Origin: Bacteroidales bacterium
GTDB lineage: Bacteria > Bacteroidota > Bacteroidia > Bacteroidales > UBA932
Length of the DNA stretch: 64,000 nucleotides
Direction: 5' to 3'
NCBI GenBank assembly: GCA_029098505.1
Contig: JAQXOE010000010.1
Location: 1-64,000 of the forward strand
In this document: in pieces, positions 1-64,000 of the stretch
How positions within the stretch are numbered: the stretch's first letter is position 1
Layout: every line of letters begins with the position of its first letter
Translations under genes and position numbers: made by a program
Notes under the pieces: model-generated
Told to the model about the DNA's origin: nothing
Database searches by the model: none
What the model saw: only the letters and a program-made list of their open reading frames with translations

Positions 1-150
1 TATCCGGATATCCTGAACTTCTTCGAAAACAGATCAACGAACGCTTCCGCGGAATCCTTCAACTCCAAAATCAAGAACTTCCGTGCTCAACTAAGAGGTG
101 TATCCGATGTCAAATACTTCCTCTTTAGACTTCAGAATATCCATGCTTAA
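1..150 (+). CDS. ISL3/IS204-like transposase, C-terminal end only (truncated by window start)
   Basis: Frame 1 reads YPDILNFFENRSTNASAESFNSKIKNFRAQLRGVSDVKYFLFRLQNIHA*, typical of the ISL3-family transposase C-terminus. Confidence 0.8.
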   Translation, partial: YPDILNFFENRSTNASAESFNSKIKNFRAQLRGVSDVKYFLFRLQNIHA

Positions 151-210
151 ACACATAGTTTTCCCCCCTGACCCAGTTTTTCTTTGTCAACAGATTAGTA
201 TACATTACTT

Positions 211-753
211 ATGAAACGCTTGCTCATTGCTATAATTGCTTTACTCACTGTAACTTGCTCTTTTGCACAGCCTCGTGCACTTGGCGGCTATGTCTCCATT
301 TTTAGCGATGGTGTATATTACCAACATACTATTGCCGAGAGCGTTTTTTTCGAAGCTCAGTTAGGTCTGGATAACAGTACATTTGTGAAATTTGGCCCTG
401 GTGCGGACTTAAGTGTAAACATCAACTTCATTGTTGCCAGCGTTCCCAAAAATAACAGAACAACGAATTTTTGGTATGGAATAGGTCTTCATGGTTCATA
501 TGGAGTAACAGGCTTGTATCATCCTGCTAATGATACAAATCCATTTGTCGGTATTGCCCTGAATCTTGGTTTTGACATCTCATTCAATAATCATCTTCAA
601 TTCTATACTAAATGGAGCCCGAAATTCGGAAAGACTTGGGGATTAAGTAATGAATATGAGGGTAATCCCACATCAAAGATGGTCTCACAATTTGATTTCG
701 CAAAAGCCATCTTAGGCATTATTCCGGAATTTGGCTTAGCTTATTCGTTTTAG
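211..753 (+). CDS. outer-membrane beta-barrel-like secreted protein, function unknown
   Basis: 180 aa ORF with signal peptide (MKRLLIAIIALLTVTCSFAQ) and C-terminal aromatic F. Confidence 0.6.
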   Translation: MKRLLIAIIALLTVTCSFAQPRALGGYVSIFSDGVYYQHTIAESVFFEAQLGLDNSTFVKFGPGADLSVNINFIVASVPKNNRTTNFWYGIGLHGSYGVTGLYHPANDTNPFVGIALNLGFDISFNNHLQFYTKWSPKFGKTWGLSNEYEGNPTSKMVSQFDFAKAILGIIPEFGLAYSF

Positions 754-766
754 CTAAACCTTCTCT

Positions 767-821
767 TGTGGGGGCTTCCTAGTCTTGCTCTGGCTGTGGG
801 GCTTCCTCGGCCGACTCTGGC
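767..821. repeat. two-copy direct repeat, ~27-28 bp (TGTGGGGGCTTCCT...CTCTGGC)
   Basis: 767-794 and 795-821 share TGTGGGG(G)CTTCCT and CTCTGGC. Confidence 0.7.
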
Positions 822-824
822 CAT

Positions 825-935
825 GGGGGATAAGTGCCTGGTAGTCAGTGAATTAAGCATTTGTCTATGGTAAATTTTGCCCATAGACAATTAGCTAAAA
901 CATTGATACACAATAGGTTATCCCCCCCCCACGCG
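825..935 (+). repeat. interspersed palindromic element, copy 1
   Basis: GGGGGATAAGTGCCTGGTAGTCAG...TTGTCTATGG-N10-CCATAGACAA...TTGATACACAATAGGTTATC(C9)ACGC; matches 28651-28764 (reverse), 45556-45665, 47235-47342. Confidence 0.85.
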
Positions 936-1049
936 AACCGCAGCATAAGGAACCACGCTAACTGCGGCATAAGGAACCACGCTAACTGCGGCAAAGGGAA
1001 CCACGCTAACCGCGGCATAAGGAACCACGCTAACCGCGGCAAAAGACCC
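931..1049. repeat. 24-bp tandem repeat, about 5 units (ACGCTAACYGCGGCATAAGGAACC)
   Basis: Units at 931, 955, 979, 1003, 1027 read directly; last unit degenerate. Confidence 0.9.
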
Positions 1050-1292
1050 TGCGTACCCGCGCTGCTGAGTCCATTGAAGTTCTGCGGAAACCTGCATCCA
1101 CCCACGAAGGCCAATGAAGCCATTCGGAAGGCCGCTGACATCTCGCGGAAGCTCGCTGTCAGTCCTTTTTGCTTTCCCTTTCTTTGATTTCACAGTGATA
1201 TTCTAAAATATTTCAAGCCTAAATCGTTAAATATTAATAAATAGGCACGAATATTGTGTAAAAATATCACCCGTTGTTTTATCAAAGAAAAA

Positions 1293-2762
1293 ATGAAGAA
1301 AGGTTTATTATTGTTGATTTCCTCACTTCTCATCGCGCCTGCCAATGTGTTCGCACAGTTCAGGACAGACCTGCCCGAGGCTTCAGTCGAAGAGCAGGAA
1401 ACAGAGCCTGCGCTTGTCCTCACACTGGAAAAGGCTATAGAAATTGCCTTGAGCGAAAATGCTGCGGTGAAAGTGGCGGATATGGAAATTCAGAGAAGCT
1501 CCTATGCTTTGAAGGGCTCTTACGCTTCTCTGTTCCCGTCTCTTGACGGATCTGCTTCTTATTCAAGAACTATCAAGAAGCAGGTGATGTATATGGATTT
1601 TGATATGAGCGCCCTCGGAGGTATGGGTGGCGGACAGGGTTCAGGAGATACTGAAATACCTGATATGGGTGATACATCAGCCTCTTCAGGGGCTTCCTCT
1701 TCAGGTGGCGGTATTGAGGTTGGCCGTTGGAATACCTATACTGCAGGAGTCCAGGCCACTATGCCTTTGGTAAATGCCCAGCTTTGGAAGAGCATCAAGA
1801 TTTCAGCCCAGGATGTTGAACTGGCAGTTGAAAAGGCCAGGTCATCCAAGCTTGAGACCGTGACCCAGGTAAAACAGGCCTTCTATGGTGTTCTGCTTGC
1901 CAAGGAAGCCTTCAATGTTTACAAGAGCGTTTACGAGAATGCGCTTGACAATTTCAAGCAGACCGAGATGCGCTACAACGTGCAGAAGGCTTCGGAACTT
2001 GAGTACCAGCGCGCGAAGGCGACTGTCCAGAATGCCATTCCGAACGTTTACGACTCTGAGAATTCGGTGATACTTGGCTTGTGGCAGCTCAAGGCTGTGA
2101 TGGGCATTGACCTTGACACTGAGATTGACATTGCCGGAAGCCTCAATGACTATAGCGAGCATATGTTCCGCGATATGTACGAAGGCAGCGAGATGACTCT
2201 TGAGGGCAATTCCACCCTCCGCCAGCTTGCGATTCAGGCTGAGGAGCTAGCCAATGCCGTAAAGCTGCAGCAATACGCATCTCTTCCTTCGCTCGGACTT
2301 TCGTTCTCATACAGTATGAATGCGATGACCAACGATTTCAAATTCAGTGAGTACCAGTGGTCTCCTTATTCAGCTGTCGGCCTCAGCTTGCAGATTCCTA
2401 TCTTCGCGGGCGGAAAGCGCTCGAATGCCGTTCGCCAGGCCCAGACCCAGTACAATCAGATGAAGGTGCAGCAGGAGAATACCGAGCGGCAATTGAAGAT
2501 TGCCATTCGCCAGTATCTCTCGCAGATGGAGACGAGCATGAAGAACTATTACGCCGCTGAGGCGGGAGTCGAGACTGCTCTCAAGGCCTTCGATATTGCC
2601 CAGAAAACCTACAACCTCGGCAAGAGCACCATCACTGAGCTCAATGACGCGAGACTCGCGCTGACCCAGGCACAACTCGGCCAGTCTCAGGCCATTTATA
2701 ACTTCGTAATTGCAAAAGCCAATCTTGAGCAGACCCTCGGATGTGATCTGACTCTACAATAA
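1293..2762 (+). CDS. TolC family outer membrane efflux protein
   Basis: ORF 1254..2762; start at internal M (1293) gives signal peptide MKKGLLLLISSLLIAPANVFAQ; TolC-like, followed by MFP and RND genes. Confidence 0.9.
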   Translation: MKKGLLLLISSLLIAPANVFAQFRTDLPEASVEEQETEPALVLTLEKAIEIALSENAAVKVADMEIQRSSYALKGSYASLFPSLDGSASYSRTIKKQVMYMDFDMSALGGMGGGQGSGDTEIPDMGDTSASSGASSSGGGIEVGRWNTYTAGVQATMPLVNAQLWKSIKISAQDVELAVEKARSSKLETVTQVKQAFYGVLLAKEAFNVYKSVYENALDNFKQTEMRYNVQKASELEYQRAKATVQNAIPNVYDSENSVILGLWQLKAVMGIDLDTEIDIAGSLNDYSEHMFRDMYEGSEMTLEGNSTLRQLAIQAEELANAVKLQQYASLPSLGLSFSYSMNAMTNDFKFSEYQWSPYSAVGLSLQIPIFAGGKRSNAVRQAQTQYNQMKVQQENTERQLKIAIRQYLSQMETSMKNYYAAEAGVETALKAFDIAQKTYNLGKSTITELNDARLALTQAQLGQSQAIYNFVIAKANLEQTLGCDLTLQ

Positions 2763-2780
2763 ACAATCAATCAGAAGAAT

Positions 2781-3812
2781 ATGAAATCAGGATTCAATTC
2801 AATCGTGATAGCAGGACTTGCCCTGATGGCGGTATCCTGCGCTCAAAATTCACCAAAAGGAAAAGCTGAGGAAAAGATGCCACAACTTGTGAACAATGTG
2901 GAAGTGGCTACAGCTGTGATTAAGGAAGTGCCTCAGGATGAAACATATACAACTACCGTTCAGGCTTATGTGACTAACAATGTCGTGCCTCAGAGCGGCT
3001 CGCGTATCAAGAAAATCAATGTCGAGATAGGCGATTTCGTGAGCAAGGGACAGGTGCTCGCCGAGATGGACCAGGCCAATCTCCAGCAGACACGCCTCAA
3101 GCTGGCCAACGATTCTACCGAGCTTGGCCGTCTCAAGGAGCTCTATGCCCAGGGTGGTATCTCAAAGTCTGATTTCGAGCAGGTTCAGCTGGCATACAAT
3201 GTATCCAGGACCCAGTACGAGAACCTCGTTGAGAATACCATACTCCGCTCTCCTGTAAACGGAGTCATCACAGCTCGCAACTATGATGCGGGCGATATGT
3301 ATGCGATGTCATCTCCTATCTTTACAGTCCAGCAGATTACTCCTGTCAAGCTCCTCGTGGCTATTTCGGAAACTGATTACACCAAGGTAAAGAAGGGTGA
3401 TTCAGTTCAGGTGACCGCAGATGCCCTTCCTGGAAGGACATTCACCGGCAAGGTGGACCGCATCTATCCTACCATCGATCCCGCTACCCATACCTTTACA
3501 GCGGAGGTGGTAGTTCAGAATTCTGACAGGGCCCTCCGTCCTGGAATGTTTGCTCGCGCCCACGTGACCTTTGCCGTAAACAAGAGCATTGTCATTCCTG
3601 ACAGCGGTATTATGAAACTTCAGGGCTCAGGCCAGAAGTCTGTATTTGTACTTAATTCTGACAATACGGTTTCCAGCCGTGTCGTTACTGTCGGAAGGCA
3701 TTACGAGGGCCAGTATGAGATTCTTTCAGGCCTCAATGAAGGTGAACAGGTAGTTGTCAAGGGCTTCTCATCCCTCAAGAGCGGATCAGAAGTCAACGTA
3801 ATCTCCAAATAG
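2781..3812 (+). CDS. RND efflux periplasmic adaptor (HlyD/MFP)
   Basis: Lipoprotein signal, biotinyl-lipoyl-like half motifs, operon context. Confidence 0.93.
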   Translation: MKSGFNSIVIAGLALMAVSCAQNSPKGKAEEKMPQLVNNVEVATAVIKEVPQDETYTTTVQAYVTNNVVPQSGSRIKKINVEIGDFVSKGQVLAEMDQANLQQTRLKLANDSTELGRLKELYAQGGISKSDFEQVQLAYNVSRTQYENLVENTILRSPVNGVITARNYDAGDMYAMSSPIFTVQQITPVKLLVAISETDYTKVKKGDSVQVTADALPGRTFTGKVDRIYPTIDPATHTFTAEVVVQNSDRALRPGMFARAHVTFAVNKSIVIPDSGIMKLQGSGQKSVFVLNSDNTVSSRVVTVGRHYEGQYEILSGLNEGEQVVVKGFSSLKSGSEVNVISK

Positions 3813-3821
3813 CAGAATCAA

Positions 3822-6800
3822 ATGAGCATATATAGAAAAGCGGTGAATAATCCGGTCACGACGGCGCTCGTTTTCGTCGCCTTTATGGTGTTCGGAGTAT
3901 TCTCCCTTATCAAAACCCCTATTGCCCAGTTCCCGGACTTCGACGCCAATGTCATTATGGTGATGTCATCGTATCCGGGTACGAGTGCAGCCGATATCGA
4001 GACCAATCTTACCAAGACTCTCGAGAATACTCTCAATGGAGTGAGCCACCTCAAGGAACTCAACTCCACCTCGAGGGAGAATATGTCCCTCATTATGCTC
4101 CAGTTCGAGTACGGCATTGACATTGACGATGCCACCAATGACGTACGTGACAAGATAGATATGGTCAGCTCTGCACTTCCTGACGGTGCTTCAAAGCCTG
4201 TCATAATGAAGTTCAGCGCTGAGGATATGCCTATTATGATTATGTCGGCGACGGCGGAGGAAAGTCTTCCGGGACTTGAGAAAATCCTTGATGACAAGCT
4301 TGCCACCCCTCTCGCACGAGTATCAGGCGTGGGTACCGTATCCATCACCGGAGCTCCTTCACGCGAGATCCAGGTATATTGCGACCCTGTAAAACTTCAG
4401 GCTTACGGCTTGTCAGTCAGCACTATATCCCAGATTATCGCATCAGAAAACAGGAACATCCCTTCCGGAAGCATTGACATAGGTTCGGAGACTGCATCCC
4501 TCAGAGTGGAGGGCGAATTCTCGGATCCTTCTGAGCTTCTGGACGTAGTGCTTGGTTCCTTCAACGGCCGGGTGGTCTATCTCAGGGATGTGGCTGATAT
4601 TCACGACGGTTCACAGGAGAAGGAAGTGGAGTCATATACCGACGGCATACGTTCGGCACAGATTGTCATCCAGAAGCAGAGCGGTGCGAATACCGTCAAC
4701 GTTATACGTAACGTGAAGAAGACTCTTGCCGAGGTCGAGAAAACCCTCCCTTCTGATATAGTCGTGACTACAGTCGTGGACTCATCCAGCGAGATTGTCA
4801 ATACCATCAACTCATTGAAGGAAACCATCATCATCACCTTCCTGGTGGTTATGCTTGTGGTATTTGTCTTCCTTGGCAGGTGGAGAGCCACCTTCATCAT
4901 CGTGCTTTCCATCCCTATTGCCCTTCTCGCATCTCTGGTTTATCTCTTCGCGACCGGCAATACCCTGAATATCATTTCGATGTCAGCGCTTTCGATAGCG
5001 ATAGGTATGGTCGTCGATGATGCAATCGTGGTGCTGGAGAACATTTCCACCCATCTCGAGCGCGGAGAAAAGGCCAAAGAGGCTGCTGTTCACGGTACTT
5101 CCGAGGTAGCAATCTCCGTAATCGCTTCCACCCTCACTATGCTCTGCGTGTTCCTGCCTCTCACAATGATGACAGGTATGGCGGGCATTATGTTCAAGCA
5201 GTTGGGCTGGATAGTCAGCATCATTATGATAGTCTCTACGACCGCAGCGCTTACCCTCGTGCCTATGATGTGCTCGAAGATGCTTAAGGCCGGTCCAAAG
5301 ACAGGAAAGCTCCATACACTTATTTTTACACCTATCAATAAGGCTCTCGACTGGATTTCAGCCGTCTATGCAAAGATTATTGCTTGGGCTGTAACTCATC
5401 GCAAGACTGTGGTGCTGAGTGCGTTGGCTATTTTTGCCCTGGTACTTGGCCTGCTCGGACCGAGAATCGAGACCGAGTTCTTCCCTCACAGCGACAGCGA
5501 CCGTCTCACAGTCAGTATTGAGCTTCCTGCCGGAACTAACCAGGATGTGACGGCAGACTTCGCAAAGCGTTTCTACGCTCACGTTCTTGAGGCTGTACCG
5601 GAGATACTGATTTGCAGCTACAACTATGGTCAGGCTGATGCTGACAATGCCTATGCAAGTATGAGGTCGAACGGTTCGAACATTATGTCAATGAATATGA
5701 ACATAGGCAGTTCGGAGAATCGTAAGCGTACTTCTGCTGAGCTGGCAGACGTTATCCGTGACGTGATGAATTCCTATCCGGAAATCAAGAAGGGAACTGT
5801 CAGTGAAGGCGGCGGCGGAATGGGCGGCGCTTCTTCAGTCAAACTCGAGATTTACGGTTATGATTTTGGCACCACCGATGCAGTGGCAGCGCAGTTCAAG
5901 GAGATGATGCTCGAAAATCCGGCATTCACTGAGGTGATTATCAGCCGTGATGAGTATACTCCTGAGTATCAGATGTCTTTCGACAGAACCAAGCTTGCCG
6001 TAGCCGGTTTGAACTCATCTACAGCAGCTGCAGCTTTCAGCGCTGCAATGAGCGGATCCGTCGGTTCCTTCTACCGTGAGAACGGTGATGAGTACAATAT
6101 CCGCGTCAGATATGCTCCTGAGTTCAGGACCAGCATCGAGGATATTGAAAATATCGTTGTTTACAACAATGCCGGCAAGGCCTTGAGAATGAAGGATCTC
6201 GGAACGGTTGTCGAGGCCGAGGTACCGCCTTCAATTTCCAGAAAGGACCGCGAAAGAGTGGTGACGGTCACCGGAGTCGTAGCCAACGACATTCCTCTTG
6301 GAAAGGCAGTCAAGGTATCGCAGAGCTTAATCGAAAATGCAGAAGTCCCTTCAGAGGTGTCTGTGGAGATAGCCGGTGACTATGAAGACCAGCAGGAAAT
6401 GTTCGGCGATATGATATTGCTGATGGTACTCATTGTCCTGCTTGTATATATGGTGATGGCATCTCAGTTCGAGTCATTTATGAGTCCTTTCGTGATTATG
6501 TTCTCGGTTCCATTCGCATTCGTGGGAGTGATACTCGGTCTTTCATTGACCGGAACAGCTCTTGGAATGATGGCAATGGTCGGTATCATTATCCTCTTGG
6601 GTATAGTGGTCAAGAACGGTATTGTGCTCATTGACTACACCATACTTTGCCGTGAAAGGGGTATGAGCGTCATAGACTCTACCGTTGCGGCTGCCCGCAG
6701 CCGTCTCCGTCCTATCCTTATGACCACCCTTACCACCGTGCTTGGTATGCTCCCTATGGCTCTCGGCACAGGCGAAGGTTCGGAAATGTGGCGTTCACTC

Positions 6801-6926
6801 GGTATGACGGTATGTTGGGGTCTTTCAGTATCATCCCTCATCACTCTCATACTCATTCCTACTGTTTATTGCGCCATTGCGCTCCGCCAGGAACGCAAAA
6901 AGGCTAAGAAGGCACTCAAAGCATAG
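3822..6926 (+). CDS. efflux RND transporter permease (AcrB/HAE family)
   Basis: 1034 aa, RND multi-TM architecture, GMVVDDAIVVLENI motif. Confidence 0.96.
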   Translation: MSIYRKAVNNPVTTALVFVAFMVFGVFSLIKTPIAQFPDFDANVIMVMSSYPGTSAADIETNLTKTLENTLNGVSHLKELNSTSRENMSLIMLQFEYGIDIDDATNDVRDKIDMVSSALPDGASKPVIMKFSAEDMPIMIMSATAEESLPGLEKILDDKLATPLARVSGVGTVSITGAPSREIQVYCDPVKLQAYGLSVSTISQIIASENRNIPSGSIDIGSETASLRVEGEFSDPSELLDVVLGSFNGRVVYLRDVADIHDGSQEKEVESYTDGIRSAQIVIQKQSGANTVNVIRNVKKTLAEVEKTLPSDIVVTTVVDSSSEIVNTINSLKETIIITFLVVMLVVFVFLGRWRATFIIVLSIPIALLASLVYLFATGNTLNIISMSALSIAIGMVVDDAIVVLENISTHLERGEKAKEAAVHGTSEVAISVIASTLTMLCVFLPLTMMTGMAGIMFKQLGWIVSIIMIVSTTAALTLVPMMCSKMLKAGPKTGKLHTLIFTPINKALDWISAVYAKIIAWAVTHRKTVVLSALAIFALVLGLLGPRIETEFFPHSDSDRLTVSIELPAGTNQDVTADFAKRFYAHVLEAVPEILICSYNYGQADADNAYASMRSNGSNIMSMNMNIGSSENRKRTSAELADVIRDVMNSYPEIKKGTVSEGGGGMGGASSVKLEIYGYDFGTTDAVAAQFKEMMLENPAFTEVIISRDEYTPEYQMSFDRTKLAVAGLNSSTAAAAFSAAMSGSVGSFYRENGDEYNIRVRYAPEFRTSIEDIENIVVYNNAGKALRMKDLGTVVEAEVPPSISRKDRERVVTVTGVVANDIPLGKAVKVSQSLIENAEVPSEVSVEIAGDYEDQQEMFGDMILLMVLIVLLVYMVMASQFESFMSPFVIMFSVPFAFVGVILGLSLTGTALGMMAMVGIIILLGIVVKNGIVLIDYTILCRERGMSVIDSTVAAARSRLRPILMTTLTTVLGMLPMALGTGEGSEMWRSLGMTVCWGLSVSSLITLILIPTVYCAIALRQERKKAKKALKA

Positions 6927-6932
6927 TACAAT

Positions 6933-7226
6933 ATGAAAGCAATATTCGTATCATACAATCAGGCATACAACCAGGAGATAATCGAAGTTCTTGAAAAGAA
7001 CGGACAGAGGGGCTTCACGAACTGGGAGAATATCCAGGGACGCGGCTCTGTTGACGGGACTCCGCATTATGGAAACCACGCCTGGCCGGAGATGAACTTC
7101 GCCCTCCTGACCGTGGTTGAAGACGGAAAGGTCGATTCTATCCTGAAGGACCTGAAAACCAAGGACGAGGACTATAAGGATTTGGGACTCAGGGCTTTCG
7201 TCTGGAATATAGAACAACAGTTATAG
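6933..7226 (+). CDS. PG0541-like transporter-associated protein (PII-like fold)
   Basis: 97 aa; MKAIFVSYNQAYNQEIIEVLEKNGQRGFTNWENIQGRGSVDGTPHYGNHAWPEMN; 6 bp after RND permease. Confidence 0.75.
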   Translation: MKAIFVSYNQAYNQEIIEVLEKNGQRGFTNWENIQGRGSVDGTPHYGNHAWPEMNFALLTVVEDGKVDSILKDLKTKDEDYKDLGLRAFVWNIEQQL

Positions 7227-7246
7227 GTTCCGGCTTGCTATTTGAT

Positions 7247-7287
7247 ATCCAACCATAAATTCATATATTTGTGGTTGGATTTTTTTT
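7247..7287 (+). terminator. intrinsic terminator hairpin with T-tract
   Basis: ATCCAACCAtAAATtcatatATTTgTGGTTGGAT followed by T-run. Confidence 0.85.
7264..7271 (+). promoter_or_regulatory. Bacteroidetes -7 box TATATTTG for trxA (TTTG -33 at 7241-7244, 19 bp spacer)
   Basis: Matches TTTG-N17-23-TANNTTTG; lies inside the terminator hairpin. Confidence 0.65.
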
Positions 7288-7303
7288 ATAACACTAAAGA
7301 ATT

Positions 7304-7618
7304 ATGGCAAAAGTAGTAAACAATTCAAATATCGCTGAGATACTTGCAGGTGACAAGCCTGTAATGATAGATTTTTGGGCAGTATGGTGCGGACCATGCA
7401 AGGCTCTGTCTCCTACTGTTGACGAAGTGGCGGAAGAATATGCCGACAGGGCAGTCATTGCCAAGTGCAATGTTGACGATGCTGACGATGTGGCTATGCA
7501 GTACCGTATCAGGAATATACCTACCCTGCTTTTCTTTAAGGACGGGGAACTCAAGGAGAGACTTGTCGGCCTAGTGTCGAAGAAGGAGATTACCGACATT
7601 CTTGACAGACTCGCATAA
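7304..7618 (+). CDS. trxA: thioredoxin
   Basis: 104 aa with WCGPCK active site. Confidence 0.97.
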   Translation: MAKVVNNSNIAEILAGDKPVMIDFWAVWCGPCKALSPTVDEVAEEYADRAVIAKCNVDDADDVAMQYRIRNIPTLLFFKDGELKERLVGLVSKKEITDILDRLA

Positions 7619-7630
7619 TTCTGTCCGTCT

Positions 7631-8350
7631 ATGAGAAGGTTGGCCGCACTTCTGGCATCTTTGATAATTTGTGCTCCTCTTCTGGCCCAGAATACTCCTG
7701 GAGAGGGACCTTCTATGTTGAGCGTCGGCTCGGCCGCATTCATTGGCGGTCTCGGTACCGCTGCTCTCCTCAGTAATAGCGATTACTCCAGTTTTGGTAT
7801 CATTGCTGGTTCGACCTCTTCAAGTACGTCCTTGGATGATCTCAAGACGGCAGCGGTGAATCAGTTCCACATAGGTGTGGTAGCCAAGCTTCCTCTTCCT
7901 CTGGGGCTTAACCTGCAGCCGGCGCTGATGTACAATGTGAAGGGTACCCTCGTTGACGGTGATATCCAGAATGCCAGATTGGATGCTACGGTGGGGTATC
8001 TGGAACTTCCCGTACAGGTTCAATGGGGCATCGGACTCGGAAAATTGCGTCCTTTCGTACTTGCGGAGCCTTTTGTGGGATATGCACTCAATACCAAGGG
8101 TGAGTTCAGTATCAGCGAGGCAAAGAAACCGGCTTCTGAACTGATAAATCGTCTGGAGTATGGTTTTGGGCTCGGTGCCGGCCTTGAAGTGGGCAATTTC
8201 CAGCTCAGCGGAAGGTATTTCTGGAATTTGGGCCAGCTTGTTGCTACCGAGGGAGTGGACCTTGACCGGATTAACGTCTCGATAAGGGACGCTATTTCCC
8301 AGAGGGATTCCTTCAACGGCTTTTCCCTCTCTCTGGCTTTCTTCTTCTGA
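7631..8350 (+). CDS. outer membrane beta-barrel (porin-like) protein
   Basis: Signal peptide, beta-barrel pattern, terminal SLAFFF. Confidence 0.65.
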   Translation: MRRLAALLASLIICAPLLAQNTPGEGPSMLSVGSAAFIGGLGTAALLSNSDYSSFGIIAGSTSSSTSLDDLKTAAVNQFHIGVVAKLPLPLGLNLQPALMYNVKGTLVDGDIQNARLDATVGYLELPVQVQWGIGLGKLRPFVLAEPFVGYALNTKGEFSISEAKKPASELINRLEYGFGLGAGLEVGNFQLSGRYFWNLGQLVATEGVDLDRINVSIRDAISQRDSFNGFSLSLAFFF

Positions 8351-8382
8351 TTGGGAACTGCTGTTTTACGTAAGGAACCAAA

Positions 8383-9363
8383 ATGGATAAAAACGCTATT
8401 CTGGACTATCTGGGCGAAGACTGGCCCAGGATGCTTGGCCTGATTTCTTCTTCCCTGAGCAGTGATGTGAGCCTGTTGAACGATACCAATGCCTCCTTCC
8501 TGGAACACTCAGGCAAGAAACTCAGACCGCTTATTGCCCTTATTGTGGCCAAGACCTGTGGAAATGGTGAGTTGAATGAGGACAGTCTTCATTATGCTGC
8601 TGCGTCCGAACTGCTGCACAATGCCACTCTCCTGCACGATGATGTTGTCGATGGAAGTGAGACAAGGCGGGGAGTGCCTACAGTAGCCTCCCTATTAGGC
8701 GGAACGGCTTCGGTGCTGATAGGCGACTTCTGGCTTGCCAAGGCTGTGGAGACAATGTTTGCTACCGATACCGTGGATGGTAAGGTGGTGAAGGTGTTCA
8801 CGAAGACCCTGTCCGACCTGGCTGAGGGTGAGATGCTTCAGCTCCAGAAATCTGGCAATGGAGATACTTCGGAGGCCGATTATTTCCGTATCATCTATTC
8901 GAAGACGGCGTCGCTCTTTGAAGCGGCCTGTGTTTCGGCGGCTATTTCTGTCGGTTCTGCTCCTGCGATAATCGAGGCTGTGAGGGAGTATGCGGTGAAC
9001 ATAGGACTGGCCTTCCAGATTAAGGACGACATTCTGGACTATTCAGGAAATGATATAGGAAAACCAACTGGAGCCGATATAAAGGAACAGAAAATCACCT
9101 TGCCCCTGCTGGGAGCTCTCCACAGGCTTGATCCGGAAAAGGAGAAGACTGTCCGAAAGGCTGTCTGCGACATTGCCGAGCATCCAGAGCAGGCGGAAAG
9201 CGTGTTTGAACTGGTAAGGGAGTATGGTGGAGTGGAGTATGCCACGGAAAGGCTGCACGAGTGCTGCAATAAGGCGGTAAATGCCCTGAAAGTCTTCCCG
9301 GACTGCGAAGGCAAGAGTTATCTTGCTGATATAGCGGAGTTTATTGCCGATAGGAAAAATTGA
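8383..9363 (+). CDS. polyprenyl synthetase (isoprenyl diphosphate synthase)
   Basis: LLHDDVVDGSETRRG and KDDILDY aspartate-rich motifs. Confidence 0.95.
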   Translation: MDKNAILDYLGEDWPRMLGLISSSLSSDVSLLNDTNASFLEHSGKKLRPLIALIVAKTCGNGELNEDSLHYAAASELLHNATLLHDDVVDGSETRRGVPTVASLLGGTASVLIGDFWLAKAVETMFATDTVDGKVVKVFTKTLSDLAEGEMLQLQKSGNGDTSEADYFRIIYSKTASLFEAACVSAAISVGSAPAIIEAVREYAVNIGLAFQIKDDILDYSGNDIGKPTGADIKEQKITLPLLGALHRLDPEKEKTVRKAVCDIAEHPEQAESVFELVREYGGVEYATERLHECCNKAVNALKVFPDCEGKSYLADIAEFIADRKN

Positions 9364-9371
9364 CAAGGACG

Positions 9372-10457
9372 ATGATTTTCGATGATATCATAGGCAATGA
9401 GGATGTGAAGCGCGCTCTCACCGGAATGGTGGGCTCGGGCCGCATACCACACGCCCTGATGTTCTACGAAAATGACGGTTGCGGAGCCATTCAGTTTGCG
9501 CAGGCTTTTCTTGAGCTGCTGATGAGCTCTCAGAAAATCGGGAAAATGATACATCCCGATGTGAAATACATCTTTCCTGTTGCCAAGGGAAGCAAGGTTT
9601 CGACCGACAAACCTACTTCGGAAGCCTATCTTCCACTTTGGCGTGAGCTATACTCGGAGAATCCGTATTTCCTTGAAAATGAGATGAATGAAGCTTTCGG
9701 TATAGAAGGCAGATCATCCCTGATTGCAGTTGCCGAGGCCAAAACCGTGCTCGACCTCCTGTCGATGACGGCCCTCGAAAAGGGATATAGGGCTGCAGTC
9801 ATTTACCTCCCGGAGAAGATGAACCAGGAGACTGCCAACAGACTGCTCAAGTCGATTGAGGAGCCGCCGGAGCTGACCCAGCTAATCTTCATTACCCACG
9901 CTCCGGAAAAGGTATTGACCACCATCTCATCCCGTTGCCAGGGCATAAGGCTGCTTCCTTTGTCGAAGGACGAGGTGGCGAGGGTGCTGGTGGAGCGCTT
10001 CGGGAAGGACGCTGAAGCTGCTGCTGCGGCTGCGGAGGTCTCCGGGGGAAGTGTCGGACAAGCATTGTCCTGGCTCTCGATGACCGAGGATACAGACGAG
10101 GAGTTCAGAATCTTCCGGGAACTGATGTCTGCTCTCCTTTCGCGCAATCTCTCCGCGGCTCTGGATATTGCCGATACTCTCGGTGCAATAGGCTCAAGAG
10201 AGAAAGCGAAGGCCTTCTGCCGCTATGTCTCCGAGGCCTTGAGAAAGATTTTTATGCTTCAGCAAGGTTTGGAGGCCCTTTCCGGTGTCAGCGGGCGGGA
10301 AACGGAGATTTATTCGGATTATGCGAAGCGTTGCAAGAAAAGCTTCCCGCGTATGGCGCTTCCGTATCTGGACAGGGCGGTGATGCTGATTGACCGCAAT
10401 ATAAATATGAAGATTATGTTCTGCGACCTGATTGACAGGCTTTATGTACTGGTATGA
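9372..10457 (+). CDS. holB: DNA polymerase III delta' subunit-like
   Basis: MIFDDIIGNEDVKRAL..., SIEEPPELTQLIFITHAPEKVLTTISSRCQ; start may be 9360. Confidence 0.88.
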   Translation: MIFDDIIGNEDVKRALTGMVGSGRIPHALMFYENDGCGAIQFAQAFLELLMSSQKIGKMIHPDVKYIFPVAKGSKVSTDKPTSEAYLPLWRELYSENPYFLENEMNEAFGIEGRSSLIAVAEAKTVLDLLSMTALEKGYRAAVIYLPEKMNQETANRLLKSIEEPPELTQLIFITHAPEKVLTTISSRCQGIRLLPLSKDEVARVLVERFGKDAEAAAAAAEVSGGSVGQALSWLSMTEDTDEEFRIFRELMSALLSRNLSAALDIADTLGAIGSREKAKAFCRYVSEALRKIFMLQQGLEALSGVSGRETEIYSDYAKRCKKSFPRMALPYLDRAVMLIDRNINMKIMFCDLIDRLYVLV

Positions 10458-10482
10458 TTGGAGAGCACAACAAGATGATACA

Positions 10483-11775
10483 ATGAACAACGAGAACTTT
10501 GAATCTAAATACTTCGACTGCAACCGGGGTTGTACGACGACCACCGACGAACAGAGCGGCGAGATTACGGTAAACTACCGTCAGGGCTGCTGCAAGTTGC
10601 AGGACTACAACGTGTTGGCTGGTATATTGCAGCCGGAGTTCCGCGACCTCTTCGAAGTGAGGTTCAAGAACACACGCAAAGGATTCTACACCAATGCCTC
10701 CGGCCAGAACGTCAAGGTCGGCGATTTGGTAATCGTGGAGGCTATTACCGGATATGACCTGGGAATCGTGACTCTTGAGGGACCTATTGTTGGCCGCCAG
10801 ATGAAGTCGCGCGGAGTCTCTCCGGACGGCGAATTCAAGAAAATCTACAGGAAAGCGCGTCAGGGCGACATTGCCAAATGGCAGGAGGCGATTGCCCGTG
10901 AACAGGACACGATGGTGAAAGCCCGCCGGATTGCGGCAGAAATGGGCTTGGAGATGAAAATCGGTGACGTCGAGTTCCAGGGGGACGGCTCCAAGGCCAT
11001 TTTCTACTACATTGCCGACGGACGTGTGGACTTCCGCCAGCTTATCAAGGTCTTCGCCGAGGAATTCCGTATCCGCATAGAAATGAAGCAGATAGGAGTG
11101 CGTCAGGAGGCCGGGCTCATAGGCGGCTTAGGCATCTGCGGCAGGGAACTTTGCTGTGCCAACTACATCACCAACTTCCAGTCCATCACCACCTCCGCGG
11201 CCCGATGCCAGGATCTCTCCCTGAACCCCCAGAAGCTTGCGGGACAATGCGGAAAACTGAAGTGCTGCCTGAATTACGAGGTGGCCACCTATCTCGATGC
11301 ACAGTCGCGCATCCCGCGTGTGACCGAGCCTCTCGAGTTTGAGGACGGACAGGCCTACCTGATGAAGACGGACATTCTCAGGGAAGTGATGTATTTCTCT
11401 TATGACAAATCCTCTATGGCGAAGCTGTATGCTCTTGATGCTGAGGAGGTAAGGGAAATTATCAAGATGAACCGCAACGGCATCAGGCCGGAATCGCTGC
11501 AGGATGAACCGGAGCCTCGTGCACCAGAATTCGTGACGGCGGTAGGTGACGACAGCATCACCCGTTTCGACAATCTCGAGCGCAAGAAGAACAAGCGCCG
11601 CCGTAAGGGCAATGCCGGAGCCGGCAATGACAGGCCTAAGCAGGAGCTCAAGTCCGAGCAGAAGGAGGAAGCAAGGCGCCCTGAAGGAGAGAACAGGGGT
11701 GGCAATAATGCCCACAATAACAGGAAGCAGCACAGGCCAAAGGCTCCAAAGGCCGCTCTGAAGAATGAACAGTAA
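10483..11775 (+). CDS. ricT: PSP1 domain protein (RicT/YaaT-like) with basic disordered tail
   Basis: GICGRELCC...GQCGKLKCCLNYE cysteine motifs; ORF trimmed to M at 10483. Confidence 0.88.
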   Translation: MNNENFESKYFDCNRGCTTTTDEQSGEITVNYRQGCCKLQDYNVLAGILQPEFRDLFEVRFKNTRKGFYTNASGQNVKVGDLVIVEAITGYDLGIVTLEGPIVGRQMKSRGVSPDGEFKKIYRKARQGDIAKWQEAIAREQDTMVKARRIAAEMGLEMKIGDVEFQGDGSKAIFYYIADGRVDFRQLIKVFAEEFRIRIEMKQIGVRQEAGLIGGLGICGRELCCANYITNFQSITTSAARCQDLSLNPQKLAGQCGKLKCCLNYEVATYLDAQSRIPRVTEPLEFEDGQAYLMKTDILREVMYFSYDKSSMAKLYALDAEEVREIIKMNRNGIRPESLQDEPEPRAPEFVTAVGDDSITRFDNLERKKNKRRRKGNAGAGNDRPKQELKSEQKEEARRPEGENRGGNNAHNNRKQHRPKAPKAALKNEQ

Positions 11776-12260
11776 TGTCTGAGTGGCGTCACATATTGAT
11801 ATCCGCTCTGTTTGTGGCTGTTGCTTTTTCGTTGTTCTCCTGCTCCGAACCTCAGTCATATGAGGAATTCGTGCGTACGGGCAGCAAGGATGAGGATGGA
11901 TTGTACCGCTTTACCCTCAATATGAGTGACAGTCTCGCCGTTTACGACCTCAGCTTCTACTCGCGAATAGAGTGCGGCAATGGCAAGTTGGCGGAATTGC
12001 GGGACTTTCCTCTCGACATCACGCTGCAGTCCCCGAGCGGCAGGAAATATTGGGAAAAGGTTTACTTCCCAGTACATCAGAGCTCAAAAGGCTCAAACTT
12101 CTACTCGCATCAATACATATTGCCCTACCGCAGCGGCATTATACCTGACGAGGCGGGGGAATGGGAACTGGCGGTGCGCATTGATGCGGACGGCCATATT
12201 CCGGGCTTCAGGGGCCTGGGTGTGATATTGGAAAAGAAAGGATGGGACACAAAAAACTAA
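11775..12260 (+). CDS. gldH: gliding motility lipoprotein GldH-like
   Basis: Lipoprotein signal, size, conserved position after PSP1 gene. Confidence 0.8.
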   Translation: MSEWRHILISALFVAVAFSLFSCSEPQSYEEFVRTGSKDEDGLYRFTLNMSDSLAVYDLSFYSRIECGNGKLAELRDFPLDITLQSPSGRKYWEKVYFPVHQSSKGSNFYSHQYILPYRSGIIPDEAGEWELAVRIDADGHIPGFRGLGVILEKKGWDTKN

Positions 12261-13129
12261 AGAAATTCGCTGAGAACGAGACCTTCAAATGTCTCCTTCA
12301 GCCGTCTGCGGAGGAATTGCTCGCGGACGGATATTTCAATTTGCGCGACCACGAAATCAAGGGACGCTGGAATGAGCTGATGTTTGAAAAGGACCAGCCC
12401 ATCATACTTGAGCTTGGCTGTGGCAAGGGGGAGTACACCATTGACCTGGCACGCCGCAATCCCCAGTTCAACTACATCGGCGTCGATATCAAGGGAGCCC
12501 GTTTGTGGAAGGGAGCGAAATATGCCAGCGAGAATGCTATGGGCAATGTCGCCTTCCTGCGCACCCGCATCGAGTTCATCACCGCCTTTTTTGCAGAAAA
12601 TGAAATCTCGGAAATCTGGCTCACCTTCTCCGACCCCCAGATGCGCAGCGAGAACAGCCGTTTGACCTCTCCTCTCTTCCTCGAACGCTACCACTCCTTC
12701 CTCAAACCAGGAGGCCTGGTGCACCTGAAGACCGACAGCCGCTTCCTTTATGAATACTCTCACGCGGTGGCAATCCAGAACCGCCTCGAAATAATTGCCT
12801 CGACCAAAGACCTTTATGCCACCTCTTCGGAGCAATTGACCGGTGCCTGCGGACAGGGAGCGAAGCTCCCGGAAGATACAGTGAACGCTCTTTATGAGGT
12901 GCAGACTTTCTACGAGAAGCTCTTCCTCGAGCAGGGATACAAGATAACATATCTGTCTTTTGTCATTGACCACGAAGGCCGCTTCGAGCATCCGGAAGGC
13001 TTTGACGAGGAGTATTGGCGTTCGGTGGAGGGCCCGCGCCAGATTTTCGGACACGATACAGCCGAGACCCGCCGCCAGAAACTGGCAGCAAAGGAAAAAC
13101 AAGGAAATTATGCCGAAAGCAAAAAGTAG
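12242..13129 (+). CDS. trmB: tRNA (guanine-N7-)-methyltransferase
   Basis: ILELGCGKGEYTIDLAR, FSDPQ, FLKPGGLVHLKTD motifs. Confidence 0.93.
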   Translation: MGHKKLKKFAENETFKCLLQPSAEELLADGYFNLRDHEIKGRWNELMFEKDQPIILELGCGKGEYTIDLARRNPQFNYIGVDIKGARLWKGAKYASENAMGNVAFLRTRIEFITAFFAENEISEIWLTFSDPQMRSENSRLTSPLFLERYHSFLKPGGLVHLKTDSRFLYEYSHAVAIQNRLEIIASTKDLYATSSEQLTGACGQGAKLPEDTVNALYEVQTFYEKLFLEQGYKITYLSFVIDHEGRFEHPEGFDEEYWRSVEGPRQIFGHDTAETRRQKLAAKEKQGNYAESKK

Positions 13130-13559
13130 AATACAAATCAACAACCGCAGGGCTTCGTTCGATTACGAGTTCCTGGAGACCTACGATGCCGGAATAGTGC
13201 TCGTGGGTTCGGAAATCAAATCCCTGCGTATGGGCAAGGCCTCATTGGCAGACGCTTTCTGCTATTTCGTCAATGGGGAGCTCTATGTGAAGGGGATGAA
13301 TATCTCCACCTATTTCTGGAGTTCCTGGAACGGTCACGAGCCGGCGAGGGACAGGAAACTGCTGCTTACCAAAAGGGAGCTCAGGCATCTCCAGCAGTCG
13401 GTGAAACTGAAGGGACTCACCATCGTCGCCATCCGCGCATACATTGCGGACAATGGCTATGCGAAGCTGAAGATAGCCCTAGCCAAGGGAAAGAAGGAAT
13501 ACGATAAGCGACAGTCCATCAAGGAGAAGGATATGCGCCGCGAGCTTGACCGCGGCTAA
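13110..13559 (+). CDS. smpB: SsrA-binding protein SmpB
   Basis: NNRRASFDYEFLETYDAGIVLVGSEIKSLR; start trimmed to 13110, overlaps trmB by 20 bp. Confidence 0.95.
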   Translation: MPKAKSRIQINNRRASFDYEFLETYDAGIVLVGSEIKSLRMGKASLADAFCYFVNGELYVKGMNISTYFWSSWNGHEPARDRKLLLTKRELRHLQQSVKLKGLTIVAIRAYIADNGYAKLKIALAKGKKEYDKRQSIKEKDMRRELDRG

Positions 13560-13571
13560 AGTGATATTGCA

Positions 13572-14375
13572 ATGCCGAAAGTGAGAATTCCTATTGCGGC
13601 TGAATTGCCGCAGCCTGAAGTGATTGACGTTGAGGCTGTTGTCCGGGATTATCGGGAGGGTCTCATCGACCTGGTGTGCGTTCTCGGCCCTACGGCATCG
13701 GGAAAGACCAGATATGCTGTGGAGTTCGCGCGCAGGATTAATGCCCTGATGGGGGCATCGGTAGCGGAGATCATTTCTGCGGATTCGCGCCAGGTCTACA
13801 GGGGGATGGATATCGGCACCGGCAAGGATATCTGCGAATACGGGGAGATTCCATACCATATGATAGATATACAGCCGGCCGGTGCGAAGTACAATGTCTA
13901 TGAGTATCAGAAGGATTTTGTGAAAGTGTACCGCGACATACTCTCGCGTGGGGCTTTCCCGATACTCTGCGGCGGTACCGGCCTTTATATCGAGGCTGCG
14001 ACTTGCGGCTATGATTTCAACAAGGAGAATCCGAGCGTAAATCCTGTCGAGCTTCCGCATAAGTGCTTCTATATAGGCACTTTAGTAGATAGGGATACCC
14101 GCAATGCCCGCATAGATGCCCGCCTTAGGGCCCGTCTTGAGGAGGGCCTGGTAGAGGAGGTGAAGGGGCTTCTGGACAGCGGCATCAGCTCCGAGGACCT
14201 CATCTATTACGGCCTGGAGTACAAGTTCGTGACCCAGCACGTGCTCGGAATCTTGAGCTATGATGAGCTCTTCACCCTTCTTTCGAACGCCATTCACCAG
14301 TTTGCCAAAAGACAAATGACCTGGTTCCGAGGAATGGAACGCGATGGCGTCGTCATTCACTGGACCCAGGTCTGA
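13572..14375 (+). CDS. miaA: tRNA dimethylallyltransferase (short MiaA form)
   Basis: GPTASGKTRYAVE, SADSRQVYRGMDIGTGK, GGTGLYIEA. Confidence 0.93.
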   Translation: MPKVRIPIAAELPQPEVIDVEAVVRDYREGLIDLVCVLGPTASGKTRYAVEFARRINALMGASVAEIISADSRQVYRGMDIGTGKDICEYGEIPYHMIDIQPAGAKYNVYEYQKDFVKVYRDILSRGAFPILCGGTGLYIEAATCGYDFNKENPSVNPVELPHKCFYIGTLVDRDTRNARIDARLRARLEEGLVEEVKGLLDSGISSEDLIYYGLEYKFVTQHVLGILSYDELFTLLSNAIHQFAKRQMTWFRGMERDGVVIHWTQV

Positions 14376-14413
14376 TGATTCAATATTTCTTGTAGCCTTG
14401 CCGGCTATAATAA

Positions 14414-15733
14414 TCAGAGGGAGAAGGCTTCGCGTATAGCATCCACTGCATCAAGTTTCTCCCAAGCGAAGAATTCAACTTCGCGCTGCACTTCCTGTCC
14501 GTCACGTATAAGAGTGAGTGTCTTGGTATAAGGCTTCTTTCCGAAGTGGCCGTAGGCTGCAGTGGCCCTGAAAATAGGATTCTTGAGGCCGAACTTGCTG
14601 ATAATCGATGCCGGACGCAGGTCGAACAGGTCCTTGACCTTGGCAGCGATGTATGCGTCGGTCGCTTCACCCCTTTTGTCTGAGATGCCATTGGTCGAAG
14701 GAGCGCTTACGTGGGCTGAACCGTAGGTGTCCACAAAGACGCTGACTGGCTCAGGCACTCCAATGGCGTACGCCACCTGAACGAGACATTCGTCAGCAAC
14801 GCCTGCCGCTACGAGATTCTTGGCAATGTAGCGGGCCGCATAAGCCGCGCTCCTGTCCACTTTTGAAGGGTCTTTTCCCGAAAATGCACCACCGCCGTGG
14901 GCACCTCTTCCACCGTAGGTGTCGACGATGATTTTTCTTCCGGTAAGGCCGGTGTCGCCCGCAGGTCCTCCGATGACGAACTTGCCGGTAGGGTTGACGT
15001 GGAGGATGAAATTGCCATCAAAAAGCTTGGCAGTCTTCTCCGGGAGGGAGGCTATCAGTCTCGGTATCACGATATTGCGTACGTCGTTCTCGATTCTGGC
15101 GCGCATTGCCTCATCCGTATCGAACTCATCGTGCTGGGTGCTCAGGACTATGGTGTGCACTCTCAGAGGCTGGTGTCTTCCCGAAAATTCGATGGTGAAC
15201 TGGGATTTCGAGTCCGGGCGGAGGTAAGGCATCAGCTCCGGCTCATTGTGCCTGATGTCAGCGAGTATCATCAGGATTCTGTGCGAGAGTGAGAGGGCGA
15301 GAGGCATATACTCGTCCGTATCGGTGCAGGCATAGCCGAACATCATTCCCTGGTCTCCGGCTCCTTGGGCATCGACGCTGTCATTGCTCTTCTCGGCCGT
15401 TATGGCGCGGGTCACTCCTCTGTTGATGTCCTCGCTCTGGCCGTGGATGCGGTTGATGATCTCGCAGGAAGCGGCATCGAAACCGTACTCCTTCCTGTTG
15501 TAACCGATATTGTCAATGACCTCACGTATGGTCTGCTCTACATCGATGTTAGAGCATATTGAGCTGGTCTCTCCTCCTACCAGCACAAGGTCTGTGGTGC
15601 AGAATGTCTCGCAAGCTACCTTCGCGTCAGGGTCCTGGCGGAGGTAGGAGTCGAGTATGGCGTCCGATATCTGGTCCGCTACTTTGTCCGGGTGTCCTTC
15701 TGACACCGATTCACTGGTGAATAAGTAATTCAT
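14414..15733 (-). CDS. metK: S-adenosylmethionine synthase
   Basis: FTSESVSEGHPDK..., GAGDQGMMFGYA, GGGAFSGKDPSKVDRSAAY; start trimmed to M at 15733. Confidence 0.97.
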   Translation of the reverse strand: MNYLFTSESVSEGHPDKVADQISDAILDSYLRQDPDAKVACETFCTTDLVLVGGETSSICSNIDVEQTIREVIDNIGYNRKEYGFDAASCEIINRIHGQSEDINRGVTRAITAEKSNDSVDAQGAGDQGMMFGYACTDTDEYMPLALSLSHRILMILADIRHNEPELMPYLRPDSKSQFTIEFSGRHQPLRVHTIVLSTQHDEFDTDEAMRARIENDVRNIVIPRLIASLPEKTAKLFDGNFILHVNPTGKFVIGGPAGDTGLTGRKIIVDTYGGRGAHGGGAFSGKDPSKVDRSAAYAARYIAKNLVAAGVADECLVQVAYAIGVPEPVSVFVDTYGSAHVSAPSTNGISDKRGEATDAYIAAKVKDLFDLRPASIISKFGLKNPIFRATAAYGHFGKKPYTKTLTLIRDGQEVQREVEFFAWEKLDAVDAIREAFSL

Positions 15734-15746
15734 TGTTTTGATCAAA

Positions 15747-15779
15747 AATAAAAAAACTCCTGCATGAAATGCGGAGTTT
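15747..15779 (-). terminator. intrinsic terminator in the metK 5' leader (probable riboswitch expression platform)
   Basis: Minus strand AAACTCCGCATttcATGCaGGAGTTT followed by TTTTATTTTT, about 14 nt upstream of metK ATG. Confidence 0.8.
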
Positions 15780-15815
15780 ACCTGAAGCTTCTATATAGCG
15801 TCAAAAATTCTGTAT

Positions 15816-15868
15816 GGATTTTTTAGCATTTTTTAAAGTGGTTGCAAGCAGGCAAATCTTTCCACATT
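15816..15868 (-). ncRNA. SAM-II-like riboswitch aptamer upstream of metK
   Basis: Minus strand GTGG-AAA-GATTT-GCCTGC-TTGCAA-CCAC-TTTAAAAAAT-GCTAAAAA-ATCC: P1 plus GAUUU, UUGCAA, GCUAAAAA in SAM-II order. Confidence 0.78.
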
Positions 15869-15881
15869 CTCATTGTGACTG

Positions 15882-15889
15882 CAAAGATA
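15882..15889 (-). promoter_or_regulatory. -7 box TATCTTTG of metK leader (TTTG -33 about 20 bp upstream)
   Basis: Reverse complement caaagata; places the transcription start just before the aptamer. Confidence 0.65.
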
Positions 15890-15984
15890 CTCTCTTTTTC
15901 CCTATACTCCAAAAGGAATGTTAAAATTTTGTTAAATGCTGATAACTAAATCGTTGTAGTTTTCCGTACCAGCATTTTTTGCTA

Positions 15985-15992
15985 TATATTTG
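15985..15992 (+). promoter_or_regulatory. -7 box TATATTTG for TonB receptor 1
   Basis: TANNTTTG 33 bp upstream of ATG. Confidence 0.5.
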
Positions 15993-16024
15993 TTTTTGAA
16001 ACAAGCAATTTAATTGGTTTTCTT

Positions 16025-19000
16025 ATGTCAAAATCCATCAGAATTGCGCTGACTCTGATTTCAGCGCTGGTGTTTGTCCTATCCGCAAACGCCCAAGTGA
16101 CCACTTCTACCATCAGCGGTAGGATTACTGATGACGCCGGTGCAGTTGCAGGTGCTCCAATAGTTGCAACCTACAATCCAAGCGGCGTCATTTATTATGG
16201 CATCTCCGACAAGAACGGAGCATACCGTATCAACGGCGTTAATCCGGGCGGTCCGTACACCTTGACCGTTGATATGCTCGGATACCGTAGTATCACCATT
16301 ACCGAGGTATATGCTTCCCTCGCGGAGAACAATGTCATTGACTTTATACTTGAAGAAGAATCCATAGGCCTCGAGGCTGCGGTCTTCACTGCTGATGCCC
16401 TTGATTCGAAAATGAATATCTCACGTTCAGGTATCGGAACCTCCATCAGCTCTTCAAAAATGTCGTCAATTCCGACTGTCAGCCGCAGTATGAACGACAT
16501 TATGAAACTCACTCCACAGGCTTCGACCACCACTGCAGGCTTCGCTGTCGGCGGAGGCAATTACCGCGGCTCATCAGTGACCGTCGATGGAGCTGCTTTC
16601 AACAATGCTTTCGGTATCGGTTCCAATCTTCCTGCCGGCGGTTCGCCAATCTCACTTGACGCCATCGAGCAGATGAGCATCAATGTGACTCCTTTCGATG
16701 TGCGCCAGTCCGGTTTCCAGGGAGGTGCCATCAATGCCGTTACCAAGCAGGGTACCAACGAGTACCACGCTTCAGCCTACAATCACTACACTTCTGACAA
16801 GGTCAGGGGAGGTATGGTTGCCGGTGAGGAAATCAAGAATACCAAGATACTCAACAATACCATCGGCTTCACGGTTGGAGGCCCTATAGTCAAGAACAAA
16901 CTCTTCTTCTTCCTCAATGCAGAGTATACGATGGATGAGATTCCGGGCTCTTCATACATTGCCCGCGAAAATGCCGGCGCCCCTTGGGCATACTCTCCTG
17001 ACGGTCCGAAGAACGTAAACCGTCCTACCGTGGCCCAATTGTCAGAAATCTCATCTTTCCTTTCGAGCCAGTTCAACTACAGTCCGGGACGTTATCAGGG
17101 CTATTCGCTCAGCACCCCTGACTATAAGCTTCTTGCCCGTCTCGACTGGAACATCAATGCGAACAACAAGCTCAATGTGCGTTTCAGCAATACCCACAGC
17201 TACGGCTCGAACCCTCCTTCATCTTCGATGTCGCCTATAGGCGGAACAAACTCCAGCTACAAGAACATCAACGGCGACAAGGTCTATCTTAACCGCTATT
17301 CGGCAGGCCGTCAGTCGCAATATGCAATGTACTTTGAGTCAGCACGTTACTTCCAGGAGGCCAACTTCCTTTCACTTGCTGCCGAGCTCAATTCACGCAT
17401 CTTCGACTCCAGGGGGAACAATACTCTCCGCCTCACCTGGTCTCACCAGTATGAGCCGCGTTCATATGTGGGAGACTACTTCCCGACTGTGGATATCCTG
17501 AGCAATGAGGCTGTGAGCGGTTCTGACACATATGCGCACCTCACCACCTTCGGAGTGGACCCTTTCACCTATGGCAATCTCCGTGATGTCCAGACAGTTA
17601 TTGCTACCGATGAACTTTCCTATACTCTTGGAAAGCACAACCTCATCGCCGGTGCCCAGCTTGAATGGAACAAGGCTGTCAACGGCTTTATGCAGGGAGG
17701 CGCAGGCTGGTATATCTATGATTCTTGGCAGAGTTTTGTCGAGGATGTCACCAAGCCTTCAGCCAGCACCGGTCCTGTGGCGTTTATGATTACCCACGCC
17801 AATCTGGACGATCCGTCCAAGCAGACCTTCCCTGCATTCAATTATACCCAGGCCTCCCTCTATGCGCAGGACGAGCTCAATCTGAGCGACTACTTCAAAC
17901 TCACCGCAGGTCTCCGTTTCGAGCTGCCTTTCATCACCATCCCTACAGACAATAACAACAAGGAGTTCGCAAATCTCGGTTCACTTGAAAAGAACAAGGA
18001 CAAGTATGCCGGAAGCTCATTTGACGGTTTGCGCACCGATATGGTTCCTAAGGCTTCACTCAGCGTTTCTCCACGTATCGGCTTCAACTGGGACGTATTC
18101 AAGGACAGAAGCATCATAGTACGCGGAGGTACAGGAATTTTCACCGGCCGCATCCCTAACGTATGGCTTGTTTCGGCGATAGGAAACTCCAACTGTCTCC
18201 AGTACCAGTACATCAACAAGAATGTAGTGGGTTCGGGAGCCAATACCGCAGGCATACACTTCACCAACAACAGGGATGAGATTATCAAGCAGCTTTATTC
18301 CGGCAATGCTTTCCAGAAGCAGGACCTTGCTGCTCCTACCGCCACCACTATCATTGCCAATGACCTTAGGATGCCATCGTCCTGGAAGTCTTCGGCTGCC
18401 ATTGACCTTAACTTCCCTGAGGGCGTAAAAGCTTCATTCGAAGGCGTTTACAGCTATAATTTCAATGAAGTTTACGCTACGTCTCTGGGTTATAGGAAGG
18501 AGGGTACACTCGCAGCTCTTCCTGGAGAGCCTGGCTCACGCGACAAGTGGGTTGACGAAGGTATCGTGAACAGCACTGGCAGCAAGATGCACGGCTACTA
18601 TGTGCACAATGTGAAGGACCTCCACGGCCGTTATTATTCCCTCACCGCCCAGCTCAGCAAGGACTGGAACTGGGGCCTCAGCGTGATGGCAGCTTACACC
18701 CACTCTAACTCTCTCACCGCTTCTGACGGCAATGGAGACCAGATTTCAGAGTTTGCGAACATCTACACTATGAACGGCTGCAACTCGCCTGAACTCGGAT
18801 ACTCAAGCTATGTCACTCCGAACCGCGCTATTGCAAGCATCAGCTACACCATCAACGAGGGCCGTCACGCCGCTACCAAGCTCGGTCTCTTCTATGAGGG
18901 TTACAATATCGGTTACTACAGCTCTTATTCGTACTCAAGGATGTCCTATCTGATGAACAATGTCAGCGGTGCGGGCTCTGCGTCACAGCTCATTTATATC

Positions 19001-19462
19001 CCTACCGACGAAGAGGTGGACAAGATGCCTTTCGCTGTTCTCAAGACGGGAGCTGACAACAAGACCTACTGGGAGGCTGCTCCTCAGATGGCATCCGAGT
19101 ACAAGGACTTCCTCGGAAGTGACAAGTATCTCAAGAACCACAGGGGCGAGTATATGAAGAGAAATGCCATATCTGCTCCTTGGCTCAACAGATTCAACCT
19201 CAAGCTCGCTGAGGAGTTCTATTTCAATATTGCCGGGAAGAAGCACACTCTCGAGCTTTCTGCCGATATCAGCAATCTTGGCAATCTCCTCAATGACAAT
19301 TGGGGTGTTTACAAGCAGATCAGCACCACCTCCATCCTCAGCTACCAGACCGATGCTACCGAAAAGGTCAGCAAGTACACCTTCACCAGACCAGAGTGGA
19401 GAAATCTCACCAATCTGGCTTCGACCTGGTCGGCGCTTTTCAGCGTCCGCTACAGCTTCTAG
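16025..19462 (+). CDS. TonB-dependent receptor, carboxypeptidase-regulatory-like N-terminal domain (paralogue 1)
   Basis: Signal peptide, TTSTISGRITDDAGAVAGAPI..., plug and barrel, terminal VRYSF. Confidence 0.9.
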   Translation: MSKSIRIALTLISALVFVLSANAQVTTSTISGRITDDAGAVAGAPIVATYNPSGVIYYGISDKNGAYRINGVNPGGPYTLTVDMLGYRSITITEVYASLAENNVIDFILEEESIGLEAAVFTADALDSKMNISRSGIGTSISSSKMSSIPTVSRSMNDIMKLTPQASTTTAGFAVGGGNYRGSSVTVDGAAFNNAFGIGSNLPAGGSPISLDAIEQMSINVTPFDVRQSGFQGGAINAVTKQGTNEYHASAYNHYTSDKVRGGMVAGEEIKNTKILNNTIGFTVGGPIVKNKLFFFLNAEYTMDEIPGSSYIARENAGAPWAYSPDGPKNVNRPTVAQLSEISSFLSSQFNYSPGRYQGYSLSTPDYKLLARLDWNINANNKLNVRFSNTHSYGSNPPSSSMSPIGGTNSSYKNINGDKVYLNRYSAGRQSQYAMYFESARYFQEANFLSLAAELNSRIFDSRGNNTLRLTWSHQYEPRSYVGDYFPTVDILSNEAVSGSDTYAHLTTFGVDPFTYGNLRDVQTVIATDELSYTLGKHNLIAGAQLEWNKAVNGFMQGGAGWYIYDSWQSFVEDVTKPSASTGPVAFMITHANLDDPSKQTFPAFNYTQASLYAQDELNLSDYFKLTAGLRFELPFITIPTDNNNKEFANLGSLEKNKDKYAGSSFDGLRTDMVPKASLSVSPRIGFNWDVFKDRSIIVRGGTGIFTGRIPNVWLVSAIGNSNCLQYQYINKNVVGSGANTAGIHFTNNRDEIIKQLYSGNAFQKQDLAAPTATTIIANDLRMPSSWKSSAAIDLNFPEGVKASFEGVYSYNFNEVYATSLGYRKEGTLAALPGEPGSRDKWVDEGIVNSTGSKMHGYYVHNVKDLHGRYYSLTAQLSKDWNWGLSVMAAYTHSNSLTASDGNGDQISEFANIYTMNGCNSPELGYSSYVTPNRAIASISYTINEGRHAATKLGLFYEGYNIGYYSSYSYSRMSYLMNNVSGAGSASQLIYIPTDEEVDKMPFAVLKTGADNKTYWEAAPQMASEYKDFLGSDKYLKNHRGEYMKRNAISAPWLNRFNLKLAEEFYFNIAGKKHTLELSADISNLGNLLNDNWGVYKQISTTSILSYQTDATEKVSKYTFTRPEWRNLTNLASTWSALFSVRYSF

Positions 19463-19483
19463 CCGGAAAGGCAAGGTCTTTCA

Positions 19484-19512
19484 GAAGGGTGACATCCGTG
19501 CCACCCTTCTTT
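19484..19512 (+). terminator. intrinsic terminator
   Basis: GAAGGGTG-N10-CACCCTTC followed by T-run. Confidence 0.85.
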
Positions 19513-19569
19513 TTTTTATAAAAAAAGAGACTGACAGGCAATTCCTTTGGAAAGAAGTCGGATTAGTGC

Positions 19570-19577
19570 TATTTTTG
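19570..19577 (+). promoter_or_regulatory. -7 box TATTTTTG with TTTG -33 (20 bp spacer), TonB receptor 2
   Basis: ccTTTGgaaagaagtcggattagtgcTATTTTTG. Confidence 0.6.
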
Positions 19578-19615
19578 TTCTTTATAATACACTTATGTTT
19601 TTTAATTTTTAACTT

Positions 19616-22600
19616 ATGTCCAATTCATTTAAAAGATTTTTGACCTCGTGCGCCGTTCTCTTTATGGGAATTATGGCTTTCGCGCAGGGAACAACTTCTT
19701 CAATGACCGGTGCCATAACAGACAGCAACGGTGACGCCATCGTCGGCGCTGTCGTTGTAGCTGTTCACACACCGTCAGGCTCCCAGTATCACGGCATTGC
19801 CGGAAACAACGGTTACTATACCATCAACGGTATGCGTCCAGGCGGCCCTTATGTCGTTACTGTGTCAACCCTTGGCTACAAGAGCGTAAGATTCGAGAAT
19901 CTTACTCTTAAACTTGGCGAAACTTCCAATCTCGATGCATATCTCGAGGAGGATACCCAGATGCTCAATGAGGTTGTAGTCGTAGCTGATGCCGCTTCAC
20001 GTTTCACAACCGAGAAAACAGGCGCATCAGTCAATGTTTCTAACCAGGATATGATGAATGTGCCAAACGTAAGCCGCAGCATTTCAGCGATTACCAAGCT
20101 TTCACCATATGCAAACGGTATGAGCTTCGCAGGAGGTGACGGCCGTTCAACCAACTTCACAGTTGACGGTGCGAACCTGAACAACAACTTCGGTCTTTCA
20201 TCAAGCCTCCCTGGTGGCGGTACCCCTATCTCGCTTGACGCTCTCGAGGAGATGCAGATTGTAGTCGCTCCTTATGACGTACGTCAGAGCAACTTCGTAG
20301 GCGGTGGTATCAATGCCATCACCAAGTCAGGTACCAACTCATTCCAGGGCACTGCCTATACTTATTATGCTGACGAGAACTTCCGTGGCAACAAGATCAA
20401 CGGTGAGGATCTCGGCGAGCGCAAGATGGAGCAGGACAAGACCTTCGGTTTCACCCTCGGCGGACCTATCATCAAGGACAAGCTCTTCTTCTTCGTAAAC
20501 TTCGAGACACAGAAGAAGCCTAAGCAGGTAATCGAGTATCAGCCTTCTAAAGACAAGCAGGCAGTGCTTGAGAAGATCAGCCAGAAGCTCCAGAAGGATT
20601 ATGGCTACAATCCTGGTTCATATACAGATTTCCCTGGCGGAACAGACAATATGAAGATTCTTGCCCGCCTCGACTGGAATATCTCAGACGACCACAAGCT
20701 CAGCTTGCGCTTCAACAAGACCAACAACCAGTACTGGTATGCTCCAAACGGAAACTCTTGCGATGACAACTTCCGCAACAAGGGTTTCAACCGTTCAAGT
20801 GAGGTCTCTCATCCTTTCTCAAGCAATATGTACTCACAGATGAGCAACGTAATGTCGTTCGCAGGTGAGCTCAACAGCCGCTTCGGCTCGAAGATTGCCA
20901 ACCGCCTCCTCGCTACTTACACCAACATCAACGACCAGCGCGGCAGCAACTCCGATATCTTCCCTCATATCGACATTATGACCGACGGTGACTACTCAAG
21001 CGGAAACTTCATTCCTTACACCTCTCTCGGTTACGAGCTCTTCACTTACAACAACGGTGTGCTCAACAAGAATCTCCAGATTCAGGATGACCTTAGCTTC
21101 TATCTTGACAATCACACAGTTACAGCAGGTTTGAGATTCGAGATGATGGATGCGCTCAACTCTTATATGAGAAACGGAACCGGTTACTACCGTTATGCAA
21201 GTGCCGAGGATTTCCTCAATGGCGCCCTTCCTCTCTCATTCTGTCTCACTTACGGTTATGCCGGAAATGAGAATCCTGCAGGTGAGGTTAAGTACAATCA
21301 GTACGCAGCATATGCTCAGGACGAGTGGAAGCCTGTACGTAACTTCAAGCTCAGCTATGGAGTACGTGCCGAGCTCATTTCCTTCGACAACTCTGCTATT
21401 GTGACCAATCCTAACATCCTCGCTATCGACTACAACGGCAGACATATTGACACAGGCGCTTGGCCTACCAGCCGTGTGCAGCTCTCTCCTCGCGTAGGTT
21501 TCAACTGGGATGTCAATTCTGACAAGAGCCTCATCGTACGTGGCGGTCTCGGTCTCTTCCAGGGCCGTCTCCCTCTCGTATTCTTCACCAATATGCCTCA
21601 GTACTCAGGTATGATTCAGGGTGGATATACCGCTTCAGCCCAGATCAAGGACGGCAAGCTTGTTTACTCTGATGACGTTAGGGCAGCTCTTGAGAAGCTC
21701 ACCGCAGGCGGCAAGTTTATGACAGATGTCAGTGAGATCGTCAAGACCCTCAACCTCCCAACTTCTCCTACCGCTGAAAGTGCTGGTTACGGTTCACAGA
21801 GCTATATCAGTGGTGTTGACCCTGATTTCCGTATGCCTCAGCAGTTCAAGACTTCTTTGGCAGTTGACTGGAAACTTCCTGTAAACTTCCCTCTCACTGT
21901 TACTGCAGAGGGTATGTACAACAAGACCATCTGGGGTATTATGATGGAGGACTGGGCTCTTGACAACAACAGCGCAAATCTCAAGTACTTCAATGGCCCT
22001 GACAAGCGTGTGATGAACATCAACGACAGCAAGATTGACAATAGAAATGCATATGTAATGACCAATACCCGCAAGGGCTATGGCTACTCTGCAAACCTCA
22101 GCGTTAATGCTGAGCCTGTCAGAAACCTCCGTTTGATGGCTGCATATACCTATACCGAGTCAAAGGAGCTTTCAGGTATGCCTGGCTCTGCTGCAAACTC
22201 TGTATTTACAGGTCTTCCAACAGTGAACGGTGCCAATATGACTGACCTTCAGAGAAGCCAGTATGTTGTTCCTCACAAGCTTATGGGTAGCGTGAACTAC
22301 ACCATCCCTTCAATTAACCTCCACCTCAACCTCTACTACTCAGGTTCATCTGCTCAGGGTAACAGCTATATCTACTCTAACGATATCAACGGCGACAGAA
22401 ACGCCACCGATCTTATCTACATCCCTGCTTCTAAGAACGAGATCAACTTCAAGACTGAAGCTGATGCAGATGCATTCTGGCAGTTCGTTGAGGCTGACAA
22501 GTACCTCAGCAGCCACAAGGGCCAGTACGCAGAGGCATATGCAGCACGTTCTCCTTGGTATCACAGATTCGATTTCAGCGTTTCTAAGGATTTCAACTTT

Positions 22601-22885
22601 ACCATCGCAGGAAAGACTCACGGATTCCAGCTCAGCGCTTCAATCGACAATATCGGCAACCTCCTCAACTCAAAGTGGGGTACTCGCAAGATGTCTGCAT
22701 ACCAGACTTCTCTTAACGGAACCATTGCCCCTCTCAAGTATGAGGGCGTGAATGCGAACAACGAGCCTGTATTCTCTATGAACAAGGCAGCTGATGTGCT
22801 TCCTGTTCAGAACTATATCAAGACCTATATCAATTCTTCAGAGTGCTGGCATGCACTTATCGGAATCAAGTACTTCTTCAAGTAG
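19616..22885 (+). CDS. TonB-dependent receptor (paralogue 2)
   Basis: 1089 aa, same N-terminal domain and barrel as neighbours. Confidence 0.9.
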   Translation: MSNSFKRFLTSCAVLFMGIMAFAQGTTSSMTGAITDSNGDAIVGAVVVAVHTPSGSQYHGIAGNNGYYTINGMRPGGPYVVTVSTLGYKSVRFENLTLKLGETSNLDAYLEEDTQMLNEVVVVADAASRFTTEKTGASVNVSNQDMMNVPNVSRSISAITKLSPYANGMSFAGGDGRSTNFTVDGANLNNNFGLSSSLPGGGTPISLDALEEMQIVVAPYDVRQSNFVGGGINAITKSGTNSFQGTAYTYYADENFRGNKINGEDLGERKMEQDKTFGFTLGGPIIKDKLFFFVNFETQKKPKQVIEYQPSKDKQAVLEKISQKLQKDYGYNPGSYTDFPGGTDNMKILARLDWNISDDHKLSLRFNKTNNQYWYAPNGNSCDDNFRNKGFNRSSEVSHPFSSNMYSQMSNVMSFAGELNSRFGSKIANRLLATYTNINDQRGSNSDIFPHIDIMTDGDYSSGNFIPYTSLGYELFTYNNGVLNKNLQIQDDLSFYLDNHTVTAGLRFEMMDALNSYMRNGTGYYRYASAEDFLNGALPLSFCLTYGYAGNENPAGEVKYNQYAAYAQDEWKPVRNFKLSYGVRAELISFDNSAIVTNPNILAIDYNGRHIDTGAWPTSRVQLSPRVGFNWDVNSDKSLIVRGGLGLFQGRLPLVFFTNMPQYSGMIQGGYTASAQIKDGKLVYSDDVRAALEKLTAGGKFMTDVSEIVKTLNLPTSPTAESAGYGSQSYISGVDPDFRMPQQFKTSLAVDWKLPVNFPLTVTAEGMYNKTIWGIMMEDWALDNNSANLKYFNGPDKRVMNINDSKIDNRNAYVMTNTRKGYGYSANLSVNAEPVRNLRLMAAYTYTESKELSGMPGSAANSVFTGLPTVNGANMTDLQRSQYVVPHKLMGSVNYTIPSINLHLNLYYSGSSAQGNSYIYSNDINGDRNATDLIYIPASKNEINFKTEADADAFWQFVEADKYLSSHKGQYAEAYAARSPWYHRFDFSVSKDFNFTIAGKTHGFQLSASIDNIGNLLNSKWGTRKMSAYQTSLNGTIAPLKYEGVNANNEPVFSMNKAADVLPVQNYIKTYINSSECWHALIGIKYFFK

Positions 22886-22907
22886 TCCTTGATACATAGT
22901 TTTTCAA

Positions 22908-22948
22908 GAGGGGCGATCAATAAGCGATTATTGGTCGCCTCTTTTTTT
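22908..22948 (+). terminator. intrinsic terminator
   Basis: GAGGGGCGATCAATAA-gcga-TTATTGGTCGCCTC + T7. Confidence 0.85.
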
Positions 22949-22980
22949 GTTATATCTGTCTTATTTAGTCGAAAAAGTGC

Positions 22981-22988
22981 TACATTTG
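22981..22988 (+). promoter_or_regulatory. -7 box TACATTTG, TonB receptor 3
   Basis: TANNTTTG, 50 bp upstream of ATG. Confidence 0.5.
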
Positions 22989-23037
22989 TAAGTTTTATAA
23001 ACGCACACACACATTACATATCATACAATTAACAATT

Positions 23038-26000
23038 ATGTCCAATTCATTTAAACGAGTTCTGGCTTCGTTCGCTATTCTCCTTTCTGGAATCATAGCG
23101 TTCGCACAGGTCACTACATCTTCAATGAGCGGTAAGGTCACCGATGCCAACGGTCCGGTTATCGGTGTCGTTGTAACCGCAGTCTATGAGCCGACAGGTT
23201 CACAGTTCTACGCAGTGACAGGCAATGACGGTAGCTACCGTATCAACAACATCACTGCCGGCGGACCTTACAAGGTCTCTTTCACATCCCTTGGCTACAA
23301 TGATTTCAGCTATACCGGAGTAACCGCTCCGCTTGCTGACAACGTTGTCCTGGATGCTGTCATTACCGAGCAGTCAATGGCTCTCGAGGGAACCACAGTG
23401 GTTGCCGAAAGAAAGATTACCAACATGAGCTCCGACAGAGCTGGTACTATGACTGTCCTTTCAACCAAGGACATTATGAATGTGCCTACCACTTCGAGAA
23501 GCCTCAATGCCCTTATCAAGCAGACTCCTCAGGCTACCGTCTCAGGATCAAACGCTTATATCGGCGGTGGCAATCACCGTGATTCATATGTCACCATCGA
23601 CGGTGCTGCTTTCAACAATGCATTCGGTATCGGCTCCAACCTCCCTGCGGGCGGTTCACCTATCTCAATGGATGCCCTCGAGCAGATGTCCATCTCAGTG
23701 ACTCCGTTCGACGTACGTCAGTCAGGTTTCACCGGCGGCGGTATCAGTGCCACCACCAAGTCGGGTACCAACACCGTGAAGGGTTCGGTGTACGGTTACT
23801 ACCGCAATCAGGATATGAGAGGCTACAGAGTCGGTGTCGATGACTACAGGGGCCGCTATATCGACAAGTCCCTTCTCGAGAGCAAGACCGATTCACGCTA
23901 CTTTATGTACGGCGCTACAGTCGGCGGACCTATCATCAAGAACAAGCTCTTCCTCTTCCTCAACCTTGAGGCTGACAGAAGCATCTCTCCTGGTCCTACC
24001 ACACTTCTTGCCAACGGTACCATTGACGCCAACGGCCAGATTGTGCCGGGCGACAAGGTTTATGAGTCAGGAAACAACGTTGCACGTCCTAACGCCGTTG
24101 TCCTCGACGCCCTTTCAAAGTACCTCAACGACGAGTACGGCTACAATCCGGGTATGGTAAGAGGTTACAACACCGAGACCCCTTCACTCAAGATTCTCGC
24201 ACGTCTCGACTGGAACATCAACAACAACCACAAGATGAACCTGCGCTACTCCCTGACCAACTCAAAGTACGCAAGCTCTCCTTCATCTTCAGTCGGCGGT
24301 CTTGACCACGATCCTACTTCAAACTCAAACAGAACAAGCCGTTACGCTGCATACTTCCAGAATGCTCGCTACTATCAGGAGCAGAACTTCTACTCATTCG
24401 CAGGTGAGCTCAATTCACGCTTCCTTGACGGTTCACTCAACAACGTGTTCCGCGTAGCATACTCTCACCAGTTCGAGCCTCGCTCAGTAGAGGGCGGTTA
24501 CTTCCCATTCGTGGACATCATCGTAAACGGTGAAGGCGGCAAGGCTTATGACTACACCTCATTCGGTTACGAGCCATTCTCTTACGGTAACCTCCGTGAC
24601 GTGAACACCACCACCATCACAGACGAGCTTACCTGGAATGTCGGCAAGCACACCATCCTCGCCGGTGCACAGTATGAGATTGACATCACCAAGAACGGTT
24701 TCCAGCGCTTCGGTGCAGGTTACTATGAGTTCGATTTCGATTCAGAGCAGGCTCTCTATGATGCCATCAAGGCAGGAACAGTATTCGACAAACCTGTTCA
24801 GTTCGCCATTACCCACGGCAACAACAAGACCTTTGCTCAGGAGTATCCTCACTTCACCTTCGGACAGGCTTCAGCATACATCCAGGACCAGATCAACGTG
24901 AGCAACAACTTCAAGCTCACAGCCGGTGTGCGCTTCGAAATGCCTAACTATCCTTCTCTCGAGGACAACTACAACGAGAGAGTCGTAGCAGCTACCTTCG
25001 CACCTTCAGTAAGCAATCCTGAGGGCAAGTACGATACCAGAAACCTTCCTAAGACCAGACTTTCAGTTTCTCCAAGAATCGGTTTCAACTGGGATCTTGC
25101 TGGTGACAGAAAGTATGTCCTCCGTGGAGGTACCGGTGTGTTCGTGGGACGTATCCCATTCGTTTGGATTGTAGCTCAGTCGGGTGACGCCGGTGTTCTC
25201 CAGACCACCTACACCACTACCCAGAACATCCCTGCGATCTCATCTGACCGCAATGCAATCCTCAACCAGATTTATCCTGGCGGATTCACTCCTGAGGCTG
25301 CAGGTTTGAACATTTCTTCAATCTCGCTTATGGATCCTGAGCTTCGCAACCCTAGCTCTTGGAAGTCATCACTCGCATTCGATGCAGTTCTTCCTGGAGA
25401 CTTCAAGGCAAGCATCGAGGCTACCTACAAGAAGGACATCAACCCTGTTACTGTAAAGAACATCGGTCTCAATGCTCCTACCACCCTCGCAGAGGCTCAG
25501 TACGTAGCTGCACGTCCTTACTACAACAACGGTTACAGAGACAGCCAGATTACTTCTGCATATCTCGTATATAACGTTACCAACCCTAAACTTTGGGGTG
25601 ACTACTTCTCACTCACTACCAGCCTCGAAAAGAGCTTCCCATTCGGAATCAACGCGAGAGTGGCCTACACCTATGCAAACTCCAAGGTTATCAACAACGG
25701 TGTCGGCGACCAGGTTTACTCAGTATGGAACGGTCTTACCAGCGTAAGAGGCGGTAACAATGCAGAGCTCGGCTATGCTTCATTCGTGAACCCTCACAGA
25801 ATCATCGCCAACGTCAACTGGAGCAGGGATTATGCAAAGCACTTCGGTACCAACATCTCCCTTGCTTATTACGGTGGCATCAGCAGCAGAACCCATATGA
25901 CCTATAACGGCAACATTCTCGGAGACGGCTCAAGCCTCTCGAACCTCATCGATATCCCTACCTATGAGGATCTCTATGGAAATGTTGACGGCAATGGTGC

Positions 26001-26490
26001 CGCTTACGGAAACGGTAACTGGACCTTCATGGAGAGCACCTACACAGAGAATGGTGAGAAGAAGACCTACACTGCTGAAATGCAGGCTCAGGACCTCGAT
26101 AACTATATCAATCAGAACAAGTACCTCAGAACTCATAGAGGACAGGTTATGGAGCGCTATGGTATGATGGGCAAGTGGCACAACACTGTTGACCTCAAGA
26201 TCGAGCAGAACTTCTACTTCTACACCGGTGCAAACCACAAGAAGCACACTCTCCAGGTCGGAGCTGACATTTCCAACTTTGGAAACCTCCTGAACCCATA
26301 CTGGGGCAACGGTATCTCTACCTCAGGTACAGGTATGCTCAAGCTCACAAATCCTAAGGATGTCTACACAGAAGGCGCAAAGCCGGTATTCCAGGTGCAG
26401 ACAAACAACGGAGAAAGGTATGAGCATATGTATTACACATCAATCAGCTCAGGTTGGTCTGCTATCCTCAGCGTCCGTTACACCTTCTAA
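23038..26490 (+). CDS. TonB-dependent receptor (paralogue 3)
   Basis: 1150 aa, homologous to previous two; first 18 nt identical to paralogue 2. Confidence 0.9.
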   Translation: MSNSFKRVLASFAILLSGIIAFAQVTTSSMSGKVTDANGPVIGVVVTAVYEPTGSQFYAVTGNDGSYRINNITAGGPYKVSFTSLGYNDFSYTGVTAPLADNVVLDAVITEQSMALEGTTVVAERKITNMSSDRAGTMTVLSTKDIMNVPTTSRSLNALIKQTPQATVSGSNAYIGGGNHRDSYVTIDGAAFNNAFGIGSNLPAGGSPISMDALEQMSISVTPFDVRQSGFTGGGISATTKSGTNTVKGSVYGYYRNQDMRGYRVGVDDYRGRYIDKSLLESKTDSRYFMYGATVGGPIIKNKLFLFLNLEADRSISPGPTTLLANGTIDANGQIVPGDKVYESGNNVARPNAVVLDALSKYLNDEYGYNPGMVRGYNTETPSLKILARLDWNINNNHKMNLRYSLTNSKYASSPSSSVGGLDHDPTSNSNRTSRYAAYFQNARYYQEQNFYSFAGELNSRFLDGSLNNVFRVAYSHQFEPRSVEGGYFPFVDIIVNGEGGKAYDYTSFGYEPFSYGNLRDVNTTTITDELTWNVGKHTILAGAQYEIDITKNGFQRFGAGYYEFDFDSEQALYDAIKAGTVFDKPVQFAITHGNNKTFAQEYPHFTFGQASAYIQDQINVSNNFKLTAGVRFEMPNYPSLEDNYNERVVAATFAPSVSNPEGKYDTRNLPKTRLSVSPRIGFNWDLAGDRKYVLRGGTGVFVGRIPFVWIVAQSGDAGVLQTTYTTTQNIPAISSDRNAILNQIYPGGFTPEAAGLNISSISLMDPELRNPSSWKSSLAFDAVLPGDFKASIEATYKKDINPVTVKNIGLNAPTTLAEAQYVAARPYYNNGYRDSQITSAYLVYNVTNPKLWGDYFSLTTSLEKSFPFGINARVAYTYANSKVINNGVGDQVYSVWNGLTSVRGGNNAELGYASFVNPHRIIANVNWSRDYAKHFGTNISLAYYGGISSRTHMTYNGNILGDGSSLSNLIDIPTYEDLYGNVDGNGAAYGNGNWTFMESTYTENGEKKTYTAEMQAQDLDNYINQNKYLRTHRGQVMERYGMMGKWHNTVDLKIEQNFYFYTGANHKKHTLQVGADISNFGNLLNPYWGNGISTSGTGMLKLTNPKDVYTEGAKPVFQVQTNNGERYEHMYYTSISSGWSAILSVRYTF

Positions 26491-26501
26491 TTTGAATCAC
26501 A

Positions 26502-28364
26502 ATGAAACTTAAGAACATTATATTCGCTATGGCATCAATCGTTGCGGCTGTGAACTTTACAGCCTGCTCGGTTGAGGATGCCGTACAGTTCCCTGTCATT
26601 GCCACAAAGCAGGCCGTTTACGAGGTCGAAGCAGAGGGAGGCGAGGTGACTGTAGCTATCGAGTCCAACGTCAGCTGGACTGCTTCAATGGCTGCCGCTA
26701 CATCAAAGGATGTTGTTGATGACGTCAAACTGCTTACCGAGAAAGGTACATTGTCAACCAAGGAGTTGAAGCTCTCTATGGGAGCCAACAGCGGCTATAA
26801 CAGAGGAGTAATCATCACCCTTACAGGTCGCGATGTTTCTACGGCTTTCCAGGTAAAGCAGAAGGGTGCTCTAGGTGAGCGTCTCGACGTCGTTACCATT
26901 GCCGAGTTCAATGATCTTCCTGTAGATGCATCGGTTTACTACCAGATTTCAGGTACCGTTACCAAGATTGCACAGTCAAGCAAGTATTCAAACTTCTACC
27001 TCAACGACGGAACAGGCGAGATTTATGTGTATGGTCTCTATGACGGTAGAGGCGGTGCACAGTTCACTGATGGCTGGCTTGACAGAATGGGCATCAAGGT
27101 GGGTTATACTATGACTCTCGGTGCTACAAGAGGTGTTTATGGAACAACCAAGGAGGCTTTGTACGCTTACCCTATCGAGTGGGCTGCACCTACTACCCCT
27201 ATAATCTCTGCAAGCGCTACCGAAGTAAGTGTTCCTGCTGTGGCTACTGAGGCCAAGTTCACACTCTCTGTAATGAATCTCAAGTCTGATTGGACTGTTA
27301 CCCCTGCTGAGAACTACGACTGGATTACCGACTACACCAAGTCAGGCAGGGAGTCTGGCGACATCGTGATTGCCCTTACTGAGAACGAAAGCACCGAAGA
27401 AGAAAGAGTGGCGAAGTTCACTGTCGCTTCAGAGGGCGCTGCCTCATTGGAGCTTACTCTCGTTCAGGAGAAGTCTACAGGTCTTCTCGAGACCATCAGC
27501 GTCGCTGATTTTCTTGCCCTTCCTGAGAATGACAGCAACACATATCAGGTGGCCGGAATCGTATCAGGCGTGAAGACTGATGGCTCTGACAAGTATGGCA
27601 ACTTCTACATTTCTGACAAGACCGGCAAGCTTTACATTTACGGTTTCGTTGGCCAGCAGGGCGGATCTACCCAGAACTTTGTCAACGTTCAGGCTGAAAT
27701 GGGCCTCAAGGACGGCGACTATATGATAGTTCAGGGAGCACGCAGCGTCTATAAAGGCGTCCCTCAGCTCAGGAATGCTTGGTATATGAGACATTATTCA
27801 TACAAGACCGCTGCTGAATTCAACGCTCTTGAGGACAATAATGACATCTTCTACACAGTATCAGGTAAGGTCAAGAGTATTGCCAATTCAACTTTTGGCA
27901 ATATTTACCTTGAGGATGAGACCGGTGAGGTTTACATCTATGGTACTCTCAACTGGAATGGCGAGACCAAGAAGTTCAGCGAACTCGGCATCAAGGTGGG
28001 TGACACCGTTACCGGTTACACCATCAAGACTTCTTACAATGGTTCGGCACAGGGCAAGAATATGCAGATAGTCCTTATCGAGTCAGAAGAAAACGGCGGT
28101 GGCAATGACAACAGCGGCGACAGTTCACAGTACAGCTCCAATGTCAAGTTCACCATCGGTGACGTGGAGAAGTCAATTGACGTGGCTGCCAATGACGCTG
28201 CTTCAGGCAGCAGCCCATATGAATTCAATCTTTCTGCTTCGGACAAGTACGAGATTGTTCTCGACAGTGCACTTGCTGCCGATACCGAAATGAAGGTGGA
28301 GACCTATGAAGGCAACAATACCGGAAAGAGAGCTTTCGTTTTGGGCGTGAATGCCGAAAAGTAA
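26502..28364 (+). CDS. surface lipoprotein with BACON-like domains and three OB-fold-like repeats
   Basis: Lipobox (FTAC), SNVSWTASM BACON-like segments, three repeats of form (EFNDLP..YYQISGTVTKI..SNFYLNDGTGEIYVYGL). Confidence 0.7.
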   Translation: MKLKNIIFAMASIVAAVNFTACSVEDAVQFPVIATKQAVYEVEAEGGEVTVAIESNVSWTASMAAATSKDVVDDVKLLTEKGTLSTKELKLSMGANSGYNRGVIITLTGRDVSTAFQVKQKGALGERLDVVTIAEFNDLPVDASVYYQISGTVTKIAQSSKYSNFYLNDGTGEIYVYGLYDGRGGAQFTDGWLDRMGIKVGYTMTLGATRGVYGTTKEALYAYPIEWAAPTTPIISASATEVSVPAVATEAKFTLSVMNLKSDWTVTPAENYDWITDYTKSGRESGDIVIALTENESTEEERVAKFTVASEGAASLELTLVQEKSTGLLETISVADFLALPENDSNTYQVAGIVSGVKTDGSDKYGNFYISDKTGKLYIYGFVGQQGGSTQNFVNVQAEMGLKDGDYMIVQGARSVYKGVPQLRNAWYMRHYSYKTAAEFNALEDNNDIFYTVSGKVKSIANSTFGNIYLEDETGEVYIYGTLNWNGETKKFSELGIKVGDTVTGYTIKTSYNGSAQGKNMQIVLIESEENGGGNDNSGDSSQYSSNVKFTIGDVEKSIDVAANDAASGSSPYEFNLSASDKYEIVLDSALAADTEMKVETYEGNNTGKRAFVLGVNAEK

Positions 28365-28386
28365 AAGCGTAAACAATAATTGAACA

Positions 28387-28420
28387 GAAGGTGACTAAGA
28401 AGTGATTTAGTCACCTTCTT
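28387..28420 (+). terminator. intrinsic terminator
   Basis: GAAGGTGACTAA-N7-TTTAGTCACCTTC then TTT. Confidence 0.8.
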
Positions 28421-28650
28421 TCGTGTGTGGATAGTCAAGTCCTTCATTGGTCGGCCTTATCTGACGTTTCACCAACCCTTTTATCTGTCTCACCCCGATT
28501 CTACTTTGCTCGCCTTGAAATTAGACGTACATTGCAGCTACTTTTCAAACATATGATGCGAGCCTGTGGTGCCTGAGCTAATGAAAAATCCCTGGTCCCA
28601 TACGTAGAATCAGTAAACAGTTTGTTCCCCACCTTCATTGCTTTCTGGTC

Positions 28651-28764
28651 GTGGGGTTTAACTCATTGTGTATCAATGCTTTAAGCTTTTATCTATGGGC
28701 AAAAAATCCCATAGGTAAATGCCTAACTTGCTGTGTGTCAGACACTTATCCCCCCCCCACGCTC
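28651..28764 (-). repeat. interspersed palindromic element, copy 2 (inverted orientation)
   Basis: Reverse complement GCGTGGGGGGGGGATAAGTGTCTGACACACAGCAAGTTAGGC...CCTATGGG..CCCATAG...TTGATACACAATGAGTTAAACCCCAC. Confidence 0.85.
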
Positions 28765-28892
28765 GACCAGAGGTGAAAGCCAAACCCACTGGATTCCCCA
28801 CGAGTATCTCCTACAATCACCGCTTGAAGGGAAGCTCAAGGAGACTAAATGAATTTGAAGGACTTGCTCTTGAGAGAAATGAACTAAAATTT

Positions 28893-28900
28893 TAAATTTG
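28893..28900 (+). promoter_or_regulatory. -7 box TAAATTTG for histidine kinase
   Basis: TANNTTTG just upstream of 28920 start. Confidence 0.5.
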
Positions 28901-28919
28901 TAGTATGTTTGAATTGCCG

Positions 28920-30833
28920 ATGAAAAACATTCGACTGCTGCTTATTTTGATACTCTCTGTTGTCTCTATGACATCAGTCCGTTCTTTCGCACAGAACAAT
29001 AGCCTGAAGATTGACGATTCCTGCTATCCTTCTTTCAGACAAGCGGATTCTCTTGTGGGTACTGACAGGTTTCCGGCTCTGATTCAAGAGTTTGAAAACA
29101 AGGCCCTTTCCGTTGAAGACAAAAAAGCCCAGGTGCTGGTGTATGTCCTTAAACTCAGGGATGCCAAGGCGACTGGACCAGATGAGAAGGTGGATAAGTA
29201 CTATGAAGAACTGAAGGAAGTAGCCAAGAGGCTGGATTATCTCCAGTACTATTTCTACGCCTATCATCTGAAGGCTGTTTATTATTACAACTGCGGCTTC
29301 CAGGCCAAGGCCTATAGAATCAGTGAGGAAATGCTGGATGAAGCAGTGGCTATGGACAATGAATATGGCTGCTGGTTCAGTGCCAGGAACATTGCTGACC
29401 TGTATATGGACAGCTACAAACTATCCAGGGCCAAGGAATACCTGCTTAAGGCGGTTGAGATTTATGAGAATACCGACAATAGGACCATCAAGGTCCAGGC
29501 TATGTCGAAGACCTATATGGACCTGGCTAGGTGTGACGAGCTCGGCACTCCTGATTTTGAGAAGTATTTGGACAAGGCTCTCGCTACAGCCAGGGTTTCT
29601 ACCGATACTCTGACCGTGTATTTCTACAGAGCTTGCAATTCAGTACTGAAAAAGAACTTCGCCGAATACAACAAATACAAGGAAATCTGTCTGAACAACA
29701 CCCAGCTGAAGAGAGTGCGCGCTCAAGCAAGTGTGGACTTTATGATGGCGGACGCAGCTGTAAGTGGCGATTGGGACTACTTCCTTGAGGCCTTGAAGGG
29801 CCTGAACCATCACGAGGATCTTTCATTCGTTACCCAACTGGCTGCAAAGTACGGTAATCTGGATGTGGTCACCGAGTGCTATCAGCGCCATATTATGCTG
29901 ATATACAACTCCCGTGACCACGAAGTCCAGCGTACTATCGAGCAATTGGAGCTCAAGGTGGAGAACGACAAGCTGAACCAGACCATCATACAGCAGAAGG
30001 GGAGGACCAACCGCATCCTGATGGTGACCTCATTGATACTCCTTCTCGCCGCCCTCTTCATCTCCGTAGCCTCCATCTATTACATCAGGAAATTGCGCAG
30101 GATGAGGAAGGAGGCGGAGTCTGCCAACAAGATGAAGACACGCTTCATCCAGAATATGAACCACGAGATCCGCACCCCTCTGAACGCGATTGTGGGCTTC
30201 ACCCAGTTGCTCATTGCCGATGACGAGCTCACTGAAGAGGAGAAGCAGCGCTACGGCCGCTATATCAGCAACAATTCATCCCTGCTGATGATGCTGATTG
30301 ACGACATACTCGACATTTCCGATGTGGACAACGGCCAGTACCGTCTGGCAATAGGCAACTGCAATGTGGAAGAAATCTGCAACAATGCGATGAACACCGT
30401 CGAGACCAGAGTCCCTGCTGGAGTGGAATACCGCTATGAGAAAGGAACACCGGAGGGTTTCGTCATTGAGACTGACGGACGCAGGGTGCAGCAGGTGCTG
30501 ATCAATTTCCTGACCAATTCCTGCAAGCATACGTGCTCCGGAGAGATAGTCCTCGCCTGCAGTCTGGAGGAAAATCTGGGCTCCATCACTTTCTCCGTAC
30601 GCGATACGGGTGGCGGTGTGCCGCTTGAATCTGCCGAAGAGATTTTCAACCGCTTTGCCAAGCTTGACGGTTTCAAGCAGGGCTCGGGCCTCGGCCTGAA
30701 CATCTGCCGCGTAATTGCCGGCAAACTGGGCGGCAGAGTGGACATTGACCGCAATTACGGCCGTTGTGCCGATCCGCAGGCGAAGGGAGCCAGGTTCGTA
30801 TTCATATTGCCATTGACGGCACCAACTGACTAG
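28920..30833 (+). CDS. sensor histidine kinase with TPR-like periplasmic region
   Basis: NHEIRTPLNAIVGFTQLL H-box, NFLTNSCKHT N-box, DTGGGVP, GSGLGLNICR; ORF 28905 trimmed to M at 28920. Confidence 0.88.
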   Translation: MKNIRLLLILILSVVSMTSVRSFAQNNSLKIDDSCYPSFRQADSLVGTDRFPALIQEFENKALSVEDKKAQVLVYVLKLRDAKATGPDEKVDKYYEELKEVAKRLDYLQYYFYAYHLKAVYYYNCGFQAKAYRISEEMLDEAVAMDNEYGCWFSARNIADLYMDSYKLSRAKEYLLKAVEIYENTDNRTIKVQAMSKTYMDLARCDELGTPDFEKYLDKALATARVSTDTLTVYFYRACNSVLKKNFAEYNKYKEICLNNTQLKRVRAQASVDFMMADAAVSGDWDYFLEALKGLNHHEDLSFVTQLAAKYGNLDVVTECYQRHIMLIYNSRDHEVQRTIEQLELKVENDKLNQTIIQQKGRTNRILMVTSLILLLAALFISVASIYYIRKLRRMRKEAESANKMKTRFIQNMNHEIRTPLNAIVGFTQLLIADDELTEEEKQRYGRYISNNSSLLMMLIDDILDISDVDNGQYRLAIGNCNVEEICNNAMNTVETRVPAGVEYRYEKGTPEGFVIETDGRRVQQVLINFLTNSCKHTCSGEIVLACSLEENLGSITFSVRDTGGGVPLESAEEIFNRFAKLDGFKQGSGLGLNICRVIAGKLGGRVDIDRNYGRCADPQAKGARFVFILPLTAPTD

Positions 30834-30836
30834 CGT

Positions 30837-32370
30837 ATGAAGAAAAGGGCAGTGGTATTATTTCTCGTTTTTCTGGCGGGTATCTCGCTGGGGGGCGGGC
30901 GTTTGCATTGCCCAGAACAATCCTTACGAGATAGATGATACCTGTTATCCCGCCTATGTGGAGGCGGAAGCGTTGATCGGCAAGCCTGAATTCGCGGAAT
31001 ATCTGGGCAGGTTCGAGATACTGGCGAAGCTGGCGGAGGACTCGAAGGCATTGACGCTCGCAGATGTGATACGTCTCAAGGATGCGATTCGCCGCGATGA
31101 TCCCTCACTTACCGACTCCTGTCTGGAGCTGGCTCTTAAAAGTTCTCTCGAGTCGGGCTACCTGCAGTATTATTTCTATTCCTACTATCTCGCCGCCATT
31201 TCCTATTTCAACAAGGATATCAAGTCCAGAACTTTCGAGATTCTTGACCATATGCGCGAAGATGCTGAGCTGATGGACAATGACTACGGCCGCTGGTATT
31301 GCTCCGCCACACTCGGGGACTATTATTTGGCCTCGTGCAAGATCGAGCTTGCGAGAAAGCATTTCCAGGAAGCGCTGGATGTCCACGCCAAAACTGACGA
31401 CCCGACTATCAAAAAGCAGCCAACCAGCAGGCTTTATGCCTCTGTAGCATCTACTTACGAGTATGATGCTCCTGAAAGGGACTATAATCTCGACCAGGCC
31501 CTCGCCACTGCATTCTATCCGTCTGACAGCCTGAGGGTTTATTTTTACAGGCTGTGCCAGGCCGCATTGGCCAAGGACGAAAACCAGTATTGCCGCTATA
31601 GGAAACTGTGTGACGACAGCTACTATCTGGACCGTGCCCACCGCAGAGGTTCGAAACTCGTCAATATGACCGACTTGGCCATTGCCGGCAACTGGAAGGA
31701 ATTCTCCAGCCTCAAAAGAGGAGTCTCCAATCTGGAGGACCTGTGCTATCTCTGTTCATTGACAAAGGTCTATGGCAATATCGACGAGTGCGCAAGTATC
31801 TACGACCTGATTCTGCGCAAGGTCAATAATATGAATGACAATGAGATAGGCTCCATTCTTGACGAACTGTCGCTGCAGATGGAAAACAGCAGGCTCAATC
31901 AGCTCACCCTGGACCAGAAGGCCTGGTACAACAGGATACTTGCCCTTACTGTCCTCGTACTACTCATTGCCGCTGTCCTGGTGGCTGTGCTTTCGTATTC
32001 GTATCTGACCAGAATGCGCAAAATCAAGCGCAAAGCGGAGGCCGCCAACAATATGAAGACACGTTTCATCCGCAACATCAATCACGAAATACGCACCCCT
32101 CTGAACGCAATCGTCGGTTTCACGCAGCTGCTGACCTCCGATGACGAACTCAGTGACGAGGACAGATTGCGCTACGGAGGGTATATTGCCGAGAATTCCG
32201 CCATTCTGATGAAGCTGATCGACGAGATCCTGGACGTTTCGTATGCTGAGAATGATGAAAGCATCTTGACCACGAAACGGTACAATGTCGATGAAATGTG
32301 TGCCAATGCTATGCGTGCCGTTGATACCGCAGAGCCGTCGTCACGCGATTCGAATTCCGATATTCATTGA
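30837..32370 (+). pseudogene. tandem paralogue of the histidine kinase: frameshifted after the signal peptide and lacking the HATPase domain
   Basis: ATG at 30837 reads MKKRAVVLFLVFLAGISLGGGRLHC...R*; the correct frame (GVCIAQNNPYEIDDTCYPAYVEAEAL) resumes +1 after G6; ORF stops after AMRAVDTAEPSSRDSNSDIH with no N/G boxes. Confidence 0.8.
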
Positions 32371-32426
32371 ACATCGTGAAATAATTCTTATCTTTACGGC
32401 TTGATGTTCCACTATTTGTAAAGGAA

Positions 32427-33602
32427 ATGAAAAAAAGCAGAATCTTTTGTATCCTGTCACTTCTGGCTTGTGCCACAGGCCTTATCTGGACAGCTCTTTC
32501 TTGTGACCAGACGGATCCCCAGGACCGGGTTGTTCTGGAAATTACTCTTGACAATAATGAACTTCCGGGACAGAAGGCCGTATATCCCCTCCACGTTTCC
32601 GCTGATGGTTCCTGGACCATCACCAAGGACGCTGACTGGCTCAGAGTGTCTCCGAATGAGGGAGTGGGCTCTCAGGATGTCGAGCTCACCGTCCAGGCGA
32701 ACAATTCCAACGCCGACCGTGTCTGCACCCTCGTTATAGAGAACAGCCGTACCAGCTCCAGATGCCGTGTAAAGCAGCTCAAAAGCGGAGAAATTGACGC
32801 ACCGGGCTGGCTTGAGCTTCCTGCGATCAAGAACGATGATGACCATTTCTTCGTCACCCATGATTTCCAGGCCGACGGCAACACTTACAGAAACTATGCT
32901 TACTTCCTCAACAAGGACGGCAAGGTGGCTGAATGGGTGGCATATCCTCTGAATGCCGGCCTCAAGGGCAGTGGCAGCAGGGATGACGCCTGGGGCACTG
33001 AAGAGGCTCCGAATCTTGACCCGAAGGTTTCGAGGGAATATCAGGCCGTACTCCATCACGCATACACCGACAAGAGCAGCTATGGCAGAGGCCATCAGAT
33101 TCCTTCCGCCGACCGTTATCGCGGCAATTCCAACGCAATGACCTACTACGGCACCAATATGACCCCTCAGAGAAAGAACTTCAACCAGGGCATATGGGCT
33201 ACCCTCGAGAACAAGGTCCGCAGCTGGGCCAACCAGTACAGCAAGCCTGATGGCGTGGATACCCTTTACGTGGTGACAGGCTGCTCCCTGGAAGGTGTCA
33301 AGGACTATACCACCGACAATGACGGCAAGAAGATAGCCGTTCCTACAGGTTACTACAAGGCTCTCCTGGCATACAAGAAAGATACAAAATTCGGTGTCAA
33401 CGGCTACAGTTCGATTGCTTTCTACTTCGACCACAAGGATTATCCGAATACTGATGCAGCCATCTTCGAACAGGCTATGACCGTAAACGAACTCGAGAAG
33501 AAGCTCGGAATCGATTTCTTCGCCAATCTTCCTGCATTGATAGGCAGCGAGAACGCCGAGGCTGTCGAGGACCTCGAAGACAACTGGTTCAGAAACAACT
33601 AA
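32427..33602 (+). CDS. secreted DNA/RNA non-specific endonuclease (NUC1-like) with N-terminal BACON domain
   Basis: BACON-like region (VSADGSWTITKDADWLRVSP); YGRGHQIPSADR and YGTNMTPQRKNFNQGIW nuclease motifs. Confidence 0.85.
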   Translation: MKKSRIFCILSLLACATGLIWTALSCDQTDPQDRVVLEITLDNNELPGQKAVYPLHVSADGSWTITKDADWLRVSPNEGVGSQDVELTVQANNSNADRVCTLVIENSRTSSRCRVKQLKSGEIDAPGWLELPAIKNDDDHFFVTHDFQADGNTYRNYAYFLNKDGKVAEWVAYPLNAGLKGSGSRDDAWGTEEAPNLDPKVSREYQAVLHHAYTDKSSYGRGHQIPSADRYRGNSNAMTYYGTNMTPQRKNFNQGIWATLENKVRSWANQYSKPDGVDTLYVVTGCSLEGVKDYTTDNDGKKIAVPTGYYKALLAYKKDTKFGVNGYSSIAFYFDHKDYPNTDAAIFEQAMTVNELEKKLGIDFFANLPALIGSENAEAVEDLEDNWFRNN

Positions 33603-33608
33603 AAGAAT

Positions 33609-35627
33609 ATGAAAAAAATACTTTATTGCGCAGCAGCGGTACTGGCTATGACTGCATGTACTAACAAACAGACTACCAATCCTTTCCTTGAAGATTGGAC
33701 CACTCCGTACGGAATTCCTCCGTTCGACAGGATTCAGATGAGCGACTACCTTCCTGCCATCAAGGCGGGTATCGAGCAGCAGAGCGCTGAGATAGAGGCG
33801 ATTATCACCAACACCGAGACTCCTGACTTCGACAATGTCATTGGAGCATTGGATCTTTCTGGAGAAATCCTCGGCAAGGTTCAGGGAGTGCTTTTCAACC
33901 TCTCCGAGACTGAGAACAGTCCCGAGATGGAGGCACTCATCGAGGAGGTTACCCCTATCCTTTCGGAGCACAGCGACAACATCTATATGAACAAGGACCT
34001 CTTCAAGAAGGTTGAAGCCGTCTACAATGCTGACCAGTCGGGACTTACACGAGAGCAGCAGATGGTTCTCAAGAAGACCTACGACGCCTTCTACCGTAAC
34101 GGCATCGCCCTCGACGAAGAGAAGCAGGCCCGTCTCCGCGAAATCAATACAGAAATGTCCCTCAAGGAGAACAAGCTCAGCAGCAATATCCTCGCAGAGA
34201 ACAATGCCTTCAAGGAAAAATATGGAGTGGCCATTTCAGCCTATCCTACCGCAATGACCACAACTGAGGACAGATCACTGCGCGAGGAGATGTTCAAGGC
34301 TTATTCAAGCCGTTGCCACAATGGCAATGAGTACGACAACCGCCAGCTCTTCCTCGAGTTGATGGCTCTCCGCATCGAGAAGGCCAACATTATGGGTTAC
34401 GAGACCCCTGCGGACTTCATCCTCGAGCCTAAGATGGCTCACGATGCTGCCACTGTTGAGGCTTTCCTCTCTGATATTATGGCCGCTTCCGTAAAGAAGG
34501 CGAAGGGAGAAATCGTTGATATGCAGAAGGTTATGGATAAGGATATAGCTGCCGGAATCCTCCCTTCAGGTTCAAGAATCAAGCCTTGGGACTGGTGGTA
34601 CTATGCCGAGAAGGTGCGCAAGGAAAAGTACGACCTTGACGAGGAACTCACCAAGCCATACTTTGAAATGGAGAACGTGAAGAAGGGTGTCTTCGAATGC
34701 GCTCATATGCTTTATGGGGTAAACTTCGAGAAGCTTGAGGACGTCCCTTCATACAATGATGTCACCGAGACCTACAAGCTCACATACGATGACGGTTCGC
34801 TCATAGGAATCTTCATCTGCGACTACTTCCCTCGCGACAGCAAGAGAGGCGGTGCATGGATGAACAATTTCCGCGACCAGTACAGGGATGCCCAGGGCAA
34901 TGACGTCCGCCCTATCATTGTCAATGTCGGCAATTTCAGCTCTCCTGACGAGAACGGCATCGCCCTTCTCACTGTCGATGAGGTGCAGACCGCCTTCCAC
35001 GAGTTCGGACACGCTCTCCACGGATTGCTCAGCAAGTGCAATTACAAGTCAGTCAGCGGAACCAGCGTACAGCGCGACTTCGTGGAGACCTTCTCCCAGT
35101 TCAATGAAAACTGGGCCTTCCAGCCTGAACTCCTGGCCAAGTATGCCAAGCATTATCAGACAGGTGAGCTTATTCCTGAAGATCTGGTCAAGAAAATCAA
35201 CAATGCCCTTAAGTTCAATCAGGGCTTTATGACCACTGAACTTACAGCCGCTTCAATACTCGATATGAAATGGCACGAGCTCTCAAGTGTCGAGGGCATA
35301 GATGTGGATGCTTTCGAGGCTGAGGCTTGCAAGGAAATGGGACTCATTGACGAGATTATTCCGAGATATCGCACCACCTATTTCAATCATATTTTCTCAA
35401 GCGGCTATTCAGCAGGCTATTACGGTTATCTCTGGGCTGAAGTGCTCGACAAGGACGCTTTCCAGGCTTTTGAGGATAATGGCGTTTGGGACCTCGAACT
35501 TGCAAAGAAGTTCAAGGAGACCTTCCTCGAGAAGGGCGGTAGCGAGGAGGCAATGATCCTCTATCACCAGTTCCGTGGCCAGGATCCCGACACAGCTCCT
35601 ATGCTTCGCGGACGCGGCTTGCTTTGA
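33609..35627 (+). CDS. M3 family metallopeptidase (peptidyl-dipeptidase-like lipoprotein)
   Basis: HEFGHALHG zinc motif; 672 aa; lipobox. Confidence 0.93.
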   Translation: MKKILYCAAAVLAMTACTNKQTTNPFLEDWTTPYGIPPFDRIQMSDYLPAIKAGIEQQSAEIEAIITNTETPDFDNVIGALDLSGEILGKVQGVLFNLSETENSPEMEALIEEVTPILSEHSDNIYMNKDLFKKVEAVYNADQSGLTREQQMVLKKTYDAFYRNGIALDEEKQARLREINTEMSLKENKLSSNILAENNAFKEKYGVAISAYPTAMTTTEDRSLREEMFKAYSSRCHNGNEYDNRQLFLELMALRIEKANIMGYETPADFILEPKMAHDAATVEAFLSDIMAASVKKAKGEIVDMQKVMDKDIAAGILPSGSRIKPWDWWYYAEKVRKEKYDLDEELTKPYFEMENVKKGVFECAHMLYGVNFEKLEDVPSYNDVTETYKLTYDDGSLIGIFICDYFPRDSKRGGAWMNNFRDQYRDAQGNDVRPIIVNVGNFSSPDENGIALLTVDEVQTAFHEFGHALHGLLSKCNYKSVSGTSVQRDFVETFSQFNENWAFQPELLAKYAKHYQTGELIPEDLVKKINNALKFNQGFMTTELTAASILDMKWHELSSVEGIDVDAFEAEACKEMGLIDEIIPRYRTTYFNHIFSSGYSAGYYGYLWAEVLDKDAFQAFEDNGVWDLELAKKFKETFLEKGGSEEAMILYHQFRGQDPDTAPMLRGRGLL

Positions 35628-35684
35628 TGCCGGGGGATAATTAATCGACAATAGACAAAATATAATAAACATTAGATACAAGAA

Positions 35685-37205
35685 ATGGACAAAAAAGTAC
35701 TTTTGATGATTCTCGATGGTTGGGGAGAGGGCAGACAGGATAAATCCAACGTAATCTATACCCAGGGAGCTCCTTTTATCGAGAAGCTTCGCAAGACCTA
35801 TCCTTGCAGCAAGCTTCATGCTTGCGGCGAATATGTAGGACTTCCTGACGGACAGATGGGAAATTCTGAAGTTGGACATATGAACCTCGGCGCCGGCCGA
35901 ACCGTATATCAGGACCTCGTAAAGATCAATATAGCTTGTCGCGACCATAAGCTTCTGGAAAACAAGGAGATAGCCGAAGCTTACCGCTATGTGAAGGCCA
36001 GTGGCAAGAAGCTCCACTTTATGGGCCTCGCTTCAATGGGTGGCGTGCACTCTTCACTTACTCACCTCTATGAGTTCCTCCGTGTAGCCAAGGAGGAGGG
36101 CCTCGAGAAGGTTTACGTACATTGCTTTATGGACGGACGCGACACCGACCCGCGCTCAGGCAAGGGCTTCCTCGAGGATATCGAGAAGCATATGGCAGAG
36201 AGCACAGGCAAGATTGCCACAGTCTGCGGCCGTTTCTATGCAATGGACAGGGACAAGAGATGGGAGCGCGTCAAGGAAGCCTATGATATGCTCGTTGAGG
36301 GCAAGGGCAATACCGCAGCCTCTGCTATCGAGGCCATCGAGGCTTCATATGCTGCCGATGTGACAGACGAGTTCGTAAAGCCTTGCGTAATCACCGAGAA
36401 CGGACAGCCAATTGCTACAATCGAGGAGGGAGACGCTGTCATCTTCTTCAATTTCCGCAATGACCGTGCTCGCGAGATAACCGCCGCCCTTACCCAGACC
36501 GATATGCCTGAGGCTGGAATGCACACCATTCCGCTTCATTATTGCACACTCACTCCTTACGATGCATCATTCACCGGTCTGCACATCCTCTTTGACAAGG
36601 AAATTGTGACCGACACCCTTGGAGAGACCGTTTCTAAGGCGGGCAAAAAGCAGCTCCGCATCGCTGAAACCGAAAAATATGCTCACGTAACCTTCTTCTT
36701 CAACGGCGGCGGAGAGCAGCCTTTCGAGAACGAGAGCCGTATACTCGTGAACTCACCAAAGGTTCCTACCTATGACCTCAAGCCGGAGATGAGCGCACTT
36801 GAAGTGACTGACAAACTGCTTGCGGCAATACGCTCCGAGGAGCAGGATCTCATCATCCTTAACTATGCCAATGGCGATATGATAGGCCATACCGGTGTGT
36901 ACAGTGCCATCCGTTGTGCAGTATCCTGCATCGACGGCTGTGTAGAAACCGTTGTTGGTGCAGCCATTGAGCACGGCTATACCGTCCTTATCACCGCCGA
37001 TCACGGAAACGCCGACTACGCACTCAATGAGGACGGAACACCTAATACCGCCCATTCTCTCAACGACGTGCCGTTCATCGTTGTCAATGCCGGTGAGGAG
37101 GTCAAGAGCGTGAAGGACGGAGCCCTCTGCAATGTGGCACCTACCATCCTCAAGCTTATGGGTATCGCTCAGCCTGAGGCAATGACAGCAGAACCTCTTG
37201 TATAA
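35685..37205 (+). CDS. gpmI: 2,3-bisphosphoglycerate-independent phosphoglycerate mutase
   Basis: [47 protein letters not shown]. Confidence 0.97.
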
Positions 37206-37227
37206 TTCAGCAACAAAGCAGAAGCGA

Positions 37228-38190
37228 ATGATTTCTCAGCCGCTGAGATTCCGCCCCATACTGAAGACTCTGGTTTGGGGCGGTGATAAAATAGCTGCCT
37301 TCAAGGGCATACAAAGTGACAGTTCCCATATAGGCGAAAGCTGGGAACTGTCTGCCATTAAGGGCAGTGAGACTGTGGTTGTTGAAGGGGAATATGCTGG
37401 CCTGGACATACCCAAACTATCTGCACTTTTCGGGGAGGACTTCCTTGGCAAGCACGTTGTCGAAAAGTATGGGTGTGAGTTTCCCTTGCTGGTGAAATTC
37501 ATTGATGCTGCCAGCGACCTCAGCGTCCAGGTTCATCCTGATGACGCATTGGCTTTGCAGCGTTGTGGAAAGAGGGGCAAATCGGAGCTGTGGTATGTGC
37601 TCGAAGCTGCAGAAGGCGCCAGGCTTCTGTCCGGTCTCTCGAAGGAGTTCAGCAAGGAACGTTATGACCAAATCGCGGGCGGTCCGGAGATAATGGACTA
37701 CCTATGCCAGCATATTGTCAGCGAGGGAGATGTGTTCTTCCTTCCTGCCGGCCGTATCCATTCTATAGGAAAGGGCTGTTTCGTTTTGGAGATTCAGCAA
37801 TCTTCCGACATTACGTACAGGATTTATGATTACGGCAGGCCCGGTTTGGACGGCCGTCCTCGTGAACTTCATACAGCAGAGGCCAGAGATGCGATAGATT
37901 ATCGCCTTTACCCTGATTATAAGCTTGATTATCAGAGAACTGAGAATCAGGAGAACGTACTTGTCTCCTGTCCTCATTTTACCAGCTCCTTCTTCAAGCT
38001 GACCCGGACTGTGACCAAGTCCGTATGTGAGCTGGACTCCTTTGTGATAGCAGTCTGTGCGGAAGGGGAGGGCAGCGTAAACGGTCTCGCTGTAAGAGCT
38101 GGAGAGAGTCTCCTCATACCGGCTTGTGCGGAAAGGCTTGTAATGAGCCCCGGCAGCCGTGGGATGACGATACTTACTGCCAATTGTTGA
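37228..38190 (+). CDS. manA: mannose-6-phosphate isomerase, class I
   Basis: ESWELSA, LLVKFIDAASDLSVQVHPDD, IQQSSDITYRIYDYGR. Confidence 0.93.
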   Translation: MISQPLRFRPILKTLVWGGDKIAAFKGIQSDSSHIGESWELSAIKGSETVVVEGEYAGLDIPKLSALFGEDFLGKHVVEKYGCEFPLLVKFIDAASDLSVQVHPDDALALQRCGKRGKSELWYVLEAAEGARLLSGLSKEFSKERYDQIAGGPEIMDYLCQHIVSEGDVFFLPAGRIHSIGKGCFVLEIQQSSDITYRIYDYGRPGLDGRPRELHTAEARDAIDYRLYPDYKLDYQRTENQENVLVSCPHFTSSFFKLTRTVTKSVCELDSFVIAVCAEGEGSVNGLAVRAGESLLIPACAERLVMSPGSRGMTILTANC

Positions 38191-38212
38191 CATTGACATA
38201 ATAAGCAATAGT

Positions 38213-40189
38213 ATGAAAATCAGGATGATAACAGTGAGCGCATTGCTCTTGACCGCTATTTTGGCGGATGCCCAGCGCCCAATGAAGGCTCCTGCGGGAG
38301 GCAAAAGAATCAGCAATGAGCTGATAGGGATTTTCTTCGAGGATATCAGCTATGCGGCTGATGGTGGGCTCAATGCCCAGCTCGTACAGAACGCTTCCTT
38401 TGAGTACAGCCTTTCCGAGCAGGATGGTTGGGGACCGGGCACAATGTGGAGCGTAGCCCATCCGGGACATGCCATAGGACAGCTCGAGATACGTCAGCAG
38501 AATCCGCTCCATCCTGACAATCCTACTTATATGCACATCCAGGTCGAGCGTTTGCGCCACTATTCTGACTATGACGGACGCCTTGGTTATGGCCTTCAGA
38601 ATGCAGGCTGGGAGGGAATGAATGTGAAGGAAGGGGAGGGATATGATTTCTCAGCCTTTCTGCGCAATTCCGATGCCTCTCCGAAAAGCATTGAGGTCGT
38701 TCTGCTCGACCCTTCGAAGCCTACTCAGCCTCTTGCACTCTCCAAACTTGAATGCAGATCAAGCAGTTGGGAGAGATTGGAGTGCTCGCTCGTTCCTGAG
38801 AGCAGCTGCAGCAATGCGCTTCTTCAAGTGCTCGTGCAGAGCGAAGGCGGCATTGACATTGACAATGTATCCCTGATTCCTCGAGATACTTATCACGGAC
38901 ACGGCCTGCGCCGCGATCTGGCTGAGGCTCTCGAGGCCTTGAACCCCAAATTCATGCGCTTCCCTGGCGGCTGTGTCGTTCACGGCGGTCCGGATGGCTT
39001 CGCTGCTACCTACCGTTGGAAAAGCACTGTCGGTCCTAAGGAGCAGAGGAAGGGCATTAAGAATCCTTGGGGCTATCACCAGTCAATGGAGCTGGGCTAC
39101 TTCGAGTATTTCCAGCTCTGCGAAGATATGGGAATGGAGCCCGTTCCGATATTGCCTTGCGGATTGAGCTGTCAGGGCGCGGGAGGAGCTTGGGGGCTTC
39201 CGGAACAAGCGCAGGAGGCCGTACCTATGTCCGAGATGGATGAATGGGTGGAGGATGCATTGGACCTCATTGAGTGGGCCAATGGCTCTGTTGACAGTGA
39301 ATGGGGCTCTGTGAGAGCAGCTGCCGGTCATCCGGAGCCGTTCAATCTCAAGTACTTGGGTATTGGCAATGAGGAAAAGATAACACCCGAATTCGAGGAG
39401 CGCTTCCGCTATATGTATGAGAGAATCAGCGCTGCTCATCCTGAAATCGTCATAATAGGGACCGCCGGTCCGGGTTCGCATCAGGGCAATACGGATTATG
39501 ACAATGCCTGGAGTTTCGCCAATGAGCTTGGCCTTCCTGTCATCGATGAACACTATTACGAGCCTCGCGAGTACTTCCAGAACAGCCGCCAGTACGACAG
39601 CTATCCGCGCAATCGCAAAACCAAAGTCTATCTGGGCGAATACGCCTCCAAGGACAAGAAACTCGTCGATGCCCTGTCTGAAGCGCTCTATCTGCTTCAT
39701 GTTGAGCGCAATGCCGATATTGTCATAATGACTTCCTATGCTCCTCTCTTCTGCCGCAAGGGCACTCATAACTGGGACCCTAATCTCATCTATTTCGACA
39801 ACGAGAGAGTCATTCCGAGCTGCAGCTATTATGTCCAGCAGCTTTTCGGCAATTCCTCAGGCGATTATTACTACGGGGATTGCGTTGAAATTAAGGACAA
39901 GACCGCGCTTCAGGAGCAGTCAGTAGTTCTTAATACGGCTACGAGGGAGCTTTTTGTGAAGATATGCAATGCTTCTTCTGAAGCTAAGGAGTGCAGTGTC
40001 GACCTTCGTCGCTTCAATGGTCTGGCTCCAACTGCCGAACTGACTGTCCTGAGCGGTGACCCTATGGCTGAAAACAATTTCGAACAGCAGCCTGTTGCTC
40101 CAAGGCAGGAAGAGCTGGGCATACAAAAGAAAATGTCCCTTACTGTCGAAGCCAATAGCCTGATAATGATCAGGATAGCTCTGAAGTAG
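38213..40189 (+). CDS. GH51-type alpha-L-arabinofuranosidase
   Basis: ISNELIGIFFEDISYAADGGLNAQLVQNASFE, YLGIGNEE acid/base, KVYLGEYAS nucleophile region. Confidence 0.93.
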   Translation: MKIRMITVSALLLTAILADAQRPMKAPAGGKRISNELIGIFFEDISYAADGGLNAQLVQNASFEYSLSEQDGWGPGTMWSVAHPGHAIGQLEIRQQNPLHPDNPTYMHIQVERLRHYSDYDGRLGYGLQNAGWEGMNVKEGEGYDFSAFLRNSDASPKSIEVVLLDPSKPTQPLALSKLECRSSSWERLECSLVPESSCSNALLQVLVQSEGGIDIDNVSLIPRDTYHGHGLRRDLAEALEALNPKFMRFPGGCVVHGGPDGFAATYRWKSTVGPKEQRKGIKNPWGYHQSMELGYFEYFQLCEDMGMEPVPILPCGLSCQGAGGAWGLPEQAQEAVPMSEMDEWVEDALDLIEWANGSVDSEWGSVRAAAGHPEPFNLKYLGIGNEEKITPEFEERFRYMYERISAAHPEIVIIGTAGPGSHQGNTDYDNAWSFANELGLPVIDEHYYEPREYFQNSRQYDSYPRNRKTKVYLGEYASKDKKLVDALSEALYLLHVERNADIVIMTSYAPLFCRKGTHNWDPNLIYFDNERVIPSCSYYVQQLFGNSSGDYYYGDCVEIKDKTALQEQSVVLNTATRELFVKICNASSEAKECSVDLRRFNGLAPTAELTVLSGDPMAENNFEQQPVAPRQEELGIQKKMSLTVEANSLIMIRIALK

Positions 40190-40212
40190 GGGACTTGTGG
40201 GGTTTGGACCGC

Positions 40213-40782
40213 TTAGACGGTCATAATCTCTTTTTCCTTGGCTGAAACGACTTCGTCGACTTTCTTTACGTTCTTGTCTGTGATCTTCTGAACTTCATCC
40301 TCAGCCTCCTTCTCGGTGTCCTCGGACATTCCTTCGTTCTTCATTGCTTTCTTCAGGAGATCTACAGCGTCGCGTCTGGCATTTCTTACAACCACCTTGG
40401 CATTCTCACCAGCGGCTTTTGCCTTCTTGATGAGTTCCTTTCTTCTCTCCTCGGTGAGCGGCGGTACCATACAGCGTATCACCTCGCCGTTGTTCTGGGG
40501 ATTGAGACCTACATTGGCATCGATGATGGCCTTCTCGATTTTCTGGATCATGTTCCTCTCCCAAGGCTGGATGGCAATGGTCTTGGCATCAGGGGTGGTG
40601 ATGGAAGCAACGTTCTGCAAAGGGGAAGGTGTTCCGTAATAATCCACGAATACACTGTTGAGGAGGGCCGGGCTGGCCTTTCCGACGCGATATGATTTGA
40701 GGTCCTCTTCGAGATAGTTGATTGCCTCCTTCATCTTGGCATCACAGTTATTGATGATTTCTTTTGCTCTGTCTGTAAGCAT
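40213..40782 (-). CDS. frr: ribosome recycling factor
   Basis: 189 aa, typical RRF (LEEDLKSYRVGKASPALL). Confidence 0.97.
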   Translation of the reverse strand: MLTDRAKEIINNCDAKMKEAINYLEEDLKSYRVGKASPALLNSVFVDYYGTPSPLQNVASITTPDAKTIAIQPWERNMIQKIEKAIIDANVGLNPQNNGEVIRCMVPPLTEERRKELIKKAKAAGENAKVVVRNARRDAVDLLKKAMKNEGMSEDTEKEAEDEVQKITDKNVKKVDEVVSAKEKEIMTV

Positions 40783-40805
40783 AGTCAGTGAAATAATTAT
40801 GTTAC

Positions 40806-41510
40806 TTATACGTGTACTAGGGTTCCTATTTTTTCACCCTTGATGAGTTTCGAGAGATTGCCTTCCTTGTTCATATCGAACACGATGATAGGCATATTGC
40901 CCTGCTCGCAGAGGGCGAAGGCGGTGGCGTCCATTACTTTCAGGCGGTCGCTGATGGCTTTTTCGAAGCTGAGCTCCTCGTATTTGACGGCATCAGGGCA
41001 TTTTTCAGGGTCGGCATTGTACACTCCGTCAACGCGTGTGCCCTTCAGGAGAGCGTCTGCGCCGATTTCCAGGGCTCTGAGCGCTGCGCCCGAGTCTGTG
41101 GTGAAGAACGGATTTCCTGTGCCTCCGGCAATCAGTGCTACTCCGCCCTTTTCCATTACCTGCACCGCATGCTCGCGCACATAGTAACGCGCTACCGGCT
41201 CCATCGGGGTGGCGGTGAAGACTTCAGCATCAATTCCCTGAGACCTGATGCCCATTGCCAGACCGAGGGAATTGATGACGGTAGCGAGCATTCCCATCTT
41301 GTCGCCATTGACCCTGTCAAAACCCTTGCCCGCACCTTGGAGGCCGCGGAAGATATTGCCTCCGCCTATGACAATGGCGACCTGAAGGCCTTCCTTTACG
41401 GCATCAGCCACTTCTTTCGCGTAGGCGTTCAGCCTGTTTTCGTCAATTCCTTTGCCCGAAGGGCCGCCCAGGCTTTCGCCGCTAAGCTTCAGCAAGACTC
41501 TTTTATACAT
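40806..41510 (-). CDS. pyrH: UMP kinase
   Basis: YKRVLLKLSGESLGG, VIGGGNIFRGLQGAGKGFDRVNGDKMGMLAT. Confidence 0.97.
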   Translation of the reverse strand: MYKRVLLKLSGESLGGPSGKGIDENRLNAYAKEVADAVKEGLQVAIVIGGGNIFRGLQGAGKGFDRVNGDKMGMLATVINSLGLAMGIRSQGIDAEVFTATPMEPVARYYVREHAVQVMEKGGVALIAGGTGNPFFTTDSGAALRALEIGADALLKGTRVDGVYNADPEKCPDAVKYEELSFEKAISDRLKVMDATAFALCEQGNMPIIVFDMNKEGNLSKLIKGEKIGTLVHV

Positions 41511-41533
41511 ATTGTGCGCTTTCTTTGGATTAA

Positions 41534-41541
41534 CAAATTTA
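41534..41541 (-). promoter_or_regulatory. -7 box TAAATTTG for pyrH-frr
   Basis: Reverse complement of CAAATTTA, 24 bp upstream of pyrH ATG. Confidence 0.45.
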
Positions 41542-41573
41542 TCGGAAAATTATGAAACTTGCAAGAAAGAGTC

Positions 41574-41581
41574 TATATTTG
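41574..41581 (+). promoter_or_regulatory. -7 box TATATTTG for sdhC
   Basis: TANNTTTG 41 bp upstream of ATG at 41622. Confidence 0.5.
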
Positions 41582-41621
41582 CAACTCAGAACAAACCTCA
41601 TTGAATAAATCAGTTAAAGAT

Positions 41622-42332
41622 ATGTTTATTTTCAACTCTTCAATCGGAAAGAAATTCGTTCAGAGCGTGAGCGGCGCTTTCCTCATTATTTTCCTCCTCC
41701 TTCATGCTACTATCAACTTCTTCTCTGTAATCGATGCTTTCACAGGTAAATACGGAGCTGTTGCTGCAGACGAGAAACTTTTCTCTGCAGGTGATGGTCT
41801 TTTCAAGCTGGGTTGCGACTTTATGTCGACTCCGGTTATTTCGATTATGGTCCCTGTGCTTGCTCTCGGTTTCCTTGTGCACATCATCTACGGCTGCTGG
41901 CTCTCTTGGCAGAACCTCAAGGCCCGTGGCCCTCAGAAGTATGCAGTAGCAAGCAAGGCTGCAGCTGATTCCTGGTCAGCCAAGAATATGCTTGTTCTCG
42001 GTCTTGTAATTCTCGGAGTAATCTTCTTCCACCTTACACATTTCTGGGCCAAGATGCAGCTCCCTGAGATGTTCGGAGTAGGTGAGTTTGAAAACAACCC
42101 ATATCTCCTTCTTGGCGCTACATTCGGAAAGTGGTGGATACTTGTTATCTATCTCATTTGGTTCGTGGCTCTCTGGTTCCACCTCGTACACGGTTTCTGG
42201 AGCATGTTCCAGACTGTGGGCTGGAGCGGACAGACTTGGTTCAAGAGAATCAAGGTTATCGGTGTAGTCGTTGCTACTGTCATCTGCCTTGCTTTTGTCG
42301 CTACAGCAGTAACCGCCTTCATAATGGCATAA
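41622..42332 (+). CDS. sdhC: succinate dehydrogenase/fumarate reductase cytochrome b subunit
   Basis: FNSSIGKKFVQSVSGAFLIIFLLLHATINFFSV; multi-TM; start trimmed to 41622. Confidence 0.9.
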   Translation: MFIFNSSIGKKFVQSVSGAFLIIFLLLHATINFFSVIDAFTGKYGAVAADEKLFSAGDGLFKLGCDFMSTPVISIMVPVLALGFLVHIIYGCWLSWQNLKARGPQKYAVASKAAADSWSAKNMLVLGLVILGVIFFHLTHFWAKMQLPEMFGVGEFENNPYLLLGATFGKWWILVIYLIWFVALWFHLVHGFWSMFQTVGWSGQTWFKRIKVIGVVVATVICLAFVATAVTAFIMA

Positions 42333-42378
42333 TTTCTTCAATTGAGAAGATAAATTTGTTTAAGAAATATATTTTGAG

Positions 42379-42386
42379 TACCTTTG
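42379..42386 (+). promoter_or_regulatory. -7 box TACCTTTG for rplM
   Basis: TANNTTTG with upstream TTTG about 20 bp away. Confidence 0.6.
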
Positions 42387-42420
42387 CGGTCCCTATTTTG
42401 TGTAGGGATCGCAATTTTTT
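42386..42420 (+). terminator. hairpin plus T-tract between sdhC and rplM (terminator or L13 leader element)
   Basis: GCGgTCCCTA-ttttgtg-TAGGGAtCGC AATTTTTT. Confidence 0.7.
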
Positions 42421-42447
42421 ATAGTTAAACCATTAAAGATCAACACA

Positions 42448-42900
42448 ATGGACACACAAAGCTACAAAACAGTATCGCTTAACAAGGCTACTGTGAACAA
42501 GGAGTGGGTCGTCATTGATGCTACAGATCTCGCACTTGGTCGCCTTGCTGCAAGAATTGCTCTTGTCCTCCGTGGCAAGAACAAGCCGGGCTTCACTCCT
42601 AACGTTGACTGCGGTGACAATGTCATCGTCATCAACGCTGAGAAGGTCGCTCTCAAAGGCAAGAAGATGACTGACCGTGTTTATACACGCTACACAGGTT
42701 ATCCAGGTGGACAGCGTTTCACCACACCAAGGGAGATTCTCGCAAAGAGACCTACTGAATTGGTCAGGATGGCAGTAAAGGGTATGCTTCCTAAGACCCG
42801 TCTTGGTGACAAGATCTACGGAAACCTTCATGTATATGCAGGACCGGAGCATCCACACCAGGCTCAGAACCCTAGAACTATTACGTTGGACGAAATTTAA
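42448..42900 (+). CDS. rplM: 50S ribosomal protein L13
   Basis: WVVIDATDLALGRLAARIA; ribosomal cluster. Confidence 0.97.
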   Translation: MDTQSYKTVSLNKATVNKEWVVIDATDLALGRLAARIALVLRGKNKPGFTPNVDCGDNVIVINAEKVALKGKKMTDRVYTRYTGYPGGQRFTTPREILAKRPTELVRMAVKGMLPKTRLGDKIYGNLHVYAGPEHPHQAQNPRTITLDEI

Positions 42901-42909
42901 ACAGAGCAA

Positions 42910-43299
42910 ATGGAACAGATTCACGCCCTTGGAAGACGTAAAGCAGCTGTAGCTCGCGTTTATCTCGTAGAAGGAACAGGCAAGATTGTCATCAACGACC
43001 GCACCCTCGAGGATTACTTTGCTGAGGATGCTCTCCGTTACATCGTCAACCAGCCTGCTGCAGTTACTAAGACTGAAGGCCAGTTTGATATCAAGGTTAC
43101 CGTCGTTGGCGGTGGTATCAAGGGTCAGGCTGAGGCTATCAGACTCGGTATCGCACGCGCACTTTGCGAGGTGGATAAGGAGGCATACCGTTCTACTCTC
43201 AAGGCAGCAGGATTCCTCACCCGCGATGCTCGCGAGGTCGAGAGAAAGAAGCCTGGCCAGCCTGGTGCACGTAGACGCTTCCAGTTCAGTAAACGTTAG
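42910..43299 (+). CDS. rpsI: 30S ribosomal protein S9
   Basis: [14 protein letters not shown]...[15 protein letters not shown]. Confidence 0.98.
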
Positions 43300-43475
43300 T
43301 CATTACACAACTGTTTTACAATTGCACAGTCCGGTTCAGAAATTCTCAGATCTTTGGAAGGATGCGAATCCGACCAGGCTACCGGAGGATTGCCGCGACT
43401 GCGGAAAAGACGGGAGATTGACGAGGTCACTGCTCCGGTCTTGATGAAAAGAGTAAACAAAAAAACAACAAAACA

Positions 43476-44294
43476 ATGTCAAGAACAAATTTCCAGGAAT
43501 TGCTTGATGCAGGCGTTCACTTCGGTCACTTGGCCAGAAAGTGGAATCCTCGTATGGCTCCTTATATCTTCGATCAGAAGAACGGAATCCATATCATTGA
43601 CCTGCACAAGAGCATCGTCAAGATAGACGAGGCTGCTGAGGAGATGAAGGAGCTTGCAAAGTCAGGCCGCAAGATTCTCTTCGTAGCTACAAAGAAACAG
43701 GCAAAGGACATCGTTTCAGAGAAGGCTGCTTCAGTCAATATGCCTTCTATTACTGAGAGATGGGCAGGTGGTATGCTTACCAACTTCCCTACAGTCCGCA
43801 AGGCCATCAAGAAGATGAGTACCATCGACAAGATGAAGGAGGATGGTACCTTCGACAAACTCGCCAAGAGAGAGCGTCTTCAGGTAGACCGTCAGAGAGC
43901 AAAGTTGGAGAAGAACCTCGGCTCTATCAGGGATATGAGCCGTCTCCCTTCAGCACTTTTCGTTATCGACGTCCAGAAGGAGGCTAATGCCATCAAAGAG
44001 GCTAACCGTCTCAACATTCCGGTTTTCGCTATGGTTGATACTTGTTGCGATCCTACACCGATTGATTACGTAATTCCGGCAAATGATGACGCTGCAAAGT
44101 CTATTGAATGCATTATGAATATTCTTTGCAAGGCCATTCAGGAAGGATTGGACGAAAGAAAGCTCGAGAAGGACAAGGAAGCTGCAGAAGAAGAGGCAGC
44201 TGTTAAGCCTACAGGAAAGAAGCTCCGTGCCCGCAAGGGTGCCAAGCCAGTTGACGTAGAGGCTGAATCAGAGGCAGCAGCGAGCGCAGAATAA
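43476..44294 (+). CDS. rpsB: 30S ribosomal protein S2
   Basis: ELLDAGVHFGHLARKWNPRMAPYIF. Confidence 0.98.
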   Translation: MSRTNFQELLDAGVHFGHLARKWNPRMAPYIFDQKNGIHIIDLHKSIVKIDEAAEEMKELAKSGRKILFVATKKQAKDIVSEKAASVNMPSITERWAGGMLTNFPTVRKAIKKMSTIDKMKEDGTFDKLAKRERLQVDRQRAKLEKNLGSIRDMSRLPSALFVIDVQKEANAIKEANRLNIPVFAMVDTCCDPTPIDYVIPANDDAAKSIECIMNILCKAIQEGLDERKLEKDKEAAEEEAAVKPTGKKLRARKGAKPVDVEAESEAAASAE

Positions 44295-44314
44295 AAGCTC
44301 TGTCCAAAAATAAT

Positions 44315-44362
44315 GGCCTGTGCGTACTTTTGCCTGAAACAAAAGTCTGCATAGGCCTTTTT
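44315..44362 (+). terminator. intrinsic terminator between rpsB and tsf
   Basis: GGCCTgTGCgtACTTTTG-cctgaaa-CAAAAGTctGCAtAGGCC TTTTT. Confidence 0.8.
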
Positions 44363-44390
44363 ACATTAACAGAATAAAAAAATCAAAGAT

Positions 44391-45389
44391 ATGGCAGAAA
44401 TTAAAGCAGCTGACGTAATGAAACTGCGCAAGATGACCAGCGCAGGTATGATGGATTGCAAGAAGGCCCTCACAGAGGCTGACGGCGACTTCAACAAGGC
44501 AATGGACATCATCCGCGAGAAGGGCAAGCTCGTTGCAGCCAAGAGAGCTGACCGCGAGACTTCAGAGGGCGCAGTTAAGGCTAGAATCAATGGCAATAAG
44601 GGTATCCTCGTTTGCCTTGGTTGCGAGACTGACTTCGTTTCAAGAAACGAGGCTTTCCAGGCTCTTGCAGAGGCTATCGCAGACGTAGCTATCGCTAACT
44701 TCCCGGCAGACATCGAGGCCCTCAAGGCTTGCAAGATGGCTGATGGCCAGACCGTAGCTGAGGCTGTTGAGGCTCAGACCGGTAAGACTGGTGAGAAGCA
44801 CGTTCTCGCTTCTTACTCATCTATCGAGGCTCCATACATCAAGGAGTATGTTCACAAGGTAAACGGAAAGCTCGGCGCTATCGTTGGATTCAACAAGGAG
44901 ATTGACGAGAACGTTGCCAAGGGTATGGCTATGCAGGTGGCTTCTATGAATCCTGTTGCTATTTCAGCAGAGGATTGCCCTGCAGAGGTCGTTGAGAACG
45001 AGCTCAAGGTCGCTACTGAAAAGACCAAGGAGGAACTCGTGAAGAAGGCTGTAGATGCAGCTCTCTCAAAGGCAGGCATCAACCCTGCACACGTTGACAG
45101 CGAGGCTCACATCGAGTCTAATACATCAAAGGGCTGGCTCACTCCTGAGCAGGCTGACCAGGCTCGTCAGATAATCAAGACTGTTGGCGAGGAGAAGGCA
45201 GCAAACCTTCCTATGCAGATGGTTGAGAATATCGCTAAGGGCCGTCTCCAGAAGTTCTTCAAAGAGCAGACTCTTCTCGAGCAGGAGTACACTATGTCTG
45301 ACGACAAGAAGAGCGTAAAGGCTGTTCTCGCCGCTGCTGACAAGGATGCTAAGATTGTAGCTTTCAAGAGATTCTCTCTTAACGACTAA
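44391..45389 (+). CDS. tsf: translation elongation factor Ts
   Basis: VMKLRKMTSAGMMDCKKALTEADGD. Confidence 0.97.
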   Translation: MAEIKAADVMKLRKMTSAGMMDCKKALTEADGDFNKAMDIIREKGKLVAAKRADRETSEGAVKARINGNKGILVCLGCETDFVSRNEAFQALAEAIADVAIANFPADIEALKACKMADGQTVAEAVEAQTGKTGEKHVLASYSSIEAPYIKEYVHKVNGKLGAIVGFNKEIDENVAKGMAMQVASMNPVAISAEDCPAEVVENELKVATEKTKEELVKKAVDAALSKAGINPAHVDSEAHIESNTSKGWLTPEQADQARQIIKTVGEEKAANLPMQMVENIAKGRLQKFFKEQTLLEQEYTMSDDKKSVKAVLAAADKDAKIVAFKRFSLND

Positions 45390-45412
45390 TATCAGCGTCA
45401 TAAACGATATCA

Positions 45413-45459
45413 GGGAGCTGACCAGGAAGTCAATAGGCTTTGAGGTCAGCTCCTTTTTT
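45413..45459 (+). terminator. intrinsic terminator after tsf
   Basis: GGGAGCTGACC-N-GGTCAGCTCC TTTTTT. Confidence 0.85.
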
Positions 45460-45555
45460 GTTTGTCTGCAGATGCTTACCTGTGCATTTCCACAGAATCG
45501 GCCTGGTTTTTTATTGTCTGGGCGCGGGGATCCAGATGGCTTTTCTTTTGGTTGA

Positions 45556-45665
45556 GCGTGGTGGATAAGTGACTGATACACAGCGAGTTAGGTGATTGCC
45601 TATGGTGAATTTTGACCATAGATAAATGCTTAAAGTGCTGATATACAATGGGTTGAGCCCCACGG
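45556..45665 (+). repeat. interspersed palindromic element, copy 3
   Basis: GCGTGGTGGATAAGTGACTGATACACAGCGAGTTAGG...CTATGGTgaattttgACCATAG...GCTGATATACAATGGGTTGAGCCCCACG. Confidence 0.85.
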
Positions 45666-45753
45666 CGAGGATGCTGCGGAGACAGCGCTGCAGAAACCGG
45701 CATCCCCCACGTCCAGCATCTTGGCTGCTGTGAGAGGAATTTGCACTCATCAG

Positions 45754-45830
45754 AAAGGAGGTAAGGAACTCACGGGAGCGAAGCTTGTCGCTGGATTTCG
45801 TGGAGCTCCAGCGAGTTCTTTGCCTCCTTT
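45754..45830. repeat. 18-bp inverted repeat with nested loop (long hairpin)
   Basis: AAAGGAGGTAAGGAACTC ... GAGTTCTTTGCCTCCTTT; the two mismatches would be G-U pairs in RNA. Confidence 0.75.
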
Positions 45831-45834
45831 CCCT

Positions 45835-45869
45835 TAATTAATGTACAAAATCAGTAATTAATGTATAAA
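45835..45869 (+). promoter_or_regulatory. 20-bp-period direct repeat TAATTAATGTAYAAA x2 (candidate HTCS operator)
   Basis: TGTACA at 45842 and TGTATA at 45862; second box starts 69 bp before -7 box. Confidence 0.6.
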
Positions 45870-45930
45870 TCTTAAAGCCATATAACGTTTTTTTGCACGT
45901 TAAGTAAATAGGAATTGATCCTCTTTTTTA

Positions 45931-45938
45931 TAGCTTTG
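45931..45938 (+). promoter_or_regulatory. -7 box TAGCTTTG for esterase
   Basis: TANNTTTG 43 bp upstream of ATG 45974. Confidence 0.55.
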
Positions 45939-45973
45939 CATATCATTTGACACAACTAATCCAAATTAAAAAC

Positions 45974-47113
45974 ATGAAACGTTTAAGCGCAATTTTCCTC
46001 GGCCTCGCACTTCTCGCAGGCTCAGCAAATGCTCAGGAGCTCGCCAACTTCAATTTCGGTGGTGCACCTCAGGCAAAGTCACCTGATATGCAGGGCGATA
46101 AGGTTACTTTCCGCCTCAATGCAAACTATGCAACGCAGGTTAATCTCGTTGGCAGCTGGATGGAGAACCCATACGGCGGCGGCATCCCTATGGTAAAGGG
46201 TGAGAAGGGTATCTGGGAGATTACAGTTGATATGCCTTCTCCTGAGATCTACACTTACAACTTCGTTGTTGACGGTGTTTCAGTAAACGACCCTCAGAAT
46301 TATTACGTACAGCGTGATGGTACCCGTTATCTCAATATGCTCATCGTTCCTGGCGAGCGTACCGAGAACTACAACGAGGCTAACCAGAGAGGTACTGTAA
46401 GCTACAAGTGGTATGACTCAGCCATTCTTGGAATGAACCGTCGTCTTACCGTTTATACTCCTTACGGTTATGAGGCTAACTCAAAGCAGAAGTATCCTGT
46501 CCTCTACCTCCTTCACGGAGCAGGTGGTGACGAGGAGGCTTGGTCATCAATGGGCCGTGCAGCTCAGATTCTTGACAACCTCATCGAGAAGGGTCTTGCA
46601 AAGCCTATGATCGTTGTTATGCCTAACGGCAACCCTAACCAGCAGGCCGCTCAGACTCTCGGTCTTCCTACTTCACAGCTCAATTTCCGTGATCCTGCAT
46701 ATGCAAACGCTTATGTAAGAAGCCTTTGCGAGGAGATCGTTCCATTTATCGAGAAGAACTACCGCGTTATCGCAAAGCCTGAGTCACGTGCCGTTGCAGG
46801 TCTCTCAATGGGTGGTGGCCACACTATTTCGGCTGCAGCTCTCTACCCTAAGATGTTCGACTATATCTGCCCTCTTTCTGCAGCAGGTTCTATGACTCCT
46901 GAGCAGGCAGCAGCTCTCAAGGCTGCAGGCGTTAAGCTTTACTGGGTAGGTTGCGGTAACACCGATTTCCTCTGGAACGGCAATCTCGCACTCAAGAAGG
47001 TTTGTGAGGATGCGAATATGGATAACTTCGTATTCTTCGAGTCAGACGGTGGCCACGTATGGGCTAACTGGAGACTCTACCTCAATACATTCGCAAGACT
47101 TCTCTTCAAGTAA
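45974..47113 (+). CDS. secreted esterase (CE1/feruloyl-esterase-like alpha/beta hydrolase with N-terminal E-set/CBM48-like domain)
   Basis: Signal peptide; VLYLLHGAGGDEEAWSS; GLSMGGGHT nucleophile elbow; start trimmed to 45974. Confidence 0.88.
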   Translation: MKRLSAIFLGLALLAGSANAQELANFNFGGAPQAKSPDMQGDKVTFRLNANYATQVNLVGSWMENPYGGGIPMVKGEKGIWEITVDMPSPEIYTYNFVVDGVSVNDPQNYYVQRDGTRYLNMLIVPGERTENYNEANQRGTVSYKWYDSAILGMNRRLTVYTPYGYEANSKQKYPVLYLLHGAGGDEEAWSSMGRAAQILDNLIEKGLAKPMIVVMPNGNPNQQAAQTLGLPTSQLNFRDPAYANAYVRSLCEEIVPFIEKNYRVIAKPESRAVAGLSMGGGHTISAAALYPKMFDYICPLSAAGSMTPEQAAALKAAGVKLYWVGCGNTDFLWNGNLALKKVCEDANMDNFVFFESDGGHVWANWRLYLNTFARLLFK

Positions 47114-47142
47114 TTTTTGTGTATAGTATGATTTAATTCACA

Positions 47143-47172
47143 GGGGATGGCCCGAAAGGTCATCCTCTTTTT
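47143..47172 (+). terminator. intrinsic terminator after esterase
   Basis: GGGGATGgCC-cgaaa-GGtCATCCTC TTTTT. Confidence 0.85.
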
Positions 47173-47181
47173 ATTGTGGCA

Positions 47182-47215
47182 ATGAAGGAAGGACTCCCGT
47201 GAGCCCTTCCTTCAT
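47182..47215. repeat. perfect 11-bp inverted repeat hairpin
   Basis: ATGAAGGAAGG-N12-CCTTCCTTCAT. Confidence 0.8.
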
Positions 47216-47234
47216 CCTGGAAAGATAGTGAGTT

Positions 47235-47342
47235 GTGGGGGATAAATGCCTGATACTCAGCAAGATGAGCTATTGTCTATAGGCAAATTTGCCTATAGAC
47301 AATAGCTTAAGGTGTTGATACATAGTGAGTTGTCTCCCACGC
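47235..47342 (+). repeat. interspersed palindromic element, copy 4 (40-bp perfect central palindrome)
   Basis: GTGGGGGATAAATGCCTGATACTCAGCAAGATG AGCTATTGTCTATAGGCAAATTTGCCTATAGACAATAGCT TAAGGTGTTGATACATAGTGAGTTGTCTCCCACGC. Confidence 0.9.
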
Positions 47343-47533
47343 TGGAGGCGGAGGATTCCCCTATGTTTATCAGCATAAAATATAACCACGCGTATCCACA
47401 GGAGGATTCCCCTGCGGCCAGACTCATTCAAGATGACCCTTCCGGCTGCTGGTTTGAGAAGCATCCAGCTTGAGATGTTGGTGCATAGCTTGGATTCAAA
47501 TGACAATTTAGTCTGCCTCCTCTGTTTTTTTTG

Positions 47534-47541
47534 TATATTTG
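47534..47541 (+). promoter_or_regulatory. -7 box TATATTTG for HTCS
   Basis: TANNTTTG 39 bp upstream of ATG 47573. Confidence 0.5.
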
Positions 47542-47572
47542 TGTCAACCAACTATCCACATATAGTACGAAA

Positions 47573-50500
47573 ATGAATCGTCCATATCTTCTGAATATTG
47601 CTTTTGCAGCCCTTTGTGCTTTCTGCCTTGCCACAGGCTGCAAGAGTAATGAGCATTTTGACCAGAACATCAAGATACAGAATCCCAATTCCACCAAGAC
47701 CGTATCCTCAAACATCTCAAACAAGGATATCAATGTCATTGCACAGGACAGCGAGGGCTATGTCTGGATAGGCACTTTCAGAGGTCTCAACCGTTTCGAT
47801 TCCCGAAACTACTATCAGTATTTCCGTGGTTCTGAGGAGGGCGACCTTAATCACAATCAGGTTTATGACCTCAAAGCTCTGGAAAACGGCGATATGCTCG
47901 TCGTAGCCGGAGCTGTCTCGATATATTCGGCCGAAGAAGACAACTTCCATTATTTTGCCCAGGAGGACAGCATTCATTTCAACAGGGCTCTCAAGGCGAG
48001 TGACGGGACTTTCTATGTTTCCGACAACTTCAACCTTTATAAGATTGACCGTTCAAGGGATACTGTCGTGCTTGCTGTACCTACGCTGAATCAGGCCTTC
48101 TCCTCTTTCTTTATGGGCGTAGACAATGAAGTCTGGCGCTTTGCAAACCGCAGACTGTCAAGGATTTCTCTTGACAGCGGCGAGGAGGTTCAGTACAGCC
48201 TTCCTTTCCGTCCGTATTTCTGTGCTGAGACTGATGGCGGGGATCTTTGGCTCTCGGATGGCAGCCGTATGGGCGTGTTCAATACCGTTCTCAGACGATA
48301 TATGGATGTTCCGGCCGCTGTTGCCGCTGCTGACAAACTTGCATCTTCACCCCTTCATTCTGTACTGTCGGTAGGCTCGGACAGGGTCCTGTTCAATACA
48401 GCTTCAGGGGCTTATTATTTGTATGATGCTCAGGCTGAGAAGGTTATCGAAGGGACAAGCCCGGCTTTCCCGTTTGAACTGCCTCCTTTTAAGGACACTG
48501 AGGGCGCTTTTGTCGATATGGACAATAATATCTGGTTCTACTCGAACGATCAAGGCGTATTCATCTCGAATCCCGAACGCAGTCTCTTCAACGAGGAGCA
48601 GGGCTCATTGCACAGGCTCATTGACAACACCATCGTCTCCATTGCTTACGCGAAGTCCTGCAATACCTTGATAATGGCTTCGAAGCAGGGCGGCGTGTAC
48701 CTTTGGGACAGGAGCAATTCCCGCCTTACCTTCCTTAAGAATATCAGTGAGAGTCAGTTGCTTATGGATATGAACGACGAGTGTCTTTGGAGTGTCAATT
48801 CCAACGGAAGCAAGCTTCAGCAGTGGAAGGTCTCGCCGACTTCCCTCAGTCTGATACGGGAGTACGATTCATATTCGTCTTTGTCAATTGCCCAGGACAA
48901 CAATGGCACTATCTGGCTCGGCTGTGCTTACCGCTATCTTCAGTATCTGGAGCGGGGCAGTCACGAACTCAAAATGCTGCCGACTTCTACTGAAACGTCG
49001 AAATTCTTCTTCACTCCGACCGTGCTTCCGCTCAGGAACGGGCAGATGATGGTCGCATCAAGCATACATTACCCGATTTTCGTGGATGAGGACCATCAGG
49101 TCAGCTCCGGCAAGCTGAATTACGAGACCTTCAGCAAGTCCCTCATTGCCAGCGTGTTCGTCCCTACCGGCAGCATTCAGGATTCGGATGGTTATATCTG
49201 GTTGGGAACGGTGGGCTCGGGCTTGCTGCGCATCAATCCCGTCACCGGCGAGGTCATTGCCCTGGAAGGGGAGCCTTGCGACGATATCAGCGGCATACTC
49301 GAGGATGATTATGGCAATCTTTGGGTGTCCACGATGAACGGCATCGGCAGGCTCGACCGCAAAACACTTCAATTCACCAATTATTCGATTGAGGACGGCA
49401 TCGGGGGCAATCAATTCGTCGACCGCTCGTCCTGCGCATTACCGGACGGCACCCTGGTCTTCGGAGGCAATCACGGCATCACCATCTTCAAGCCCGATGA
49501 GATGCGCTCGGTGAAGACCGTTCCTCTCCGTTTCGAGTGGATTAGGGTCAATGACGGCGAGTCCCCGCTGAATTACGACAAGAAGGGCAATCTGCTTCTA
49601 ACTCATAGGGATAAGCGCTTTTCTATCAAGTATATAGCCCTTAATTTCAATGAACAGCAGCCTGTAAGGTACAGATATCGCCTCGACGGTTTCGATTCCG
49701 ACTGGCATTTTGTCGGAATGAATATGGAGGCCAACTACAACAATCTTCATCCGGGGAAATATACTTTCCGCGTGGCAGCTTCGACTCCTTCGGGCAGCAT
49801 TTCCACCAATGAGCTTACGCTGCAGCTGCGCGTGAAACCTGCTCCTTGGCTGAGCTGGTGGTCCCTCTTGCTGGATGTCATAGTCTTGGCTTTCCTAAGT
49901 ATTTGGATATCACGGCATTATCGTCATTTGCGCCAGATACGCGAGACTGCCGAAAGGGCCGAAAGCGAAGAAAAGTTCTTCACCAATATTGCCCACGAAT
50001 TCAGATCCCCTCTAACGATGATTTCCGGCCCGCTCAATATGCTCGAGCAGAAGGACAATCTCAACGATGAGGAGAGGAAACTCTTGGCAATGGCGCAGAG
50101 GAGCAGCCGCTGGATGCTTCAGTTGGTGGACCAGTTCCTTGATGTCGAGAAGATTAAGACCGACAAGCTCAGTTTGTCTGTCCAGAAGGCCGATATTTCA
50201 GTGCTTTTGAAAAATATCTGCGACATTTATGAGAATGCGGCGTCGCTGAAGGGAGTATCCTTTGCCTGCGAGGGCCTCGACCTTCCTTTTGAGATGCCTC
50301 TGGATGTGGACAAGATTTCCAAGATTATGAACAATCTTCTGTCCAACTCATTGAAATTCACACCTTCGGGCGGATTGATCCGTGTCTCTTTCGATACTAT
50401 TCCTGATTCTTATGCGGAAGTGACTGTGACAGATACGGGCGTAGGTATCCCTGATAATCTGAAAAAAAAGGTCTTTGATCGCTATTTTCAGGTGGAAAAG

Positions 50501-51499
50501 AACCCGAACAGTCACGCAATTGGTTCAGGCATAGGACTTTATTATTCCCGTAACCTTGCAAATGTCCATCACGGGAAACTGTGGGTGGAGGACAATCCTG
50601 CCGGCAAGGGCTCTTGTTTCAAGCTCCGCATTCCGTACCTGGATAATGCTTATGCCCAGGATGAGTGGAGCAGGGGACCTGTTGTGGAACTGAATCCTAA
50701 CGTACCTGCTATAGAGCCTCTCGAAGTGGCGAATGTCGGCAGGAAGGACAAGGCGGCAGTGCTGGTGGTGGACGATGACATTGATATTGCCAATTATGTA
50801 AAAGTAATACTTTCGGATTCTTATGATGTCAGCTGCTGCTATGATGCAGACAGCGCGATGAAGCTCCTGACAGAGGGCAATCCTCCGGATCTGGTCATCA
50901 GTGATGTGATGATGCCTCAAAAGGACGGATTCGAACTGTGCCGGGAAATCCGTGCTGATGTTCAGCTCTCACATATTCCTGTAATACTTTGTACGGCCAA
51001 GACCTCAGTTGAGGACAAAATTCACGGTTTGGAGGACGGTGCCAATTCCTATGTGACCAAACCTTTTGATCCGAAATACCTGAAGGCCGTGGTCAAGTCG
51101 CTGCTTGAAACCCGCAACAAGGTTCAGAAAGCCATTACTGAATCCACTTCGGTGGAGGCAATTGACGATGAGGTCCTGCCGCCTCAGGACAAGGCATTCC
51201 TCGAGAGGCTTTTCGCTATGATAGACGAATCCCTGTCGGATTCAAGCCTTGACGTGGATATGCTTGCCGAAAAGATGGGAATATCGCGTACGAAGTTCTA
51301 TTATAAGGTAAAGGGCCTTACTGGTGAGAGCCCTGCAGTGCTGCTGCGAAACAGCAGATTGAACAAGAGCGTTTCCCTCATCCGAGAGGGCAGGTACAAT
51401 CTTTCCGAGATTGCGGATATGGTGGGCTTCACCAGCCTTTCACAGTTCTCGGTTTCGTTCAAGAAGCAGTTCGGAGTCACTCCAAGGGATTTCAGATAG
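47573..51499 (+). CDS. hybrid two-component system regulator (HTCS)
   Basis: Propeller repeats (GYVWIGTFRGLNRFD), Y_Y_Y, HisKA (NIAHEFRSPLTMISGPL), HATPase, REC (VLVVDDD..DLVISDVMMP), C-terminal AraC HTH. Confidence 0.95.
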   Translation: MNRPYLLNIAFAALCAFCLATGCKSNEHFDQNIKIQNPNSTKTVSSNISNKDINVIAQDSEGYVWIGTFRGLNRFDSRNYYQYFRGSEEGDLNHNQVYDLKALENGDMLVVAGAVSIYSAEEDNFHYFAQEDSIHFNRALKASDGTFYVSDNFNLYKIDRSRDTVVLAVPTLNQAFSSFFMGVDNEVWRFANRRLSRISLDSGEEVQYSLPFRPYFCAETDGGDLWLSDGSRMGVFNTVLRRYMDVPAAVAAADKLASSPLHSVLSVGSDRVLFNTASGAYYLYDAQAEKVIEGTSPAFPFELPPFKDTEGAFVDMDNNIWFYSNDQGVFISNPERSLFNEEQGSLHRLIDNTIVSIAYAKSCNTLIMASKQGGVYLWDRSNSRLTFLKNISESQLLMDMNDECLWSVNSNGSKLQQWKVSPTSLSLIREYDSYSSLSIAQDNNGTIWLGCAYRYLQYLERGSHELKMLPTSTETSKFFFTPTVLPLRNGQMMVASSIHYPIFVDEDHQVSSGKLNYETFSKSLIASVFVPTGSIQDSDGYIWLGTVGSGLLRINPVTGEVIALEGEPCDDISGILEDDYGNLWVSTMNGIGRLDRKTLQFTNYSIEDGIGGNQFVDRSSCALPDGTLVFGGNHGITIFKPDEMRSVKTVPLRFEWIRVNDGESPLNYDKKGNLLLTHRDKRFSIKYIALNFNEQQPVRYRYRLDGFDSDWHFVGMNMEANYNNLHPGKYTFRVAASTPSGSISTNELTLQLRVKPAPWLSWWSLLLDVIVLAFLSIWISRHYRHLRQIRETAERAESEEKFFTNIAHEFRSPLTMISGPLNMLEQKDNLNDEERKLLAMAQRSSRWMLQLVDQFLDVEKIKTDKLSLSVQKADISVLLKNICDIYENAASLKGVSFACEGLDLPFEMPLDVDKISKIMNNLLSNSLKFTPSGGLIRVSFDTIPDSYAEVTVTDTGVGIPDNLKKKVFDRYFQVEKNPNSHAIGSGIGLYYSRNLANVHHGKLWVEDNPAGKGSCFKLRIPYLDNAYAQDEWSRGPVVELNPNVPAIEPLEVANVGRKDKAAVLVVDDDIDIANYVKVILSDSYDVSCCYDADSAMKLLTEGNPPDLVISDVMMPQKDGFELCREIRADVQLSHIPVILCTAKTSVEDKIHGLEDGANSYVTKPFDPKYLKAVVKSLLETRNKVQKAITESTSVEAIDDEVLPPQDKAFLERLFAMIDESLSDSSLDVDMLAEKMGISRTKFYYKVKGLTGESPAVLLRNSRLNKSVSLIREGRYNLSEIADMVGFTSLSQFSVSFKKQFGVTPRDFR

Positions 51500-51501
51500 G
51501 A

Positions 51502-51532
51502 TTCTGTACATTTTGAAAATTATCTGTACAAA
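51502..51532 (+). promoter_or_regulatory. 20-bp-period direct repeat TCTGTACA x2 (candidate HTCS operator)
   Basis: TGTACA at 51505 and 51525; second box starts 68 bp before -7 box. Confidence 0.6.
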
Positions 51533-51592
51533 AAAATAAGTGGAAACAAAAAGCTTGTACGCGTGGATAAGTAGGGGGTGAAGGCTTGTGTC

Positions 51593-51600
51593 TAACTTTG
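51593..51600 (+). promoter_or_regulatory. -7 box TAACTTTG for GH3 gene
   Basis: TANNTTTG 33 bp upstream of ATG. Confidence 0.6.
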
Positions 51601-51625
51601 TAGAGTTAAATCATCACTAATAATC

Positions 51626-53860
51626 ATGAAAACCCTTAAAAGATTTTTCCTCCTTATTCCAGCAGTTAGCATGGTTGCTTGCACTGCTCCGACTCCTCAG
51701 TCTGTGCTTACAAAGCACGATAAGGAAATCAATGAGATCATCTCCAAGATGACTCTCGAAGAGAAGGTTGAAATGCTTCATAGCAAGACTAACATGTCTT
51801 CGGAAGGCGTCCCTTCACAGAACATTCAGGACATCAAGTATTGCGACGGACCATTCGGTATCCGCGAGGAAGGACTTCCTAACAGTTTCGCTTCAGCTGG
51901 CTGGCAGCTCGACTCTGCTACCTATTTCCCTACAGGTTCGGCTCTCGCAGCCACTTGGTCACCGGAGCTTGCATACAAGTACGGTACCGGTATGGGTAAA
52001 GAGGCTCGCCTCAGAGGTAAGGATGTCATTCTCGGACCTGCAATCAATATCCAGAGGCTCCCTGTAGGCGGACGTTCTTACGAGTACCTTAGCGAGGACC
52101 CTGCACTTAGCGCAGCCCTTTCAGTAGGTTATGTGAAGGGTGTTCAGGATGCTGGAACAGCAGCCTGTATCAAGCACTTCGCTGTGAACAGCCAGGAGAC
52201 CAACCGCGGTTCAGTCAATGCTGTTGTTGACGAGCGCGTACTCCGTGAGATTTATCTCAAGCCTTTCCAGGACGCTGTCGAGAAGGCTGGAGCTATGGTC
52301 GTGATGCCTGCATACAACAAGGTGAACGGAGCATATTGCTCTGAGAACAATCACCTCAACAATGAGATTCTCCGCGGTGAGTGGGGATTCAAGGGCTTCA
52401 CTGTTTCAGACTGGGGCGGTACCCACAGCACTATGGGTGCAGCTCTCGGCGGACTTAATGTCCAGATGACAGGCAGTACCTATCTCGGACCTGCCCTCAT
52501 TGACTCAGTAAAGGCCGGAAAGGTTCCTGAGAGTGTTGTTGATGACAAGGTTCGCGAGATTCTCCGTGTCCGTTTCGCTATTGAGGCTATCCCTGAATCA
52601 GAGGCTAATCTCGTTATGACCTCACAGCCTGAGAGCCAGAAGATCGCTTATGAAGTGGCTCAGAAGTCTATCGTCCTCCTCCAGAACGACGGTATTCTCC
52701 CTATCGCAAAGAATGCGAAGGTGGCTGTAATCGGCCTCAATGCCAAGGCTTCGACTGCAGCCGGCGGTATGGGTGCAGGTGTAAAGACTCTCTATGAGGT
52801 TACTCCATTCGACGGTATTATGAACCACGCAGAGGGTGAGGTAAGCTATGCTCAGGCTTACAAGAACTATATGGGTATGTTCGGCAGATTCAGAGCTTCC
52901 GAGCCTGGTGCAAACATTGCCCTCGAAATCAATGAGGCTCCGGATCCTGAACTCGTTGCAGAGGCTGTTAAGGCTGCTGCCGAGGCTGATGTAGTCCTCT
53001 ATTTCATCGGAACCAATAAGTCAATCGAGAGCGAAGGCTCGGACCGTAAGGACATTGATCTCCCTGTAGGCCAGAACGAGATTCTCGATGCTATTGCAGC
53101 TGTAAACAGCAATATCGTATCCATCGTCATTTCAGGTGGTCCTTGTGATCTCCGTCACGCTTCTGAGAAGTCAAGAGCTATCCTTCAGGGCTGGTGGAAC
53201 GGTCTCGAGGGTGGAAATGCTCTCGCAGAGGTTATCTACGGCGAGATTGCCCCTTCTGGAAAGCTCCCTATGACCTTCCCTGCAAAGCTTCAGGATTCTC
53301 CTGCATTCGCACTTGACAACTTCCCTCAGAAAGTTGAGACCCAGGGTGACCTCTTCGGAAACCAGTATCGTCAGGATGTTCAGGGCCAGAATCAGTTCAG
53401 AATGCAGCGTGTTGCTCCTGATGCTCTCTATACCGAGGGTTCTCTCGTAGGCTACCGCTGGTTCGACACTAAGGGCATTGCTCCACTTTTCGCATTCGGT
53501 CACGGTCTTTCATATGTTGATTTCAACTATTCTGATATGAGCGCTAAAGCAAGCAAGAAGTCAGTGACTGTAAGCTTCAAGCTCAGCAATACCGGCTCAA
53601 TGGATGCTGATGAGGTTGCTCAGCTTTATGTACACAGACTTGATTCAAAGGTTGAGTGGCCGGAGAAGGAGCTCAAGGCATTCAAGAGAGTGACCGTTCC
53701 TGCAGGTCAGACTGTACAGGTTGAGCTTGAAATCCCTGTTGAGGAACTCCGCTACTGGGATGAGAATACCAATGCCTGGACTCTTGAGCACGGAAAGATT
53801 GAACTTCGTCTCGGAGCTGCTGCGGATGATATCCGTCTTACCTCAACGGTTTCTATCTAG
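51626..53860 (+). CDS. glycoside hydrolase family 3 (beta-glucosidase-like)
   Basis: GPAINIQRLPVGGRSYEYLSEDP, KHFAVNSQETNR, GFTVSDWGG nucleophile. Confidence 0.95.
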   Translation: MKTLKRFFLLIPAVSMVACTAPTPQSVLTKHDKEINEIISKMTLEEKVEMLHSKTNMSSEGVPSQNIQDIKYCDGPFGIREEGLPNSFASAGWQLDSATYFPTGSALAATWSPELAYKYGTGMGKEARLRGKDVILGPAINIQRLPVGGRSYEYLSEDPALSAALSVGYVKGVQDAGTAACIKHFAVNSQETNRGSVNAVVDERVLREIYLKPFQDAVEKAGAMVVMPAYNKVNGAYCSENNHLNNEILRGEWGFKGFTVSDWGGTHSTMGAALGGLNVQMTGSTYLGPALIDSVKAGKVPESVVDDKVREILRVRFAIEAIPESEANLVMTSQPESQKIAYEVAQKSIVLLQNDGILPIAKNAKVAVIGLNAKASTAAGGMGAGVKTLYEVTPFDGIMNHAEGEVSYAQAYKNYMGMFGRFRASEPGANIALEINEAPDPELVAEAVKAAAEADVVLYFIGTNKSIESEGSDRKDIDLPVGQNEILDAIAAVNSNIVSIVISGGPCDLRHASEKSRAILQGWWNGLEGGNALAEVIYGEIAPSGKLPMTFPAKLQDSPAFALDNFPQKVETQGDLFGNQYRQDVQGQNQFRMQRVAPDALYTEGSLVGYRWFDTKGIAPLFAFGHGLSYVDFNYSDMSAKASKKSVTVSFKLSNTGSMDADEVAQLYVHRLDSKVEWPEKELKAFKRVTVPAGQTVQVELEIPVEELRYWDENTNAWTLEHGKIELRLGAAADDIRLTSTVSI

Positions 53861-53870
53861 ACTATATAGT

Positions 53871-53902
53871 ATCCATCCCGGATTAGTCTCCGGGGTGGAT
53901 TT
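53871..53902 (+). terminator. hairpin between GH3 and susC (possible attenuator)
   Basis: ATCCAtCCCGGA-ttagtc-TCCGGGgTGGAT TT. Confidence 0.65.
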
Positions 53903-53930
53903 ATTACACTAATACAAACCAACATTTTTT

Positions 53931-56900
53931 ATGAAAATCAAACAAAGATTAATGAAATTATTCTGCGCTTTGGTGCTGGGATTGTCTTTGACTGTTTCCG
54001 CACTTGCACAGTCGCTTACCGTTAAAGTTACGGTATCCGATGAGTTTGGCCCTCTTCCGGGAGCCAGCGTGCTGCAGAAGGGAACAACAAACGGTGCTAC
54101 AACCGATCTTGAAGGTCTTGCTTCAATTTCTGGCTTGAAGGCCGGCGACGTACTCGAGATTTCATTCCTTGGAATGACTACCAAGGAAGTGACTGTCGGT
54201 ACAAAGACTGACATCAAGGTTACTTTGCAGGAAGATACCCAGCTTCTTGAAGAGACTGTCGTAGTCGGTTATGGTGTCCAGAAGAAGGAATCCCTCACAG
54301 GAGCTATTTCACAGATCCGCTCTGAAGATATTACCAACACCAAGAGCGTCGATGCTCTCCTTTCTCTCCAGGGAAAGGTTCCGGGACTTCAGATTCGTGA
54401 TACCGGTGGTAAGCCTGGTCAGTTCGGTACTGAGCTCTCTCTCCGCGGTTACGGTACCCCTATGATTGTTGTCGATGGTGTTGTACGTAGCTCAACTATG
54501 GTCCGCAAGCAGCAGACTGGCTATGTATCCAGCGCCAAGGCTCTTGAGACCTACAATGATATGTCAGTTCTCCAGGAGCTCAACCCTGAAGATATCGAGA
54601 GTGTATCAGTCCTCAAGGATGCTTCCGCAGCCATCTACGGTCTGGGTGCAGCCAATGGTGTGATTCTCATCACTACCAAGAAGGGTAAGGCACAGAAGCC
54701 TTCAGTTTCATTCTCTGCTTCTGTTCGTCTCACAGAGCCTGTAACCAACCACGATGTAGAGGATTGGGGCAATTATATGCGCTATGACAATGCTATGGCA
54801 AGACAGGTCGGTATGCAGCCTAAGTACAACGATGACGAGCTCAAGGCATATGAGACCGGCAAGTGGGCTGCTGACGGCATCACTCCATACAACCTTCCTT
54901 ACCACACAGGTGACGAATATGTTCACTTCGACTGGTATGACTATACTGTAAAGAAGGTTGCTGTCAACCAGAACTACAACTTCTCTCTCCGCGGAGGTAC
55001 CGAGAAAATCAGCTATTATCTCGGTGTAGGCTATTCAGACGATTCTTCAATTCTCAGAACCGACAATTACGCCTACAATCGTATCAATCTCAGCGGTAAT
55101 GTGACTGCTGCCATTACTGACAACCTCACTTTGACCTATACTATGGCAATGCGTAACTCAAACCAGAATACGCTTGCAGACCCTAACATTGACTGGAATA
55201 TCCAGTATTACATCCTCGCTACCCAGCCTTGGATGGAGCCACATCCGAAGGGTGACGACTCTCACTGGTCAAACACCAATGAAATGATGAACGCCGGTGC
55301 TATCTTCAATGACTCCGGCTATGCAAAGAACGATACCCGTGTTTTCAACAACACTCTCGACCTCAAGTACAACGCACCATTCCTGAAGGGCCTTACCTTC
55401 CAGCTTTCAGGTGCTTATGACTACAATACTCTCAAGTCACAGACCTTGATGCTCAAGTATGACGTTTACGATTATGCTACCAATACCTACGCAGGTTCTG
55501 TAAAGACTTCAAATGAGTACTCGGAGCTTTGGACCAATAATACACGTCTCTATGCTCGTGCACAGGCCAACTACAACAAGCAGTTCGGAAAGCACAATAT
55601 AGCTGCTACCCTCGCTGCCGAAGTAACAAAGAACGACCGCGCACAGGCTCAGCTCAGCCGTAAGTACGGTGCTACTGACCAGGAATCATTCGTTACCCAC
55701 GACGTGATCGATCAGGGTATCAAATCCACAGGTGAGAATGCAGGTACACGTTCGGATTCAGCTACCGCGGGTTACATCTCCCGCCTCAGCTACAACTATG
55801 CGGGCAAATATCTCGCAGAGGTAATGGGCCGTTATGACGGTACCTACGTATATCAGAAGGGCAAGAGATGGGGTTTCTTCCCATCATACTCCCTCGGTTG
55901 GAGAATCTCAGAAGAGGACTTCTTCAAGAACAACATCAAGTTCATCAACAACCTCAAGTTCCGTTGGTCAGACGGTTTCACCGGTATGACCCAGGGCTCA
56001 CCATACGCATACCTCAACGGTTATACATCAAGCGGCAGCTGGGTATTTACTGATGGTGCTACTACCCCTGGCTATGTGAACTCTACAGTCGCTAATACCA
56101 TCCTCACTTGGGCTGATGTCCGTATGATGGACTTCGGTGTCGACTTCGGCCTCTGGCACGGCAAGCTCGACGGTTCATTCGACTGGTTCAAGCGCAAGAC
56201 CACCGGTATTGCAGCCACACCTTCAGTGATGGTTCCTGACTTCTATGGCGTTTCCCTTCCTTCTTCAAACCTCAACAGCATGGAGAACGAGGGTCTCGAA
56301 ATGTCACTTTCTTCAAACGGAAACATAGGCGAGTTCAGCTACCGTATCGGTGCTTCCCTCACTTATTCACGTACCCGTATGACCTACATCGAGTCTGAGC
56401 TCACCAAGAAGTACAAGTCTTCAATGGACTATTGGAAGAACAATACTCTCAACAGATGGAGCAATGCCCGTTCTGCATCACGCTATGAGTGGACCGGTGA
56501 CCGCATCACCTGTCTTGACGATGCTTCAAATCTTTCAGTACTCTATTCTGTAAGCAAGAAGGAAGGTAATACCACTATGGTTCCTGGACAGTACCTCTTC
56601 GTTGACCGTGACGGTGACGGTTACATCACAGATATGGATAAATTCTTTATCTGGGGTGATTCCAACCCGCCTCTCCAGTTCGGTCTCAATATGAGCGGAC
56701 GTTACAGAAACTTCGACTTCTCTATGGTATTCTCAGGAGCTTCACTCAAGTCCAAGTCATTCAGCCTTACTTCATACGCAGGCTTCGGTTACCTCTATCA
56801 GCTGCCTAAGATGTACTCTCGTGACAGCTACCAGATGGTAAACTATGATGACGACCCTTGGGATCCTAATACAGAGTGGAAAGAAGGCTACTGGCCTGTA

Positions 56901-57209
56901 CTCGGAAAGGTATCTCAGGCTACTGCAGCCCTTCCATTCGTAGGTTACTCGGATTCTCAGCCTTACAATAATGTAAATGCTACTTACCTCCGCCTCAAGT
57001 CTCTCGAGCTTGGTTATTCAATCTCTCCAAAGATTCTCAAGCAGGTAGGTATCAAGAGTACCCGTGTATTCTTCAACGGCGGCAACCTCTTCACCCTCTG
57101 CAACAGGAACCTTCGTTTCATCGATCCTGAGTCAGTAGATAACGGTCGTGCCGGCGGTACCTTCCAGATCAACAGAACTTACAACTTCGGTGTAAATCTT
57201 AACTTCTAA
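53931..57209 (+). CDS. SusC/RagA family TonB-linked outer membrane protein (1)
   Basis: ETVVVGYGVQKKESLTGAIS, DVEVLKDASAA(I/S)YG-type plug motif, CarboxypepD_reg-like N-terminus. Confidence 0.97.
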   Translation: MKIKQRLMKLFCALVLGLSLTVSALAQSLTVKVTVSDEFGPLPGASVLQKGTTNGATTDLEGLASISGLKAGDVLEISFLGMTTKEVTVGTKTDIKVTLQEDTQLLEETVVVGYGVQKKESLTGAISQIRSEDITNTKSVDALLSLQGKVPGLQIRDTGGKPGQFGTELSLRGYGTPMIVVDGVVRSSTMVRKQQTGYVSSAKALETYNDMSVLQELNPEDIESVSVLKDASAAIYGLGAANGVILITTKKGKAQKPSVSFSASVRLTEPVTNHDVEDWGNYMRYDNAMARQVGMQPKYNDDELKAYETGKWAADGITPYNLPYHTGDEYVHFDWYDYTVKKVAVNQNYNFSLRGGTEKISYYLGVGYSDDSSILRTDNYAYNRINLSGNVTAAITDNLTLTYTMAMRNSNQNTLADPNIDWNIQYYILATQPWMEPHPKGDDSHWSNTNEMMNAGAIFNDSGYAKNDTRVFNNTLDLKYNAPFLKGLTFQLSGAYDYNTLKSQTLMLKYDVYDYATNTYAGSVKTSNEYSELWTNNTRLYARAQANYNKQFGKHNIAATLAAEVTKNDRAQAQLSRKYGATDQESFVTHDVIDQGIKSTGENAGTRSDSATAGYISRLSYNYAGKYLAEVMGRYDGTYVYQKGKRWGFFPSYSLGWRISEEDFFKNNIKFINNLKFRWSDGFTGMTQGSPYAYLNGYTSSGSWVFTDGATTPGYVNSTVANTILTWADVRMMDFGVDFGLWHGKLDGSFDWFKRKTTGIAATPSVMVPDFYGVSLPSSNLNSMENEGLEMSLSSNGNIGEFSYRIGASLTYSRTRMTYIESELTKKYKSSMDYWKNNTLNRWSNARSASRYEWTGDRITCLDDASNLSVLYSVSKKEGNTTMVPGQYLFVDRDGDGYITDMDKFFIWGDSNPPLQFGLNMSGRYRNFDFSMVFSGASLKSKSFSLTSYAGFGYLYQLPKMYSRDSYQMVNYDDDPWDPNTEWKEGYWPVLGKVSQATAALPFVGYSDSQPYNNVNATYLRLKSLELGYSISPKILKQVGIKSTRVFFNGGNLFTLCNRNLRFIDPESVDNGRAGGTFQINRTYNFGVNLNF

Positions 57210-57220
57210 TATCCAGGTCA

Positions 57221-59191
57221 ATGAAAAAAGTATTTAAATATATAGCATTGGCAGCAGTTTCGACACTTGCACTCAGCTCTTGCGACTCAATCTTCGACAG
57301 TCTTGAGGGCGACAAGTCCAAAGTGGACAACGCTACAATGTTCGGAAGTGAGGCTGGTATCGTACGCGTGCTTTCGTCAATTTACCAGTACATTCCAATG
57401 GGCGCTTTCTCTGACAGTGACAAGCAGACTATGATTGCCAATGCCAGCCGCGACGTCCAGTCATATAGCAAAAGCATCAACACGTTCTGGGATTATACCA
57501 AGATGCGTAACATCAACAAGTTTATTGTCGATGTACAGGAAGCATATGAGAACGGTGTAATCAAGCAGGATGCTCTCAATGCCTATTTGGGCGAGGCAAT
57601 GTTCGTTCGCGCATATTGCTACTTCGCATCAGTTCGTGCATACGGCGGTATTCCTATCGTTGAGCAGCCTATGGACGATCTCTATGTCCCTGGCGGTGAT
57701 ATGTCGGCTCTCTATGTTCCGCGCAGCACTGAGAAGGACTCTTGGGATTACGTTATCGACCAGTTTGACAAGGCAGCTCAGCTCCTTCCTGAGACTTCTA
57801 TGTCTCAGATGCGTGTAAACAAGTATGTAGCATACGCATTCAAGGCAAAGGCAGCTCTTTGGGCAGCTTCTGTAGCCAAGTATAATGACCGTGCACCTCT
57901 CAACCCTAACTACAATGCGGTTAAGGAGAAGCTTACCTATATGGAGAAGGCTTGGGCAAACCAGTATTATGCTATTGCCAGCGAGGCTGCAAAGAAGGTT
58001 ATCGATTCAGGCAAGTACAAGCTTGCTGGTTATTCAGGACAGCCTCTCGGAGTCGAGGATGCAGTCAAGACTCTTAATGACCTCTTCCAGGTATGGGACG
58101 GCAGCGAAGGTCTTCTCGGAAGATCTTATGTGACAGGTCTTTCTACCGACAACAATGGTGTTGAGCAGGCTCAGGGCGGTAGCTGGGGTACAGCAAACCA
58201 GGTTACCTCAGGTTACCAAGGAGGTACATACTCTCTTACCCTCAACCTCGTTGAGGAGTACGATGACTATGCTGCTGACGGCTCACGCAAGTCAGGTAAG
58301 CTCGATACAGGTTGTGACGATGTTTATATCAACGGTGCCGAGAATGGAAAATTCAATGTCAATACACTTGGCCAGTACAAGAGATACGCGAATGTTGAGG
58401 ATATCTTCGCCAACAAGGATGCCCGTTTCAAGGCTTGGATTGTTTATCCTGGATGTGAGTTCCGCGGAACCAAGATTCATATGCAGGGAGGTATGGTAAA
58501 ACCTGACGGAAGCGTTTCTATCTACCCTGGTGATAACGGTGCAGTGGAGAAGAATGGTGTAGCTTACTATCCATATGGTGGACAGGCTGACCAGAACTCA
58601 GCATTCTTCAAGCTCGCAACCGACAAGAATGACAACAACCGTTCTTCTTATCCTTTCGTTCCAAGAAAGTATATGAACCAGAACGCTTGCTCATTCTTCA
58701 ACCAGACTCCTTGGTACGATATGCGTTACTCAGAGGTTCTCCTCATCTACGCTGAGGCTTATGCAGAGGGTGGTGCAGGTGACGCTGCTCTTGCAAGCAA
58801 GTGTCTCAATGATGTCCGTCACCGTGCCGGTTTCACCGACAACGTTGAGCCTAATATCGACAATATCCTCCACGAGTACAAGGTTGAGTTCGCTATGGAG
58901 AACAAACTTCCTGAGGTTCTCTGCAGAAGACGCTCACTCTTCAACGGTATAGATGTTTATGACCACGAGGGCGAGAAGCAGAACAAGGAAATCGTTGTTC
59001 CTATCGTTGACCTCAGCGGTGACCAGGCTCAGTACATTTATGTACGCACACTCTCAATGTTCGGTACTCCTACCAACGTGGAGATGAAGCAGGGTACCAT
59101 CAAGTGGGGAGGTATCAACGGTAAGACTTACTACAACAGCATTCCTAACTACGTTAAGAACAAGCTTACTGAAAACAACCTTGAGTATTAA
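57221..59191 (+). CDS. SusD/RagB family nutrient-binding lipoprotein (1)
   Basis: Lipobox (LSSC), SusD-like, follows SusC. Confidence 0.95.
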   Translation: MKKVFKYIALAAVSTLALSSCDSIFDSLEGDKSKVDNATMFGSEAGIVRVLSSIYQYIPMGAFSDSDKQTMIANASRDVQSYSKSINTFWDYTKMRNINKFIVDVQEAYENGVIKQDALNAYLGEAMFVRAYCYFASVRAYGGIPIVEQPMDDLYVPGGDMSALYVPRSTEKDSWDYVIDQFDKAAQLLPETSMSQMRVNKYVAYAFKAKAALWAASVAKYNDRAPLNPNYNAVKEKLTYMEKAWANQYYAIASEAAKKVIDSGKYKLAGYSGQPLGVEDAVKTLNDLFQVWDGSEGLLGRSYVTGLSTDNNGVEQAQGGSWGTANQVTSGYQGGTYSLTLNLVEEYDDYAADGSRKSGKLDTGCDDVYINGAENGKFNVNTLGQYKRYANVEDIFANKDARFKAWIVYPGCEFRGTKIHMQGGMVKPDGSVSIYPGDNGAVEKNGVAYYPYGGQADQNSAFFKLATDKNDNNRSSYPFVPRKYMNQNACSFFNQTPWYDMRYSEVLLIYAEAYAEGGAGDAALASKCLNDVRHRAGFTDNVEPNIDNILHEYKVEFAMENKLPEVLCRRRSLFNGIDVYDHEGEKQNKEIVVPIVDLSGDQAQYIYVRTLSMFGTPTNVEMKQGTIKWGGINGKTYYNSIPNYVKNKLTENNLEY

Positions 59192-59212
59192 AATCGGACT
59201 TTTTAGAACAAT

Positions 59213-60085
59213 ATGAAAAGAATTATAAATGCAATTTTGGCCTTGAGCCTCGTCGCATCCTTGACAGTGTCCTGCGACCTTTTCAAGCTTGACAATCAGG
59301 AAGGCCCTGATGCTCAGCTCGTAGGTAAGCTTATCGACCCTGCAGGCGAGCAGATTCAGGTTGAGGCTTGTCTTGTTGACTCCCGAATCATCTTCTGGGG
59401 CATCGTTTGGGGCGGCTCCATAGATTATAAGGGAGGAGTCCTCACAGTAATCGAGGACGTATCTGACCGCTGGGAGGATTCATTTGAGAAGCAGTACTGG
59501 TTCGTAAGATTCGACGGATCATATACCAACAATATGGTATTCGCCGGTAAGTATCAGGTCAACTTCGAGAAGATTCCGGTTTTCCAGGACAATGCTACCA
59601 CCAACATTGAGCTTAAGAAGGGTAAGAATGAGATTGACTTCACTCTTAGGCCATATTCTTATATCTATGATGAGAACATCAGCTACAATGACGGTGTAAT
59701 CACCGCGAAGTTCAAGGTTAAGTCAGGAGACCCTTCAAAGGCTGACTTCATCCGTAAGGTGGCTCTCTTCTCGAGCACATCTAACTTCGTTGGTTCATTT
59801 GCCAATGTCACCAAGGTGGAGATGGAGCCTAAGAAGAGCGGAAACTGGTGGGCACCTACCATCGAGCCTCTTCCTCTTGACACTGAGCTCACACTCACCA
59901 TCGATACAAAGAACGATACCACTGGTGAGTTCAAGTACGATCGTGACCACTATCTCCGCATCGGTGTAGTATTCGGTGACCAGGCCAAGACAATCAATCC
60001 TGAGGATATATACAACTTCTCTCCAATCTACAAGATGGACAGACAGCACAATATCACCAAGTACGATTGGGCAACAGCCAAGTAA
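59213..60085 (+). CDS. DUF3823-like lipoprotein
   Basis: Lipobox (TVSC), DNQEGPDAQLVGKLID, downstream of SusD. Confidence 0.8.
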   Translation: MKRIINAILALSLVASLTVSCDLFKLDNQEGPDAQLVGKLIDPAGEQIQVEACLVDSRIIFWGIVWGGSIDYKGGVLTVIEDVSDRWEDSFEKQYWFVRFDGSYTNNMVFAGKYQVNFEKIPVFQDNATTNIELKKGKNEIDFTLRPYSYIYDENISYNDGVITAKFKVKSGDPSKADFIRKVALFSSTSNFVGSFANVTKVEMEPKKSGNWWAPTIEPLPLDTELTLTIDTKNDTTGEFKYDRDHYLRIGVVFGDQAKTINPEDIYNFSPIYKMDRQHNITKYDWATAK

Positions 60086-60148
60086 TCAAGAAAAAAATCA
60101 TATAGCCGACAGGCTAACTAAGATTTAACCTGTGTTTTAATGCAATCA

Positions 60149-60182
60149 GGGGGATGACAGGGTTTGTCATCCTCTTGTTTTT
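60149..60182 (+). terminator. intrinsic terminator
   Basis: GGGATGACA-gggtt-TGTCATCC then T-rich tract. Confidence 0.85.
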
Positions 60183-60253
60183 TTGTTTTTGTCACAATAT
60201 TTTCTTTTCCGTAAAAAATACTGCGTGTATTTTGCCTTTATACGTTTTTTTAG

Positions 60254-60261
60254 TATCTTTG
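60254..60261 (+). promoter_or_regulatory. -7 box TATCTTTG (TTTTG about 18 bp upstream) for second susC
   Basis: ttttgcctttatacgttttttagTATCTTTG. Confidence 0.6.
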
Positions 60262-60383
60262 AAAAGATATTTAAAAGGATTTATACTAATCAACAATAAG
60301 CACAGAACACTAATCTCAAATTGATTTTTCTATTATTTAATAACTCTTACTAACCATTTTAATCACCTAACACAAAAACCAGT

Positions 60384-63300
60384 ATGAAACAATTATCTAG
60401 AAATCTTTTTCTGGTTGCTTTGCTTTCTGTTCTGGCCAGCTTTACTTCTTTCGCACAGAAGACAGTTGCCATTACAGTAAAGGATCAGATGGGTCCTGTA
60501 CCTGGTGTGAACATTCTCATCAAGGGTACAACCACTGGTGCGATGACTGACATGGACGGTATTGCTACTATTACAGCGAAGGATTCGGATGTCCTTCGTA
60601 TTACTTGCATCGGCTATGCTGAGCAGGAAATCAAGGTCGGCAACCAGTCCAAAATCAATGTTGTCCTCGTTGAGGATACTGAGGTTCTCGAAGAGACAGT
60701 CGTAGTCGGCTACGGTACCCAGAAAAAAGCATCTTTGACCAGTTCAATCGTGAATCTCCGTACAGAGGAGTTGACAGCGACGAAGCAGAACGACGTTGTC
60801 GCTTCCCTTCAGGGTAAGGTTCCTGGACTTCAGATTCGTCAGCAGTCAGGCTCTCCTGGTGACTTCGATACAGAACTCAACCTTCGTGGTATGGGATCTC
60901 CTATCGTTGTTATCGACGGCGTTGTCAGAACTGCACAGAGAAGAAACGGATTCTGGAACGCAAATTATTCAACATCCTCATCTGCATTGCTCGCATCCCT
61001 CAACCCTGAGGATATCGAGAGCATTTCAGTCCTCAAGGATGCTTCCGCTTCCCTTTATGGTATCGGTTCAGAGAACGGTGTTATCGTTGTGACCACCAAG
61101 CAGGGTTCAGTAGGCAAGCCTTCAGTCCGCTATTCAAACAATATCGGTTTCGGTGTTCCTACAGCGCTTCCTGCCGAGGTAGGCATCATTGATTGGATGA
61201 ACATCGCGAATGAGATGAATGCCAATGTCGGACGTCCTCCAAAGTATAGCGAGGAGATGATCCAGCACTTCGTGAACGGAGACAAGGGATACAATGACAA
61301 TAACCACTACTCTATGCTTATGAAGGACCACTCCTTCCAGCAGACCCACAATGTATCCATCTCTGGCGGTAACGCTCAGACCCAATACTACATCTCAGGT
61401 AACTTCAATCAGGACAAGGGTATTCTCAACAACCCTGAGCTCGGCTACCACCGTTTCAACTTCCAGGGCAATGTCACTACCCAGATTACCGAGAATCTTA
61501 AGGTTAACTACCAGTCTTCATTCAACTATTCAAAGAGACACGGTCTTCCTGCAAATGTGAATATGAACATATTCTACTATGCACTCCTTTCTGACCGCGC
61601 CCTCTCACCAACTGTAGTTGATGACCCTAATCACTGGACATATATGGCTCAGGCTGAAGGCCGTAACGTTATTGCCATTGTCAATGGTCTTGGCGGTCAC
61701 GATGATACCTATATGCAGTCATATACCAACAACATCGACGTTAAGTATACTGTTCCTCAGATCAAGGGCCTTGTCCTCAATGCATATGCATCATATGAGA
61801 CCAATACACGTCAGACCAATGCGCTTACTCTCGCATTCCCTCTCTATGACTATTGGTCAAATACCCTCGTGGGCAAGAATGGTGACCAGAACGAGTACAG
61901 TGAGAACTGGAATAAGAATTCTACCCTCTACGGAAAGCTCCAGGCAAACTACAACAAAAAGTTCGGACAGCACAATCTCGGAGCGATGTTCGCTATGGAG
62001 GCAAGAAAGGGTACAATGCACTCAATCGGTGCCAGCCGCCGTTATGGTGACTTCTTTACCCACGATATCATCAGTCAGGGAGATGCATCTACCGCTACCA
62101 ACTCAGGTAGCAGAACCATGTCAGCTACTGCCGGTTATCTTGGCCGTGTGAACTGGGATTACAAGGGCAAGTATCTCGCTGAGGTTATGGCTCGTTATGA
62201 TGGTACATATCTCTACGCTCACGGACATCGTTGGGGCTTCTTCCCTTCATACTCTCTCGGTTGGAGAGTTTCTGAGGAAGAATTCTTTAAGTCTGTATTC
62301 CCTGCTGTAAACAATCTTAAGATTCGTTGGTCAGACGGTATTACTGGAGGTTCACAGGGTTCTCCTTACGGATACCTCCTTGGATATAGACAGAGTGGAA
62401 ACTATGTTTACAATCCTGGCGGACAGATTGGCGGTTATGTAAATGACCAGGTGGCTCAGACCCTTATTTCCTGGACTGACAACCACCTTATGGATATCGG
62501 TGTTGACTGGGAAGTCAAGAACGGTCTCTTCGGTGGATCAATCGACTGGTTCTGGAGGAACACCACAGGTATTTCTGCAAAGAGTACCAATACCGTTCCT
62601 GATATGTACGGTCTCTCACTTCCAAATATGAATCTCAACGCTCGCCAGAACGTGGGTATTGACCTTGCTCTCCAGCACCGCTATCATATTGGAAAGCTCA
62701 ACTATCGTATGTCAGGAACCTTGACCTTCTCACGCCAGAGAATGACTCACATCGAGGCTGAAAAGACTGCACAGTATTACAGCGCACAGCATTATTATGA
62801 CAGCCACACCGAAGGTCGTTGGAATACAGCCAATGGTGGTAAGTTCTACGACTGGAAGGGCGGTCAGTTCGCAAACTACGGTGAGATCAACTCATATCCT
62901 GTAATGTACAATTCAGGATCGGCTAATAGCCAGATGCTTCCTGGTATGTACAAGATTGACGACCGTGACGGTGACGGATACATTACTAGTAAAGACCAAT
63001 ATCCATCTTGGCCTGAGACCAATGCTCCTCTCCAGTTCGGTTTCATGCTCTTCCTCAACTACAAGAACTTCGACCTCTCTGCTTCTTTCAGCGGCTCGGC
63101 TCTCGTACACAAGAGTGTAAGTCTCTCAGGAGGTATGGGTTACGGTTTCTTCCAGACCTTCTATGAAAGTTATACCGACAGATATCAGCTTGCAAGCGGT
63201 TATACCGATCCTCTTGACCCTAATTCACAGTGGACAAGCGGTATATTCCCTGCACTTGCTCCTGCAGCTGCTGCTTACGATGACTGGTCAAATGCCACTT

Positions 63301-63566
63301 ACCGTTATAACCAGCCTTACTCTTGGGTAAATGCTGCATTCCTCCGCTTGAAGTCACTCGAGATTGGATACAACGTTCCTGCCAAGGTTCTCAAGCCTAT
63401 AGGACTCAAGAATGCCCGCATTTTTACAAGCGGTACCAATCTCCTTACTTTCTGTAACAAGTTCTTGAAGCCATATGATCCTGAGCGTGCAAACAGCCAG
63501 TATCTCGGTGTCCTCGGTACACCTCTCCTCAAGACCTTTACAATTGGTGTTAATCTCTCATTCTAA
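60384..63566 (+). CDS. SusC/RagA family TonB-linked outer membrane protein (2)
   Basis: Paralogue of 53931 product; ETVVVGYGTQKKASLTSSIV. Confidence 0.97.
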   Translation: MKQLSRNLFLVALLSVLASFTSFAQKTVAITVKDQMGPVPGVNILIKGTTTGAMTDMDGIATITAKDSDVLRITCIGYAEQEIKVGNQSKINVVLVEDTEVLEETVVVGYGTQKKASLTSSIVNLRTEELTATKQNDVVASLQGKVPGLQIRQQSGSPGDFDTELNLRGMGSPIVVIDGVVRTAQRRNGFWNANYSTSSSALLASLNPEDIESISVLKDASASLYGIGSENGVIVVTTKQGSVGKPSVRYSNNIGFGVPTALPAEVGIIDWMNIANEMNANVGRPPKYSEEMIQHFVNGDKGYNDNNHYSMLMKDHSFQQTHNVSISGGNAQTQYYISGNFNQDKGILNNPELGYHRFNFQGNVTTQITENLKVNYQSSFNYSKRHGLPANVNMNIFYYALLSDRALSPTVVDDPNHWTYMAQAEGRNVIAIVNGLGGHDDTYMQSYTNNIDVKYTVPQIKGLVLNAYASYETNTRQTNALTLAFPLYDYWSNTLVGKNGDQNEYSENWNKNSTLYGKLQANYNKKFGQHNLGAMFAMEARKGTMHSIGASRRYGDFFTHDIISQGDASTATNSGSRTMSATAGYLGRVNWDYKGKYLAEVMARYDGTYLYAHGHRWGFFPSYSLGWRVSEEEFFKSVFPAVNNLKIRWSDGITGGSQGSPYGYLLGYRQSGNYVYNPGGQIGGYVNDQVAQTLISWTDNHLMDIGVDWEVKNGLFGGSIDWFWRNTTGISAKSTNTVPDMYGLSLPNMNLNARQNVGIDLALQHRYHIGKLNYRMSGTLTFSRQRMTHIEAEKTAQYYSAQHYYDSHTEGRWNTANGGKFYDWKGGQFANYGEINSYPVMYNSGSANSQMLPGMYKIDDRDGDGYITSKDQYPSWPETNAPLQFGFMLFLNYKNFDLSASFSGSALVHKSVSLSGGMGYGFFQTFYESYTDRYQLASGYTDPLDPNSQWTSGIFPALAPAAAAYDDWSNATYRYNQPYSWVNAAFLRLKSLEIGYNVPAKVLKPIGLKNARIFTSGTNLLTFCNKFLKPYDPERANSQYLGVLGTPLLKTFTIGVNLSF

Positions 63567-63580
63567 TTTGTAAACAGAAT

Positions 63581-64000
63581 ATGAAAAATATTTTCAAATA
63601 TACATTGATAGGCCTTCTCGGCTTGAGCATGTGCTCTTGTGAGGCTCTCTTTGACAATCTGGAAGGAGACCTCACCAAGATGACCGAGAAAGACCTTATT
63701 TCTTCGGTTGCAGGTCTTGAGAGACTCCTCTCCTATTCATATCAGCAGATTCCTATGGGAGCTTTCTCTACCTCTGATTTGAGTACAATGATCGCTACCG
63801 ATACTCACGGAAATAGCTACTCTCATACTACCAACGGCGGTATAAGTTTCAGTAATATCCGTTCAGTCAATCAGTTGATTCAGCAGCTTGATATGGCTAA
63901 GGAACAGGGAGTCATAGATCAGAAGACTCGTGACTATATGATGGGCGAGGCAAGGTTCATCCGCGCTTATATGTATTTTGGTGCCGTAAGAGCATTAGGT
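63581..64000 (+). CDS. SusD/RagB family lipoprotein (2), truncated by window end
   Basis: ATG at 63581: MKNIFKYTLIGLLGLSMCSCEALFDNLEGDLTKM..., parallels SusD 1 N-terminus. Confidence 0.88.
   Translation, partial: MKNIFKYTLIGLLGLSMCSCEALFDNLEGDLTKMTEKDLISSVAGLERLLSYSYQQIPMGAFSTSDLSTMIATDTHGNSYSHTTNGGISFSNIRSVNQLIQQLDMAKEQGVIDQKTRDYMMGEARFIRAYMYFGAVRALG

Follow-up and report, generated by a model that had tools for sequence, protein, structure and literature searches.

A SAM-II riboswitch in the metK leader of a Bacteroidales bacterium, with a terminator and a predicted antiterminator formed by the aptamer 5' half

The metK leader located in the stretch of DNA analyzed here (64 kb, hereafter the window) is very probably (about 0.85) a SAM-II riboswitch which acts as a transcriptional OFF switch through a terminator and an 18-bp antiterminator. 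Computational analysis established the identity of the aptamer, its target gene, the terminator and the complementarity and covariation of the antiterminator. The source genome is of the Bacteroidales type and amounts to 2.15 Mb in 68 contigs.

The class of the aptamer was determined with cmscan. The RF01726 model (SAM-II long loop) matches the minus strand at 15813-15871, end to end, with 61.6 bits for a gathering threshold of 44 (E 2.1e-9 for the full 64 kb), and it is the sole Rfam match above gathering in the window. The SAM-II class had been proposed from the letters alone in an earlier account, the sequence-only reading; it passed this covariance-model check, and the sequence words on which it was based all lie on the minus strand where they had been placed. 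The parts of the aptamer are as follows:

15813..15871, minus strand: SAM-II (long loop) aptamer, RF01726 (cmscan, 61.6 bits)
15838..15865, minus strand: P1 stem and its loop, with GATTT and TTGCAA (Infernal alignment)
15865-15862 and 15841-15838, minus strand: the two P1 strands, GTGG and CCAC
15858-15854, 15847-15842 and 15827-15820, minus strand: GATTT, TTGCAA and GCTAAAAA
15823..15847, minus strand: core pseudoknot P2, TTGCA 15847-15843 with TGC(T)AA 15828-15823 (read from the sequence, pairing predicted)

The binding-site words GAUUU, UUGCA and GCUAAA are all found in the correct order in this aptamer, which shares P1, GAUUU, UUGCAACC, AUGCUAAA and the phylum with the RF01726 consensus (Weinberg et al., 2010; PMC2864571), a family defined from Bacteroidetes and marine sequences. 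Among relatives, the sequence of P1 changes yet stays paired, as exemplified by GAGG/CCTC in L045, L046 and L077. The bases of the core P2 (UUGCA and UGCUAA) are present and near-invariant across leaders, an invariance which leaves covariation uninformative, and their pairing would be that of the known SAM-II fold. Judging from the model score and the core, on which class membership rests, the element is a SAM-II riboswitch, and this copy is likely to bind SAM. The second SAM-II model, RF00521, also aligns, although below threshold (24.5 bits for a cut-off of 36). Its A. tumefaciens metA member (Corbino et al., 2005; PMC1273637) and, as predicted from sequence, the window element are both SAM-sensing H-type pseudoknots preceding methionine or SAM genes; RF00521 elements control metA, metX or metZ, whereas the window element precedes metK.

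The gene downstream of the aptamer and the upstream promoter elements are:

14414..15733, minus strand: metK, S-adenosylmethionine synthetase, 439 aa (NCBIfam TIGR01034 equivalog, 485 bits)
15882..15889, minus strand: -7 box TATCTTTG (TAnnTTTG; sequence and family enrichment)
15910..15913, minus strand: TTTG, candidate -33 box, 20 nt upstream of the -7 box (read from the sequence)

The RF01726 match stands 80 nt 5' of metK. As shown by a search of the source genome, metK is present there in a single copy, and it follows the aptamer in nearly all the loci examined, which, with the TIGR01034 match, supports it as the target. Of 98 related leaders, 80 have the motif TAnnTTTG 5' of the aptamer, for 4.2 expected from shuffling. 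This -7 box is of the Bacteroidota type, a phylum from which the -33 box consensus is also known, and its position sets the start of transcription a few nucleotides upstream of P1.

Between the aptamer and metK, the leader contains a terminator composed of the following elements:

15754..15779, minus strand: terminator hairpin, 11 bp with a bulged A at 15761, -10.6 kcal/mol
15779-15769 and 15765-15754, minus strand: hairpin arms AAACTCCGCAT and ATGCaGGAGTTT
15744..15756, minus strand: U-tract TTTTTTTATTTTT, whose first three T also close the hairpin

A generic promoter and terminator scan did not list the 15754-15779 hairpin, probably owing to the bulged A, and the hairpin was instead assessed by a fold-based search with shuffles. 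Out of 500 dinucleotide-shuffled versions of the region, only 2 equalled hairpin and U-tract together (15744-15779). The 11-bp hairpin and U-tract described in the sequence-only reading are therefore retained, while the distance of 14 nt before the ATG given there has to be corrected, the hairpin ending 20 nt from the ATG (15733). The second half of the U-tract extends to about 10 nt before this codon, and termination likely takes place here within the cell.

The terminator platform is further supported by its enrichment across the family. RF01726 is present in 271 of 300 genomes of the window's family, and in 26 of 198 genomes phylum-wide. Long leaders were defined by a spacing of 25 nt or more between aptamer and start codon. 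Of the 84 such leaders, 40 contain a U-tract preceded by a hairpin of -10 kcal/mol or stronger, for 2.3 expected, and the number rises to 47 when the threshold is set at -8 kcal/mol, for 6.1 expected. Leader counts are approximate because the regular expression used missed L067, L072, L082, L091 and several Bacteroides-type loci; in L010, L052, L058, L061, L084, L090 and L099, it caught an upstream GATTT instead.

A translational platform, in which ribosomes would be barred from the start codon by the ATG-proximal hairpin or by the pseudoknot once SAM is bound, has nevertheless to be considered. Solved SAM-II examples are regarded as direct-occlusion switches, and a 2024 review places the class under direct ribosome-site occlusion (PMC10907184). 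In addition, seven leaders from the same genus (L024, L026, L035, L041, L042, L045 and L046) lack a terminator, the distance between aptamer and ATG being 2-14 nt. Such spacing leaves no room for a terminator, and in these leaders the switch seems to act on translation, suggesting that the mode of action of the same aptamer on metK, termination or start-site occlusion, has changed among close relatives. In contrast, the aptamer core of the window ends about 90 nt from the ATG, and its hairpin, which precedes a U-tract, stops 20 nt short of this codon. Several close relatives carry a similar hairpin 60-190 nt upstream of the ATG, a distance which favors termination over direct ribosome blocking. 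For the window, a translational platform is thus unlikely. Four other long leaders without a classical terminator (L003, L009, L027 and L069) have an A+T-rich hairpin ending 2-3 nt before the TTTATG or TTATG of metK; this hairpin may be a platform that covers the start site.

The transcriptional switch proposed here involves a helix formed by the aptamer and the terminator:

15767..15869, minus strand: antiterminator, 18 bp, GAATGTGGAAAGATTTGCCTG 15869-15849 with CAGGTAAACTCCGCATTT 15784-15767 (duplex energy, pair probability, covariation)

Interrupted by bulges only at A15857 and A15859-15860, this duplex has a predicted energy of -19.5 kcal/mol, a value reached by 0.9% of the shuffles of the aptamer strand and 0.34% of those of the terminator strand, and its site is the optimum of a complementarity scan of the whole leader. 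For a transcript ending at 15767, before the terminator 3' arm is made, the helix has a pair probability of 0.998, which is still 0.91-0.94 after the hairpin can form. From that point, static folding energies, which omit the pseudoknot, SAM and folding kinetics, are nearly equal for the antiterminator (-21.9 to -22.5 kcal/mol) and for P1 combined with the terminator (-21.3 kcal/mol), and a bound ligand could hence tip the balance. As the antiterminator consumes the P1 5' strand, the loop GATTTGCC and the entire terminator 5' arm, it excludes aptamer and terminator alike; both prediction and comparison indicate this mutual exclusion with P1 and the terminator for the 18-bp helix (15849-15869 with 15767-15784).

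Another antiterminator had been put forward in the sequence-only reading, namely AAAUGC (15831-15826) pairing with GCAUUU (15772-15767). Both segments are present and complementary over 6 nt, and the pairing, which overlaps the P2 3' strand, would be blocked by SAM. However, it has a pair probability of 0.000-0.001 for all lengths tested, 17% of shuffles contain a match as long, and at transcript end 15767 the 18-bp helix is favored over the corresponding state by 6.8 kcal/mol (-20.2 versus -13.4). Moreover, the aptamer 3' half, to which AAAUGC belongs, shows no excess complementarity to the terminator in relatives (mean z +0.19 in 48 leaders). This pairing is therefore highly improbable, and the 18-bp helix with the aptamer 5' half is, on sequence, folding energy and comparison of relatives, the better-supported antiterminator. 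A pairing of CCUGC from the loop with GCAGG from the terminator 3' arm, spotted by eye, was discarded, since the 3' arm is synthesized last and the 18-bp helix would by then occupy the 5' arm.

The 18-bp helix was also examined across relatives. In the 48 non-redundant leaders with terminators, complementarity to the terminator 5' arm is concentrated in the aptamer 5' half (mean z -1.84), and each leader's own arm performs better than arms swapped between leaders (p = 0.0008). The same comparison gave p = 0.010 within the window's genus, p = 0.007 for the CTCCGC type and p = 0.0095 for the AAATC type; shared ancestry is reduced in these permutation tests (by working within genus, within terminator type and on unique flank combinations) and not removed. 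For the aptamer 3' half, the within-group own-versus-swapped tests gave no signal (p = 0.15 and 0.71). L052 and L058, in which the aptamer segment is shifted, were kept in the 48-leader test, where they weaken the signal, and excluded from the within-genus test.

The helix recurs with unrelated terminators: those of the window's genus are of the CTCCGCAT type, and those of sister genera are of the GTCAAATC or AAATCTCTCC type, with an arm exactly complementary to GATTTGAC or GGAGAGATTT. In addition, changes in the bases flanking the aptamer are matched by changes in the terminator loop: AGAATGTGG with CCGCATTC, AATATGTGG with CCGCATAT(T), TATATGTGG with CCGCATATA and AAAATGTGG with CCGCATTT. 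These flanking bases, being just outside the aptamer, are unconstrained by SAM binding, and their covariation amounts to 88 paired cells versus 75.5 +- 2.8 (p <= 0.0002; p = 0.007 on 13 unique combinations). These data also bear on whether the hairpin could be a constitutive attenuator uncoupled from the aptamer, as was judged to be the case for the terminator following the SAM-II aptamer of S. meliloti metA (PMC9373788). Since the terminator 5' arm both complements the aptamer and covaries with it, across unrelated terminator types, an uncoupled attenuator is very unlikely.

The excess of 5'-half pairing is absent in seven leaders with terminators (L016, L025, L029, L036, L037, L040 and L089). 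Either more than one platform design exists, or the finder chose the wrong hairpin in some of them. A further terminator type, CCACAAGC...CAGTCGCTTGTGG, occurs after SAM-II in L120, L124, L134, L159, L170 and L187, several of which are from Paludibacteraceae or Bacteroidales records; its arms resemble parts of the aptamer (CCAC and GACTGCTTG).

A mechanism can be proposed for the metK leader. Transcription would begin just upstream of P1. When SAM is scarce, the aptamer 5' half, comprising the P1 5' strand and GAUUUGCCUG, would pair with CAGGUAAACUCCGCAUUU upon its emergence, and the resulting 18-bp antiterminator would occupy the whole terminator 5' arm, allowing the polymerase to read into metK. 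When SAM is plentiful, its binding would lock P1 and the P2 pseudoknot, so that the 5' half would no longer be free. The terminator arm thus released would form the 11-bp hairpin which, with the U-tract, would stop RNA polymerase 10-20 nt before the metK start codon. The response would hence probably run from more SAM to termination, the net effect being feedback regulation by SAM of the enzyme that produces it. SAM-I (S-box) riboswitches of Firmicutes similarly control metK by SAM-dependent transcription termination, with an unrelated aptamer. While the SAM-I antiterminator uses the P1 3' strand, that of the window would use the P1 5' strand.

The aptamer of the window differs from the RF01726 consensus and from Bacteroides-type loci by lacking P2a, the outer part of the pseudoknot, in which the loop CUG is paired to a CAG. 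Among the leaders of the window's family, only 1 of 87 has the complement of this triplet after GCTAA, versus 8 of 12 loci from other families, and the Bacteroides-type loci L094, L095, L098, L099, L101 and L103 retain CUG...CAG. Despite this loss, the loop NCUGC, which includes the triplet, is still conserved in the family (window 15810-15851 and the 87 family leaders). A shifted or distant P2a, formed by CUG 15851-15849 with CAG 15812-15810 or with CAGG 15784-15781, was rejected, no consistent counterpart being found in relatives. P2a is an accessory portion of the pseudoknot helix; it is required in the A. tumefaciens metA SAM-II (PMC1273637), and SAM affinity is therefore not assured in a family devoid of it. 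On balance, we lean towards regarding the SAM-II of the window's family as a shortened form without P2a in which the 5' half, made up of the SAM-contacting loop GAUUUGNCUG together with the P1 5' strand, also serves as antiterminator, the switching helix thereby consuming the binding site, and in which the same aptamer and gene have moved between termination and start-codon occlusion within one genus.

The coupling of SAM-II to an intrinsic terminator on metK, singled out in the sequence-only reading, is supported by the present analysis but does not represent a novelty in kind, as such coupling was noted in 2005 (Corbino et al., 2005; PMC1273637), and terminators were subsequently reported to be the most frequent partners of SAM-II in alpha- and betaproteobacteria (Barrick and Breaker, 2007; PMC2258182). 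SAM-II riboswitches with terminators and SAM-II in Bacteroidetes (RF01726) are both known already. The S. meliloti metZ SAM-II (PMC9373788) is also predicted to act by intrinsic termination, with release of a short leader RNA; its gene and phylum both differ from those of the window. In the main texts consulted, no description was found of a SAM-II antiterminator using the P1 5' strand or of a SAM-II antiterminator in Bacteroidota, although the supplement of Weinberg et al. (2010) annotates predicted terminators and may contain part of this. Likewise, no experiment on a Bacteroidota SAM-II was found in the literature.

A SAM-II riboswitch predicted to terminate transcription of the SAM synthase gene, for which the antiterminator is defined and numerous natural variants exist within a single family, provides a ready set for testing how a small pseudoknot controls the polymerase. 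SAM-II is usually taught from a single translational example (metX), and this family offers a view of one aptamer changing its mode of action between close relatives. It would also represent a direct feedback loop on SAM supply in common gut and rumen bacteria. Within the window alone, the leader is an ordinary, well-annotated regulatory element. Divergent from metK, two adjacent and related outer-membrane beta-barrel proteins with a carboxypeptidase-regulatory-like N-terminal domain (PF25183, PF13620) are encoded on the plus strand at 16025-19462 and 19616-22885. Convergent with metK, compact genes at 12242-14375 (plus strand) encode a tRNA m7G methyltransferase-like protein (PF02390), SmpB (PF01668) and a tRNA IPP transferase (PF01715); the PF02390 and SmpB frames overlap as listed, a consequence of the early TTG taken as the SmpB start.

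Follow-up and report, generated by a model that had tools for sequence, protein, structure and literature searches.

What is the palindromic module of about 110 bp that recurs between genes of the 64-kb window (the whole stretch of DNA analyzed here), and what spread it? The original prediction described four copies, each with terminal inverted repeats, two boxes in direct orientation and a central palindrome, and offered four identities: a MITE, a REP/BIME-type element moved in trans, a recombinase site and a nucleoid-protein site. When the copies were aligned to their consensus, all four were present and each was exactly 106 bp long, with the ends first given being off by 0-8 bp. Copy 1 (823-928, minus strand), also found by the covariance model described below, is abutted by 24-bp tandem repeats beginning CCACGC (929-1048) and by 27-bp repeats (771-824). 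Copy 2 (28651-28756, plus strand) is intergenic and lies upstream of a histidine kinase gene (28905-30833), and copy 3 (45558-45663, minus strand) lies downstream of the EF-Ts gene (44391-45389). Copy 4 (47235-47340, minus strand), recovered by both consensus alignment and covariance model, is made of a closing-stem arm, GTGGGGGATAAA, with the outer foot GTGG (47235-47246), a side box TG-ATACT-CA (47247-47262), the central stem (47268-47307), a second side box TTG-ATACA-TAG (47313-47327) and the other closing-stem arm, on the TTGTCTCCCAC side, with the outer foot CCAC (47329-47340). Its central stem is a 40-bp perfect palindrome, as had been read from the sequence. Each side box could form a small hairpin, and both helices were weakly supported across species.

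A genome-wide search dismissed the possibility, raised with the prediction itself, that there are no copies beyond these four. With copy 4 as blastn query, about 28 loci were found in the window's genome (G000; 2.15 Mb, 97.6% complete); a covariance model based on 29 copies found 46 complete copies and additional fragments. The length was 106 bp in 45 of the 46 complete copies and 107 bp in the remaining one. The copies are intergenic, as supposed: none of the 46 lay inside an ORF of at least 150 aa, where 65% of random positions fall. The gene gaps holding copies were tandem in 19 cases, convergent in 16 and divergent in 2, indicating avoidance of divergent gaps (2/37, p = 0.004). Direct repeats of at least 4 bp, sought as target duplications, flanked none of 45 copies. 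The two bases before the foot were CC in 17 of 45 copies (p = 7e-10), a pattern noticed post hoc among copies that are not independent. All six pairs of copies with more than 91% identity also shared similarity in at least one flank; in one of these pairs, in C66, the flank score was weak, yet the 3ʹ flanks begin alike.

The element is bounded by a closing stem, GTGGGG-GATAA/TTATC-CCCCAC, the left arm of which often reads GTGGGG-CTTAA. Inward of it come a TTG-n5-CAA box and the central stem, which reaches 19 bp at most, followed by another TTG-n5-CAA box, the loop of which runs in the same direction as that of the first. These are the two TGATAC boxes of the prediction, and their direct orientation is real. 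The consensus copy folded as a cloverleaf (-35.4 kcal/mol, z -10.5 against shuffled sequence), and single copies adopted three-hairpin or single-hairpin forms of similar energy on both strands. Paired positions covaried among the copies within G000. When 28 diverse elements from different species were aligned with plain MAFFT, RNAalifold recovered the closing and central stems de novo, with double changes in 22 of 28 pairs, and the genus-wide covariation of the full structure was 0.53 compared with 0.12-0.16 in slid controls. The sequences of the two stems differed between species while their pairing was kept. The compensatory changes first noticed in the window were therefore confirmed across copies, and strongly across species. 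The side boxes were weaker across species (66% and 53% of cells paired), so the active fold may in some cases be other than the cloverleaf. Mispairs were distributed unevenly between strands in the first 29 copies (102 vs 48); with 45 copies, the asymmetry was present in the side boxes alone (68 vs 23) and had gone from the stems, and we regard it as suggestive at most of which strand folds. No Rfam family matched over the elements, and the statement that this is not a named family held in Rfam and in the literature searched.

When the covariance model was run on 36 other species of the genus, 22 proved to carry related elements, 102-108 bp long; the 24 genomes from other families had none. 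The genus is probably Candidatus Cryptobacteroides, judging from the EF-Ts neighbours, which include MAGs of Candidatus Cryptobacteroides and Candidatus Cacconaster. An empty site matching the EF-Ts copy was sought in distant relatives, in which the gene order around it was not kept. A Y1_Tnp search of the genus had matches in 46 of 61 genomes, and several matches lay between pairs of elements. Among the best 30 loci of the protein family so obtained, here called RAYTs, 25 had an element within 1.5 kb, about 18 of them on both sides, and five had no clear element; control loci around EF-Ts gave one element match in 140 kb. Presence of the element and of this RAYT class was associated across the 36 species (18/4/4/10, p = 0.004), with four species carrying elements without this RAYT class. 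Protein similarity and element similarity were also correlated over 25 loci (Mantel r 0.30, p = 0.0001). The transposase that the original prediction proposed to look for was thus found in congeners, bracketed by the element, and not in the window's own genome.

The congener RAYTs are about 310 aa long. H51, H53, Y111, N114 and N115 were invariant in 17 aligned proteins (HxH and Y-x-x-N-N), which gives them the HUH motif and the single catalytic tyrosine, in a Y-x-x-x-N-P context, of RAYT/TnpA-REP proteins. All 17 matched Y1_Tnp, and all 17 matched the NCBIfam model REP_Tyr_transpos (NF047646) below its cut-off. The best PDB match of a predicted structure (pLDDT 90) was 4ER8, the E. coli RAYT with its REP hairpin (probability 1.00, about 140 columns), as expected of the TnpA-REP fold, followed by the TnpA proteins of ISDra2 and IS608. 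The C-terminal half was predicted to be helical and had no clear match; weak matches of this domain to 14-3-3 proteins (E about 0.03) were set aside. Among 296 genomes sampled across the order, one, from another genus of the same family, gave a partial match to this RAYT class. Several RAYT copies occur in the congener genome G006 (C2, C9, C19 and C31), some truncated or with a stop codon, as if decaying. A second Y1 protein family of about 290 aa was also seen in the genus (L094, L095 and L103), with no elements found beside it.

When compared with known systems, the element would work like a REPIN and is most similar to "double-foot" REPs, the repeats of RAYT subclass 2.4. Like the REPINs of Pseudomonas fluorescens and other RAYT-bearing genomes (Bertels and Rainey 2011, PMC3116915), it consists of an inverted pair of REP-like, if not canonical, units with a spacer that forms a hairpin in single-stranded DNA, has many intergenic copies in one genome, occurs in tandem arrays that include flanks, and is adjoined by a type-specific RAYT, the last in congeners and not in G000 or G368, its sister species. 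In classical REPs, a single hairpin carries GTAG or GTGG at its foot (GT[AG]G at a hairpin of 20-50 nt), whereas the GTGG feet here lie about 10 nt from a small box and pair with each other. Further, a small box takes the place of the GC-rich hairpin in each half, a long stem serves as the spacer, the length is fixed, and the copies number tens, not hundreds. Because there is no single hairpin with the foot at its base, and because no cognate RAYT was found in G000, we call the family REPIN-like and not a canonical REP. The "double-foot" REPs of TnpA-REP subclass 2.4, from Bacteroidetes and Cyanobacteria (Quentin 2018, PMC6006769), share the 5ʹ GT[AG]G and 3ʹ C[TC]AC ends and a RAYT with the motif YIxNNP. 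Unlike them, our element is multi-armed and 102-108 bp long. Its RAYT, with the helical C-terminal domain, is also longer (about 310 aa; their median is 194 aa) and has no conserved W-Q motif. Subclass 2.6 RAYTs of Bacteroidetes are alike in phylum and in having repeats of atypical structure adjoining the gene and further copies in the genome; judged by protein features alone, they are set apart by a median of 179 aa and the motif YIH[QN]NP (PMC6006769). TIRtrons/TIRYT (Di Nocera 2013, PMC3733652) likewise have Y1 transposase genes between terminal inverted repeats, some self-complementary and repeated in the genome, and differ in the consensus GGGGWSAS and in mostly HTH C-terminal domains.

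The window's own lineage was different from its congeners. No protein of the RAYT class was found in G000 at E up to 10, and two further searches, in which congeners matched and G006 served as positive control, found none in G000 or G368. Two weak Y1 matches in G000 lay in long frames unlike RAYTs, with no adjoining element, and were rejected. Among 400 genomes of the genus, G368 was the only other one with the same element sequence type. It had 22 strong copies, all 106 bp; copy 1 had an orthologue there with 1 of 106 positions different, and copies 2 and 3 were also orthologous. For 30 G000 copies the flanks could be bracketed in G368: 14 were present, 11 apparently missing and 5 unclear. 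At the inspected loci without a copy, larger blocks of roughly 190-400 bp were gone, not the element alone, and none was a precise 106-bp empty site; because the blocks exceed the element, they do not distinguish gain from loss. The proposed check for target duplications and empty sites therefore ended with neither. In 17 orthologous pairs we counted 189 substitutions and no indels, the zero being a figure to which the model search may contribute, as it disfavors copies with indels. Paired sites differed less than unpaired sites (9.3% vs 14.5%, p = 0.004). Compensatory changes numbered 3 of about 120 changed pairs, which is not evidence of strong current selection. Since no RAYT was found in either genome, the copies of G000 and G368 are probably a stranded relic population, inherited vertically, and we infer that the RAYT was lost in this lineage. 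The 14 copies present in both species and the flank similarity of near-identical copies agree with this. Flanks were swapped at the element between the two species (G000 C27:990, C45:4227 and C45:1060 against G368 C54:40013, L227), which suggests either a rearrangement through recombination between copies or an assembly error.

Taken together, we are fairly confident that the element is a REPIN-like, "double-foot" REP-dimer family, the partner of a genus-specific RAYT, and now probably a relic population in the window's lineage. Two inverted REP-like halves, each with the outer foot GTGG followed by a TTG-n5-CAA box, are joined by the palindromic spacer, and one strand can fold into a closed, cloverleaf-like structure. 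The partner in the genus would be the RAYT of about 310 aa, with an HUH/Y1 domain and the helical C-terminal domain, encoded by a gene bracketed by elements. Characterized RAYTs bind single-stranded REPs through a foot of the GTAG type and cut at a dinucleotide close by; for a Marinomonas RAYT, a GTGG foot is reported to shift the cut to CC (PMC8266576). By analogy, we infer that the RAYT of this genus would bind the folded single strand of the element, nick it at a dinucleotide adjoining the foot, and either copy the element or move it, with no target duplication; the enrichment of CC in the 5ʹ flank is what a GTGG guide predicts. In the window's lineage, copies would have been inherited vertically, duplicated together with their flanks and left to diverge slowly. 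The putative link of the window's copies to a RAYT is drawn from relatives, their own genome having yielded none. Of the four identities in the original prediction, the REP option is accordingly the one supported, by the RAYT linkage in relatives, the fold, the co-evolution and the lack of target duplications; it was largely correct, and movement in trans would follow from the analogy. Its further suggestion of selection or structure-dependent mobility fits the genus as a whole, but G000 yielded no RAYT and no sign of a recent solo transposition.

A MITE of a DDE insertion sequence would suit the terminal inverted repeats, the small size and the location between genes; the inverted repeat GTGGGGGATAA would then be the transposase end of an IS, whether lost or still present. 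No DDE transposase with such ends was noticed. Such MITEs have target duplications of fixed length, absent here at 4 bp or more in all 45 copies, and an IS end is not expected to be rewritten between species and still pair, as the termini do. In addition, the gene bracketed in relatives encodes a Y1 HUH protein. BrickBuilt (PMC4596501) and other MITEs of Porphyromonas were considered as known candidates and rejected; their ends differ, and the host is not Porphyromonas. We judge a MITE origin to be very improbable. The matching arms, such as the 40-bp perfect palindrome of copy 4, might instead be produced by template switching within quasi-palindromes and not by selection. Template switching is a known mutation mechanism for such sequences, and the scarcity of compensatory changes within the window's lineage is in line with it; it accounts for part of the covariation at most and leaves the conserved boxes, the fixed length and the RAYT linkage unexplained, so that we give it very little weight.

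Whatever their origin, the repeats could also have been recruited by the host and serve it as mRNA 3ʹ structures, as terminators or as nucleoid sites, with the length fixed for that use. The orthologues with no indels, the slower change in stems, the avoidance of divergent gaps and the persistence of copies with no RAYT all speak for host use. Nevertheless, the search model disfavors copies with indels, avoidance of divergent gaps is likewise to be expected of any insertion that harms promoters, orthologues show almost no compensatory changes, and 11 of 30 copies are missing in the sister species. Host recruitment thus appears unlikely to us, and the REPIN-like reading is retained.

Most work on RAYTs and REPINs has been done in Proteobacteria, and the recognition of the repeat by its enzyme is understood only in part. 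Dozens of related gut species with diverged enzyme-repeat pairs, and two species with repeats and no enzyme, offer a natural series for finding which bases the enzyme reads, how the pair co-evolves and what becomes of repeats after the transposase is lost. More tentatively, and as something less likely than not, we raise the possibility that a RAYT class peculiar to the genus, with the extra helical C-terminal domain, acts on a closed multi-armed substrate; in each species, changes in the foot and central stem of this substrate would have kept pace with those in the enzyme. In one lineage, the repeats would further have outlived the transposase at an exact 106 bp. If so, the length kept with no RAYT would mean that another factor moves the repeats or that the host uses them.

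Other repeats were seen beside the elements. A second interspersed inverted repeat, containing GGGAGCGAAGCTTG[TC]CCCAAGTTTTCGCGGAG, adjoins several of them, in the window at 45753-45831 and in the flanks of many copies, and recurs at 60-70 bp with about 90% identity in G000 and G368. Tandem repeats of 20-30 bp, with units starting with the element's own terminus GTGGGG, were above the 99% null in 12 of 46 flanks on the left and 5 of 45 on the right. Elsewhere in the window, a SAM-II riboswitch match (61.6 bits) was found at 15813-15871 on the minus strand.
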